Shown in pieces: positions 1 through 39,558 of a stretch of DNA of 39,558 bases. The notes under the pieces were generated by a model. That model saw only the letters and a list, made by a program, of their open reading frames with translations. It was not told the DNA's origin and searched no databases. Within the stretch, counting starts at the first letter, position 1. Each line of letters begins with the position of its first letter. Origin of the DNA: a virus; IMG/VR virus record IMGVR_UViG_3300009285_001247, positions 1 through 39,558 of that record, one strand, 5' to 3'. The position numbers were made by a program, and so were the translations under genes.

Positions 1-69
1 ATTTTCGTCCTTCCGATCGATACGGCTGTCCGCATCCGTACCGAGGAAACGGGCGACTCGGCCATCTAG
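1..69 (+). CDS. C-terminus of a gene cut by the window edge, probably major capsid protein (partial)
   Basis: Frame 1 is open from the first base and stops with TAG at 67-69, giving 22 residues that end IRTEETGDSAI. What follows is a connector and neck cluster, the place where the major capsid protein normally sits just upstream, and no capsid gene is found elsewhere in the window. The capsid identity is therefore inferred from position only; the fragment is too short to recognise by sequence. Confidence 0.4.
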   Translation: MFVLPIDTAVRIRTEETGDSAI

Positions 70-111
70 CCGAACCTTTTCAAGGCAATCAGGGCTTAAC
101 TCCACACTTCC

Positions 112-192
112 ATGCCCGACTGGCTGGTTGTCATCAGTTACGCAATAGTCACATTCGGACTTGGGTTGGCTGTCGGCCTCGCGCTGCAATGA
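112..192 (+). CDS. tiny single-pass membrane protein (26 aa)
   Basis: A 27-codon frame starts with ATG at 112 and stops with a TGA that overlaps the ATG of the next gene (ATGA at 189-192). The peptide begins MPDWLVV and is almost wholly one hydrophobic segment rich in V, I, L, G and A, long enough to cross a membrane once. No good ribosome binding site is visible; translation may depend on the upstream gene. The overlap with the glycosyltransferase gene is the main support for it being real. It resembles in size and style three other tiny membrane proteins in this window (33944-34099, 34976-35056, 39161-39286). Function unknown. Confidence 0.5.
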   Translation: MPDWLVVISYAIVTFGLGLAVGLALQ

Positions 193-1229
193 GCAAACGC
201 ATCCTGCTCGCGCTCTCGCACAGCATCGAGGAATACGACCAGCTGCGCCTACTGTCCGGCCTCGGCTACGAGGTCGCCAGCATCGGCGGCTATATCGACC
301 CCGCCAACCCCCACGATAACAAGCGACCGTCACTTCCCAGCGTGCCGATGGTGCCCGTCGTCAAGGAAGCGGTCGACGCCATCGGCGCCCCGGACAATCT
401 CGGCGCGGCGCAGTCGCGGATTCCCGACGCGATCCTTGAGTGGCTCGGACCAGACGGCGTGCTGGTCTTCCACCACTATTTAAGCCAACGCCTGTTCCCC
501 CAATGGGATCACCTGCGAGACTGGCGCGAGTCTGGCGGGCGCGTGGTCTGGCGCACGGTTGGACAGAGCGTTGAAGCGAATGAGGCAGAGGCAGCGCCTT
601 TCCGTGCGGATGGTCTAGAGATCGTCCGATACTCCCCGAAGGAGCGGAACATCCCCGGCTACGTGGGGGAGGATGCACTGATCCGGTTCTGGAAAGACCC
701 AGAGGAGTGGTCAGGGTGGACAGGAGAGCAGCGCACAATCACGAACGTGACGCAGAAGCTAGTTCAGCGAGACCCGTGGACGAGCGCGGGCTTCTGGGCA
801 ACGGTGACAGCAGGGCTTCCGACATATCCGGTAGGTGAGGGGTCGGAGATCATCGGCGGTCCGGGCGTGGTCGAGTACGGCGTGATGCGTGCAGCACTCC
901 GCGAGTCGCGTGTGTATCTGTACACCGGCACGCAGCCAGCGTCATACACACTCGGACTGATCGAGGCGCTCATGACCGGGATTCCGGTCGTCAGTATTGG
1001 CCCTGCCTGGATGACCATCTTCCCGTACGGCCCTGAACTCTTTGAGGGACACGAACTTGCGTGGGCATGGGACGACGATCCCACCCGTGCGCGAAAGCTC
1101 GTGCTTGATCTGCTCGACGACCCCGGATACGCGGTCTACGCGAGCGAGCACCAGCGTTTACGTGCACTTGATATGTTCTCGCGCGAGACGGTCGGCACTC
1201 AGTGGCTCAAGTTTCTTGGTGAGCCGTGA
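189..1229 (+). CDS. glycosyltransferase-like protein (GT-B fold)
   Basis: The 346-residue protein starts MSKRILLALSHS, a typical first beta strand of a GT-B glycosyltransferase. The C-terminal third has the features expected of the nucleotide-sugar-binding half: GGPGVVEYGVMRAALRESRV, then YTLGLIEALMTGIPVVSIGP, which matches the E-x-x-x-x-G-x-P-V segment of GT4-like enzymes. It probably transfers a sugar from an activated donor to an unknown acceptor; because it sits next to the capsid end, a virion protein is one candidate. Start ATG 189 overlaps the stop of the tiny membrane gene, and its own stop overlaps the GTG of the next gene (GTGA at 1226-1229), so the three are likely translated together. 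Fold call is fairly safe; substrate is unknown. Confidence 0.7.
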   Translation: MSKRILLALSHSIEEYDQLRLLSGLGYEVASIGGYIDPANPHDNKRPSLPSVPMVPVVKEAVDAIGAPDNLGAAQSRIPDAILEWLGPDGVLVFHHYLSQRLFPQWDHLRDWRESGGRVVWRTVGQSVEANEAEAAPFRADGLEIVRYSPKERNIPGYVGEDALIRFWKDPEEWSGWTGEQRTITNVTQKLVQRDPWTSAGFWATVTAGLPTYPVGEGSEIIGGPGVVEYGVMRAALRESRVYLYTGTQPASYTLGLIEALMTGIPVVSIGPAWMTIFPYGPELFEGHELAWAWDDDPTRARKLVLDLLDDPGYAVYASEHQRLRALDMFSRETVGTQWLKFLGEP

Positions 1230-2281
1230 GCCGTGTACTGATCGACCGCCATCATGCGGACCTGTTCTGGGCGATGCAGCGACTGTTCGAGGACAGACTC
1301 GGGCTCGACGTCTGGACACCACTCGGAAGAGAGTGGTGGGACTCAGGAATCTGGAAGTTCGGCGAGGCTCTCGGTGACGACAGACTCGCTCAGCAGTACC
1401 TGGTTCCGGATGCGAAGTATGAGAAGATCCGTGACGGGACGTGGGTGACATACGACCCCGCACATACCGACACCGCGATTCGGTGCTGCTCTCTCGAACG
1501 TGCCCGAGATATAGGAGATTGGTCATTCGTCGTCGCGACCGTGCAGGAGAATCAGCCGGGATTCGCACGCTTCGCGGAAGAGCAAGGGGCGAAATTCGTC
1601 GTTCAGGTTGGGAACACGGGCCAGCGGATCGCGTGGGAACTCGACCCGCTCGTCATATCATCGTCCGAGGCGCCGCTACCTGGGCGGGGTGTCGTCGCCC
1701 ACCAAGAGATTGACTCAGGACCGGGTGGAGACCTGGGCTTTGCAGATCCGGGTATCGCATGTCCGCTCGTCGTGCGCTCGTTCGTCAATGCGATGAACCG
1801 GCTTCCTGGCTGGGACGCGTTTCTAGAAGCAGAGCGACGGCTCCCAGAGTTCGAGTTCACTGTTCACGGGCATGAGGGGCGAGACGGCAACATTCATCCG
1901 ATCTCCGCGATCGGGAAGGCGATGGCGACTGCCGGGTGGGGTTGGCACGACAAGCCCGTAGGGGACGGGTACGGACACATCATTCATGCGTGGGCCGCAG
2001 TCGGCAGACCGCTGATCGGGCACTCGCGCTACTATCGCGGGCACGAGGGTGAGGGCCGTTTTGACAAGCTGGCTGCACCGTTCTGGGAGCACGGCGTCAC
2101 CTGCATAGACCTGGATGAGGTCGACCTCGACGGTGCTATCCAGATGGTCCGAGAAATCAGTGCAGACACCACCCGCCATGCAAGGATGTGCCAAGAGATC
2201 CGCGCTCGCTTCGATGCGTGCGTGGACTACGATCGAGATGAGGATCGGGTGCGCAGTTTGCTCGGTCTCAGCAGAGGGTAG
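1226..2281 (+). CDS. second glycosyltransferase-like protein, paired with the first
   Basis: The 351-residue product begins MSRVLIDRHHADLFWAMQRL. Visible GT-like features are an Asp/His-rich first strand, a central FEFTVHGHEGRDG segment, and a C-terminal half with DGYGHIIHAWAAVGRPLIGH, which resembles the donor-binding loop of GT-B enzymes where a helix is followed by G-x-P. It is coupled to the first gene by a GTGA overlap, so the two probably act on one target or in succession. It could instead be an inactive partner or another nucleotide-binding protein; no catalytic residue can be named with certainty. A GGGTAGAAT promoter-like element overlaps its stop codon. Confidence 0.5.
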   Translation: MSRVLIDRHHADLFWAMQRLFEDRLGLDVWTPLGREWWDSGIWKFGEALGDDRLAQQYLVPDAKYEKIRDGTWVTYDPAHTDTAIRCCSLERARDIGDWSFVVATVQENQPGFARFAEEQGAKFVVQVGNTGQRIAWELDPLVISSSEAPLPGRGVVAHQEIDSGPGGDLGFADPGIACPLVVRSFVNAMNRLPGWDAFLEAERRLPEFEFTVHGHEGRDGNIHPISAIGKAMATAGWGWHDKPVGDGYGHIIHAWAAVGRPLIGHSRYYRGHEGEGRFDKLAAPFWEHGVTCIDLDEVDLDGAIQMVREISADTTRHARMCQEIRARFDACVDYDRDEDRVRSLLGLSRG

Positions 2282-2284
2282 AAT
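2276..2284 (+). promoter_or_regulatory. GGGTAGAAT extended -10-like element
   Basis: GGGTAGAAT overlaps the stop of the second glycosyltransferase gene and lies 8 bases before the GTG at 2293. A weak -35-like TTGCTC lies 15 bases upstream of TAGAAT. The same 9-base pattern recurs before other transcription units in the window. The short gap implies that transcription begins at or next to the start codon. Confidence 0.45.
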
Positions 2285-2292
2285 GGGGGATT

Positions 2293-2667
2293 GTGCTCTG
2301 GCTTGTGATTGACGGTGACAGTTCGTGGTCTTGGATGAAGCTCTACCGCGGACCTGGACCGCACAAGATCGACGAGACGACGGCAGCGGCCGCGCGCTCG
2401 GAAGGTCTGTCCTGGTTGCACGTGATCGAGAGCGACAAACCGCCTCGCGTCATTGAGGACGATCACTCAGGGATCCTGACATCCGACGACTTCAAGCCAC
2501 GTAAAGAACCGGACGCCGTTGCGGAGACACCGTTCACGCCCATACCCTTTGCGGCACCTGGCGCCAACGGCAGGATTGCTTGCTCGGAGCCAGAGTGCTT
2601 CAAGGACTTCGCGTCTGAAGCGTCCCTAGAGCGACACATCGAGCAGACGCACAGGCCGGGGGCATGA
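2293..2667 (+). CDS. small protein with a C-terminal C2H2 zinc-finger motif
   Basis: The 124-residue protein starts with GTG at 2293 (MLWLVIDG). The first half is unremarkable, with a hydrophobic strand and SWSWMKLYRG. The last 30 residues contain CSEPEC, 12 residues, then HIEQTH, which fits the C-x4-C-x12-H-x4-H spacing of a classical C2H2 finger, so zinc binding is likely. It lies between the glycosyltransferases and structural genes and has its own promoter-like element but no clear ribosome binding site, as expected for a leaderless mRNA. Function unknown; a DNA- or protein-binding regulator, or a finger that helps assemble a structural protein, are both possible. Confidence 0.65.
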   Translation: MLWLVIDGDSSWSWMKLYRGPGPHKIDETTAAAARSEGLSWLHVIESDKPPRVIEDDHSGILTSDDFKPRKEPDAVAETPFTPIPFAAPGANGRIACSEPECFKDFASEASLERHIEQTHRPGA

Positions 2668-2674
2668 TAGAGAC

Positions 2675-3052
2675 GTGAGCGTCTTTACTAGGACCGTGAC
2701 CGTAGACACCGCAGGATCTGCGGGCGCTGCGACCGGGTCGTCTCGCCTCAACGTTGGTCCGGCGAAACTCCTCGCCGTCAAACTCGACTACGACGATGCT
2801 GCACCCGGGACCACGGACGTGACGATCGTGACCGATCGAGCGATGGATCGGACGCTTTTCACACGGGCAAACGCGGCATCAGATGGGCTCTTCCATCCGC
2901 GGGTGCTTGCGCACGACACATCCGCAGCTGCAATTGCGGCAGGGAACAACGGGTACGAACCGCAGCTCGTCTTCGGGTACATCGAGGTCCGTGTTGCCGG
3001 GTGCGATGCTCTGACAACTGCGCTGAGCGCGACACTCTTCTTTGAAGGATAG
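2675..3052 (+). CDS. putative small structural protein next to the connector
   Basis: The 125-residue product starts with GTG at 2675 (MSVFTRTVTVDTAG) and is dominated by alternating hydrophobic residues typical of beta strands, with several Ala/Thr/Gly-rich turns and no enzyme motif. It lies 7 bases after the zinc-finger gene and 3 bases before the connector gene. Proteins of this size and makeup next to the capsid are often decoration or neck proteins, but no family is recognised here. The structural role is inferred from composition and position. Confidence 0.5.
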   Translation: MSVFTRTVTVDTAGSAGAATGSSRLNVGPAKLLAVKLDYDDAAPGTTDVTIVTDRAMDRTLFTRANAASDGLFHPRVLAHDTSAAAIAAGNNGYEPQLVFGYIEVRVAGCDALTTALSATLFFEG

Positions 3053-3055
3053 TTA

Positions 3056-3685
3056 GTGGCGCTAGCCGCTCTCTCGGACGTGAAGCGCGTTCTGCGGATC
3101 ACCACCGAGGACGCTACTCGCGATACTGAACTGACGGCGAAGCTCGCCGTCGCAGAGGAGTGGTTCCGTATCCGCGCACGCGGAGAGTTCGACGACACCG
3201 CACCGGCGACAGCTCAGTTCTGGTCTATCCGCTATGGCACGGTAGTCCACCTGCCAATCCCCGGATCGACGGTCACGGCCGTTCGTGCTGGTTCCGCGAC
3301 AGACCCGTCGACGCTGGGTTCTGACTCATACTCGGTCATGGATGATCGCCGTGTTCGCGTTGGCCGCATTGACCCGTGGCCCCGCGACCCACGCGAGCAG
3401 GAGCCTCTGGGCTGGGCGGAGCGTCCTTACTACGAACTCGTCGAGATCGACTACACGCCGCCATCTGTCTCGGTTGCCGTCCGTGACGGGATCGCGAGCA
3501 TCGCTGCCGCAATGTGGAAGAGGTCTGGTGGTGGGGAGACCGGCAGTCAGAACATCAAGTCCGAGAAGATCGGGGACTACTCGTACACGCTCGAATCCGG
3601 GTCGCAGACGTCTGGAGAGGATCTCTGGAAAGACGGACTGAGGCTGTTGCATCCCTTCATCGGGCCCAGGATTTCGAGCACATAA
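3056..3685 (+). CDS. head-tail connector protein (gp6-like adaptor)
   Basis: A 209-residue mostly alpha-helical protein starting with GTG at 3056 (MALAALSDVKRVLRI). The opening 'L-x-D-V-K-x-x-L' helix, the next helix with AKLAVAEEWFRIRA, the middle beta part with the inter-strand GTVVHLPIPGS, and the final helices with AAMWKRSGGGETGSQNIKSE are the layout of HK97 gp6-type adaptors, which form a ring under the portal and join head to tail. It sits where such genes occur, after the capsid end and before the stopper genes, although the reductase gene is wedged between. Confidence is good for the family and moderate for the exact name. Confidence 0.65.
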   Translation: MALAALSDVKRVLRITTEDATRDTELTAKLAVAEEWFRIRARGEFDDTAPATAQFWSIRYGTVVHLPIPGSTVTAVRAGSATDPSTLGSDSYSVMDDRRVRVGRIDPWPRDPREQEPLGWAERPYYELVEIDYTPPSVSVAVRDGIASIAAAMWKRSGGGETGSQNIKSEKIGDYSYTLESGSQTSGEDLWKDGLRLLHPFIGPRISST

Positions 3686-3732
3686 TTCCTGCGCAAAGTA
3701 GAGAGAATCGTTCCGTGACGTGCGGGTGCTCG

Positions 3733-3741
3733 GGATAGAAT
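3733..3741 (+). promoter_or_regulatory. GGATAGAAT -10-like element upstream of the reductase gene
   Basis: TAGAAT at 3736-3741 is preceded by GGA, close to the GGGTANNAT pattern seen elsewhere. It lies 8 bases before an in-frame TTG at 3750, which is therefore favoured as the reductase start over the GTG at 3720 that lies upstream of the element. No convincing -35 box is seen. Confidence 0.4.
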
Positions 3742-3749
3742 CAATACTC

Positions 3750-6332
3750 TTGCGTGACCGTCTAAGCACATTCGCCTGGGACATCTTCCGGCAGAAGTAC
3801 GCACACAGCAAGTCTGAGTCGTGGGCGGACGCAGCGAACCGGGTCGCGACAAACGTGATGGCGGAGTTGAGCTACGGGCCACAGTCGCCCGAGACTGAGA
3901 GAATCGAGCGGTACATTCGCGAGCGCAAGTTCATTCCCGGTGGGCGCTACCTGTACGCCGCTGGGCGTCCGCTCCATCAGGTCTGCAATTGTCTACTCCT
4001 CAGAGCTGAGGATTCGCGCGAAGGTTGGGGAGAACTCTGGAAGCGTGCAGGTGTCGCGCTCATGACAGGCGCTGGTGTTGGTGTCGAGTACTCTCGAATC
4101 AGGGAGGCAGGTTCCGCAATCTCTCGCACTGGCGGACAGGCGTCCGGGCCATGCGCACTCATGCACACCGTGAACGAGATCGGGCGTCAGGTGATGCAGG
4201 GTGGTTCGCGTCGCTCCGCGATCTGGGCGGGTCTTGCGTGGGACCACCCAGATATTGAGCTGTTCTTGCGGATCAAGGACTGGTCACCGGAACTGCGCGC
4301 ATTACGAGACCGCGAGCCGACGTTCCCTGCACCGATGGAGCTAACGAACGTAAGCATCCGTCTGGACTCGCGCTTCTTTGAAGCTGTATCAGATGCGCGG
4401 CACCCAGACCACGGCCGCGCGACGGATCTGTACCGCGACGCCGTCCGGAGAATGTGCCGTACAGGTGAGCCAGGGTTCTCTGTAGATATGGGAGCGGACG
4501 CGGATGAGCACATGAGAAACGCACCAGTTGCAGGCAGCACACACATATTGACAGACTCTGGGTATGTGACCGCGCGCGAACTCGCTGAAAGAACGGCGAC
4601 AGTCTGGACGGGTATGCAGTGGGTACCCAATGTGCAGTTCAATAAAACGGGGTCGAATGTTCCGCTTGTCCGAGTCACAATGTCTGGCGGTCGTGTGATT
4701 GAGTGCGACCCATCTCACCCATTCATGGTTGAAAAGTGGTGTGGCGCTGGGAAACAGAACCGCAGAATCATCTCTGTCGAGCGCGTACCTGCGTCCTCTC
4801 TTTGCCATAACGACATCATCGTGTCTACAACACCGCAACCGTATGTGTCTGATGCTCTCAATCGGGAAGATTACACACTTGGCTGGATATACGGTGACGG
4901 GTCGTTCACTAAATCGGGTGGTGCAGATCTGACTCTCTGCTCACCAGAATCTCAAGCATGTGCGTCAGACATCGTCGGGTACAACTCGGAGGCGTGCCCC
5001 GACAGTCGTGGGTTTACCAGATTCTATTTCAGTGTCTCAGAACGGTGGACAGGTCGGAGCAAGGACACATATCCTGTTGATGGCGGGAGCCCGTCATTCA
5101 TCGCAGGTCTTTTTGATGCTGATGGTAACTGGGAACCCACACAGAAACGGGTTAGACTCGCATCAGTACATCCGTCTTTCTTGCACGGTGCCCGACGCGC
5201 GCTTGAGGCGATAGGCATTCTTGCACACGTGTCTAGGTGCAGTCGCGAATCTGGGTTTGGTGGTCGCGCGTCGTGGCAGCTTGTTGTCTCTTCCGGTTCG
5301 GTGCGCAGGTTCTCAGATATCGTTCCGACCCGACGACTGCAAATAGTCATTGGAGACTACACGCCATACCGTACATCACACGTGCGTGTTGTTGGTGTCG
5401 ATGATGCTGGATATGGTGATGTATTCTGTGCCGATGTGGGTGTAAGCGAGCATACATTCATGGCTGAGGGTGTGATTGTGTCGAACTGCACGGAAATCAC
5501 CACCGCAGACTCTGACGATATCTGCAATCTCGGATCTATCAATCTCGCCCGGGTGCGATCACTCGACGAGATGCGGGATGTGGTCGATGCGGCAACGCTG
5601 TTCCTGCTCGCAGGATCTGAGTACACGTCCCTTCCGTACAAAGAAGTAGGCGCTGTCCGGGACAAGAACCGTCGCCTAGGGCTGGGAGTCATGGGCGTGC
5701 ATGAGTGGCTGCTCGCTCGCGGGCGGTCGTACGCACCAGACCCGGAGCTTGGAGAGTGGCTCGCAGAGTACGCCACATCGACAGACATCGCCGCAGGCTG
5801 GGCAGATGAGCACTCACTCTCACGCCCTGTCAAGACGCGTGCAATCGCCCCGACCGGAACGATCGGAATCATCGGCGAGACGACAACCGGCATTGAGCCT
5901 GTCTACTGCACCGCGTACCGTAGGCGCTATCTGGTCGGGACGCGCTGGCATGAGCGGACGATTATCGATCCGACAGTGGCGCGACTCGTGCGGGACGTGG
6001 GCATTGATCCAGAAGGCATCGAGGACGCACACCGGCTCTCATTCGATCCCGAGTTCCGGATCGAGATGCAGGCATGGGTGCAGACGTTCGTCGACCACGG
6101 GATCAGCTCGACCGTCAATCTCCCGGAGCCGCTTGGCGCAGAAGATGCGGACGCATTCGGTGCTTCGCTCCTCCCGATCCTGCCGCGACTGCGCGGCATC
6201 ACCGCATATCCGTCTGGCGCTCGCGGCCTCGACCCACTAGAACCGACGTCATACGCAGACGCTCTCCGGGCGGAGAGCGTTGCGTTCGAGGAGTCTGAAG
6301 AGCGCTGCGTGGGCGGCGCCTGCGGCGTCTGA
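3750..6332 (+). CDS. nrdJ: ribonucleotide reductase, class II (B12-dependent) type, interrupted by an intein
   Basis: Reduces ribonucleotides to deoxyribonucleotides for phage DNA synthesis. The N-extein has class II signatures: FIPGGRYLYAAGR, VCNCLLLR, GAGVGVEYS, GGSRRSAIW and HPDIELFL. The intein (4524-5486) ends just before the CTEI cysteine, which corresponds to the thiyl-radical Cys of the family, and DICNLGSIN follows. The C-extein has APTGTIG and TTGIEPVYCTAYRRRY and ends with the redox tail CVGGACGV. Spliced length would be about 539 residues, short for the class. No small radical subunit gene is seen in the window, which fits class II. TTG 3750 gives MRDRLSTFAWDIF, matching the usual start of the family; GTG 3720 is the alternative. 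Its place among neck genes is odd. Confidence 0.85.
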   Translation: MRDRLSTFAWDIFRQKYAHSKSESWADAANRVATNVMAELSYGPQSPETERIERYIRERKFIPGGRYLYAAGRPLHQVCNCLLLRAEDSREGWGELWKRAGVALMTGAGVGVEYSRIREAGSAISRTGGQASGPCALMHTVNEIGRQVMQGGSRRSAIWAGLAWDHPDIELFLRIKDWSPELRALRDREPTFPAPMELTNVSIRLDSRFFEAVSDARHPDHGRATDLYRDAVRRMCRTGEPGFSVDMGADADEHMRNAPVAGSTHILTDSGYVTARELAERTATVWTGMQWVPNVQFNKTGSNVPLVRVTMSGGRVIECDPSHPFMVEKWCGAGKQNRRIISVERVPASSLCHNDIIVSTTPQPYVSDALNREDYTLGWIYGDGSFTKSGGADLTLCSPESQACASDIVGYNSEACPDSRGFTRFYFSVSERWTGRSKDTYPVDGGSPSFIAGLFDADGNWEPTQKRVRLASVHPSFLHGARRALEAIGILAHVSRCSRESGFGGRASWQLVVSSGSVRRFSDIVPTRRLQIVIGDYTPYRTSHVRVVGVDDAGYGDVFCADVGVSEHTFMAEGVIVSNCTEITTADSDDICNLGSINLARVRSLDEMRDVVDAATLFLLAGSEYTSLPYKEVGAVRDKNRRLGLGVMGVHEWLLARGRSYAPDPELGEWLAEYATSTDIAAGWADEHSLSRPVKTRAIAPTGTIGIIGETTTGIEPVYCTAYRRRYLVGTRWHERTIIDPTVARLVRDVGIDPEGIEDAHRLSFDPEFRIEMQAWVQTFVDHGISSTVNLPEPLGAEDADAFGASLLPILPRLRGITAYPSGARGLDPLEPTSYADALRAESVAFEESEERCVGGACGV
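4524..5486 (+). mobile_element. intein with a two-motif LAGLIDADG homing endonuclease
   Basis: The inserted segment encodes 321 residues and reads in frame with the reductase. It begins PVAGSTHILTDSG, which aligns with splicing block A but has Pro in place of the usual Cys or Ser. Block B is GRVIECDPSHPF, with His at position 10. Endonuclease motifs are LGWIYGDGSF (intein residues 119-128) and FIAGLFDADGNW (192-203). Block F is DVFCADVGVSEHTF with Cys302, and the segment ends VSN before the extein Cys, so the penultimate His is Ser. The insertion is at the reductase's catalytic cysteine, a typical target. Its base composition looks more AT-rich than the exteins, suggesting acquisition. The unusual first residue points to a class 3-like mechanism or a weakened intein. 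Confidence 0.85.
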
Positions 6333-6418
6333 CTAGACGGAGACGACCTCCAGCATGCTCGGCGGGACGTTGAACTCTCCGCCGGTGTATCGCGTCCTGG
6401 TGCCTGTGGGTGCGCCCG

Positions 6419-6427
6419 GGGTAGGAT
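6419..6427 (+). promoter_or_regulatory. GGGTAGGAT extended -10-like element
   Basis: GGGTAGGAT lies 9 bases before the ATG at 6437, in the gap of about 100 bases after the reductase gene. The sequence between them (AGGAGTGGA) could also serve as a ribosome binding site. The same gap holds a weak GGCGG...CCGCC inverted repeat at about 6361-6383 that might end transcription of the reductase gene. Confidence 0.45.
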
Positions 6428-6436
6428 AGGAGTGGA

Positions 6437-6781
6437 ATGGCGCGTGTTGATATCCCGGTGACGACGATCACGCGCGATGGCGTGGCACCACCGTCTCAGG
6501 TCTCCTCGGTTGCAGCGGACGACCACGTGATCGACGGCAACGACGGCAGGGTCTTCCTGGAGGTTGAGAACGTGGATGGCGCGAGCGCGCACACGGTGAC
6601 GGTGCTCACGCCCGGGACCGTGGCAGGTCTGGCGATTGCTGACCTGGCGGTCTCGGTGCCGCTCAGCGCAATTCGGTGGATTGGTCCCTTCCCGACAACT
6701 GTGTTCAACCAGACGGGAACCGATGACGTGCACATCGACATCGCGACCGCAAACCTTCGCTTCCGAGCGTACAAGATCTGA
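6437..6781 (+). CDS. small beta-rich structural protein
   Basis: The 114-residue protein starts with ATG at 6437 (MARVDIPVTTITRDG). It has regularly spaced beta-strand segments, VFLEVENVDGASAHTVTVLT and DDVHIDIATANLRFRAYKI, and a GPFPTTVFNQ turn, with no enzyme motif. Similar short, all-beta proteins occur next to capsid or neck genes in phages of high-GC Gram-positive hosts, where they are thought to be decoration or minor head proteins. It starts the neck and tail run that continues to 16439. The role is inferred from context. Confidence 0.5.
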   Translation: MARVDIPVTTITRDGVAPPSQVSSVAADDHVIDGNDGRVFLEVENVDGASAHTVTVLTPGTVAGLAIADLAVSVPLSAIRWIGPFPTTVFNQTGTDDVHIDIATANLRFRAYKI

Positions 6782-6793
6782 TCCGGCGGCGCG

Positions 6794-7162
6794 ATGGCGT
6801 TCGCTGACCAGCTAGTACACCGCCTCGAAGTACTCCGGCGCAAGTCAGAAACGGACCGGATGGGACAGCCGCGAGAACTCTGGGATACGATCGCAACTAG
6901 TGTAGTCTGCCGGGCCGCAACCGTCCGCGGTTCCGAGCGCAACACTGAGCGGATGCGCGAGACGTACGAAGTGACTCACCGGGTCTTTCTCCAAGACGGG
7001 AAGGTTGACGTGGGCGAGGACGACGAGGTGATTGTCACGGACCAGGATGGGGACGACGTGCTACCGCGTGCCAGGATCGTGCTGAAACGGATCGTCTACG
7101 CGGGTGCTGCGGCGGCCCATCACTTGGAGCTTGATTGTGTCGCAATTCGGGGGCCCATGTGA
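6794..7162 (+). CDS. head-tail stopper-like neck protein
   Basis: A 122-residue protein starting with ATG at 6794 (MAFADQLVHRLEVLRR). The order is a short helix, a strand-rich middle with TYEVTHRVFLQDG and EDDEVIVTDQDGD, and a last strand HHLELDCVAI. This small barrel layout and the RIVYAGAAAAHHLELDC end are typical of SPP1 gp16-type stoppers, which close the portal channel before tail joining. It lies between a structural protein and the tail completion gene, the expected position, and its stop overlaps the next start (GTGA at 7159-7162). Confidence 0.55.
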   Translation: MAFADQLVHRLEVLRRKSETDRMGQPRELWDTIATSVVCRAATVRGSERNTERMRETYEVTHRVFLQDGKVDVGEDDEVIVTDQDGDDVLPRARIVLKRIVYAGAAAAHHLELDCVAIRGPM

Positions 7163-7575
7163 GTGGTATGTACAGTTTTGATTGGGAAGGACACGGCATA
7201 TCCCTCCAAGTTAAGCGAGCAATGGGCCGGGGTCTGATCGGAATCGGCATGGCTGTCTCAACGGAAGGCAAGCGCAACGCGCATGTCATCTCCGGAACGA
7301 TGATGCGTTCGATCCATACTGCTCCGCACGGATACTCTGGAGGAAATGACGAGGCAAGCGCGGCATCTTCCGATCTTGGGAATGTGTCATCTGTTTCCGA
7401 CATCGGGAAGACAGGTTTTGACTCGGTGATCGATGTCGGTTCATGGATGAGCTACGCCTGCGTGGAAGAGGTGGGCCGTGGGCACGCGTTCATGCAGCCA
7501 GCTGTCGAGTCCGTATCCGGCGCGCGTGCCGTCGCGCTCATGACCCGCGCATTCGCTGAGGAGGGTCTGGTCTGA
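7159..7575 (+). CDS. tail completion / neck protein, HK97 gp10-like
   Basis: Start GTG 7159 is chosen because it forms a GTGA overlap with the preceding stop; an in-frame ATG at 7135 lies inside the upstream gene. The product of 138 residues begins MSGMYSFDWEGHG, then has a helix with VKRAMGRGLIGIG and the VISGTMMRSIHTAPHGYS segment. The characteristic part is YACVEEVGRGHAFMQPAVES, close to the 'Y-x-x-x-x-E-x-G-x-x-x-x-x-P-F-M-x-P-A' pattern of HK97 gp10-like proteins, which finish the neck where the tail attaches. The position after the stopper and before the tail terminator agrees. Confidence 0.65.
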   Translation: MSGMYSFDWEGHGISLQVKRAMGRGLIGIGMAVSTEGKRNAHVISGTMMRSIHTAPHGYSGGNDEASAASSDLGNVSSVSDIGKTGFDSVIDVGSWMSYACVEEVGRGHAFMQPAVESVSGARAVALMTRAFAEEGLV

Positions 7576-8051
7576 TGTCCGAGGCGCTGATCGCACCCGT
7601 CTCCCCACCCCATCCCCGGACAAGCGGAATGGCTGCTCCGGTCTCCCCGTCTGAGCTGCTCAAGAGCGTGCTAGATCAGGAACTGCCGAGCGAGTTGATC
7701 CCGCAGGGCGTGGTCATTGGGTCCGCGTCCGATGCCCAGATTCAGGGTGGGTGCATCTCACTCATGGACGCGGGGCAGCCGCAGCGCGAGGCGTACCTGC
7801 CGCTCGTCAGTGTGCGCGCGCAGATTCGTTGCCTCGCACCGACTCTCGACCACATCGACAGAATCGCTCGCGGCGTTTACGACCGTCTGGACCAGCGCGG
7901 GCGGGTGGTCGCGATCCAGCGAAGCACGGACGAGGAGTACCTCATCCATCGGATCAACGTCGCGGTCGGGCCGTCATTTCATCGCGACTCGGAGGAGAAC
8001 TGGGAATCCCTGCTCTTTGCGGAACTGTTGATCGGACTCGACCCGGTATGA
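7575..8051 (+). CDS. tail terminator-like protein
   Basis: The 158-residue product begins at ATG 7575 in a TGATG overlap with the previous stop; a second ATG at 7629 (MAAPVSPSELLKSV) is a possible alternative because the first 18 residues are Pro-rich. The rest, LLKSVLDQELPSELI at the start, AYLPLVSVRAQIRCLAP in the middle and the end WESLLFAELLIGLDP, has the alpha/beta layout of tail terminators that cap the tail tube and join it to the neck. Function is inferred from size, fold pattern and its place just before the major tail protein. Confidence 0.55.
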   Translation: MSEALIAPVSPPHPRTSGMAAPVSPSELLKSVLDQELPSELIPQGVVIGSASDAQIQGGCISLMDAGQPQREAYLPLVSVRAQIRCLAPTLDHIDRIARGVYDRLDQRGRVVAIQRSTDEEYLIHRINVAVGPSFHRDSEENWESLLFAELLIGLDPV

Positions 8052-8052
8052 T
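8044..8052 (+). promoter_or_regulatory. CGGTATGAT extended -10-like element
   Basis: TATGAT at 8047-8052 overlaps the end of the tail terminator gene and is 7 bases before the ATG at 8060. It matches the GGGTANNAT pattern at eight of nine positions. The spacing implies a leaderless mRNA for the next gene. Confidence 0.45.
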
Positions 8053-8059
8053 GTCCTAG

Positions 8060-8305
8060 ATGGGACGCGTAATCGTGCGCTATGACGGGCCTGGGGACGT
8101 GTACGTACTGCCCGCTCACGCACTAACGGTGGCGCGAGGTGGCGCGATCACAGTGAGCGCAGATACCGCCGACGAGTTGACGACCCTAGAGCACGACAAT
8201 TTCACGGTGATCGGCGCAGAACCTGAGCCCGAACCTGCACCCGTGCTACCGCAGCAAGCACCAGAACAGAGACCTAAGACGACGCGTCGAGCGCGGAAAC
8301 GCTAG
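8060..8305 (+). CDS. small hypothetical structural-cluster protein (81 aa)
   Basis: The protein starts MGRVIVRYDGPGDVYVLPA. The first 50 residues form short strands with a 'G-x-x-x-V-x-A-D-x-A-x-x-L' stretch (ITVSADTADELTTLE). The last 30 residues are Pro-, Glu- and then Lys/Arg-rich, and probably disordered. Similar small 'Y-x-G-P-x-D-x-V-x-V-P' proteins are common next to capsid or tail genes in phages, with no known function. It has its own promoter-like element 7 bases before its ATG and no clear ribosome binding site. Confidence 0.6.
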   Translation: MGRVIVRYDGPGDVYVLPAHALTVARGGAITVSADTADELTTLEHDNFTVIGAEPEPEPAPVLPQQAPEQRPKTTRRARKR

Positions 8306-8325
8306 TCCGCCGTTCGGGTGGGACG

Positions 8326-8343
8326 TACCCTGCGGGGTATGAT
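8326..8343 (+). promoter_or_regulatory. GGGTATGAT promoter-like element overlapping a hairpin, upstream of the major tail gene
   Basis: GGGTATGAT occupies 8335-8343 and a small inverted repeat TACCC/GGGTA (8326-8330 and 8335-8339, loop TGCG) overlaps it, so a regulator or RNA hairpin could act here. An ATG follows 7 bases after, at 8351, and opens a 10-codon frame that ends with TAG at 8381-8383; the same stretch carries the GAGGTGAG ribosome binding site (8373-8380) of the major tail gene. The short frame may be a leader peptide or chance. Confidence 0.45.
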
Positions 8344-8386
8344 CATAGGGATGCGCATGAACGTCCGTAGAGAGGTGAGTTAGCCA

Positions 8387-8965
8387 GTGGCGGTTGCGCC
8401 GTTTCAGATAATTGCCGGACCGGCAGACGTCTACATCGCGCCTGCCCGCACCAACCCGGTAGCGGTTCACGACACCACGCCTGAGGAAGGCGGCTGGGTC
8501 GCGCTCGGTCGTACCGAGGGCGGCGTCACCGTGCGCCATACGCAGTCTGTCGAGATGCTCATGTCCGACCAGGACGGTGCGCCGATCAAGGCGATCCGTT
8601 CCGAGGAGGGTCTGGAGATCGAGTTCGCACTCGCAGAGCTGGACCTTGAGACGTACAAGTACGCGCTCAACGACGCGACCATCACCACGACCGCCAAGTC
8701 CGGTAGCTCCGCAGGCTGGAAGGAAATCAAGCTTTACAGGGGCGACGTTGTCGCCCGCCATGCACTGCTCGTCCGCGGCCCGTCGCCGTACATGGATGCG
8801 CAGCTTCAGTACCAAGTCCCGATTGTCGTCCAGACCGAGGAGCCGGAAGTCTCCTTCACTCGCGACGACAAGGCAGTCCTGAACGTGCAGTTCTCGGCGC
8901 TCTACGATCTCGACGACGAGACCGCACCCTTCGGCAAGCTCCTGGCCCAGCACCAGTCGGCGTAA
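8387..8965 (+). CDS. major tail (tube) protein
   Basis: The 192-residue protein starts with GTG at 8387, 6 bases after GAGGTGAG, one of the better ribosome binding sites in the cluster, as expected for a highly made protein. It begins MAVAPFQIIAGPADVYIAPA; the 'G-x-x-D-V-Y-I-A-P' opening, the GWVALGRTEGGVTVRHTQ segment and the strand-rich C-terminus with VLNVQFSALYDLDDETAPFG are hallmarks of siphovirus tail tube proteins. It is followed by the chaperone pair and the tape measure, the standard order. It forms the stacked hexamer rings of the tail tube. Confidence 0.8.
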   Translation: MAVAPFQIIAGPADVYIAPARTNPVAVHDTTPEEGGWVALGRTEGGVTVRHTQSVEMLMSDQDGAPIKAIRSEEGLEIEFALAELDLETYKYALNDATITTTAKSGSSAGWKEIKLYRGDVVARHALLVRGPSPYMDAQLQYQVPIVVQTEEPEVSFTRDDKAVLNVQFSALYDLDDETAPFGKLLAQHQSA

Positions 8966-8977
8966 CCTCGGCCTGAT

Positions 8978-9223
8978 ATGGAGACCCGGGCCATGCCGCC
9001 TCAGAGAGAAAGAATCCTCGTTGCTCGGACGGAACTCAAGCCGCATCACGAGGATCTCATTCGTGCTGCTGGCGCCGCTCACCGGGATACGAAGCATCTG
9101 CGCGAGCAGTCACGGCGTACAGATCGTTCGCTTGCGCAACTTGAAGAGGCAATCTACGGGTTCTTCGGGATCGAGTACAAGAACGTGACAGGGCAAGGAC
9201 GACAGACGGAGGTGAAGCCGTGA
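8978..9223 (+). CDS. small hypothetical protein, predicted helical (81 aa)
   Basis: The frame starts with ATG at 8978; an ATG at 8993, 10 bases after GGAG, is an equally plausible start and gives 76 residues. The product is charged and helical, with HHEDLIRAAGAAHRDTKHLR and LAQLEEAIYGFFGIEYKN, and shows no known motif. It lies between the major tail protein and the tail assembly chaperone and joins the latter through a GTGA overlap at 9220-9223, so it is probably tail-related. Function unknown. Confidence 0.55.
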   Translation: METRAMPPQRERILVARTELKPHHEDLIRAAGAAHRDTKHLREQSRRTDRSLAQLEEAIYGFFGIEYKNVTGQGRQTEVKP

Positions 9224-9627
9224 GCGACACGGATGTTTCAACACTGCTTGAGCTAAGTACCGAGATCACACCGCCGACCATCTTTGCGGTCGACGGAGAG
9301 GAGTACCGCATCCTCGGGTTCGAACACATGGGCAAGGCCGACGAGGCGAAGACGCTCGCGCTCTTCGCGCGACACACGAGGCTCAACAAGCGCCTCGAAG
9401 AGGGCAAGAAGCCGACGGAGGCCGAGCGTATCGCGATGGCCATCCGTGACACACGCATGGATCTGATCAGCACCCTCACGGACCTCCCTCGGGGGATCGC
9501 AGAGAAGCTGCCCATGTCCGCTCAGGTGAAGCTTTTGCGCTTCATCTCGAAGGAGGCAGGGGCACTTGGCGATGACGAGGACGACGAGGTCGATGAGGGC
9601 GCAGGCGCAGAGGACGACGACATCTGA
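9220..9627 (+). CDS. tail assembly chaperone, first frame (G-like)
   Basis: A 135-residue protein beginning at GTG 9220 (MSDTDVSTLLELSTEI). It has a short beta start (FAVDGEEYRILGFE), a helical body and a very acidic tail (GDDEDDEVDEGAGAEDDDI). Position between major tail protein and tape measure, together with an overlapping second frame, identifies it as the G component of the G/GT chaperone pair that binds the tape measure during tail assembly. The stop TGA (9625-9627) is directly followed in the +1 frame by an open reading frame with T-like features. Confidence 0.7.
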   Translation: MSDTDVSTLLELSTEITPPTIFAVDGEEYRILGFEHMGKADEAKTLALFARHTRLNKRLEEGKKPTEAERIAMAIRDTRMDLISTLTDLPRGIAEKLPMSAQVKLLRFISKEAGALGDDEDDEVDEGAGAEDDDI

Positions 9628-9985
9628 GCCGCACGGGTCAGAGATCAGTGATCTCTGGCCTGTTTTGACGAGATTCTACGGCCTCTCTCCGCTAGAGCTT
9701 GCTGCGCTCCCGCGCACGATCCTGCGCGCGTACGCGCGTGAGATGGGGCGCATCCGTTCTGAGGAGCAACTGCTCGCGCTTGAAGCGAGCGCGTACCCGC
9801 ACCTGAAGAGTTCGGATGCTCGCTCAGTCGCACGGCGCCACGAGCGTGCTGCCCGACGTGGGTTCTCTACACCTGCACGGGTCGCTGGGTCAGATAAGGA
9901 ACTGGCGGGGATGGCGATCTCTGCGGGGATCGTGGTTGAGTTCGCAGAAGAGGCAGAACGCGAAGTGCAGGAGGAGGTGGTCTAA
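9566..9985 (+). CDS. tail assembly chaperone, second frame (T-like), made by frameshift
   Basis: The frame is +1 relative to the first chaperone frame. Its region before 9626 is merely the shadow of the acidic tail (Thr/Arg-rich), so the ATG at 9566 is unlikely to be used. After 9626 it becomes protein-like: DLWPVLTRFYGLSPLELAAL and EEQLLALEASAYPHLKSSDA are typical of the T domain in siphovirus GT proteins. A +1 shift at ATC-TGA (9622-9627) would give a G-T fusion of about 254 residues. It stops with TAA at 9983-9985, immediately before the tape measure frame. Confidence 0.65.
   Translation: MAMTRTTRSMRAQAQRTTTSEPHGSEISDLWPVLTRFYGLSPLELAALPRTILRAYAREMGRIRSEEQLLALEASAYPHLKSSDARSVARRHERAARRGFSTPARVAGSDKELAGMAISAGIVVEFAEEAEREVQEEVV
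9616..9630 (+). other. probable programmed frameshift site (+1, or -2) at a UGA codon
   Basis: In the first chaperone frame the codons run GAC GAC GAC ATC TGA. Skipping the T at 9625 gives GAG CCG CAC and enters the T-like frame exactly where coding character begins. The offset rules out the usual -1 slip of tail chaperones. The exact slip point is inferred from where the two frames change quality. Confidence 0.45.
9970..9977 (+). promoter_or_regulatory. strong ribosome binding site of the tape measure gene
   Basis: GGAGGAGG lies inside the end of the chaperone T frame. Eight bases later, directly after the TAA stop, comes ATA at 9986, the first codon of the tape measure frame. Spacing is ideal for initiation at that ATA and no ATG, GTG or TTG occurs in the frame until 10199. 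Confidence 0.6.
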
Positions 9986-12900
9986 ATACCATCACTTGGC
10001 TCGGCCGTTTTCGCGCTCCGCACTGATGCATCTCAGTTTCACTCTGGCCTATCAGGCGCAGAAGCAGCCGCGAACAAGTCCGCCGCGTCCATCGGCGCGA
10101 AGCTGGGGAAAATCGGCAAGTCTCTGTCCCACACAGGAACCGTACTGACGCGCAAGCTCACACTCCCCATCCTCGCGGTTGCCGCTGGCGCGACGAAGTT
10201 GAGCCTGGACTTCGAGGAGGCGATGGAACTCATCGAGACGCAGGCCGGTGCGCCTCAGGGTGAGATCAAGAAACTCAGACAGAGCGTGCTCGACCTCGCC
10301 AAGGGAAGTGTGCAAGGCCCGATCGCACTCGCGAAAGCACTGTTCTTCGTTGAGTCGGCGGGCTTCCGCGGTGCAAAGGCTATGGACATCCTCGACCTCG
10401 CGTCTAAGGGCGCGATGGTCGGGCAGGCGGATCTGGAAGAGGTGACGTACGCGCTCACGGCCGCGATGAAGACTGGGATCAAGGGGACGGAGAGTTCGAC
10501 CAAGGCGATGGGCGCATTGAACGCGATTGTCGGCCAGGGCCAGATGAAGATGGGCGACCTGACCGCCGCACTCTCGACCGGCATCATCCCCGCCGCTAAG
10601 CGCGTGGGCCTCACACTCGCAGACGTAGGCGGTGCGCTTGATGTCATGACCGCACGCGGCATCCCCGCGCAGCAGGCGGCTACACGGCTCGGCATGGCAT
10701 TCCTAAAGATGATTCCCATCGGAGACACAGCAGTTACCGCGTTTGAGTCTATGGGTCTGGGGCAGTTTGACCTCGCGAACAAGATGAGCGGACCGGGCGG
10801 ACTTCCCTCAGCGATCGAACTTCTGCGCACCAAGTACGACGCGATGGTCCAGAAGGTCGGAAAGAACGAGGCGACAAAGGCGTTCCTAACGATGTTCCCG
10901 AGAGGCATGGCCAAGACCATCGGCCTGCTCATGGACTCGTACACAGAGCTTGGACAGAAGACGGACGCGATCCGGCAGAAGTCAACTGACTTTCCGAAAG
11001 CTGTAAGGCAGGCAGCAGAGGGCTCCGAAGATGCGATCAGGCGGGCATGGTCATCTATCCGTGTGTCGCTTATTGAAGTCGGTGACGTTGTCGCCCCGAT
11101 AGCTGCGAAGATTGCATCTGGCATCGCGAGCATCGCGACCAAGTTCGGCCAGCTCTCCCCGCATACGCAGAAGATCATACTGATGGGTCTTGCGTTCGTC
11201 GCGCTCATCGGTCCGATAATGCGTGTCGCAGGTGCAGTCATTGCACTCGGACGGGCAATGGCGGTCACAACACTGTTTATGTCCAAGAACCCGCTATTCG
11301 CGGCTGTGGCACTTGCAGGTGTGGCTATTGCCTATGGCCAGACACAGCGGCTCATCGGAGCATTCAGGGAGATGCCGAACCCGATTCGCGCCGCCAAGGC
11401 TGCGGTAGATGCACTGACCGGATCGCTTGACCGGCTGAAACAAGCGAACCTGAATGTGGCGCAAGCACAGATCCGTGTGAAGTCTGCGGCACTTGAGATG
11501 AAGACGGCGAACCAGGCATGGCAGAAGGCGATCTCAGACGGGAAGGCCAAGACTGACGAGGGTGTAGCCGCGCAACTCCGTTACAAGCAGGCTCTCCTGG
11601 ACCTCAAGCAGGCACAGATCGATCTCAATACCGCACAGCGAGAAAACTCGAAGGCGCACGCAACTCGACAGGGAGAGATATCCGCCACGATCAATAGCTT
11701 GGGTGCAATGACTAAAGAGATGAGCAAACTCGCGATGGCTGAACACGGGACATGGAAGGTGATTGTACCGTTCGGTCAGTATCTAGACGGAGCATTCAAG
11801 AAATCTCTCGATCCTGCAAAGATCGTCGAGTTCGGCCATAAGCTGTTTGACCTCGGAGAAGAAACACTCAAGACGTCATACAAACTAGAGAAGCTCGATC
11901 CTGTCGGTGCACTTGCTCAGCGCGTCCTCGGCAGCTTGGAGAAAACGGCAGGCGTCCTGACGCTCACACTTCGCCGAATCCCCACGAAGAAAGAGATCAT
12001 CGCGGAAGCAAAACTGAGGGGCGGAGCACTGTTCCAGTTTGAGATCGACACACTGATCAAGAAGTCCAAGGCCGCAGGTATCGAGATCCCTGCCTGGCTC
12101 GCGAAGGCCGCATCACCCGCGGAGGCAGCTATGCGGAACGTCGGTAAGAAGGCGACCGCAGGTCTTGTCGCTGGGCTGAGCTTGATGAGTCGTGCTGCAC
12201 GAGAAGGCGGCGCCACTGCCGCCGCAGCAGCCTCACCGAGCGTCCCGAAGATAATCAGTGGGATCGCTGGTGCGCTGACCGCAGGGACAGGCAAGGTTAA
12301 TACCGCGGCAGCTGCACTCGGTGGGGCGATATCAACAAAGCTCAACGAGAAGGCCAGAGCCGCTCGCGAACCGCTCAGACTCGGGATACTCGGGGCTATT
12401 GAGGGGTTGGGTCCACTCAAGAACAACGCAGGTGTGATGGGTGGCGCAATCGGTGCATCGATGAAGGGTGGCATTCTGCGCGGTCTCGGTGGACTCGCGG
12501 ATGCGGTTGCTGGAATGGTCAGTCGTGGGATCCGCGCAGGCATTGATGCTGGTAATCAGCGCGTCGGTTCGACAGCATACGAGTACGCACGCGACGCCGT
12601 TGGCAAGACAATCGGCAAGGGCGTCGTCGACGGGGCAGTGCGCGAACTTCAGAAGCTCGGCGCGGCGATGTCGAAGCAGTTGCGTGCCGCACTTCAAAAA
12701 GCTTCTCAGGAGGTGTGGGCGACGACCGCGAAGCTGAATGCGATTCGCAATCGTCAGTCAACGCAAGACTTGAAGTGGGCCGTTGAGTCTACCCGTCTCG
12801 CGATCACGCAGGCGAGGGAGTCCGGAGACGCAGCCGTTGCTGAGGCCAGGAAGGCGGGCAAGGGTGTGGAGAAGGCGGTCACTGAACGGAATCGTGCGAT

Positions 12901-14026
12901 CGTCGAAGCACAGAGACAGTTCACCCGCGCGACCGAGGCGATAACGACCGCGGCGCTGGAGAAGAAACTCGTCGTCGAGCAGAAAGCGCACGACCGCGCG
13001 CAGAAGGCGCTTGAGAAGGCGATGGAGAAACAGAAGAAGGCGATGGACAAAGCGCTCGCGAAGCAGAAGGCTGCGGTCGAGAAGGCGCGTAGTGTCATGA
13101 CCACCGCGTGGGACCGCATCGCCGCCAAGGCGCTGTCTGCGTTCGACGCTGCGACAGGTGCATTCGTGTCCCCCGCACAGAAGCAGATCGATTCGATCCG
13201 CGCACGCAGAGATGCAGAGGACTCGGCGGACGCGATCACAGATGCAGACCGCTCCGTCCTTGATGCGCACCGCGAAGTAACGGAAGCAACCGAAGAACTC
13301 GCGAAGGCGCAGGCAGCACTACTCGCGCCTGCGGAGGACGCCAACATCGCGGATCTTCAAAAGAGCATCACCGAGGCACAGCGTCGCATTGACTCGGCGA
13401 ACCTCGCCGTCATCTCAGCAGAGCGGACTGCGGCAAGAGCGCGCGAGGATGTTCAGCTGCTTGCCCTGGAAGTCGAAGCAGAGAATCAGCGCACGGCATG
13501 GGAGCAGGAGCGCGCAGAACTCAGAGAGCATCTCGACCGCAGACTCGCACTCCTGATTGAGAAGCTCTCGAAGGAGGGTGCAACATGGGATACGGCGATG
13601 ACGGAAATCACTACACTGCTCGGAGAGTACGGCGTCAGTTTCGAGGCGTCCGGCGTCCTACTCGGGATGATGTTCGCGGAGGGGTTCAAGGCCGCAGCCG
13701 CTGAGGCGGCGGCAGCCGCACAGGCGCTCCTCGACATTCTCGCGCAGGTGAACTCAGCGGTCGGGGGTGGCTACAATGCGCAAGCACCGCAGACTGGACC
13801 GGGCATCCGCGACCCGGGTGGCCGGGAAGGCCCACAACGCGTATCACGAATCCCTGTCTCGCAGACGATCTCGACCGCACCGACATCTACCTCATTCGCT
13901 ACAACTGGACGTAGTAGCGGCCTCGTGTCTGTACAGGGCGATCTCGTCGTACAGCGCCAAGAGGATGCTGATCTCGTCGCATCCTTGCTCTCACGCAAGA
14001 TCGCGATGGGGACGCTGGCGGTCTGA
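9986..14026 (+). CDS. tape measure protein, apparent ATA start
   Basis: About 1346 residues, the longest protein of the tail cluster, which sets tail length. The frame from 9986 reads IPSLGSAVFALRTDASQF, a canonical tape measure start, and continues with LTRKLTLPILAVAAGATKL and FEEAMELIETQAG. If a TTG at 10199 were used, 71 conserved-looking residues would be lost, so initiation at ATA 9986 (or a substitution in the read or genome) is preferred. Hydrophobic segments lie at about residues 396-422 and 435-451. Ala/Lys/Glu-rich coiled-coil stretches cover roughly 472-565 and 889-1192, including long AQKA/EKAMEK-type helices. Preceded by the chaperones, and its TGA overlaps the next ATG (TGATG at 14024). 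Confidence 0.85.
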   Translation: MPSLGSAVFALRTDASQFHSGLSGAEAAANKSAASIGAKLGKIGKSLSHTGTVLTRKLTLPILAVAAGATKLSLDFEEAMELIETQAGAPQGEIKKLRQSVLDLAKGSVQGPIALAKALFFVESAGFRGAKAMDILDLASKGAMVGQADLEEVTYALTAAMKTGIKGTESSTKAMGALNAIVGQGQMKMGDLTAALSTGIIPAAKRVGLTLADVGGALDVMTARGIPAQQAATRLGMAFLKMIPIGDTAVTAFESMGLGQFDLANKMSGPGGLPSAIELLRTKYDAMVQKVGKNEATKAFLTMFPRGMAKTIGLLMDSYTELGQKTDAIRQKSTDFPKAVRQAAEGSEDAIRRAWSSIRVSLIEVGDVVAPIAAKIASGIASIATKFGQLSPHTQKIILMGLAFVALIGPIMRVAGAVIALGRAMAVTTLFMSKNPLFAAVALAGVAIAYGQTQRLIGAFREMPNPIRAAKAAVDALTGSLDRLKQANLNVAQAQIRVKSAALEMKTANQAWQKAISDGKAKTDEGVAAQLRYKQALLDLKQAQIDLNTAQRENSKAHATRQGEISATINSLGAMTKEMSKLAMAEHGTWKVIVPFGQYLDGAFKKSLDPAKIVEFGHKLFDLGEETLKTSYKLEKLDPVGALAQRVLGSLEKTAGVLTLTLRRIPTKKEIIAEAKLRGGALFQFEIDTLIKKSKAAGIEIPAWLAKAASPAEAAMRNVGKKATAGLVAGLSLMSRAAREGGATAAAAASPSVPKIISGIAGALTAGTGKVNTAAAALGGAISTKLNEKARAAREPLRLGILGAIEGLGPLKNNAGVMGGAIGASMKGGILRGLGGLADAVAGMVSRGIRAGIDAGNQRVGSTAYEYARDAVGKTIGKGVVDGAVRELQKLGAAMSKQLRAALQKASQEVWATTAKLNAIRNRQSTQDLKWAVESTRLAITQARESGDAAVAEARKAGKGVEKAVTERNRAIVEAQRQFTRATEAITTAALEKKLVVEQKAHDRAQKALEKAMEKQKKAMDKALAKQKAAVEKARSVMTTAWDRIAAKALSAFDAATGAFVSPAQKQIDSIRARRDAEDSADAITDADRSVLDAHREVTEATEELAKAQAALLAPAEDANIADLQKSITEAQRRIDSANLAVISAERTAARAREDVQLLALEVEAENQRTAWEQERAELREHLDRRLALLIEKLSKEGATWDTAMTEITTLLGEYGVSFEASGVLLGMMFAEGFKAAAAEAAAAAQALLDILAQVNSAVGGGYNAQAPQTGPGIRDPGGREGPQRVSRIPVSQTISTAPTSTSFATTGRSSGLVSVQGDLVVQRQEDADLVASLLSRKIAMGTLAV

Positions 14027-14883
14027 TGCTGACGAACGCGTACATCGACGCGACGCAGATCCACCCGGAGAAGGGTGTCGCGCAGCCTGGGCGGATTGGT
14101 ATCTTGTCCGTGCAGGGACTCGGTTCGCCGTCTCCGCGTAACGAGGCATTCGACCTCCCGCGTAGACACGGTGCGACGAACCGAACGCAGTTCTACGCGC
14201 CTCGCGTCCTGGACATCCAGGGGCGTATCTGGGCGGACTCGGACGCAGACGTGATCACGACGCTAGACCTTCTGAAGCAGCGGCTTGCACTCGACGGTGC
14301 GGACCAGGTCTTCAAGTTTCGTCGGTCCGCTATGACCGTGGACGAGTACCTCAACGTCCGCGTCGCGTCCCCGCTTGAGTGGGACCTCATCCCCGGACGG
14401 CACCAGTACCTACTCTGGGCGGTGCAGCTCGTCGCTGCCGATCCGCGCATGTACTCGAACACGCTCCAGACGTCTACGCAAATACAGACGCTCGCACCGG
14501 GCGGCATGCCCCTGCCAATCGTGTTCCCGATCGTGTTCTCTGGCTCTGGCGGATCAGCGCTCACGGTCACGAACGGCGGCAACTTCCCGACGCCCCCGAT
14601 CATCCGTGTCTACGGTCCCGTGACGAGTCCGATCGTGGTGAATCAGACGACGGACAAGCAGGTCGCGACGACGATCGCGCTCGGCGCATCGGACTGGATT
14701 GAGATACAGGTCGCCAACCGGAAGCTGCTCTTGAACAACGTGGAACGGAACGACCTCGTCGCCCCCGCGACCACACAGTGGTTCGACCTCGCGGCGGGAG
14801 CGAACGTGCTCCGGCTGGTCGGCTCAGGCATTGTCAGCGGTACCACGTCTCTCGTCTGCGAGTGGCGCGATGCGAGGATTTGA
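14026..14883 (+). CDS. distal tail protein (Dit-like)
   Basis: The 285-residue protein starts at ATG 14026 in a TGATG overlap. It begins MLTNAYIDATQIHPEKG and carries the strand-rich SPSPRNEAFDLPRRHGATN and APRVLDIQGRIWADSDAD segments, then a helix with ITTLDLLKQRL, the usual N-terminal domain of Dit proteins. The C-terminal half (PTPPIIRVYGPVTSPIV and WIEIQVANRKLLLNN) looks like the galectin-like domain. Dit forms the hexameric hub at the tail tip between the tube and the baseplate. Position directly after the tape measure supports this. Confidence 0.7.
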   Translation: MLTNAYIDATQIHPEKGVAQPGRIGILSVQGLGSPSPRNEAFDLPRRHGATNRTQFYAPRVLDIQGRIWADSDADVITTLDLLKQRLALDGADQVFKFRRSAMTVDEYLNVRVASPLEWDLIPGRHQYLLWAVQLVAADPRMYSNTLQTSTQIQTLAPGGMPLPIVFPIVFSGSGGSALTVTNGGNFPTPPIIRVYGPVTSPIVVNQTTDKQVATTIALGASDWIEIQVANRKLLLNNVERNDLVAPATTQWFDLAAGANVLRLVGSGIVSGTTSLVCEWRDARI

Positions 14884-15912
14884 GTGCCTCACTGGCTGGC
14901 ATCCGTAGAAGAGAACGCAGGCGGCGCCGTCTCATTCATAGATGCGACCGGGCTGGAGATAACCCGCAGACTCAACGGCGGAAACGAAGCCAAGTTCACA
15001 CTTGACGCACGTGATCCGAAAGCCGGGGATCTCGCGATTGCGTCCCGATCCATGGCGTTCTACAGAGACGGCACACTCCGGCTGCGCGGGAAGATCTGGG
15101 AGCCGCTCATCTACCGCGCTAACTCTGTATCGGTCGAGGTGCGTGACCCGTGGTTCACACTTGAGCACCGCAGGGTGCGGACGACAACTCGGTACACGGC
15201 CACGGATGCAGGCACGATCGCATGGAATCTGATCAACGACCAGAACTCTCTGTCTACGACGAGGATCCAGCAGGGCACGATCACCGCGAGCGTTAGCCGC
15301 GACCGTACGTATGAACGTGGGAAGCAGGTTGCAGAGGCGATCAAGCAGCTCTCTGAGGTGATCAATGGGTTCTACTTCCGGTTCGATCCGGTGGATGACA
15401 CACCCGGAACACATGCCGAGCTGGTGGTCATGCCCGCGACTGCATCCGGAACGACACTCGCTGGAGTGAAGTTCGAGTTCGGTGAGGAGACGATCTCAAA
15501 CATCGAGGACTACGAGGTGAGCGTCTTCCTCCCGCGCAACCGAGTGACATCTGTCGGTGCACCGCTTGAGGGTGAGGGGGAGATCACTGCTGTCGCGACA
15601 GATGCGGCGTCCGTAACGACATACGATCTGTTCGATGAGGAGGCGTCTTTCGCAACGGTAGAGACCACCGGCACACTCCAGGAACACGCCGACGAGGAAG
15701 TGCGCGCGGACCCGATCAAGACTTACTCGCTGTCCCTCGGACCCGATGCGCCGATGCTCTGGGACGACTTCGACGTGGGAGACATCATCAGTTTCTACAT
15801 TGAGAATGGAGAATTGACAGAGACGGGGACTGCACGCGTCGTCGAGGCAACCGTAGAAGTGACGGACGAGGATAGCGAGCGCCTGAAAGGTCTGGTGATC
15901 CAAGCACTGTGA
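14884..15912 (+). CDS. tail tip protein (Tal / minor tail-like)
   Basis: Starts with GTG at 14884, directly after the TGA of the Dit-like gene, and encodes 342 residues beginning MPHWLASVEENAGG. It has the early segment TGLEITRRLNGGNEAKFTLD, which resembles the first domain of tail-associated proteins related to Mu gp44, followed by RLRGKIWEPLIYRANSVSVE and a long helix-strand body. Near the end FDVGDIISFYIENGELT is another typical strand-turn. It probably builds the central hub of the tail tip. No peptidase domain is visible. The stop is overlapped by the next GTG (GTGA at 15909). Confidence 0.6.
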   Translation: MPHWLASVEENAGGAVSFIDATGLEITRRLNGGNEAKFTLDARDPKAGDLAIASRSMAFYRDGTLRLRGKIWEPLIYRANSVSVEVRDPWFTLEHRRVRTTTRYTATDAGTIAWNLINDQNSLSTTRIQQGTITASVSRDRTYERGKQVAEAIKQLSEVINGFYFRFDPVDDTPGTHAELVVMPATASGTTLAGVKFEFGEETISNIEDYEVSVFLPRNRVTSVGAPLEGEGEITAVATDAASVTTYDLFDEEASFATVETTGTLQEHADEEVRADPIKTYSLSLGPDAPMLWDDFDVGDIISFYIENGELTETGTARVVEATVEVTDEDSERLKGLVIQAL

Positions 15913-16439
15913 GCAAGGTTCCAGTCAACCCGGACGCACTGCTTGAGCGTCTGTTCCAAGAGGTTGAGCGCAGGATCGGGATGCGCGAGCGTCTCGGTGC
16001 CCGCACTGTACCTGCCGCGGTCGTGCGCCAGCACGGGAACGTGACAACAGCAGGAACGAGCTACGCAGAACTGACCCGTGCAGAGCTGGGTTACGGTCAT
16101 CTCCCGTACTTCAAAGCACTCTGGGACTCAGGCCTTAGACCGCAGTTCCTGCTTACCGGCAATCTTGACAACGATACGGGCGGACAGACGACGTACCTCG
16201 GTTACAAGCTCGTCCAGTTCAGTAGCGGCGAGGCGGACATCGCACTGCTTGCATCGGACGACGCGCGAGCAATCTCAAACGTGGGCACGACTGAACTCTG
16301 GAAGTCGAGCGGCTGGACAAGCCCGACGATCACCGCCCCGACCGAGGATCACGCGGGTGTGCTTCTGGAGGGTCGTGTCACAGGCGGGACGGGCACATAC
16401 ATCGGGTGTGCACTGCACGCCCGATGGACGCTACGGTGA
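15909..16439 (+). CDS. minor tail protein, possible receptor-binding tip
   Basis: A 176-residue protein with a helical start (NPDALLERLFQEVERRIGMR) and a beta-rich rest. The second half (GYKLVQFSSGEADIAL, EDHAGVLLEGRVTGGTGTYI) looks like a jelly-roll or other beta domain common in small tail fibres and tips. It is last of the tail run and is coupled to the terminase gene by a GTGA overlap at 16436-16439. The receptor-binding role is inferred from position and fold only. Confidence 0.5.
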   Translation: MSKVPVNPDALLERLFQEVERRIGMRERLGARTVPAAVVRQHGNVTTAGTSYAELTRAELGYGHLPYFKALWDSGLRPQFLLTGNLDNDTGGQTTYLGYKLVQFSSGEADIALLASDDARAISNVGTTELWKSSGWTSPTITAPTEDHAGVLLEGRVTGGTGTYIGCALHARWTLR

Positions 16440-17842
16440 CCGGCGAGGGTGACCTCAGGGTCGCGGTCGGTCCGACCGCGCTTCCCGCCATCCGCGCGGA
16501 CCCAGAGAAGCTCGCGGAGATCGTCCGCTGCGCGGAGTCGTTCCGTGCGTTTCTCGAACACTGGGCGTTTGTCAGTCAGGAACAGAAGCAGGTCATGATG
16601 CTCGGACCCGCACTCTGGCCAGCGCAAGAGATCGCGGCAGACACGATGGAGGACGCGGACAAAGCGTTCTTCTTGAAGGCGCGCAAGCTTGGAGAAACAA
16701 CCATCGGCTGTGCCTTTGACGGGTGGGTGATGAGGTTCCGGGACCAGAACGCTCGCGTGCACCTGTTCAGCCGCCGCGATGACGCAGCGCAGGAACTGCT
16801 CAGCGCTGTGAAGTTCGGGCTCGCCCGGTTGCCGGAGTGGATGCGCCTACCGATCACTCGGTCTACGACACACGAGCTTGAGCTTTCAGCAGGACCCGAC
16901 GACCGCCGCCTGGTGAAGGCATACCCGGCAGATGAGGACACTGCTGTCGAGGCGACGTGCACGCACGGACACGTGGACGAGTGGGCGCGGATGCAGAACC
17001 CCCGGAAGGTCTGGCAGGCGATCGAACCGTCAATGGCGGGGTCGTGTCACTTCATCACTACCGGCAAGGGCCCGACGAACTACACGTCCGAATTCTGGAG
17101 GCGCTCGCGAGCAGAAGAGACGGGGTTCAGACCAGTGTTCATTGACGCATTACAGAGACCAGACCGTGATGAGGCATGGCTTGAAGCGAAGCGCAGGGGC
17201 ATGCGTCTGGAAGACGCACGGCAGGAGTACCCGATGACTGAGGAGGACGCGCTCGCTGGCGAGGGCGATTACTACTTCAACGAGAAGGAACTGGACCGCG
17301 CTGCCGAAGAGACGCTCGGCCCATGCGCGGGTGTACCGGGCCGGTCGTACGTACAGTCATGGGATATCGGCCGTCACAGGGACGCAGCTGTCGGAACGAT
17401 TCTCGACGTCACTGGATCGGTCTGTGACGTCGTCAAGTTCATGAGATTCAGGGAGCTACCGTACCCGATGCTTCAGCGCGAGATTGAAGAGGTGCACCAC
17501 GAGTACGGCGGGTTGACCGTGATCGAGAAGAACTCGGCAGGTGAGGCTGTGCTAGAGAACCTCGAAATTCCTGAGGACGAGGCGATCGGGTTCAACACGA
17601 CGAACAAGTCCAAGCCGGTCATCCTCGCCGGACTGAAGATCGGTTTTCAGAAGGAGCTGGTCCGGTACGACGCTGCCGAATGGCCGCAGCTAGATCAGGA
17701 ACTCCGCGGGTACCGACTGCCAGACGATGATGTGGTTCAGGACTCGGTGATCGCGCTGGCAATAGGCTACGCGCATGCCACCAAGGCCCGCTCTGGCCGC
17801 CGTGGCAAGCGCGGGCGCCTGATGAGGACTGGTATATGGTAG
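16436..17842 (+). CDS. terL: terminase large subunit (DNA packaging ATPase/nuclease)
   Basis: GTG 16436 is chosen as start because of the GTGA overlap; in-frame ATG 16424 and GTG 16406 are alternatives. The 468-residue protein shows a deviant Walker A, KARKLGETT (residues 81-89), in which the lysine lies early in the loop as in lambda gpA; Walker B is HVDEW (D181, E182) and a coupling motif ITTGKG follows. The nuclease half has QSWDIGRHRDAA (D310), VIEKNSAG and, near the C-terminus, DDDVVQDSVIALAIGYAHA, the expected acidic cluster. It moves DNA into the prohead and cuts it. It lies after the tail genes rather than at the head of the head genes. Confidence 0.85.
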   Translation: MTGEGDLRVAVGPTALPAIRADPEKLAEIVRCAESFRAFLEHWAFVSQEQKQVMMLGPALWPAQEIAADTMEDADKAFFLKARKLGETTIGCAFDGWVMRFRDQNARVHLFSRRDDAAQELLSAVKFGLARLPEWMRLPITRSTTHELELSAGPDDRRLVKAYPADEDTAVEATCTHGHVDEWARMQNPRKVWQAIEPSMAGSCHFITTGKGPTNYTSEFWRRSRAEETGFRPVFIDALQRPDRDEAWLEAKRRGMRLEDARQEYPMTEEDALAGEGDYYFNEKELDRAAEETLGPCAGVPGRSYVQSWDIGRHRDAAVGTILDVTGSVCDVVKFMRFRELPYPMLQREIEEVHHEYGGLTVIEKNSAGEAVLENLEIPEDEAIGFNTTNKSKPVILAGLKIGFQKELVRYDAAEWPQLDQELRGYRLPDDDVVQDSVIALAIGYAHATKARSGRRGKRGRLMRTGIW

Positions 17843-17860
17843 GCGGCCCAGATCGCCTTA

Positions 17861-17902
17861 GGTGCGCCCCTGCGTCCTTTCCGCGCAGAAGGTATACGCA
17901 CC
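17861..17902. other. nested inverted repeats after terL
   Basis: GGTGCG (17861-17866) pairs with CGCACC (17897-17902), and inside it CTGCG (17870-17874) pairs with CGCAG (17884-17888). The 99-base gap it sits in lies between the converging ends of terL and the Cys-rich HTH gene, so a terminator in either direction is likely. No U tract is obvious. Confidence 0.35.
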
Positions 17903-17941
17903 CATCCAGGCCCGTAACGTGTACTTTTCTTGGCGCCAGTG

Positions 17942-18417
17942 CTAGTGCTGCGGTGCGGCCTTTCGCGTACGGCGCAGCTTCGCGATGATTGACCGTGCCC
18001 GCCTGTCAGATATGCCCAGCGCGTCCGCGATCGCACTCGGTACCAGGCCACGATCTAGCAGGCCAGCGACCTCGTCGGCCAGTGGGCGGGCGCGCCGTCG
18101 CGTCTTCTTCTCGCCCATGCCCCACGGCTCCATGCCATCGCGCCCGAACCGTTCAGCGTGCTTGCGCAACGCTATCGGGTCTGGGTGTCCTAGCCCGACG
18201 ACGTCCCAGAATACTGACTCGTCGTTTCGCCCCGGCTCCACCGTCCCGAGGAACTCGGTACAGTCCTCGCACGGACCGCATGCGCAGTCCTCACCGCATG
18301 CGCAGTCCTCTGGGCGGCAGAGGTTCGGGTGCAGCGGGACTTCCGCCCCTGATCGCTCTCGTCGTACCGTGTCCTTGGCGAGAGCGTCGGTAACAGCAGC
18401 AGCGGCAACAGTCATGC
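17942..18417 (-). CDS. Cys-rich helix-turn-helix protein, possible regulator
   Basis: Transcribed against the late genes between terL and portal. ATG 18417 lies behind AAGGAGGAGG and is preferred to ATG 18445. The 157-residue product has a Cys cluster, CRPEDCACGEDCACGPCEDC, near residue 35, likely to bind zinc or another metal. A basic stretch KKTRRRARPL and a C-terminal helix-turn-helix, ADEVAGLLDRGLVPSAIADA followed by LGISDRRARSIIAKLRR, suggest DNA binding. The EDCACG unit is duplicated at DNA level. It may repress late genes or be an acquired 'moron' gene. No family is recognised. A divergent promoter region lies at 18456-18468. Confidence 0.65.
18275..18310. repeat. 18-bp perfect tandem duplication in the Cys-rich gene
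   Basis: ACCGCATGCGCAGTCCTC occurs twice without a gap (18275-18292 and 18293-18310). It adds an exact extra EDCACG unit to the metal-binding cluster of the 17942-18417 protein. Each unit also contains the palindrome GCATGC. Confidence 0.85.
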
Positions 18418-18455
18418 TGGCGTCCTCCTCCTTGTGGGCAGACATTGGACCGTGC

Positions 18456-18468
18456 AGTATATCATACT
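18456..18468. promoter_or_regulatory. divergent promoter region between the Cys-rich HTH gene and portal
   Basis: The AT-rich AGTATATCATACT contains TATACT on the minus strand (18456-18461), upstream of the HTH gene, and TATCAT or CATACT on the plus strand 6-9 bases before the portal ATG at 18475. The plus-strand start would be leaderless, the minus-strand one would keep a strong ribosome binding site. A regulator bound here could switch both directions. Confidence 0.4.
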
Positions 18469-18474
18469 CTGAGA

Positions 18475-19941
18475 ATGCCTGAGGCAGTAGAAAAAGGCCG
18501 TGTTGTCAAGGTCCTCCTTGCCGATGCGGCAGGGGACGTGGTCGCCAAGTGGTCCCAGCAGCTCCCGGAGAACCCGTTTGGTGACGGGAAGCTGGGCCAG
18601 GGACTGGTCGAGCCGCCGCTCTCACTTGAGAACCTGATCTTTCTGGCGGAGCGGCACCCGGTTCACAGCGCGGCGATCGAGCAGAAGACCGCAGACGTGA
18701 TCGGGACAGGCTGGGAGTGGGTGGCGGACGACGAAGAGGCGGGCGCCAATGAAGAGCGCCGCGACGATCTTGACGACTGGTTTACCGGACTCGTCGGTGA
18801 TAGCGATGTGACGATGCACGAGCTACTGACGCAGCTCTGGCTGGATGTCGAGACGCTGAACGTGGGTTACTGGGAGGTCGGACGTGACCCGACTGGGATT
18901 GTGCAGCAGGTCTGGCACGTACCTGCGCACACTGTCCGCGTGCACAAGGACGGTATCCGTCTCGCGCAGGCTCGGGACAACCGTAAAGCGTGGTTCACCC
19001 GTTGGGGCGCTGCGACAGATGGGCAGTACGTGAACATCTCAACGGGCGGGATCAGTGCAGACGTGCCGGAGGACAAACGTGGGAACGAACTGCTGGTCAC
19101 CCGCCGCGCGTCTCGACGCAGCTCTTGGTACGGAGTCCCGGGTTACGTCTCGACGATCGGCTGGATCACGCTCGCGATCGCCGTCAGAGATGAGAACCTC
19201 TACTTCTTCTCGAACAGACGTGAGCCGCGCTGGGCGATCATTCTGACAAACATCGAAGAGGACCCGAACCTGGAAGAGGATCTGCGGCAGGCACTCGCCG
19301 TAGACCACCGCCAGCCGCACCGCAACCTCATACTCCCGATCGCCGGTCCTGGAAATGTGGAATTCAAGAAGCTCTCAGAGACGGGACAGGAGGGGAGTTT
19401 CGAGAAGCTTGACTCGCGATGCGATGCACGCATCCTGGTCGGGCATCGCATCCCGCCTGAGCGCCTCGGCATGATCCGTGTTGGTCCGCTCGGCGGAAAT
19501 GTCGCGCTCGCGTCATCTCGCGTATATCGCGAGGCGGTGATCTCAACATCTCAGGCACTGCTCGCCGCTCGGATGAATCGCTTTATCGCAACTGAGTACG
19601 CGAAGGCGCGCAGTCTCGGGGACGGTACGGATCTTGGCTGGACATGGAAGCCGGTTGAGCTGGACCTGACAGAGGAGCGTGAGGACATCGAGGCTGCCGC
19701 GACGCTTTTTGACAAGGACGTGATCGTTCTCAACGAGGCACGTGCCCGCGTCAAACTCGACCCGCTCGCAGACGATGACCCACGCGGCCAGATGGTCCGA
19801 TCAGAACTCAAAGCTCACTTCGGCGCACCCGCCGCTGACGACCCACTCTCGGACAGCCTCAAGCGTGTTGACGACGCAATCCGTGAACTGACGATCGGGC
19901 TGGATGACGACCGCGACGACAGCGACACTCTCGAAGTCTGA
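18475..19941 (+). CDS. portal protein
   Basis: ATG 18475 is favoured as start because the divergent -10 region lies just upstream; ATG 18445 is in frame but upstream of it. The 488-residue protein has the portal layout: an opening helix-strand region (LSLENLIFLAERHPVHSAAI), KTADVIGTGWEW, the wing with YWEVGRDPTGIVQQVWHVPA, SSWYGVPGYVSTIGWITLAI, and the stem and crown region with PPERLGMI and SSRVYREAVISTSQALLA. It forms the dodecameric DNA gate at one capsid vertex and binds the terminase. It overlaps the MuF gene by 38 bases. Confidence 0.85.
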   Translation: MPEAVEKGRVVKVLLADAAGDVVAKWSQQLPENPFGDGKLGQGLVEPPLSLENLIFLAERHPVHSAAIEQKTADVIGTGWEWVADDEEAGANEERRDDLDDWFTGLVGDSDVTMHELLTQLWLDVETLNVGYWEVGRDPTGIVQQVWHVPAHTVRVHKDGIRLAQARDNRKAWFTRWGAATDGQYVNISTGGISADVPEDKRGNELLVTRRASRRSSWYGVPGYVSTIGWITLAIAVRDENLYFFSNRREPRWAIILTNIEEDPNLEEDLRQALAVDHRQPHRNLILPIAGPGNVEFKKLSETGQEGSFEKLDSRCDARILVGHRIPPERLGMIRVGPLGGNVALASSRVYREAVISTSQALLAARMNRFIATEYAKARSLGDGTDLGWTWKPVELDLTEEREDIEAAATLFDKDVIVLNEARARVKLDPLADDDPRGQMVRSELKAHFGAPAADDPLSDSLKRVDDAIRELTIGLDDDRDDSDTLEV

Positions 19942-22900
19942 TCGGGTCCGTGCGCTCCGCCGGGTTCGCGCGCATCTAGAGGTAGTAAGGACCAAGCGGC
20001 GACCGGACTTCCCGGAGTGGTCACGCGCATGGCGTGCGAAGCGGAGAGAGTATCGGCGCTGGGAAGCGTGGGCGCACGATCTGTACCGTGACATTCGCCT
20101 CGCACTTCCAGACGAGCGCGGATTGATCGAGCTGGCGCGGGAACAGACCATATTCAAGGCAGCGCCTCCGCCCGACCCCGAGGAACTCGCCCGCAGAATC
20201 AGCACGCGCGTTCCTGTTGAAGAGCTGCTCGCGCAGGCTGTGGTTGCGTACATCCAGGTTGCGCTTGCGACCGGGGAAGCGGCGGGGCAGTACACGCTCG
20301 ACGCGCTAGGCATTGACAAGACATTCAACTGGGCGCACCCGCGGAACATGGGCCGAGACCTGTACTCCGTCCGCGGCTCCAAGATCATCCAGCTTGCGCA
20401 CGGATCGCACGTCGATGAACTCGCCAAGATCATTCACACGGCGACGGACCCGCTTCGCCCACTGACAATCCAGCAGATGACGTCTGAGATACAGGAGCGA
20501 TGGAGCGGGCTGGAGAAGTGGCAGGCAGAGCGCATCGCGCGCACGGAGTCCGCCGCCGTCTGGGAGAACATGAACTACAACACGATGCGAGCGAACGGAG
20601 TTGAGTCCTTTGATAACCTGGTCGCGAGCGGACCGTCCATCGGCGTAGACGTCGAGGATGCGTGTGATTACTGTCAGGAGATGGGCGCAGGTAGTCCGTG
20701 GCACCCCGACGATCTTGGAGACATGCCGCCATATCACCCCAACTGTCGCTGCACACTAGTCCCGCATGAAGATGTCCTGCCACCACGAGAACCGTGGGCG
20801 GGAGAAGACATCCCGATGTGCGGAGAGGAGGACGTCTGGATGGCAAAGCGTGCGTTGATTGAACGCTCAATGCCGCACGTACGCATCAAGAAGGATGCGG
20901 CGTCCTGCGCACTCCCGGTCCCTGCACCAGATGCGGGGTCATCCAAAATTGGACTGGTCGGTGAGCCTGAAGCAGTCGCAGCGACAGCGAACGCCATCAC
21001 CACAATGTGGGGCAATGCTGCAATGATTGCCGAAGCACGGAGACTACTAGCGTCGATGAACTTTGGTGGGTCGCAGATGGTCAGGACACTCCTCCGCGCA
21101 GACGGCTCTGTGTCCGGTGTGATGCTTCAATCTGTCAACGAATCAAGGATTTTGGTTTCTGGAATTGTCACAGACACGGGTGGTGCGCAGACACTTCTCC
21201 GCAGTGCAGCAGCAGATGCGTATGAACTCAAGACGGGACTCGCAGTAAACCCGAATAGAGTATCTCCTCGAATGCTCAAGGAACTCAGTCAGAGAGGGTT
21301 TCAGGAAGGGTCTCTCCCGTATGAGAATTGGTTTCTCCCACACGACAAGTTGAAGTCTGCATTCAAGCTGTCTGATACACCGAAGCCAACACCGAAGCTG
21401 ACGCCCGCACGCGTCACACCCGCGCGCACACCCGCACCCGTTCGCACACCGTCTGCACCCTCCTCCGCAGAGCCAACCCGTCTGATGCAACCCGGCACAC
21501 ACCGCAAGGCGCCAGACACCAAGCACATTGAGGTTCAGCTCAAAAAGGCGGCAGCAGACTCGACGGCATCTAAGCGCAAGGTGACGGACGCACTGACTGC
21601 ACGTCTGCGCGGGCGTGAGGGATGGGACCCGGATGCAGTCATCGAAGCCTTCGACTATCAGCGGATGTCATACGGGTATGAGGTTGCGCAGGCGGACCAG
21701 AACGCAATCGGGCAGCTGATCAACAACTGGGCGCGCACATCCTCAGATCAGGACCGGCGAGCACTTGCACTTCAGATCGCCGCTCGCGAAGAGTTCGGAC
21801 TGGAAGCCAAAGCATTCGGTGCAGGGTTCACGAACGCCGAAGCAGCAGCAGCGGAGATGGCTAAGGCAGAAGTACTGCTCGCTCAATCCGGTGTCCGCTC
21901 ATCCCTGCGCATGTTCCTGCGTGCGCAGTACGACGAGACGCAGGCACTCCTGAAACAGGAGGGCATCTCCAGCTTCACGGTGTACCGGGGAATGAAAACA
22001 CGACAGGGGACGCTCTTCGGTGACCCAGGACTCAAAGCTGTAGATGTAACGGACAACCCGCTCGCGTCCTGGAGTCCGCGCTGGGGTGTCGCGAAGAGGT
22101 TTGAGGGTGGCGCGATGCTTCAGGCGGAAGTCCCCGCTGAACTGGTCCTATCTACACCGCTGACCGGATTCGGTTGCGCAAATGAGTTTGAGCTGGTCAT
22201 CATGAATGCAGCACGTGGCAGTGCGACGAACAGGGCGTGGGCTCTCCAAGCTGGACAGCGCGCGGCAACAAAGGAAGAACTGACCGCGGCTGCTGCCAGG
22301 AAAACAGAGATAGAGACCAGACTCAGTGATGTTGGTCCACAGCATCTTGAGCATCCGGGCGCACCTTGGATGGATCCGGACTATTACAAACTGAAGAGTG
22401 AGTTGGCTGATGTGAACTACACACTTCAGTACGGAAAGTCGTATCGGGTGAAGACGCAGGCAGAGTTCAACAAGATGCTGAAAGAAGTAGCGCCCCCGAA
22501 AGTCAAGCCTCCGCGTGTGAAGGTACCCAGAAAGCCACGCGCAGAGAAGCCGGACGTCCCGTCTACTGCGGGTGTAAAGGAACAGATCGCACTGCTCTAC
22601 AAGAAGATCTGGAACGCCAAGAACAAGCTCAACCACCCGGAGAAGTTCGGACGCGAGTCGTGGACAAAGGAGGAGATAGACCAGATGGAAGAGAACATCG
22701 CCAACCTAGAAAACCAGTGGAAGGATTTGAAGGCCACGACAAAGCGTGCGATCCGCGACTTCTTCACCGGCTGGATCAGAAAGAAGGATGCTGCACCCGA
22801 ACCAGTGAACATCTCTGAGGATCTCATCAACGCCGACTGGACGAAGCAGGTCATCGACATGACCGGAGTTGAGGACGAGAAGAGTCTGCGTCGCGCGATC

Positions 22901-23020
22901 GCGGAATCCGGACTAACGGAGGACGAGTTCATGGCGCTGCCGGTGTTCCACCTCGCGCTCGCATCTGGGCGCTACCCGTGGATGGATAGGATCGTAATGG
23001 AACGGCTGATGAAATCTTGA
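19904..23020 (+). CDS. MuF-like head protein fused to a GNAT-like region and an ADP-ribosyltransferase domain
   Basis: A 1038-residue fusion. Residues ~200-285 form a Mu gpF domain: ARTESAAVWENMNY, then D252-A-C-D-Y-C257 and H278-P-N-C-R-C283, its conserved Cys/His signature. Residues ~320-480 resemble a GNAT acetyltransferase (VTDTGGAQTLLRSAA, RVSPRMLKELSQRGF), a weaker call. After a Pro/Thr-rich linker and a helical part, an ADP-ribosyltransferase-like domain follows with VYRGM (R695), SWS (S722-S724) and NEFE (E761, E763), matching the R-S-ExE active site. A basic helical tail of ~200 residues remains. Such MuF-toxin fusions are carried in the virion. The effector may modify host proteins upon injection or act in lysogens; its target is unknown. 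A coupled small gene follows and might encode an antitoxin or packaging helper. Confidence 0.8.
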   Translation: MTTATTATLSKSDRVRALRRVRAHLEVVRTKRRPDFPEWSRAWRAKRREYRRWEAWAHDLYRDIRLALPDERGLIELAREQTIFKAAPPPDPEELARRISTRVPVEELLAQAVVAYIQVALATGEAAGQYTLDALGIDKTFNWAHPRNMGRDLYSVRGSKIIQLAHGSHVDELAKIIHTATDPLRPLTIQQMTSEIQERWSGLEKWQAERIARTESAAVWENMNYNTMRANGVESFDNLVASGPSIGVDVEDACDYCQEMGAGSPWHPDDLGDMPPYHPNCRCTLVPHEDVLPPREPWAGEDIPMCGEEDVWMAKRALIERSMPHVRIKKDAASCALPVPAPDAGSSKIGLVGEPEAVAATANAITTMWGNAAMIAEARRLLASMNFGGSQMVRTLLRADGSVSGVMLQSVNESRILVSGIVTDTGGAQTLLRSAAADAYELKTGLAVNPNRVSPRMLKELSQRGFQEGSLPYENWFLPHDKLKSAFKLSDTPKPTPKLTPARVTPARTPAPVRTPSAPSSAEPTRLMQPGTHRKAPDTKHIEVQLKKAAADSTASKRKVTDALTARLRGREGWDPDAVIEAFDYQRMSYGYEVAQADQNAIGQLINNWARTSSDQDRRALALQIAAREEFGLEAKAFGAGFTNAEAAAAEMAKAEVLLAQSGVRSSLRMFLRAQYDETQALLKQEGISSFTVYRGMKTRQGTLFGDPGLKAVDVTDNPLASWSPRWGVAKRFEGGAMLQAEVPAELVLSTPLTGFGCANEFELVIMNAARGSATNRAWALQAGQRAATKEELTAAAARKTEIETRLSDVGPQHLEHPGAPWMDPDYYKLKSELADVNYTLQYGKSYRVKTQAEFNKMLKEVAPPKVKPPRVKVPRKPRAEKPDVPSTAGVKEQIALLYKKIWNAKNKLNHPEKFGRESWTKEEIDQMEENIANLENQWKDLKATTKRAIRDFFTGWIRKKDAAPEPVNISEDLINADWTKQVIDMTGVEDEKSLRRAIAESGLTEDEFMALPVFHLALASGRYPWMDRIVMERLMKS

Positions 23021-23247
23021 CTACCGACGAGATGATCGACAGTCTGACGAGACGCAGACAAGAACTGTGGGCGTCGGGTGATGCTGAGCCGGGAGAACTT
23101 TCCCGACTCGCGCACCGCATTGATGACCTCTACGCGCAACGCCGCATCGAACGTGCGAGTCACGTCAGTGGCAGTCGCGAGGAGATCTCACGGCGTGCCA
23201 GAATCGAGGTAGAGCTGGAGAGAATGATGGCGCAGGCTCCGTCCTAG
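23017..23247 (+). CDS. small charged helical protein coupled to the MuF-ART gene
   Basis: TTG 23017 forms a TTGA overlap with the stop of the MuF fusion. The 76-residue product is predicted to be nearly all helix and strongly charged (MTTDEMIDSLTRRRQELW, LSRLAHRIDDLYAQRRIE, SREEISRRARIEVELERM). No motif is recognised. Tight coupling to an ADP-ribosyltransferase fusion makes an immunity or chaperone role conceivable, but small helical head proteins also occur at this place. It is the last plus-strand gene before the convergent terminator. Confidence 0.6.
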   Translation: MTTDEMIDSLTRRRQELWASGDAEPGELSRLAHRIDDLYAQRRIERASHVSGSREEISRRARIEVELERMMAQAPS

Positions 23248-23256
23248 AACGTACGA

Positions 23257-23278
23257 AGGGCACCCGGCGGGGTGCCCT
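23257..23278. terminator. bidirectional hairpin between converging late and early transcripts
   Basis: AGGGCACC (23257-23264) pairs perfectly with GGTGCCCT (23271-23278) around a 6-base loop. It lies in the 58-base gap between the last plus-strand gene and the last minus-strand gene, which is the expected site for a terminator. No strong T run follows on the plus strand; TTCG follows on the minus strand. Confidence 0.65.
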
Positions 23279-23305
23279 CCGCACTGCGGGACGATTTCGA
23301 CGGAG

Positions 23306-23815
23306 CTAGCGGGCCACCACCGCCTGCTCGACGTCCGTCCCGTTCTTCGCAGAAGTGCCGATAAGCGAAGTGCTCTCGTCCGGTGTGGCGCATACGGTGC
23401 TCCCATCCGGAAGGATGAGTGTGATAGGGATCTCGTGCGCCTCGGCTCTTCGGATTGTGTGCCACTCGCCCGAGCGATATGGGCGCAATTGAGTCACGAC
23501 GGCGATCAGTTCTGTTGCGTGCCGGACGATGGTCTCGTTCCTGGTGAGGAACCAGTCTGGGCCGTGTAACAAGTCGAAGCGGCTCAGAATTGCACGTTTC
23601 TTCGGCATACCGTTGCGGTCGCAACCGGGGTGACCCTCGACCGGGATCCCGAGATCGACGGCGACCCAGTGAGCAGCTGCGTCCGCGCCGATGCAACAGC
23701 CGTGATGAATACGCCCAGCACCCATCAGTAAGCTTCTGAGTACTACTGTCTGCTCAGAGGTGACAGTTCCGGACGTTCCGGTGACCGCGACGATCCTCTT
23801 AACTCCGGCGGGCAT
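23306..23815 (-). CDS. SLOG-superfamily (DprA/YpsA-like) nucleotide-binding protein
   Basis: The open frame is longer, but protein-like sequence starts at ATG 23815, behind AAGGGACGG, so the gene encodes 169 residues and overlaps the amidotransferase by 17 bases. It begins MPAGVKRIVAVTGTSGTVTS, a Rossmann-like first strand and glycine loop, followed by IHHGCCIGADAAAHWVAVDL, the 'H-G-x-C-x-G-A-D-x-x-A-H' signature of SLOG proteins. Then come HPGCDRNGMPKKRA, ERNETIV-like and TQLRPYRSGEWHTIRRAEAH segments. SLOG proteins bind nucleotides or nucleotide-derived ligands; in phages their role is mostly unknown. It probably works with the amidotransferase from the same mRNA. Confidence 0.65.
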   Translation of the reverse strand: MPAGVKRIVAVTGTSGTVTSEQTVVLRSLLMGAGRIHHGCCIGADAAAHWVAVDLGIPVEGHPGCDRNGMPKKRAILSRFDLLHGPDWFLTRNETIVRHATELIAVVTQLRPYRSGEWHTIRRAEAHEIPITLILPDGSTVCATPDESTSLIGTSAKNGTDVEQAVVAR

Positions 23816-25040
23816 GTGTCTTCCGTCCCTTCTTCTTGGATGATGCCTTCGCGATCGGGATGACCTCGCACGCCTGTCCGCCCTCGAACAGGTCGCGTGT
23901 CGCCTCGTAACAGTCCGGGCAGAGGATGGACTCCCAGCGGAACCGCGCCATCGTCGTGTAACCGCCGCAGTCGTCGCAGCGCTCCTCGGTGAGGAGGATT
24001 GCGGCGCCATCCAACTCGTCCCGCTCGACTGAGTCCATGTCGTCGTACGGTCCGCTGACCATGTTCTGGATGTCGAATCCCTGCTCTGCGTATGCCTCGA
24101 CCAGCGCATCCGCGAGCGCGTCGTCGCTCTTACCGCGTCCGAGCGCGAGCTGATTCTCGCGTGCATCGCGGATCGCGAGCCACTCCTCGACGGACTGCAC
24201 GTCCGGGTCGTTGAGACCGAGTGCGTGCGCTGCAACTGAACCGAGGCGTGCTCCGCCTTTCCCGCGTGACCAGTTCCATGAGGGACCGGTCTGGTCGGGG
24301 TCCCAGTTGCGGACGGTGATCTTCGGGCGGTTGACCTTGAACTTCTCGATTGAGACGATGCCTGCGCGGACGCGAAGCACCTCGCCCTCACCGAGTCTCT
24401 TCATGGTCTCCTTCTTCGGTTTCCGTCCGAACGCCTTGTGCCACGCCCGCTCGATTGCCTCTGGCGTGGATGCCCAGACGATGTAATCCTTCGCATCGAC
24501 GTAGACGAGCGGGTAGTCTCGCGTTCGGGCAAGTGCGAGTTCCGTCGGGCGGTCGGTGTCCGCGAGTGCAACGGCGGCACCACCCTCCAGAAGTTCGAGC
24601 GCACCGCCGATATCCTCCCAGCCACTGACCTGACTGATCAGTGCAGGGATGACCTCGGTGTCAACCTGCGCGTGGCGGGCCATGCCCCAATCCTTGAACA
24701 GCTCGTCGTCGTTCCAGACGGTCCCGTTGTGCGTGCAGTAAACGCTACCTGAAGTCTGCGGGTGCGCGTCCTCGGTGGCGTGCTGACGACCAGTGGTGGC
24801 GAAGCGGGTGTGCATGAGCACGGAGCGCGCGTCTGCGCGAATCCGGCGCTTCTTGTCAACGAACTTGCGAGCAGGCACGCAGATCTTCTCGATCTGCACG
24901 CCGCCCTCGTCGTCGATGGCGACGTATCCGGTTGCGTCCCGCCCACGATTCTCGATCGCCAAGAGCAACTCGGTCACGAGTGTGTTCAGGCGCTGCACCG
25001 GTCTGTCTGTCTTACGGTGGACTCCTGCGATTCCGCACAT
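23799..25040 (-). CDS. class II glutamine amidotransferase with a zinc-ribbon-like C-terminus
   Basis: ATG 25040 lies behind GAAGGAGGAG and gives MCGIAGVHR, so Cys2 becomes the N-terminal nucleophile after Met removal, as in all class II amidotransferases. The 413-residue protein shows further family signatures: LLAIENRGRDATGYVA, VLMHTRFATTGRQ, HNGTVWNDDEL, TEVIPALI and a strand-rich end of the Ntn domain. It would release ammonia from glutamine, but no synthetase domain is attached. The C-terminal 150 residues include CDDCGGYTT and CPDC, a probable zinc ribbon. With its SLOG neighbour it may modify a nucleotide or another metabolite. The promoter at 25081-25109 lies within an inverted repeat. 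Confidence 0.8.
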   Translation of the reverse strand: MCGIAGVHRKTDRPVQRLNTLVTELLLAIENRGRDATGYVAIDDEGGVQIEKICVPARKFVDKKRRIRADARSVLMHTRFATTGRQHATEDAHPQTSGSVYCTHNGTVWNDDELFKDWGMARHAQVDTEVIPALISQVSGWEDIGGALELLEGGAAVALADTDRPTELALARTRDYPLVYVDAKDYIVWASTPEAIERAWHKAFGRKPKKETMKRLGEGEVLRVRAGIVSIEKFKVNRPKITVRNWDPDQTGPSWNWSRGKGGARLGSVAAHALGLNDPDVQSVEEWLAIRDARENQLALGRGKSDDALADALVEAYAEQGFDIQNMVSGPYDDMDSVERDELDGAAILLTEERCDDCGGYTTMARFRWESILCPDCYEATRDLFEGGQACEVIPIAKASSKKKGRKTHARRS

Positions 25041-25080
25041 TTGATGGCTCCTCCTTCGGGTGGCCTTTCTATTCCTGCCC

Positions 25081-25109
25081 ACCCTATACGATCCGGGCCG
25101 GGAATGCAA
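25081..25109 (-). promoter_or_regulatory. sigma70-type promoter of the amidotransferase operon
   Basis: On the minus strand TTGCAT (25109-25104) is followed after 17 bases by TAGGGT (25086-25081). Transcription would begin some 30 bases before the ribosome binding site of the amidotransferase gene. The -35 box lies in the loop of the 25091-25130 inverted repeat. Confidence 0.5.
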
Positions 25110-25130
25110 GGGGCATCCTCCGGCCCGGAT
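25091..25130. repeat. 11-bp perfect inverted repeat flanking a -35 box
   Basis: ATCCGGGCCGG (25091-25101) and CCGGCCCGGAT (25120-25130) are exact inverses separated by 18 bases. The repeat lies just after the end of the holin gene on the minus strand, so it can form a strong hairpin terminator for the lysis operon; it also brackets the -35 element of the next promoter and could be an operator. Confidence 0.65.
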
Positions 25131-25142
25131 TCGGCCCCGGTG

Positions 25143-25346
25143 CTACGCCTCGCCCGGGTCTGCGCCCCAGCGCCGGAGCTTGTCCAGCGCCACGATCAGG
25201 GCCGCGATGGCGACTGCCGCGAACGGCTGCCACGCACCCGGAAACGCGTCCCCGACTTCCGGGAGCACGGTGACCACAGCGCCAGCAGCGCCAGCGACGC
25301 CCACACGCACCAGGCGCGTGAGCACGGTCTTCCATTTCTGACTCAT
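25143..25346 (-). CDS. holin-like membrane protein
   Basis: A 67-residue protein beginning MSQKWKTVLTRLVR. It has two hydrophobic segments, VGVAGAAGAVVTVLP and PFAAVAIAALIVALDKLRRW, with a basic edge after the second, the usual makeup of small holins. It is the last gene of a cassette with an amidase endolysin and two other membrane proteins. It would form lesions in the cytoplasmic membrane to start lysis. The 'ALDKLRRW' end is common in actinophage holins. The ribosome binding site is a purine-rich stretch, AAAGAGAG. Confidence 0.65.
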   Translation of the reverse strand: MSQKWKTVLTRLVRVGVAGAAGAVVTVLPEVGDAFPGAWQPFAAVAIAALIVALDKLRRWGADPGEA

Positions 25347-25353
25347 CTCTCTT

Positions 25354-25827
25354 TCACCCCCTTAAGGGTTTGACAACGAAAGTATCCGTGTACCATCCGA
25401 CGCACGTTGTCTCCCGACCTCGTTGCGCGCACTCCTGCCCCTCGATTCTCCAGGGTCCATCCGAGATCGCTGGGTCAATCACATTGTCAAACCGCCTCGT
25501 GACGCAACCATCCGGGCCGACTTCGTCCAGACCGCGCGTACCGACCCCTTGTCTGTACAGCAAGATGGTCCTCTGTGTGTCTTGCCGTCTCCATACAACG
25601 GTGAAAGTGAAGGTGAGTGGGAGATACTTGGTGCGATAGCATTTCGTCCCGACTGTGATGACTGCCCCACCCGGCTCTATGATCTTGGGGCCGAGTACTT
25701 TCTGCGGGACTGTGTACTTTCGGAATGGCTCAAACTCATTCTTATTCAGAACCGTCATGAGATTAAGGGTGACGAGACCCGCGCCGATCGCAAGCATAAG
25801 TCCGCCGAATACGGCGGTCTTTGTCAT
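25354..25827 (-). CDS. membrane-anchored protein of the lysis cassette, function unknown
   Basis: The 157-residue protein starts with ATG 25827 behind AAGGAGGCGG, overlapping the previous stop (ATGA). An N-terminal segment, AVFGGLMLAIGAGLVTLNLM, should anchor it in the membrane. The remaining ~130 residues would be outside the cell and are strand-rich, with four Cys (KCYRTKY, DGCVTRRF, QECAQRGRETTC) that could form disulfides. Its place between an amidase and a holin suggests a lysis or envelope role, for example a spanin-like or holin-regulating protein, but no family is recognised. Confidence 0.55.
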   Translation of the reverse strand: MTKTAVFGGLMLAIGAGLVTLNLMTVLNKNEFEPFRKYTVPQKVLGPKIIEPGGAVITVGTKCYRTKYLPLTFTFTVVWRRQDTQRTILLYRQGVGTRGLDEVGPDGCVTRRFDNVIDPAISDGPWRIEGQECAQRGRETTCVGWYTDTFVVKPLRG

Positions 25828-26048
25828 ATACCGCCTCCTTGTAAGAGTGCCAGCGTCAATGACGCGCTCGCGCCCACAACTGAAAGTATCAGACCCCAGA
25901 GGAGCTTTTTCACCGTCTTCATGTCCGACTCAAGCGACGCTAAACGGACGAGAACTGTCTCTGGCGGCACGGCGTTCACCCTGCGTTCTAGCTCTGCGAT
26001 CCGCCATGAGAGTGTCCCACCGTTTGTCTGCGACGTGACAGCGCTCAT
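25824..26048 (-). CDS. coiled-coil membrane protein, holin-like (XhlA-style)
   Basis: The 74-residue protein starts at ATG 26048 overlapping the endolysin stop. Its N-terminal half is a predicted coiled coil (WRIAELERRVNAV, VRLASLESDMKTVKKLL) and its C-terminal part a transmembrane segment (LLWGLILSVVGASASLTLAL). This order is that of XhlA-type lysis proteins, which help a holin and an amidase to lyse the cell. Function is inferred from layout and context. Confidence 0.6.
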   Translation of the reverse strand: MSAVTSQTNGGTLSWRIAELERRVNAVPPETVLVRLASLESDMKTVKKLLWGLILSVVGASASLTLALLQGGGI

Positions 26049-26878
26049 CCCTTCGTTGGCCTGTCCGTGAATGCCAGCGATATCCGGCGGTAGAACGCTT
26101 CACCGATATCACCCGGACAGGATGTCGAGTTGACTTTGCGGTGCACGGTGTCACGGGCAGGCAGTGGCTTCCATTTCTCACCCTTGCGCGGTGAGAATCC
26201 GCGCTCTAGCTCTCGGTACAACCAGCGGAGTGTCTTGCGCTGCGCTGCGTTCGGCCCGCTCGTTCCACCCTGGAACGCGATCCCGTACGTGTAGGAGTTG
26301 AAACCTCCGTCGCAATGCCAGGTCGTGACCCAAGGGTCATTGAACACAAGTACTGCACCCGAGCGGTCGACACCTGCCCCGTACGCGATCGAAGGTGCGC
26401 CGCCCTGGTCGAGGTAGTCCGTGCGCACGTGGAATGACGCATCGTTGATGAACGGCACTTCGTTGCCGGTGTAGTGGCCGAGCTTGTACCGCAGGCTCCC
26501 CGCAGGCCGAGGATCCCACCGCTTCCACGCGTGCACCGGGAAACCGTTACGACCGTCGCGGCAGTCAATCACCTTCGGCTTGAAGCCGGGAACGAGTGCA
26601 CGAGTCGCGACTATCGGACGCCGCTTCTTACGCAGCTTGCCGACAGCCTTCCACGTGACCGGCCCGACGATACCGTCCGGCGTGACGCCTGCCGCCAACT
26701 GCGCGACGATCGTCGCGGACTGGAGCGGCTTATCAAACGGTCTGCCGAAACCAGCGAGGACGAACCCCTTTGAGCGCAGGCGTGCCCGCCACAAGTCCAT
26801 GCGTGGACTGTTCGGGTCGCCCAGCTCCAGAGGGTTGGCGCTTAGGCGCACAATGAACTCCCGCTCCCAGGTCTTCAC
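26045..26878 (-). CDS. endolysin: peptidoglycan-binding domain plus N-acetylmuramoyl-L-alanine amidase
   Basis: GTG 26878 is taken as start: the longer frame to 27016 would overlap the integrase and have no protein-like character, and a GGGTATGAT element sits 6 bases upstream. Of 277 residues, about the first 80 hold a peptidoglycan-binding repeat (QSATIVAQLAAGVTPDGIVG-type). The rest is an Amidase_2/PGRP domain with zinc ligands expected in KLGHYTGNE (His), TWHCDGG and TVHRKVNSTSCPGD (His and Cys). It cleaves the bond between muramic acid and L-alanine in the host wall. There is no signal peptide, so release depends on the holin. Confidence 0.8.
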   Translation of the reverse strand: MKTWEREFIVRLSANPLELGDPNSPRMDLWRARLRSKGFVLAGFGRPFDKPLQSATIVAQLAAGVTPDGIVGPVTWKAVGKLRKKRRPIVATRALVPGFKPKVIDCRDGRNGFPVHAWKRWDPRPAGSLRYKLGHYTGNEVPFINDASFHVRTDYLDQGGAPSIAYGAGVDRSGAVLVFNDPWVTTWHCDGGFNSYTYGIAFQGGTSGPNAAQRKTLRWLYRELERGFSPRKGEKWKPLPARDTVHRKVNSTSCPGDIGEAFYRRISLAFTDRPTKG

Positions 26879-26884
26879 CCTGAC

Positions 26885-26893
26885 ATCATACCC
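26885..26893 (-). promoter_or_regulatory. GGGTATGAT element upstream of the endolysin
   Basis: The exact GGGTATGAT lies on the minus strand, overlaps the stop codon of the integrase gene, and is 6 bases before the GTG of the endolysin. It gives the lysis cassette its own, probably leaderless, transcript. Confidence 0.5.
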
Positions 26894-27524
26894 GCCTTCG
26901 CATTCGTACGCGCGCACCGAGGTCGCTCTCGGACACGTGCGTGTATATCTCCGTGGTCGCCACACTGGCATGGCCCAGAAGAGTCTGGGCATCCCTCGTG
27001 GTGAAGCCCTCTTCAAGCAGCTCAGACGCGAACGAATGCCGGAGTACGTGCGGGGTGCATGCTGCCGTGATTCCTGCCTCTTCCTTGTACCGTCGGACCA
27101 GATGCTGAACCGATCTGGTCGTCAGCCCACCGCGATCCTCCCGGCAGAACAGCGGATCATCGTCCCCGGCACCGAGCCCCTCACGCGCGCTCATCCACTC
27201 AGCGAGCGATCCGCGCACCCTGTCCGGGTCCAGGTAGGACGTCCGGTCGACTCCGCCCTTCCCGTCCCAGACGTGCACCGCGCCCGTCGCCATGTCGATG
27301 TCTCGCGGGCGCAGCTTGACGATCTCCGAGACCCTGAGCCCCGCCCGGTACGTCACCTCCATCAGTGCGCGGTCCCTGAGTCCGCGCCAGGTGTCTGTGT
27401 CCGGAGCATCGAGCAGTGCAGCAACTTCCTCCCGGGACAAGCGCTTCGGCAGTCTGCGCCGCTTGCGCTTTTTCGGCTTCGCAGTTTCAGCCTTCTGCGA
27501 AGTCAGCCACGAAAGAACGCCCAC
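26886..27524 (-). CDS. tyrosine recombinase/integrase, catalytic domain only
   Basis: The 212-residue protein contains a complete active site: R64 (AGLRVSEI), K89 (WDGKGG), H159-x-x-R162 (PHVLRHSFAS), H185 (LLGHAS) and Y194 (IYTHV). It would break and rejoin DNA through the tyrosine, as for phage integration or XerC-like resolution. It is notably short: the first 25 residues are very basic (KPKKRKRRRLPKRL) and the usual arm-binding and SAM-like core-binding domains are missing. GTG 27524 lies 7 bases after a GGGTACAAT element. It implies a temperate lifestyle or dimer resolution. No attachment site could be identified. Confidence 0.8.
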   Translation of the reverse strand: MGVLSWLTSQKAETAKPKKRKRRRLPKRLSREEVAALLDAPDTDTWRGLRDRALMEVTYRAGLRVSEIVKLRPRDIDMATGAVHVWDGKGGVDRTSYLDPDRVRGSLAEWMSAREGLGAGDDDPLFCREDRGGLTTRSVQHLVRRYKEEAGITAACTPHVLRHSFASELLEEGFTTRDAQTLLGHASVATTEIYTHVSESDLGARVRMRRRV

Positions 27525-27531
27525 ACGACTG

Positions 27532-27540
27532 ATTGTACCC
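27532..27540 (-). promoter_or_regulatory. GGGTACAAT element upstream of the integrase
   Basis: GGGTACAAT on the minus strand lies 7 bases before the GTG at 27524, with no ribosome binding site between, as expected for a leaderless transcript. A hairpin terminator lies directly upstream (27556-27572), so the integrase seems to be an independent unit. Confidence 0.5.
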
Positions 27541-27555
27541 TGCCGACATGAGAAA

Positions 27556-27572
27556 CGCCCCTGGCGGGGGCG
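27556..27572 (-). terminator. GC-rich hairpin ending the small-gene operon before the integrase
   Basis: CGCCCC (27556-27561) pairs with GGGGCG (27567-27572) around a 5-base loop. On the minus strand it is followed by TTTCT. It lies about 20 bases after the stop of the 26-residue gene, a good position for an intrinsic terminator. Confidence 0.6.
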
Positions 27573-27593
27573 CCTCTCGGGTCGAGCAGAAAG

Positions 27594-27674
27594 TCAGACT
27601 ACGACGTAGCGCCGGTTCGTGCGGGTGCGCATGAAGTGTCCGCGCACGGTGAAGGAACTGGACGTGGTGGCCAT
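27594..27674 (-). CDS. very small basic protein (26 aa) with a strong ribosome binding site
   Basis: ATG 27674 lies 6 bases after AGAAGGAGG, one of the best ribosome binding sites here. The 26-residue product starts MATTSSSFTVRGHF and ends with several Arg residues and VVV. It follows the 63-residue gene in one operon and is followed by a hairpin terminator. Tiny 'F-x-V-R-G-H' proteins of this type occur in phages without known function. The strong start signal is the main evidence. Confidence 0.5.
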   Translation of the reverse strand: MATTSSSFTVRGHFMRTRTNRRYVVV

Positions 27675-27712
27675 CTTGGCCTCCTTCTGGTTGGTGGCTG
27701 AATCCATGGTGA

Positions 27713-27904
27713 TCACGAGACGAGGTCTGCGAGGTTGGGGTAGCGTGCGGCGATCATTGCATCGATTTCCTGACTGTTCAGATCCGGGCTCTTCGCCTTG
27801 ATTTCCTTGCGATGTGATTCAACCCAGCTCTGGCGTTCGTCATCGTCAACCGGGAGGTGCGCTGCGATGCTTTGCTGAAGGTTCATCTTGCGGATTTGTC
27901 TCAT
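27713..27904 (-). CDS. small hypothetical protein (63 aa)
   Basis: ATG 27904 is preferred over the longer frame because a promoter (TTGCAT-16-GATAAT) ends 6 bases upstream of it, implying a leaderless mRNA. The product starts MRQIRKMNLQQSI and is acidic and predicted helical (VDDDERQSWVESHRKEI, NSQEIDAMIAARYPNLADL). No known motif. It heads a short operon with the 26-residue gene, next to the integrase, a spot where phages keep regulatory genes. Confidence 0.55.
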   Translation of the reverse strand: MRQIRKMNLQQSIAAHLPVDDDERQSWVESHRKEIKAKSPDLNSQEIDAMIAARYPNLADLVS

Positions 27905-27910
27905 GGGCGC

Positions 27911-27938
27911 ATTATCGCATCTGGGCGGAGTAATGCAA
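27911..27938 (-). promoter_or_regulatory. sigma70-type promoter of the small-gene operon
   Basis: On the minus strand TTGCAT (27938-27933) and GATAAT (27916-27911) are spaced by 16 bases. The downstream ATG at 27904 is 6 bases after the -10 box. It is one of the few places in the window with both boxes recognisable. Confidence 0.55.
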
Positions 27939-27983
27939 GTGCTTGGGCAAACCTTCACAATTATGGGTTTGAAGTGGGAAGAG

Positions 27984-27996
27984 CGCCTGGGAGGCG
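27984..27996 (-). terminator. short hairpin after the early operon (weak)
   Basis: CGCCT (27984-27988) pairs with AGGCG (27992-27996) around GGG. It lies 60 bases after the stop of the 28056-28580 gene, where the early minus-strand operon would end. The stem is short and only CTCTTCCC follows, so this is a weak candidate. The rest of 27905-28055 holds no gene that I can see. Confidence 0.3.
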
Positions 27997-28055
27997 TTCT
28001 GCGGTGTCGGCTGCATGGATGGGTGGGGGTGCGGCGGCGAGGGCGGTAGGGGGCA

Positions 28056-28580
28056 TCAGGACGCCAAACGGACTAGCGGTACGCGGTACGTCGCGGCAGT
28101 CGCCTCGGCATCCCGGCAAACCTGCTCGCGTCTGCGCTCGTCTAGGACCGGGCGATCCCAGACGAAGATCGCGGAGATCCGTGCTCGCTCTGCGCGCCAG
28201 CCGCCTGAGTGGACTATCACCCTTCCGGCCAGCTCGACCTCACCTAGGGTATGAATGGAGAATCCGTACTGGCGGAGAAGAGCGTCCTTACTCGCGATCG
28301 CATGGATACCGCAGTTGCACAGCCTGCCCGGTGCTGCGTGGTCGTCACCAAACCCCGAGACGTGACGCTGCGCGGTGATCCATTCACCAACCGGCCACGG
28401 ACTCTCCGAATGCATGACGAGCGGGTACAACAGCACGCGTCCGTCTTCCTGACGCGCATGACGCCACGCCCTTAGTCCGCGGACAGGGTCAATGTATAGC
28501 GGGACGTCCGGACGCTCAGTGCGCTGCGGGAGCGAGAGCAGGAGTGGGTTCGGCCGTCTCATATTCGGGGTCTGGTTCAT
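28056..28580 (-). CDS. hypothetical protein with a conserved actinobacterial-type C-terminal domain
   Basis: A 174-residue frame starting with ATG 28580 or ATG 28562; both starts lie inside an overlapping small frame (28516-28650), and no ribosome binding site decides between them. The middle has RLCNCGIHAIASKDALL and the end has LGEVELAGRVIVHSGGWRAE. The pattern 'C-x-C-G-I-x-A' followed by 'G-x-V-x-L-x-G-R-V-x-x-H-x-x-G-x-R-A' occurs in many hypothetical proteins of actinobacteria and their phages, with no known role. It is last in the early operon. Confidence 0.6.
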   Translation of the reverse strand: MNQTPNMRRPNPLLLSLPQRTERPDVPLYIDPVRGLRAWRHARQEDGRVLLYPLVMHSESPWPVGEWITAQRHVSGFGDDHAAPGRLCNCGIHAIASKDALLRQYGFSIHTLGEVELAGRVIVHSGGWRAERARISAIFVWDRPVLDERRREQVCRDAEATAATYRVPLVRLAS

Positions 28581-28650
28581 CCTCAGTCACAGCGGGCAAC
28601 TCGATCGGTTCAACACGAATCTCCTCGATCTCTGGCCCGATGTGCGTCAT
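28516..28650 (-). CDS. small acidic Pro-rich protein (44 aa), overlapping another frame
   Basis: ATG 28650 forms an ATGA overlap with the stop of the TerS-like gene, the coupling habit of this genome. The 44-residue product starts MTHIGPEIEEIRVE, is very acidic in the middle (VTEDEPDPEYETAE) and ends in Pro/Ala. It overlaps the start of the next gene by 65 bases in another frame. Function unknown; it might only serve to carry ribosomes to the next gene. Confidence 0.4.
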   Translation of the reverse strand: MTHIGPEIEEIRVEPIELPAVTEDEPDPEYETAEPTPALAPAAH

Positions 28651-29096
28651 ACCTCAGTAGCCTCACCCTCGATCACCTGAAACGACTCGCCATCCCTGCG
28701 CACGATCAGCGTGACGGCAGCGAGCGCGCGAGCACCAGACCCGTCTTTTTCGCCCTGCACTGGTGGTATGCGTGCGAGTATCGCCTTAGCTGCATCGAGA
28801 CGGACGTTCCACATCGGGTCGCCGTTGGTCTTGGTCGCATCCAGCGCCTCTACCAGCCGCTCTACAGACTTCGCACCTGCGCCAGCAAGCTCGGCGTGCA
28901 CGCGCGCGACGATCCGCTCAACGAGAGCGGTCTCGTGCTCACGCCATTTGTCTACCTCTTTCTTGTACTCGTCCTGCGCCCGCCAGCGCGACACGGTCGT
29001 GGTCGTGACACCAACTGACGTTGCGATCTCCTCTCGCTCGCGACCTTGCGCATCGAGGAATGCTCCGATTCTCTGTTCAGTGTTCAGCTCGGTCAC
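28647..29096 (-). CDS. HTH protein, candidate terminase small subunit
   Basis: GTG 29096 forms a GTGA overlap with the phosphoesterase stop. The 149-residue protein has an N-terminal helix-turn-helix, EEIATSVGVTTTTVSRWRAQ, followed by DEYKKEVDKWREHE, then helices with VERIVARVHAELAGAGAKSV and RLDAAKAILARI and a short strand-rich end (AVTLIVRRDGESFQVIEGE). This order, HTH followed by 'D-x-x-F/Y-x-x-x-x' and an oligomerising helical part, is that of many phage small terminases, which recognise the packaging site. It is over 11 kb from terL and in the early operon, so a transcription factor remains possible. Confidence 0.55.
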   Translation of the reverse strand: MTELNTEQRIGAFLDAQGREREEIATSVGVTTTTVSRWRAQDEYKKEVDKWREHETALVERIVARVHAELAGAGAKSVERLVEALDATKTNGDPMWNVRLDAAKAILARIPPVQGEKDGSGARALAAVTLIVRRDGESFQVIEGEATEV

Positions 29097-30376
29097 GGGA
29101 TATGCGCCTTTGATTCCTTACCCGTTGCACCGAGAGCGTGTCCGGCAGGGTCGTCCCAGACCTGGCCAGGGAGGAGCTGACCCTCAACGTCTGCATACAG
29201 CGGCAGCCATCCGGTCAGTCCCATCTCACGGTGCACGGACAGGAGCCACTGAAGCGGACGCCCGATCGACTTGAAGTTGGACTGTGCGTACGTGCTCGTC
29301 GCGGGCAGTGCACCGTTGACGCAAATCCATCCGCGGCCGTTCGGGATGATCGCTGCACGGTGTCCGTGCCCGAGACAAACGATGTCCGCACCGCCAAGCA
29401 TTGACTCGTATCCCTGACCTGCGCGCTGGATGCCGTACCACGGGACGCCACCGTAACTCGATGCGGACCACTTGAAACTCGATCCATGCTCAAACACTGT
29501 GCGCTGTCCGAGGACATCCTTGTATCCGAAGAACGTTGTCCAGTTTCGCGCAGTGAGCCTGCCGGACTCAATGTCCGCAGCGCATGCCCGCTCAAGGAAT
29601 GCACCGATCAGCCACGCGACCGTGTCCACGTAATCCAACTCGCCAAGTCCCGCGTCGCCCGCGCGGTGACTGTTCACGCGATCGTGGTTGCCGCCGACCA
29701 TGTCGATCTCAACTTCCTTGAAGATCGTCAGGCACTGACGGACGAGCCAGACGAGCAAGTCGAACGCCTGCACGGTTTGCACGGTGATGACTTCCTCGAC
29801 CTTTCGGTGCTGGCTCGGGCGCAGGTTATCGTTGTCAACCAGATCCCCGAGTGAAAGGATGTGCAATTTCTCGATCTTGCGCCCGTTCGACTCGATCTGG
29901 TGCAGCCAGTTCAGAGCCTTCCAGATTTTCGCGACTTGGCGTCGGGTTGTCGAGACGTCTTGGTAGTACATACCGCCAGTTTCCTCTATCCGTGTCTTCT
30001 GGCCAACGTGCCAGTCCGACAGTTCCAGGATCCACTCGTGCGTGGGCTTCTTGCGTGTGCCACTTTTCGGCACGACGAGCTTAGTCGGAACATGCGCGGT
30101 GATCGCTTCCTCTAGGACGGACTCATAGCGACGCAGTCTGGACTCAGCAGCGGTCAGGGACCGCAGCTGACGCGTCTCCTCGAGACGTGCATCGCGGCGT
30201 TCGGCTTCTGTGAGTGCGTCCTCTAGTGGTTGCCCGCCCGCTGCCTCGGTGGCACCATCTGTCTTGCGCCGTCTGTTGGACGCCAGGTTGCCGTGTGCGG
30301 GTGTGCAGTAGAGCTGAGTCTTGCGTTTCGGCTCAAACTCAACATCGCACTCCTCTAGCGCGCATATCACTCCCAT
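29093..30376 (-). CDS. metallophosphoesterase with an N-terminal Cys-rich motif
   Basis: ATG 30376 (MGVICALEECDVEF) is chosen over GTG 30391, which would extend further into the methyltransferase gene. The 427-residue protein has all main calcineurin-type motifs: SDWHVG, LGDLVDND, GGNHDR and LGHGHRA, which bind two metal ions. N-terminally, CALEEC and YCTPAHG could form a small zinc site, and a basic/helical stretch follows. The enzyme may be a nuclease or nucleotide phosphatase; phage members of this type are often placed with recombination genes. It lies between the methyltransferase and the TerS-like gene in one operon. Confidence 0.75.
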   Translation of the reverse strand: MGVICALEECDVEFEPKRKTQLYCTPAHGNLASNRRRKTDGATEAAGGQPLEDALTEAERRDARLEETRQLRSLTAAESRLRRYESVLEEAITAHVPTKLVVPKSGTRKKPTHEWILELSDWHVGQKTRIEETGGMYYQDVSTTRRQVAKIWKALNWLHQIESNGRKIEKLHILSLGDLVDNDNLRPSQHRKVEEVITVQTVQAFDLLVWLVRQCLTIFKEVEIDMVGGNHDRVNSHRAGDAGLGELDYVDTVAWLIGAFLERACAADIESGRLTARNWTTFFGYKDVLGQRTVFEHGSSFKWSASSYGGVPWYGIQRAGQGYESMLGGADIVCLGHGHRAAIIPNGRGWICVNGALPATSTYAQSNFKSIGRPLQWLLSVHREMGLTGWLPLYADVEGQLLPGQVWDDPAGHALGATGKESKAHIP

Positions 30377-31656
30377 GAGTTGATATCCCACCCTTCGTCG
30401 ATTGCAACAGTCATCGTACCCTCATCGTCCGCAGGTGTTGCCTGCGGTGGCGGCACATATACCGGTGCAGCCGCCTGAGGCTCTACTGCGATACCCGCTC
30501 GCACATCACGGAACTGAGCAAACACAGGTGTCGTGATCTCCCGGGTCGGCTCAGCGGTGGCAACGCGACCTACTGCTATTGCGCAGTACTCCGGGTTCAA
30601 CTCCGTACCAATACTGCGGCGACCGTGCTTGCGAGAGACGAGCGCGGTCGTACCCGACCCCATGAAAGGATCAAGCACCACTGCTGGTGTCGGTTCTAGG
30701 TTATGCGTGCAATCTGCGTGCCACCCAACGGTTCTCGTGAGGAGCATGATGTGCGATTTCTCCCTGATCGACTTGCGCTCTACATCCCTCACCCACGGCT
30801 TACCGCAATCAGGACAGCATCCCTTCTCCGAAGAAGTCGCAGAGATACACTTCTCTACCAACTCCTCAGGGAAGCACGCGAAGTGTGCGCCTCTAAATGG
30901 TTTCGGATTGATCGTCCAGACATCACGGGTGTTGCGCCCAGAGTTGGGCCACTCGTCGATACCCCCCTCCAGTTCTAGTCGGTTGATGTTCCCCTCAGAA
31001 ACGTACGGGTCCCTCACTGCTTCTTGATCGAAGTAGTAATCAGTGTTCTTCACCAACATGAAAAGATGCTCGTGACACTTTGACGGTCTGTCGGTGACGC
31101 TCTCTGGCATCAGGTGCGGCTTGTGCCAGATCACGTCGCTGCGCAGTATCCACCCGTCCTCTTGCAGTGCGAGTGCAAGTCGCCAAGGGACACCCACGAG
31201 ATTCTTTGCCGGGATGCCGTGCCCCTTTCTACCGGGCGCGTAGCTGTCTCCGATGTTCAGCCAGAATGTACCGTCGTCTCGGAGCACACGACGGACTTCT
31301 CGGAACACACGCACCATGTCTTCCACGTACTCGTTCGGTGTTTGCTCAAGACCGAGTTGATTGTCGACACGCTTCGCCCCGCACTTTCCGCAGACGTCAA
31401 AGAACCCGAGTTTGATCGACCCCTTCGACTCGACCTGTTTCACTCCCGGCCCTCGCTGATCATTCACCATCAGATGGTCGCAGGATGGGTCGCCACCGTC
31501 CCATGTGCCCGTCCCGTAATCCCGCAAACCCCAGTATGGGGGAGAAGTCACGCACATGTGCACCACTCCATCAGGAATTGTCTGGAGTGCGTCGAGCACG
31601 TCTCCCTGCAAGAGTAGGAAGTCGGGTTCACACGTGTACGTGTTTACATCACCCAT
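30367..31656 (-). CDS. DNA methyltransferase (N4-cytosine/N6-adenine type)
   Basis: A 429-residue protein. Catalytic motif IV, TSPPYW (residues 37-42), comes near the N-terminus and the AdoMet-binding motif I, LDPFMGSGTT, near residue 330, the motif order of the beta group. 'SPPY' is seen more in N4-cytosine than in N6-adenine enzymes, so m4C is slightly favoured. Two Cys pairs, CGKCG and CCPDCG, suggest a zinc site in the target-recognition part. It probably protects phage DNA from host restriction or marks packaging. No partner endonuclease is visible. It follows the DUF669-like gene by 12 bases. Confidence 0.8.
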   Translation of the reverse strand: MGDVNTYTCEPDFLLLQGDVLDALQTIPDGVVHMCVTSPPYWGLRDYGTGTWDGGDPSCDHLMVNDQRGPGVKQVESKGSIKLGFFDVCGKCGAKRVDNQLGLEQTPNEYVEDMVRVFREVRRVLRDDGTFWLNIGDSYAPGRKGHGIPAKNLVGVPWRLALALQEDGWILRSDVIWHKPHLMPESVTDRPSKCHEHLFMLVKNTDYYFDQEAVRDPYVSEGNINRLELEGGIDEWPNSGRNTRDVWTINPKPFRGAHFACFPEELVEKCISATSSEKGCCPDCGKPWVRDVERKSIREKSHIMLLTRTVGWHADCTHNLEPTPAVVLDPFMGSGTTALVSRKHGRRSIGTELNPEYCAIAVGRVATAEPTREITTPVFAQFRDVRAGIAVEPQAAAPVYVPPPQATPADDEGTMTVAIDEGWDINSWE

Positions 31657-31668
31657 ACCGTGCCTGTC

Positions 31669-32209
<541 letters not shown>

Positions 32210-32217
<8 letters not shown>

Positions 32218-32971
32218 CTCCTGCCTCCTGTTCTTGCTCCGTGTTGACGATAGATCCGTTACCGTTCATTTCACGCATGGTATCCACCATGCTCTGAATG
32301 TTGGGACTCATGATGACAGGCCCGTACGCCATCGTCAACTTGTCCGTCCCGTCCTTGGCGATGAAGTTCCCGATCGGCTGGATGAGCAAGTTGCGGTTGA
32401 CGACACTGGTCTCGGCGTCAGACGTTGCGTACAGGTATCCGACCACATCGAAGTAGTAGGGCACCGTGTCTCGCAACTGCCCCTGCAAGAGCGGCACGTA
32501 CTTCCCATCCCGCTCAGTCGTGCCGACTGTGAACACGACCACTTCAACACCGGTTGCAGGCGAGAGCGTCAGGTCACGGTACTGCCGGACCAAGTGCTCT
32601 AGGCGCCGGAGCAACGTGCCCCAATCCTGGAACTGGAGCGCACTCATTCCGACCGTCTCGTCGATCGTACGCTTCTGGATCTCCATGAGCGAGTCGCAGC
32701 CGACCGACTTGAACGGGTGCTGACCGGAGCCGAGCCATGAGAATGCCTGCAGCAACACGTTAGTGTTCGGGACAATCGCAACGCACGTCTCCCAGTCGCC
32801 AATCTCGGGCGGTGCGTCGCGCATCGGATCCCACCAGACCTTCTTTCCGGGAAGGTGTTTCGCGCGACCCTCGGCGTCGAGGATCAGCCGCGGTGTCGGC
32901 ATCGTGTTCGTCAACCGAGACTTTCCGGCACCTGGTCCACCATGGATCAGCATCGTCAGTGTCGTGCGCAA
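32210..32971 (-). CDS. RecA-like ATPase, Sak4-type single-strand annealing/recombination protein
   Basis: The 253-residue protein starts with TTG 32971 behind AAAGGGAGGA. It has a Walker A, GGPGAGKS (residues 11-18), and a Walker B-like VGCDSLMEI, with a further strand VEVVVFTVGTTERD, the layout of Sak4/RAD51-like phage ATPases. These act in phage homologous recombination together with a single-strand binding protein, here probably the DUF669-like neighbour. A Cas4-like nuclease gene lies upstream in the same direction, completing a recombination set. Confidence 0.75.
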
Positions 32972-32995
32972 ACGTTCCTCCCTTTCGTCACTACT

Positions 32996-33004
32996 ATCCT
33001 ACCC
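32996..33004 (-). promoter_or_regulatory. GGGTAGGAT element upstream of the Sak4-like gene
   Basis: GGGTAGGAT on the minus strand in the 49-base gap between the Cas4-like and Sak4-like genes. Here the start codon is 24 bases downstream and has a ribosome binding site, so this mRNA would have a short leader, unlike most other copies. Confidence 0.5.
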
Positions 33005-33020
33005 TTCCGGACAGAAACCT

Positions 33021-33962
33021 TCACTCATCCACCTGCTCCACGCCTTCGTACCGCTCAAGCGGGTCGCGGATCTCGAAGTGCTCCGCGAGATACCCATCGA
33101 CGTCTACACCTGCGGTCGCGAGCTTGCATGCCTGGAGAAGTGGGCAATACCACGAGCAGCTTGTCTGCGGTGACGGAGGCGTCACCGAGTGGTGAGACTC
33201 GCCAGCGTCCAGGCGTGACCGGGCCGCAAGGATGTCCTGCGCGTACGCCACTACGTGCAGCCAGTGATTCCGGAGTTCGTCAACGCTGTGCGGTACCTCT
33301 TCCTCTGAGAAGAATGGGGGCTTGGCGCTCGCGGTGCGCTTCACCTTGCGGAGCATCCTATATAGGACGCCCTGCGCGCGCTCGCTGTCTTGGCCTGAGT
33401 CTTTCAATGCGAGGAACTCAACTAGGTGCTCGGTCAGTAGCTGCGAGTCGATCTGGAGTGTCGGTAGCGACCTCACCAGATCCCCAACCGTCTTGAACTC
33501 AAGTGCAAGACGCGCACCCGGTCCAGCAGGCCCGATGTACCCAGACTCACGCTGCACGCGAGCGTCCAGCTTTGCGAGCAGCGTCACTCCGTCAATCAGT
33601 GGCGCTTCAACCCGCGTCTCCTGTGCGATAACCCGCAGTCCTGCGTCCGCACCGGTGTCTTCCAGCCACTCTAGATATCCGGACACCATTGCACGGCAAA
33701 GGTCTGCATCGTTCCTGATCTGGCGATCGTACAGCGGATGCTTCTCAAGGTCTGCCGAGACAGCAACATCTAACGCGTCCATGGCGTCACCGCCCGCGTA
33801 GTGCGCGGACAGTGCCAAGTGAACGCGTGAGCCGACCGCGATCGGCGTGCCAGCAGGATCTTCGACACGCCTACGCCAACCGTCGTAGTACTCCCATTTC
33901 CATTTCCGACGACAGTGACGGAATGCGGTGATCTCGGAGTTGGTTAGCTTGAGCAACCGCAC
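33021..33962 (-). CDS. Cas4-like PD-(D/E)XK nuclease with an iron-sulfur cysteine set
   Basis: The 313-residue protein begins with GTG 33962 (MRLLKLTNSEITAFRHCRRK). C17 and three Cys near residues 266-276 (CSWYCPLLQAC) have the arrangement that holds a 4Fe-4S cluster in Cas4/AddB-type nucleases. The PD-(D/E)XK core is visible as LLAKLDARV and LALEFKTV near residue 155, and an early AVGSRVHLALSAHY gives the RecB-family His. It would resect DNA ends, giving substrate for the Sak4-like annealing system encoded next. It is not CRISPR-related; no repeats or other cas genes are in the window. Confidence 0.75.
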   Translation of the reverse strand: MRLLKLTNSEITAFRHCRRKWKWEYYDGWRRRVEDPAGTPIAVGSRVHLALSAHYAGGDAMDALDVAVSADLEKHPLYDRQIRNDADLCRAMVSGYLEWLEDTGADAGLRVIAQETRVEAPLIDGVTLLAKLDARVQRESGYIGPAGPGARLALEFKTVGDLVRSLPTLQIDSQLLTEHLVEFLALKDSGQDSERAQGVLYRMLRKVKRTASAKPPFFSEEEVPHSVDELRNHWLHVVAYAQDILAARSRLDAGESHHSVTPPSPQTSCSWYCPLLQACKLATAGVDVDGYLAEHFEIRDPLERYEGVEQVDE

Positions 33963-34099
33963 CCCTTATCGTCCTTGTCTGATGCGAAGTCGACATAGAA
34001 CGCAGATATCGCCTCAAGTGCTTTCGCGATCCGCCCGAGCACACCGAGAATGAAGAACAGGAAGAACGCGACCAGGAACATCGCAGCCGCGGCGGTCAC
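33944..34099 (-). CDS. small membrane protein (51 aa)
   Basis: GTG 34099 forms a GTGA overlap with the stop of the DUF1599-like gene and the frame ends inside the start of the Cas4-like gene. The product has a strongly hydrophobic segment, MFLVAFFLFFILGVLG, then an amphipathic helix and the Cys-containing tail DDKGCGCSS. It is one of four tiny membrane proteins in the window. Translation-coupled position and the clear hydrophobic pattern support it. Function unknown. Confidence 0.6.
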   Translation of the reverse strand: MTAAAAMFLVAFFLFFILGVLGRIAKALEAISAFYVDFASDKDDKGCGCSS

Positions 34100-34404
34100 T
34101 CGGACTCCTGCTCGAACAGGACGAGCGCGATCACAGAATAGACGGCGAGGTCACGGAGAGAGTCCTCGACACCCTCATTCTCCAGACGCCCGTTCCTGAC
34201 GTACGCCTGGAGCCTGCGCAGCTTGTCCGTCGCACGAATCATCGCCCCTACCCACCCAGATGTACCCCAGTCAGAGGATGCGCGCACGTTCGCGAATGGG
34301 TCGTCGTCGCGGCCATAGTCCGCCTGCTTCCGATCGTGCAACAGCGCAAGCTCGTCTAGGATGTCATGGAATCGCTGCGAGTTCGGGTGCCGCCCTGCGA
34401 CCAT
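34096..34404 (-). CDS. DUF1599-like / nucleotide-metabolism-associated protein
   Basis: ATG 34404 overlaps the HD gene stop (TGATG), with AAGGAGG just upstream; GTG 34407 is the alternative. The 102-residue helical protein reads FHDILDELALLHDRKQADYG, then DDPFANVRASSDWG, WVGAMIRATDKLRRLQAYV and SLRDLAVYSVIAL. 'K-x-x-D-Y-G-x-x-x-x-P-F-x-N', 'R-x-x-D-K-x-x-R' and 'D-L-A-x-Y' are family marks of DUF1599-type proteins, which resemble all-alpha NTP pyrophosphatases. It may clean or modify the nucleotide pool together with the neighbouring HD phosphohydrolase. Confidence 0.65.
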   Translation of the reverse strand: MVAGRHPNSQRFHDILDELALLHDRKQADYGRDDDPFANVRASSDWGTSGWVGAMIRATDKLRRLQAYVRNGRLENEGVEDSLRDLAVYSVIALVLFEQESE

Positions 34405-34979
34405 CACGCCTCCTTCGTTCTCTGAGATCCTACCCTGCGACGTAGCTGATCGTAACGGGCAAGGAACATCTGCTTAGACCGTTTAGGTGACCACGGGGAT
34501 ATCGCCCCCGGAAGCGGCGCCACACCGTCTAGAACAGTCCAGCGCCCGGGTGCAGCCATCAGGTCTCTGCGCTCAGTCGCGAGCAGGATGACATCCGCCA
34601 CCTTCACCTCCGGCGGTTCGGGCCAAGGCAAACTGAATGCCTCCGCGACTGCGCGCTGTGCACGCCCCTCCGCGCCACGATACGTCTTACCAAAGTACGG
34701 GTCCGTCTTCAGTGGTCGCGCAACGTCCGTCAAGTACGCCTCTGCCCCGTCGTGCAACAGCCCCCACATCTCGTGTCCTGTTCCCTCAAGCAGACGCGAG
34801 ACGAGGACGGAGTGATGTGCGACGCTATAGAAGGTGGTCGTGTGTCCAGAGAATCGTGACTGGTTCGAGAGCGAGTGCGCGATGTCTTCGATGTCCACGT
34901 CAGACGGGTCAAGGTCGAGCGGACGAACGTACTTACCCGTGTACGTGGCGATGCAGGGGTCGTCCGCGTGCACGATCAC
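34404..34979 (-). CDS. HD-domain phosphohydrolase (YfbR-like nucleotidase)
   Basis: GTG 34979 forms a GTGA overlap with the tiny membrane gene, which favours it over GTG 35012. The 191-residue protein reads YTGKYVRPLDLDPSDVDIED, IAHSLSNQSRFSGHTTTFYS, VAHHSVLVSRLL and LLHDGAEAYLTDVARPLK, the characteristic YfbR-like series with metal-binding His, HD and Asp residues. It would remove phosphate from deoxynucleotide monophosphates and so balance the dNTP supply. It sits among replication genes. Confidence in the family is high, in the substrate moderate. Confidence 0.8.
   Translation of the reverse strand: MIVHADDPCIATYTGKYVRPLDLDPSDVDIEDIAHSLSNQSRFSGHTTTFYSVAHHSVLVSRLLEGTGHEMWGLLHDGAEAYLTDVARPLKTDPYFGKTYRGAEGRAQRAVAEAFSLPWPEPPEVKVADVILLATERRDLMAAPGRWTVLDGVAPLPGAISPWSPKRSKQMFLARYDQLRRRVGSQRTKEA
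34427..34435 (-). promoter_or_regulatory. GGGTAGGAT element inside the end of the HD gene
   Basis: GGGTAGGAT on the minus strand lies 22 bases before the ATG of the DUF1599-like gene, with a TTACGA at a 17-base spacing upstream as possible -35 box. It could give the downstream genes (DUF1599-like, membrane protein, Cas4-like) extra transcription. Confidence 0.45.
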
Positions 34980-35056
34980 GAGAATACGACCCCGAGCAGG
35001 ATTCCTAGCCACAGAGCAAAGATCAACCAGAATACATGTACCGAAACGGGGATCAC
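34976..35056 (-). CDS. tiny single-pass membrane protein (26 aa)
   Basis: The frame starts with GTG 35056 overlapping the helicase stop (GTGA) and ends with a TGA that overlaps the GTG of the HD gene (GTGA), so it fits exactly between two real genes. The 26 residues start MIPVSVHVFW and are almost all hydrophobic, with IFALWLGILLGVV as likely membrane segment. The double overlap is the chief evidence. It is the same length as the one at 112-192. Function unknown. Confidence 0.55.
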   Translation of the reverse strand: MIPVSVHVFWLIFALWLGILLGVVFS

Positions 35057-36774
35057 GACAGCCACGTCCTCAGCGTGTCTGCATCACGCGCGATCTCTTC
35101 GAGACGTAGCGCCTTGTCCAGCATCATCTCATGCACTCGTGATTCGATCGTGTCCTCGGAGATGATGTCGATGATCGTGATCGCTTCGTGCTCCTGACCA
35201 ATGCGGTGAATGCGATCCTCCGCTTGGAGATTCTTCACACTTGAGAATGAGCGCTGAAGGAATACGGCCGTGTCCGCGGCGGTGAGCGTCAGCCCCTCTC
35301 CACCCGCGCCCATGGTTAGGAGAAGTACCTGCGTCTCTCCGCGCTGAAATGCCTCGACGTTCAGCCCACGCTCAGCCTCCCCAACCTGCCCGGTCACGAG
35401 CGCGTGTGATACGCCGGACTTAGTCAGCCGCAGAGCGGCAAGCTCAATTAGCTGTCGTGATTCCGCGAACACGACCAGCTGTCTCCCGCCCGCTTCCTCG
35501 ATCACTTCGTCCAGCGCATCAAGTTTGCATGACGGTTCAGATAGTGAGACTTTTCCATCTTCATCGACTTCTGCGTATGCGGACGCGAATTGGAGCAGGC
35601 GCGTCATGCGCTGAAGTGGATGACTCGCAATCAGTGTCCCGTCTTCAAGCATCACGAGCATGTGCTTACGAAGTGAGTTGTACGCACGCTGCTGTTTCGG
35701 GACGAGTTCGACGTACCGCTTTGCGTACGTCTTCGCTGGGAGTTCAGGCAGTACTGCTTCCTTCGTGCGGCGGATGAATCGCGGATCGAGAAACCCGAAC
35801 AGCTCATCCCGGGTCTCGGCCTTGATGCCGACGACGTTCATGCCGCCGAACGGATTGTATGCGAGCAGACCGTACCTGTCCAGCCATCTCGTTTTCGCGG
35901 GCCACTCAGACGGTGAGACGAAGTGCATGACCGACCAGAGATCGTCGGGCGAGTTGGCGATCGGCGTCCCTGTCAGTGCGAAGCGGTGCCGCGATCCTTG
36001 CGCTACACCCCACAATGCTCGCGTCTGTTTCGCCTGTGGCTCCTTCGCACGGTGCGCTTCGTCCGCAATGACCACACCCCACTCAATCTCATTCAGCTCT
36101 TTCGGTTCTTGGTCGCCTTCGGACAAACGGATTGACCCGAACCCAGCGATGCGGGAGTGCAGCCTCAGCGCCTCCCAGTTGATCACGAGTGCAGCCGGTC
36201 CGCTCAGTGCTGTTGCACGAAAGTCCGCTATCGCTTTTCGCCGTGCGGTAGCGCTGCCCCCGACCAGTGTGACAGACACATCAGGCGCCCAGCGCGCAAG
36301 TTCGTTCGCCCAAGTCCGTTTGACGGAGTTAGGACAGACGACTAGCATCGGCCATGCACCTAGCGCGCGGACTGCGCTGATCGCCTGCACTGTCTTGCCA
36401 AGACCCATCTCGTCCGCCATGAGCGCGGACCCGGCGGTCGCGAGGAACGCGGCGCCTGCGCGCTGGAACGGGTAGAGCGCGGGTAGCGCCTCAGCCCACG
36501 AATCGCAGTCGCGTGCAGTCCGAAGCGACATTGCCGGGTCAACTCGCTCTGCGCGCTCGTTCTGCGCCCACACACTGAGACCAGGACCGATGATGAGACC
36601 GTCGCGGAACACGCCACGGAGTGCAAGACAGGACGCCCACGAGAGTGGCACGCGCCAGACGCGAGCGGTGTTGTCCCACTTCACACCCGGCACCATCCGG
36701 CAAAGCTCTCGCTCGCGGTGCTCGGACGTGATAACGATGTTGCCCAGTCTTTCGTCTACGTCAACTGACGCCAA
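35053..36774 (-). CDS. SNF2-family DNA helicase/ATPase
   Basis: TTG 36774 behind AAAGGGGG is preferred; GTG 36795 lies only 2 bases from the -10 element. The 573-residue protein has helicase motifs in order: LMADEMGLGKTVQAISAVRA (I), LVVCPNSV (Ia), VVIADEAHRAK (II, DEAH), FALTGTPIANSPDDLW (III), then the second RecA lobe with LLLTMGAGGEGLTLTAADTA (V) and AEDRIHRIGQEH (VI). The first ~90 residues resemble a HARP-like region. Phage enzymes of this kind are thought to remodel replication forks or branch points. It overlaps the RuvC-like gene by 14 bases. Confidence 0.85.
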   Translation of the reverse strand: MASVDVDERLGNIVITSEHRERELCRMVPGVKWDNTARVWRVPLSWASCLALRGVFRDGLIIGPGLSVWAQNERAERVDPAMSLRTARDCDSWAEALPALYPFQRAGAAFLATAGSALMADEMGLGKTVQAISAVRALGAWPMLVVCPNSVKRTWANELARWAPDVSVTLVGGSATARRKAIADFRATALSGPAALVINWEALRLHSRIAGFGSIRLSEGDQEPKELNEIEWGVVIADEAHRAKEPQAKQTRALWGVAQGSRHRFALTGTPIANSPDDLWSVMHFVSPSEWPAKTRWLDRYGLLAYNPFGGMNVVGIKAETRDELFGFLDPRFIRRTKEAVLPELPAKTYAKRYVELVPKQQRAYNSLRKHMLVMLEDGTLIASHPLQRMTRLLQFASAYAEVDEDGKVSLSEPSCKLDALDEVIEEAGGRQLVVFAESRQLIELAALRLTKSGVSHALVTGQVGEAERGLNVEAFQRGETQVLLLTMGAGGEGLTLTAADTAVFLQRSFSSVKNLQAEDRIHRIGQEHEAITIIDIISEDTIESRVHEMMLDKALRLEEIARDADTLRTWLS

Positions 36775-37237
36775 TGGATTCCCCCTTTCCTTCACCCATC
36801 ATACCTCGCTCGTTTACAGGTATGACGGATTCAGCAGGCACCAATCCCTCACGCACGCACGCTAGCAGTAGGTGCCGTGCGGCATCTCGGGCATGCTCTG
36901 GGATACCGTCGTACCACCCAACAGCGCGGAGCTTGAAATTGGTCGAAAAGCCCTTCGCCTCCGCGGGGGACTGGAGACGGAACCCGACCCCTGCACGATA
37001 CGCCAGCCAGCGAATGACACCGATGGTCTCGATCGCGGTGTTGGAACCCTCCCGGCTCTTCTTGAGCGTGCCCTGACCGATGGTGAATGACTCGCAGACG
37101 ACGAGGTCGGCCGTACGGACGTTCGCTTCAACCCACTCAATGATTTCGTACGGTGGCCCCTGCATCACACGTAATCCGTTCTCTCTGGAGTAGGTCGCGA
37201 GACCAGTCGTGCCGCCCGGATCTATCGCAAAGATCAT
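36761..37237 (-). CDS. RuvC-like Holliday junction resolvase
   Basis: ATG 37237 overlaps the polymerase stop (ATGA) and gives MIFAIDPGGTTGLATYSREN, the RNase H-like first strand with catalytic Asp5. Further acidic residues occur in LVVCESFTIGQ (Glu) and in EHARDAARHLLLA (Asp), the third and fourth positions typical of RuvC-like nucleases. The 158-residue size fits small phage resolvases. It would cut branched DNA made during replication and recombination before packaging. It lies between DNA polymerase and SNF2 helicase. Confidence 0.75.
   Translation of the reverse strand: MIFAIDPGGTTGLATYSRENGLRVMQGPPYEIIEWVEANVRTADLVVCESFTIGQGTLKKSREGSNTAIETIGVIRWLAYRAGVGFRLQSPAEAKGFSTNFKLRAVGWYDGIPEHARDAARHLLLACVREGLVPAESVIPVNERGMMGEGKGESIGVS
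36798..36806 (-). promoter_or_regulatory. AGGTATGAT element upstream of the helicase
   Basis: TATGAT on the minus strand (36803-36798), preceded by AGG, is 23 bases before the TTG start of the helicase gene and lies inside the end of the RuvC-like gene. The RNA would have a short leader holding the ribosome binding site. Confidence 0.45.
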
Positions 37238-39021
37238 GGCGCCTTCATCATCTGGTTGGGTTCGTCCTTGTACTTCGATCCCCAACGTTCGGCAGTTTCT
37301 CCGCTAGCGGTGAACGTAAGCCCATCGAACACGGTGTCGTCGCGCATGATTTCCTCGGTCGCTCGGAGCACATCGTCAGCGATATCCTCCGGTGCTTCGA
37401 GTATGACCTCGTCATGTACGAAGAGACGGAAAAAACTACCGAGTCCAGCGCACGCTAAACGGTTGACAGCCATCTTTGCAATCTCGGCACAACTCCCTTG
37501 ATCACGGAAATTCGTGACCTTGTACACCTTGTCCGGCTCGACCGGTAGCTTCCGTCCGAGAATGGTGCGTACGTGTGGCCACTCGCGACCGTCACGGGAT
37601 CGCTGCGCCTCGTGCATCAGACGCTGCTGCCACTGTGCGACCTCGGGGAATAGCTCACCGTATCTGCGTGCGAAGTCCTCGGCTTTGTCTAGAGTCACGC
37701 CCGCAGTCTCTGCAAGCTTGTCCACGCCCGCACCGTATACCGCCGCAAATCCTGTGTTCTTGGCGAGTCCTCGCATCTCGCGGGTGACCGCATCCTGTTG
37801 AACACCGTACACCTGAGCAGCTGCCCACCGGTGCAAATCCTCCCCGCGTCCAAACGCTTCAAGCATCGCTGGACACGGCGCGTCGCCCGCGAGGAACCTC
37901 ATCTCCATGCCGTCGTAATCGCAGATGATCAACCGGTGGCCGGGGCGAGCGACGTACCCGTCCCGTACCACACGGCCACGCGGAATCGTCTGGAGTGGCG
38001 GATCAGTGACAGACGTGCGCCCCGTGCGTGCGCCCACCGGTTTCGTGCTCGGGTGAACGAACGGTGTCCCGTCTCGCTCGGTCGCGAGGTCGAGCATCTT
38101 TGAGAAGTGGGATGTCAGCAGGAAGCTAGCCTTACGGTACTCAAGAACCAGGCCCGCGATCGGGAAGTGTTCTCGCAAGGACGTGAGCACTGCATCGTCT
38201 GTAGACAGTTGGCCCTTCTCCGTCCGTTTCGTTAGGATGGCACCCTGCTCCTGTAGGACACGCGTGACCTGCCCATCGGATAGTGGGTTCAGTGTCACGC
38301 CCTGTCCGGATATCTCATTGATCTGCGGGCCAAGGCCGGCAAGCTGCAACTGGAGTTGCGAGAGCGCGCTTCGGCAGTATTCCGCGTCAATCGCCACGCC
38401 CGCTATTTCTGCATCACGCAACGCATGGATGAACGCCAGCTCAACCTCATACGGTTCGCGATACTGCGCGGACACGCGCGGCCAGAGCTTAGCGGCGATG
38501 CGTGCAGTCAGGATCGTATCCAGTCCTGAGTATTGCCAGTACCCGAGGAATTCAGTTGGAACTGTCGCGAAGTCCCAGCCTGCGGCAGCGAATGCGATCT
38601 TGAGCGCGTCCTCACCTGCGCCCCACTGCCCGCCAAGGTGCCTGCGACCAAGCGCCTTCAGTCCGACTGCGCGTACTGGGTCATCCAGGTGCGCCATGAT
38701 CATGGTGTCGTGGATCAGGTGTTGGGGAAGTGTGATTCCGTCGCGCTTCAAGAACTTGAGATCGAAAAGCGCATTGTGGAGAACGATCGGTCCGGAGTAC
38801 GACCGTGCAAATTCGACGACGGCACCGCGCCAGTCTTCGTAACCGATGACGTATGCGCGATGCTCGTCGCCAAGCTGCACCAGACGGATGACGTCGCGCC
38901 CGACGTTCAGTCCGGTCGTCTCGATATCGAGCGCGAGCATGGGCCTGCGCTCGCCAAGCCATGCCCGCATATCGAGCAGATCGTCCGTAGACCGGACGAG
39001 CGTGATGTCGCCATCGCTCAG
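37234..39021 (-). CDS. DNA polymerase, family A, with 3'-5' exonuclease; apparent CTG start
   Basis: Replicates phage DNA. Exonuclease motifs: ALDIETTGL (D32, E34), HNALFDLKFL and YSGLDTILTARIA. Polymerase motifs: A, LIICDYDGMEMRFLAGDAP; B, RGLAKNTGFAAVYGAG; C, LFVHDEVI near residue 537. The first ATG (38970) would remove the opening strand and helix of the exonuclease domain (ITLVRSTDDLLDMRAWL). The frame is open upstream to CTG 39021, which overlaps the previous TGA (CTGA) and is 10 bases after AGGAAG, so CTG is favoured; it gives 595 residues. Motif A has Asp-Gly in place of the usual Ser-Gln. No 5'-3' nuclease domain. Confidence 0.85.
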   Translation of the reverse strand: MSDGDITLVRSTDDLLDMRAWLGERRPMLALDIETTGLNVGRDVIRLVQLGDEHRAYVIGYEDWRGAVVEFARSYSGPIVLHNALFDLKFLKRDGITLPQHLIHDTMIMAHLDDPVRAVGLKALGRRHLGGQWGAGEDALKIAFAAAGWDFATVPTEFLGYWQYSGLDTILTARIAAKLWPRVSAQYREPYEVELAFIHALRDAEIAGVAIDAEYCRSALSQLQLQLAGLGPQINEISGQGVTLNPLSDGQVTRVLQEQGAILTKRTEKGQLSTDDAVLTSLREHFPIAGLVLEYRKASFLLTSHFSKMLDLATERDGTPFVHPSTKPVGARTGRTSVTDPPLQTIPRGRVVRDGYVARPGHRLIICDYDGMEMRFLAGDAPCPAMLEAFGRGEDLHRWAAAQVYGVQQDAVTREMRGLAKNTGFAAVYGAGVDKLAETAGVTLDKAEDFARRYGELFPEVAQWQQRLMHEAQRSRDGREWPHVRTILGRKLPVEPDKVYKVTNFRDQGSCAEIAKMAVNRLACAGLGSFFRLFVHDEVILEAPEDIADDVLRATEEIMRDDTVFDGLTFTASGETAERWGSKYKDEPNQMMKAP

Positions 39022-39161
39022 ATCGGCTCGACTTCCTGAGCGTTGACCTGCGTGACCGCCTGATCCGCCATGAGCGTGTCCGCCAATGTCGCGGCGACGC
39101 CGTCAGCTGCATCGTCATCGTCGGCGTCGAAGAACACGTCCAGATTGACCACGTACTCCAT
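39018..39161 (-). CDS. small acidic protein (47 aa)
   Basis: ATG 39161 overlaps the stop of the tiny membrane gene (TAATG), behind AAGGAGGTGA, a very strong ribosome binding site. The 47-residue product starts MEYVVNLDVFFDADDDDAAD and is highly acidic, without Cys or known motifs. Its stop is shared with the presumed CTG start of the polymerase. A regulatory or DNA-mimic role is possible but nothing shows it. Confidence 0.6.
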   Translation of the reverse strand: MEYVVNLDVFFDADDDDAADGVAATLADTLMADQAVTQVNAQEVEPI

Positions 39162-39286
39162 TACTTCACCTCCTTTTTCGTGAAGAGCGGCTGCGTGAGC
39201 GGAACTGCGGCCGCGAGAATGAACCAGAGATGATCAACGCTCGCCCCGAGAACGAGTCCCAGCACGAAGATCATGAGTCCTGACAT
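39161..39286 (-). CDS. tiny membrane protein (41 aa)
   Basis: ATG 39286 lies behind GGAAGGAGGG. The product begins MSGLMIFVLGLVLGAS and contains a second hydrophobic stretch, LWFILAAAVPL, then a basic end, FTKKEVK. One or two membrane passes are possible. The end of its coding sequence doubles as the ribosome binding site of the next gene. Good start signals make it likely to be real. Function unknown. Confidence 0.6.
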   Translation of the reverse strand: MSGLMIFVLGLVLGASVDHLWFILAAAVPLTQPLFTKKEVK

Positions 39287-39311
39287 TACTCCCTCCTTCC
39301 TGCTTCGCTGT

Positions 39312-39476
39312 TTACCTGATCTGCGAAGTCATCTGCGCAGCGCATCCTTCAGTGCGCGGTGAGCGTGTCTGAGACCAATCCTCTGCGTCGCGTCCCTCGT
39401 CGATGATGTCTAGTGCGAGAGCGCGCGCAAGTGTTGTCTTGCCTGTCAGTGGTGCACCCTCCACGACGATCAGCAT
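39312..39476 (-). CDS. very short P-loop kinase-like protein, perhaps truncated
   Basis: ATG 39476 is favoured; it overlaps the stop of the Arg-rich peptide. The 54 residues start MLIVVEGAPLTGKTTLARAL, a strand followed by a perfect Walker A as in nucleotide kinases. After residue ~31 the sequence (EDWSQTRSPRTEG) loses that character, and no other kinase motif is present. In a neighbouring frame the DNA reads IGLRHAHRALKDALRR and stops, so a frameshift may separate the rest. It is either a remnant or a minimal nucleotide-binding peptide. Confidence 0.5.
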   Translation of the reverse strand: MLIVVEGAPLTGKTTLARALALDIIDEGRDAEDWSQTRSPRTEGCAAQMTSQIR

Positions 39477-39532
39477 GGCCTGAGCACCCACCGTCTGCGA
39501 TTGCGCAGCCACCTTCTGATCCGTCTGGTCAT
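39470..39532 (-). CDS. Arg-rich 20-residue peptide upstream of the kinase-like gene
   Basis: ATG 39532 lies behind GGAGGAG, and a CATAAT -10-like sequence (39547-39542) is just upstream. The peptide starts MTRRIRRWLRNRRRW, with nearly half Arg, and its TGA overlaps the region of the next ATG. It could be a leader peptide, a small nucleic-acid-binding peptide, or chance. The good start signal is the only evidence. Confidence 0.35.
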   Translation of the reverse strand: MTRRIRRWLRNRRRWVLRPC

Positions 39533-39558
39533 GACTCCTCCATTATGTGCGGGGGCGG

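Follow-up and report, generated by a model that had tools for sequence, protein, structure and literature searches.

A proline-first intein family in viral ribonucleotide reductases that probably splices by a class 3-like route

The window, a viral sequence of 39,558 nucleotides (IMG/VR record IMGVR_UViG_3300009285_001247, positions 1-39,558), encodes a ribonucleotide reductase (3720..6332, + strand, as for all features given below; 870-residue precursor with a tentative start codon) that is interrupted by a 321-residue intein (Pro1-Asn321, 4524..5486). The intein begins with proline, raising the question of how, and whether, an element without an N-terminal nucleophile leaves its host protein. 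The initial annotation of this locus offered two answers, a divergent class 3 intein with an incomplete catalytic triplet or a partly disabled element. Based on comparative sequence analysis, we propose that the intein is functional and mobile, and that it quite probably splices in a class 3-like manner starting at an internal cysteine, Cys302.

Removal of the intein would yield a reductase of 549 residues (870 - 321), correcting the approximately 539 given previously. The extein matched the NCBIfam family NrdJ_Z (E=5e-61) and the T. maritima NrdJ structures 1xje/1xjk (E=4e-32), and retains the conserved motifs; the dimeric B12-dependent NrdJ is its nearest match, which would place the enzyme in reductase class II. 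In an alignment with T. maritima NrdJ, the residue following the intein, Cys+1 (5487..5489), falls on the cysteine of NPC(G)EI, the thiyl-radical cysteine of these enzymes. This agrees with the earlier identification of the +1 residue as the radical cysteine, and since the two residues align, the reductase would be inactive unless the intein exits precisely.

To delimit the intein we took the C-terminal extein and surveyed its 80 best relatives among viral contigs, a sample unbiased with regard to inserts. The uninterrupted sequence LRNA/C[TC]E (slash, insertion point) was found in 70 of these, and seven carry an insert at exactly the LRNA/C point, each with proline as its first residue (7/7); these seven comprise six recovered by parsing and L051, which is identical with the contig of L028. 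Because 70 intein-less homologues read through the site in this way, the intein boundaries are exact, with proline as residue 1 and cysteine as residue +1. A sequencing error at 4524 or a misplaced residue-1 boundary was ruled out by these empty sites together with 27 relatives of the intein, in all of which the position that might have read TGC instead of CCA encodes proline. The third-position GC content of the intein (GC3, 51%) differs from that of its extein (69%), suggesting that the intein is a newcomer to this gene. The reductase gene itself is flanked by a head-tail adaptor gene (3056-3685) and a gene with matches to tail-protein families (6437-6781), and lies within the structural module away from the replication genes at 35-39 kb.

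A LAGLIDADG endonuclease is embedded in the HINT splicing domain of the intein. Pfam searches recovered LAGLIDADG_3 above the cut-off and Intein_splicing below it. The catalytic aspartates of the two endonuclease motifs, Asp125 (4896..4898, in LGWIYGDGSF) and Asp200 (5121..5123, in IAGLFDADGN), are invariant in the A1 alignment. AlphaFold2 models of the window intein and of the precursor of a related mini-intein, L030 (140 residues), were confident, with pLDDT values of 90.4 and 90.9. The L030 model adopts the HINT fold, matched many intein structures with Z scores of 14-19, and places residue 1 on residue 1 of the RecA and MchDnaB1 inteins. Inteins of all three classes were among the matches of this fold search, which does not separate the classes, and class 1, 2 and 3 structures also scored alike in PDB profile searches, which do not decide the class either.

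Position A:1 of the intein is proline (codon CCA, 4524..4526), so that the N-terminal scissile bond is Ala-Pro. Block B (D62-P-S-H65-P-F67, in CDPSHPF) has Asp62 at B:7 (4707..4709), a position held by Thr in class 1 and class 2 inteins and by Asp in 15 of the 16 class 3 sequences used. It also contains His65 at B:10 (4716..4718), a residue kept in nearly all inteins, and Phe67 at B:12 (4722..4724), where class 3 inteins have Trp and where Phe is ordinary outside class 3. Block F, DVFCADVGVSEH, includes D-V-F-C302, with Cys302 at F:4 (codon TGT, 5427..5429) aligned with the class 3 cysteine and with the F:4 cysteine of the Cys1 inteins described below, and His310 at F:13 (5451..5453), which lies eight residues past Cys302, the spacing in the class 3 sequences used rather than the seven of class 1. 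The intein ends in VIVSN/C, with Val319-Ser320-Asn321 at G:5-G:7 (5478..5486), Ser occupying the usual place of the penultimate His and Asn being the cyclizing residue. The initial annotation had thus read these positions correctly, including Pro at the first codon, Cys302 at the fourth position of block F, and Phe, Val and Ser in place of the class 3 Trp, Thr and His.

Profile scans of viral contigs showed that these features characterise a family, hereafter the Pro1 family, of 28 distinct viral inteins including that of the window, all at one site in one reductase subfamily. Pairwise identity among the first 21 distinct members was 36-60%. Pro1 is present in all 28; Pro1, His65, Phe67, Cys302, His310 and Asn321 are invariant among the 26 aligned members, as is Cys+1, and the two further members outside this alignment agree by reading; such conservation goes well beyond what chance would give. 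The remaining positions vary within narrow limits, with Asp (21), Glu (4) or Ser (1) at B:7, Ile (20), Val (5) or Leu (1) at G:5, and Ser (25) or Ala (1) at G:6. Nine distinct members are mini-inteins of 130-167 residues that have lost the endonuclease and retained the splicing residues, and L028 likewise retains them alongside a damaged second endonuclease motif. The intein of the close family pair L020/L021 has a dN/dS of 0.062; with an open reading frame and invariant catalytic residues, this ruled out a frameshift or pseudogene reading. The same pair, from related phages, has an intein dS of 0.31, fourfold that of the flanking extein (0.07), which is the pattern expected if the intein moves or converts on its own. 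The family looks phage-borne, and a single scan of genome contigs with the family profile and only two peptide patterns returned zero relatives.

Since the splicing residues are fixed across 28 inteins, including mini-inteins, and since empty sites are seamless and dN/dS is 0.06, splicing in the Pro1 family very likely works, and the window intein is a conserved, probably functional variant and not a decaying copy. A failing intein, with splicing lost or reduced to cleavage and the reductase dead or supplied in trans, is suggested by the missing class 1 nucleophile and penultimate His and by two altered class 3 marks. We consider it highly improbable, given that these very states are fixed across all 28 inteins, even in mini-inteins incapable of their own homing, that the frame is open and dN/dS is low, as noted above, and that the conserved motifs of the reductase extein are retained. 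There is also a precedent for such deviations in the AceL NrdHF intein (PMC7891396). The suggestion of a disabled element therefore finds no support.

If the intein splices, its route has to differ from that of class 1, which requires Cys, Ser or Thr at residue 1, where the Pro1 family has proline. For inteins lacking such a nucleophile two routes are known, class 2 and class 3. The operational definition of class 3, applied to 1701 inteins, is the absence of Cys at A:1 together with Cys at F:4 (PMC7891396). The Pro1 family shows both features, with Pro1 in 28/28 and Cys F:4 in 26/26. Characterised class 3 inteins use Cys F:4 with Trp B:12 and Thr G:5, the WCT triplet (PMC5222942, PMC7664689), of which the latter two are missing from the Pro1 family (Phe at B:12 in 26/26; Ile, Val or Leu at G:5). 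Neither residue is universal in class 3, as 6.1% of the published inteins deviate at B:12 and 4.6% at G:5 (PMC7891396). In the split intein AceL NrdHF, B:12 is Met and the His residues of blocks F and G are both missing, yet it splices by class 3 and its half-time is about 4 minutes; changing its Thr G:5 to Ala slows splicing about tenfold (PMC7891396). Class 3 inteins with Cys+1 exist as well, Bvi IcmO being one (PMC5222942). Beyond Cys F:4, two further traits of the Pro1 family are of class 3 type, namely Asp or Glu at B:7 (25/26) and the Cys-to-His spacing of eight, compared to seven in class 1. Proline itself is acceptable in class 3, since the intein of the PhoH-like gene of L150, a mycobacterial genome sequence, starts with Pro and carries both Trp B:12 and Thr G:5.

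Part of this pattern would also fit a class 2-like route, in which Cys+1 attacks the Ala-Pro bond directly and Cys302 merely activates, like Asp F:4 of KlbA. To our knowledge, all known class 2 inteins are KlbA orthologues, and the Pro1 family resides in a reductase. KlbA inteins use Cys+1 directly and have Ala1, Ser G:6, Thr B:7 and Asp F:4, the latter two being required (PMC4031507). The Pro1 family shares with them the absence of a residue-1 nucleophile, Ser G:6 (25/26) and an invariant Cys+1, the last two being class 2 marks that the initial annotation had overlooked, along with the ordinary nature of Phe B:12 outside class 3. The Pro1 family differs from KlbA in having Pro at residue 1, Asp, Glu or Ser at B:7 and Cys at F:4, and it shows the class 3 Cys-to-His spacing. 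Conservation of Cys F:4 is in itself no proof of a role as first nucleophile, because related inteins that bear Cys1 conserve it too and have no need of it in that role. As both residues required in class 2 are missing, while the class 3 marks that are absent are dispensable or variable in that class, we favour the class 3-like route and regard direct attack by Cys+1 as improbable.

On the class 3-like route, the thiol of Cys302, assisted by His65, would attack the Ala-Pro1 amide and hold the N-extein as a thioester. The N-extein would then be passed to Cys+1, which would form a second branch and, in the spliced enzyme, serve as the radical cysteine of the reductase. Cyclization of Asn321, with assistance from His310 and from Ser320 in the place of the penultimate His, would release the intein, and an S-N shift would join Ala to Cys, thereby restoring the radical cysteine. 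As a tertiary amide, the Ala-Pro1 bond is readily twisted, and this may be why the proline is invariant.

A further question is where such an intein came from. A tblastn search of phage genomes identified NrdA inteins at the homologous site SNL/CxEI in ICP1, PH357, Barbavirus, Certrevirus and others, and these match the Pro1 family over both the splicing and the endonuclease domains. They belong to a same-site Cys1 family, in which Cys1 and Cys F:4 are universal among 77 readable viral loci and B:7 is Thr in 76/77. Two Cys1 inteins, L241 and L246, occur in the window's own reductase subfamily at the identical site LRNA/CTEVTS, with extein identities of approximately 47% and 39-42%. The initial annotation had missed these class 1 relatives with their F:4 cysteine. 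Like the Pro1 family, the same-site NrdA/NrdJ class 1 inteins (ICP1 NrdA, PH357, Barbavirus, others; L040-L050, L183-L262) sit before the radical cysteine and have Cys F:4, usually Phe at B:12, and Cys+1. They differ in Cys1, Thr B:7, Thr G:5 and mostly Gly at G:6, in a terminal residue that is often Gln and otherwise Asn, and in an F:4-to-end length of 18 as opposed to 19. The conserved class 1 inteins of L040-L050 and L183-L262 have two candidate nucleophiles and dispense with the usual C-terminal His-Asn.

For the splicing domain of the Pro1 family, profile-profile comparison gave a score of 126 (E 3e-22) with the Cys1 family, as opposed to 57 with class 3 and 64 with the remaining class 1 inteins; for the endonuclease domain the respective scores were 122, 74 and 104. 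All of these remaining class 1 inteins came from mycobacterial genomes, while the class 3 sequences were drawn from mycobacterial genomes, viral contigs and one phage. As the latter had been extracted by a THN pattern, Thr G:5 and His G:6 are present in them by selection and are not counted as evidence. Phylogenetic trees placed the Pro1 family as sister to the Cys1 family with support of 97/89; once the trait columns were taken out, support was 98/98 and 96/82. Taken with the sequence similarity over both domains, this suggests that the closest kin of the Pro1 family are the Cys1 same-site reductase inteins and not the WCT class 3 inteins.

These nearest kin combine Cys1 with Cys F:4 at the same site, and two of them share the window's reductase subfamily. 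This suggests that class 3-type splicing may have arisen twice, the second time among inteins of phage reductases, which we consider the leading scenario, at about even chances. The simplest history would start from a two-cysteine ancestor in which Cys1 was lost to Pro and the first step shifted to F:4, accompanied by the gain of Asp B:7 and one block F residue, thus converging on class 3 without Trp or Thr. The direction from Cys1 to Pro1 is inferred from the general occurrence of Cys1 among class 1 inteins.

Alternatively, class 3 chemistry could have been inherited from the WCT clade by a single origin, the triplet having drifted to F-C-I/V. An AU test leaves a clade of the Pro1 family with class 3 standing (p 0.43, 0.44, 0.40), albeit over a short splicing domain, and the Pro1 family has in common with DnaB class 3 inteins Asp B:7, the spacing of eight and the sequence C-x-[DE]-V-x3-[ED]-H-x-[FY]-x-A. 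The WCT inteins (Msm/Mch DnaB1, mycobacterial DnaB, and PhoH of L150, which is likewise Pro-first) also resemble the Pro1 family in lacking a residue-1 nucleophile and in Cys F:4. At B:12, G:5 and G:6 they have Trp, Thr and His where the Pro1 family has Phe, Ile/Val and Ser; they also have Ser/Thr+1 in contrast to Cys+1, mostly ATPase genes as hosts, and two more residues from block F to the end. With the profile scores of both domains (126 v 57; 122 v 74), the tree support, the host gene and the insertion site all favouring the Cys1 reductase inteins, we regard WCT descent as possible but rather doubtful. Monophyly has been reported for class 3 inteins, and polyphyly for class 1 inteins with Cys F:4 (PMC3196547). 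A graft of the WCT residues onto the class 1 intein gp41-1 failed, and direct evolution from class 1 to class 3 was considered improbable (PMC7664689). The sister families, Cys1 with Cys F:4 and Pro1 with Cys F:4 in the same host gene and site, offer a plausible path, in which the second cysteine was already present when the first was lost.

If a second origin is correct, the two families represent a natural before/after pair, and swapping few residues would put the switch in mechanism to the test. Class 3-like splicing in the Pro1 family would also make both Trp B:12 and Thr G:5 dispensable for this route, and the mini-inteins of the family (130-167 residues), having no N-terminal Cys, would be of use in protein engineering. 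A similar case with a proven class 3 route is AceL NrdHF, which shares a reductase host, an atypical triplet and the lack of a penultimate His (PMC7891396). Unlike the Pro1 family, AceL NrdHF is split, interrupts the beta subunit at another site, and has Ala1, Ser+1 and a retained Thr G:5. We found no description of the Pro1 family in the literature covered; the 1701 class 3 inteins compiled in PMC7891396 may already include Pro1-family members among their approximately 5-6% of triplet deviants. The two types of intein can also occur together, as the L017 reductase carries, in addition to its Pro1 intein, a second, ordinary class 1 intein at another site in the N-extein (~960-2200; CLPFDSPV...YLVHN/S), so that one protein contains both Cys1 and Pro1 inteins.
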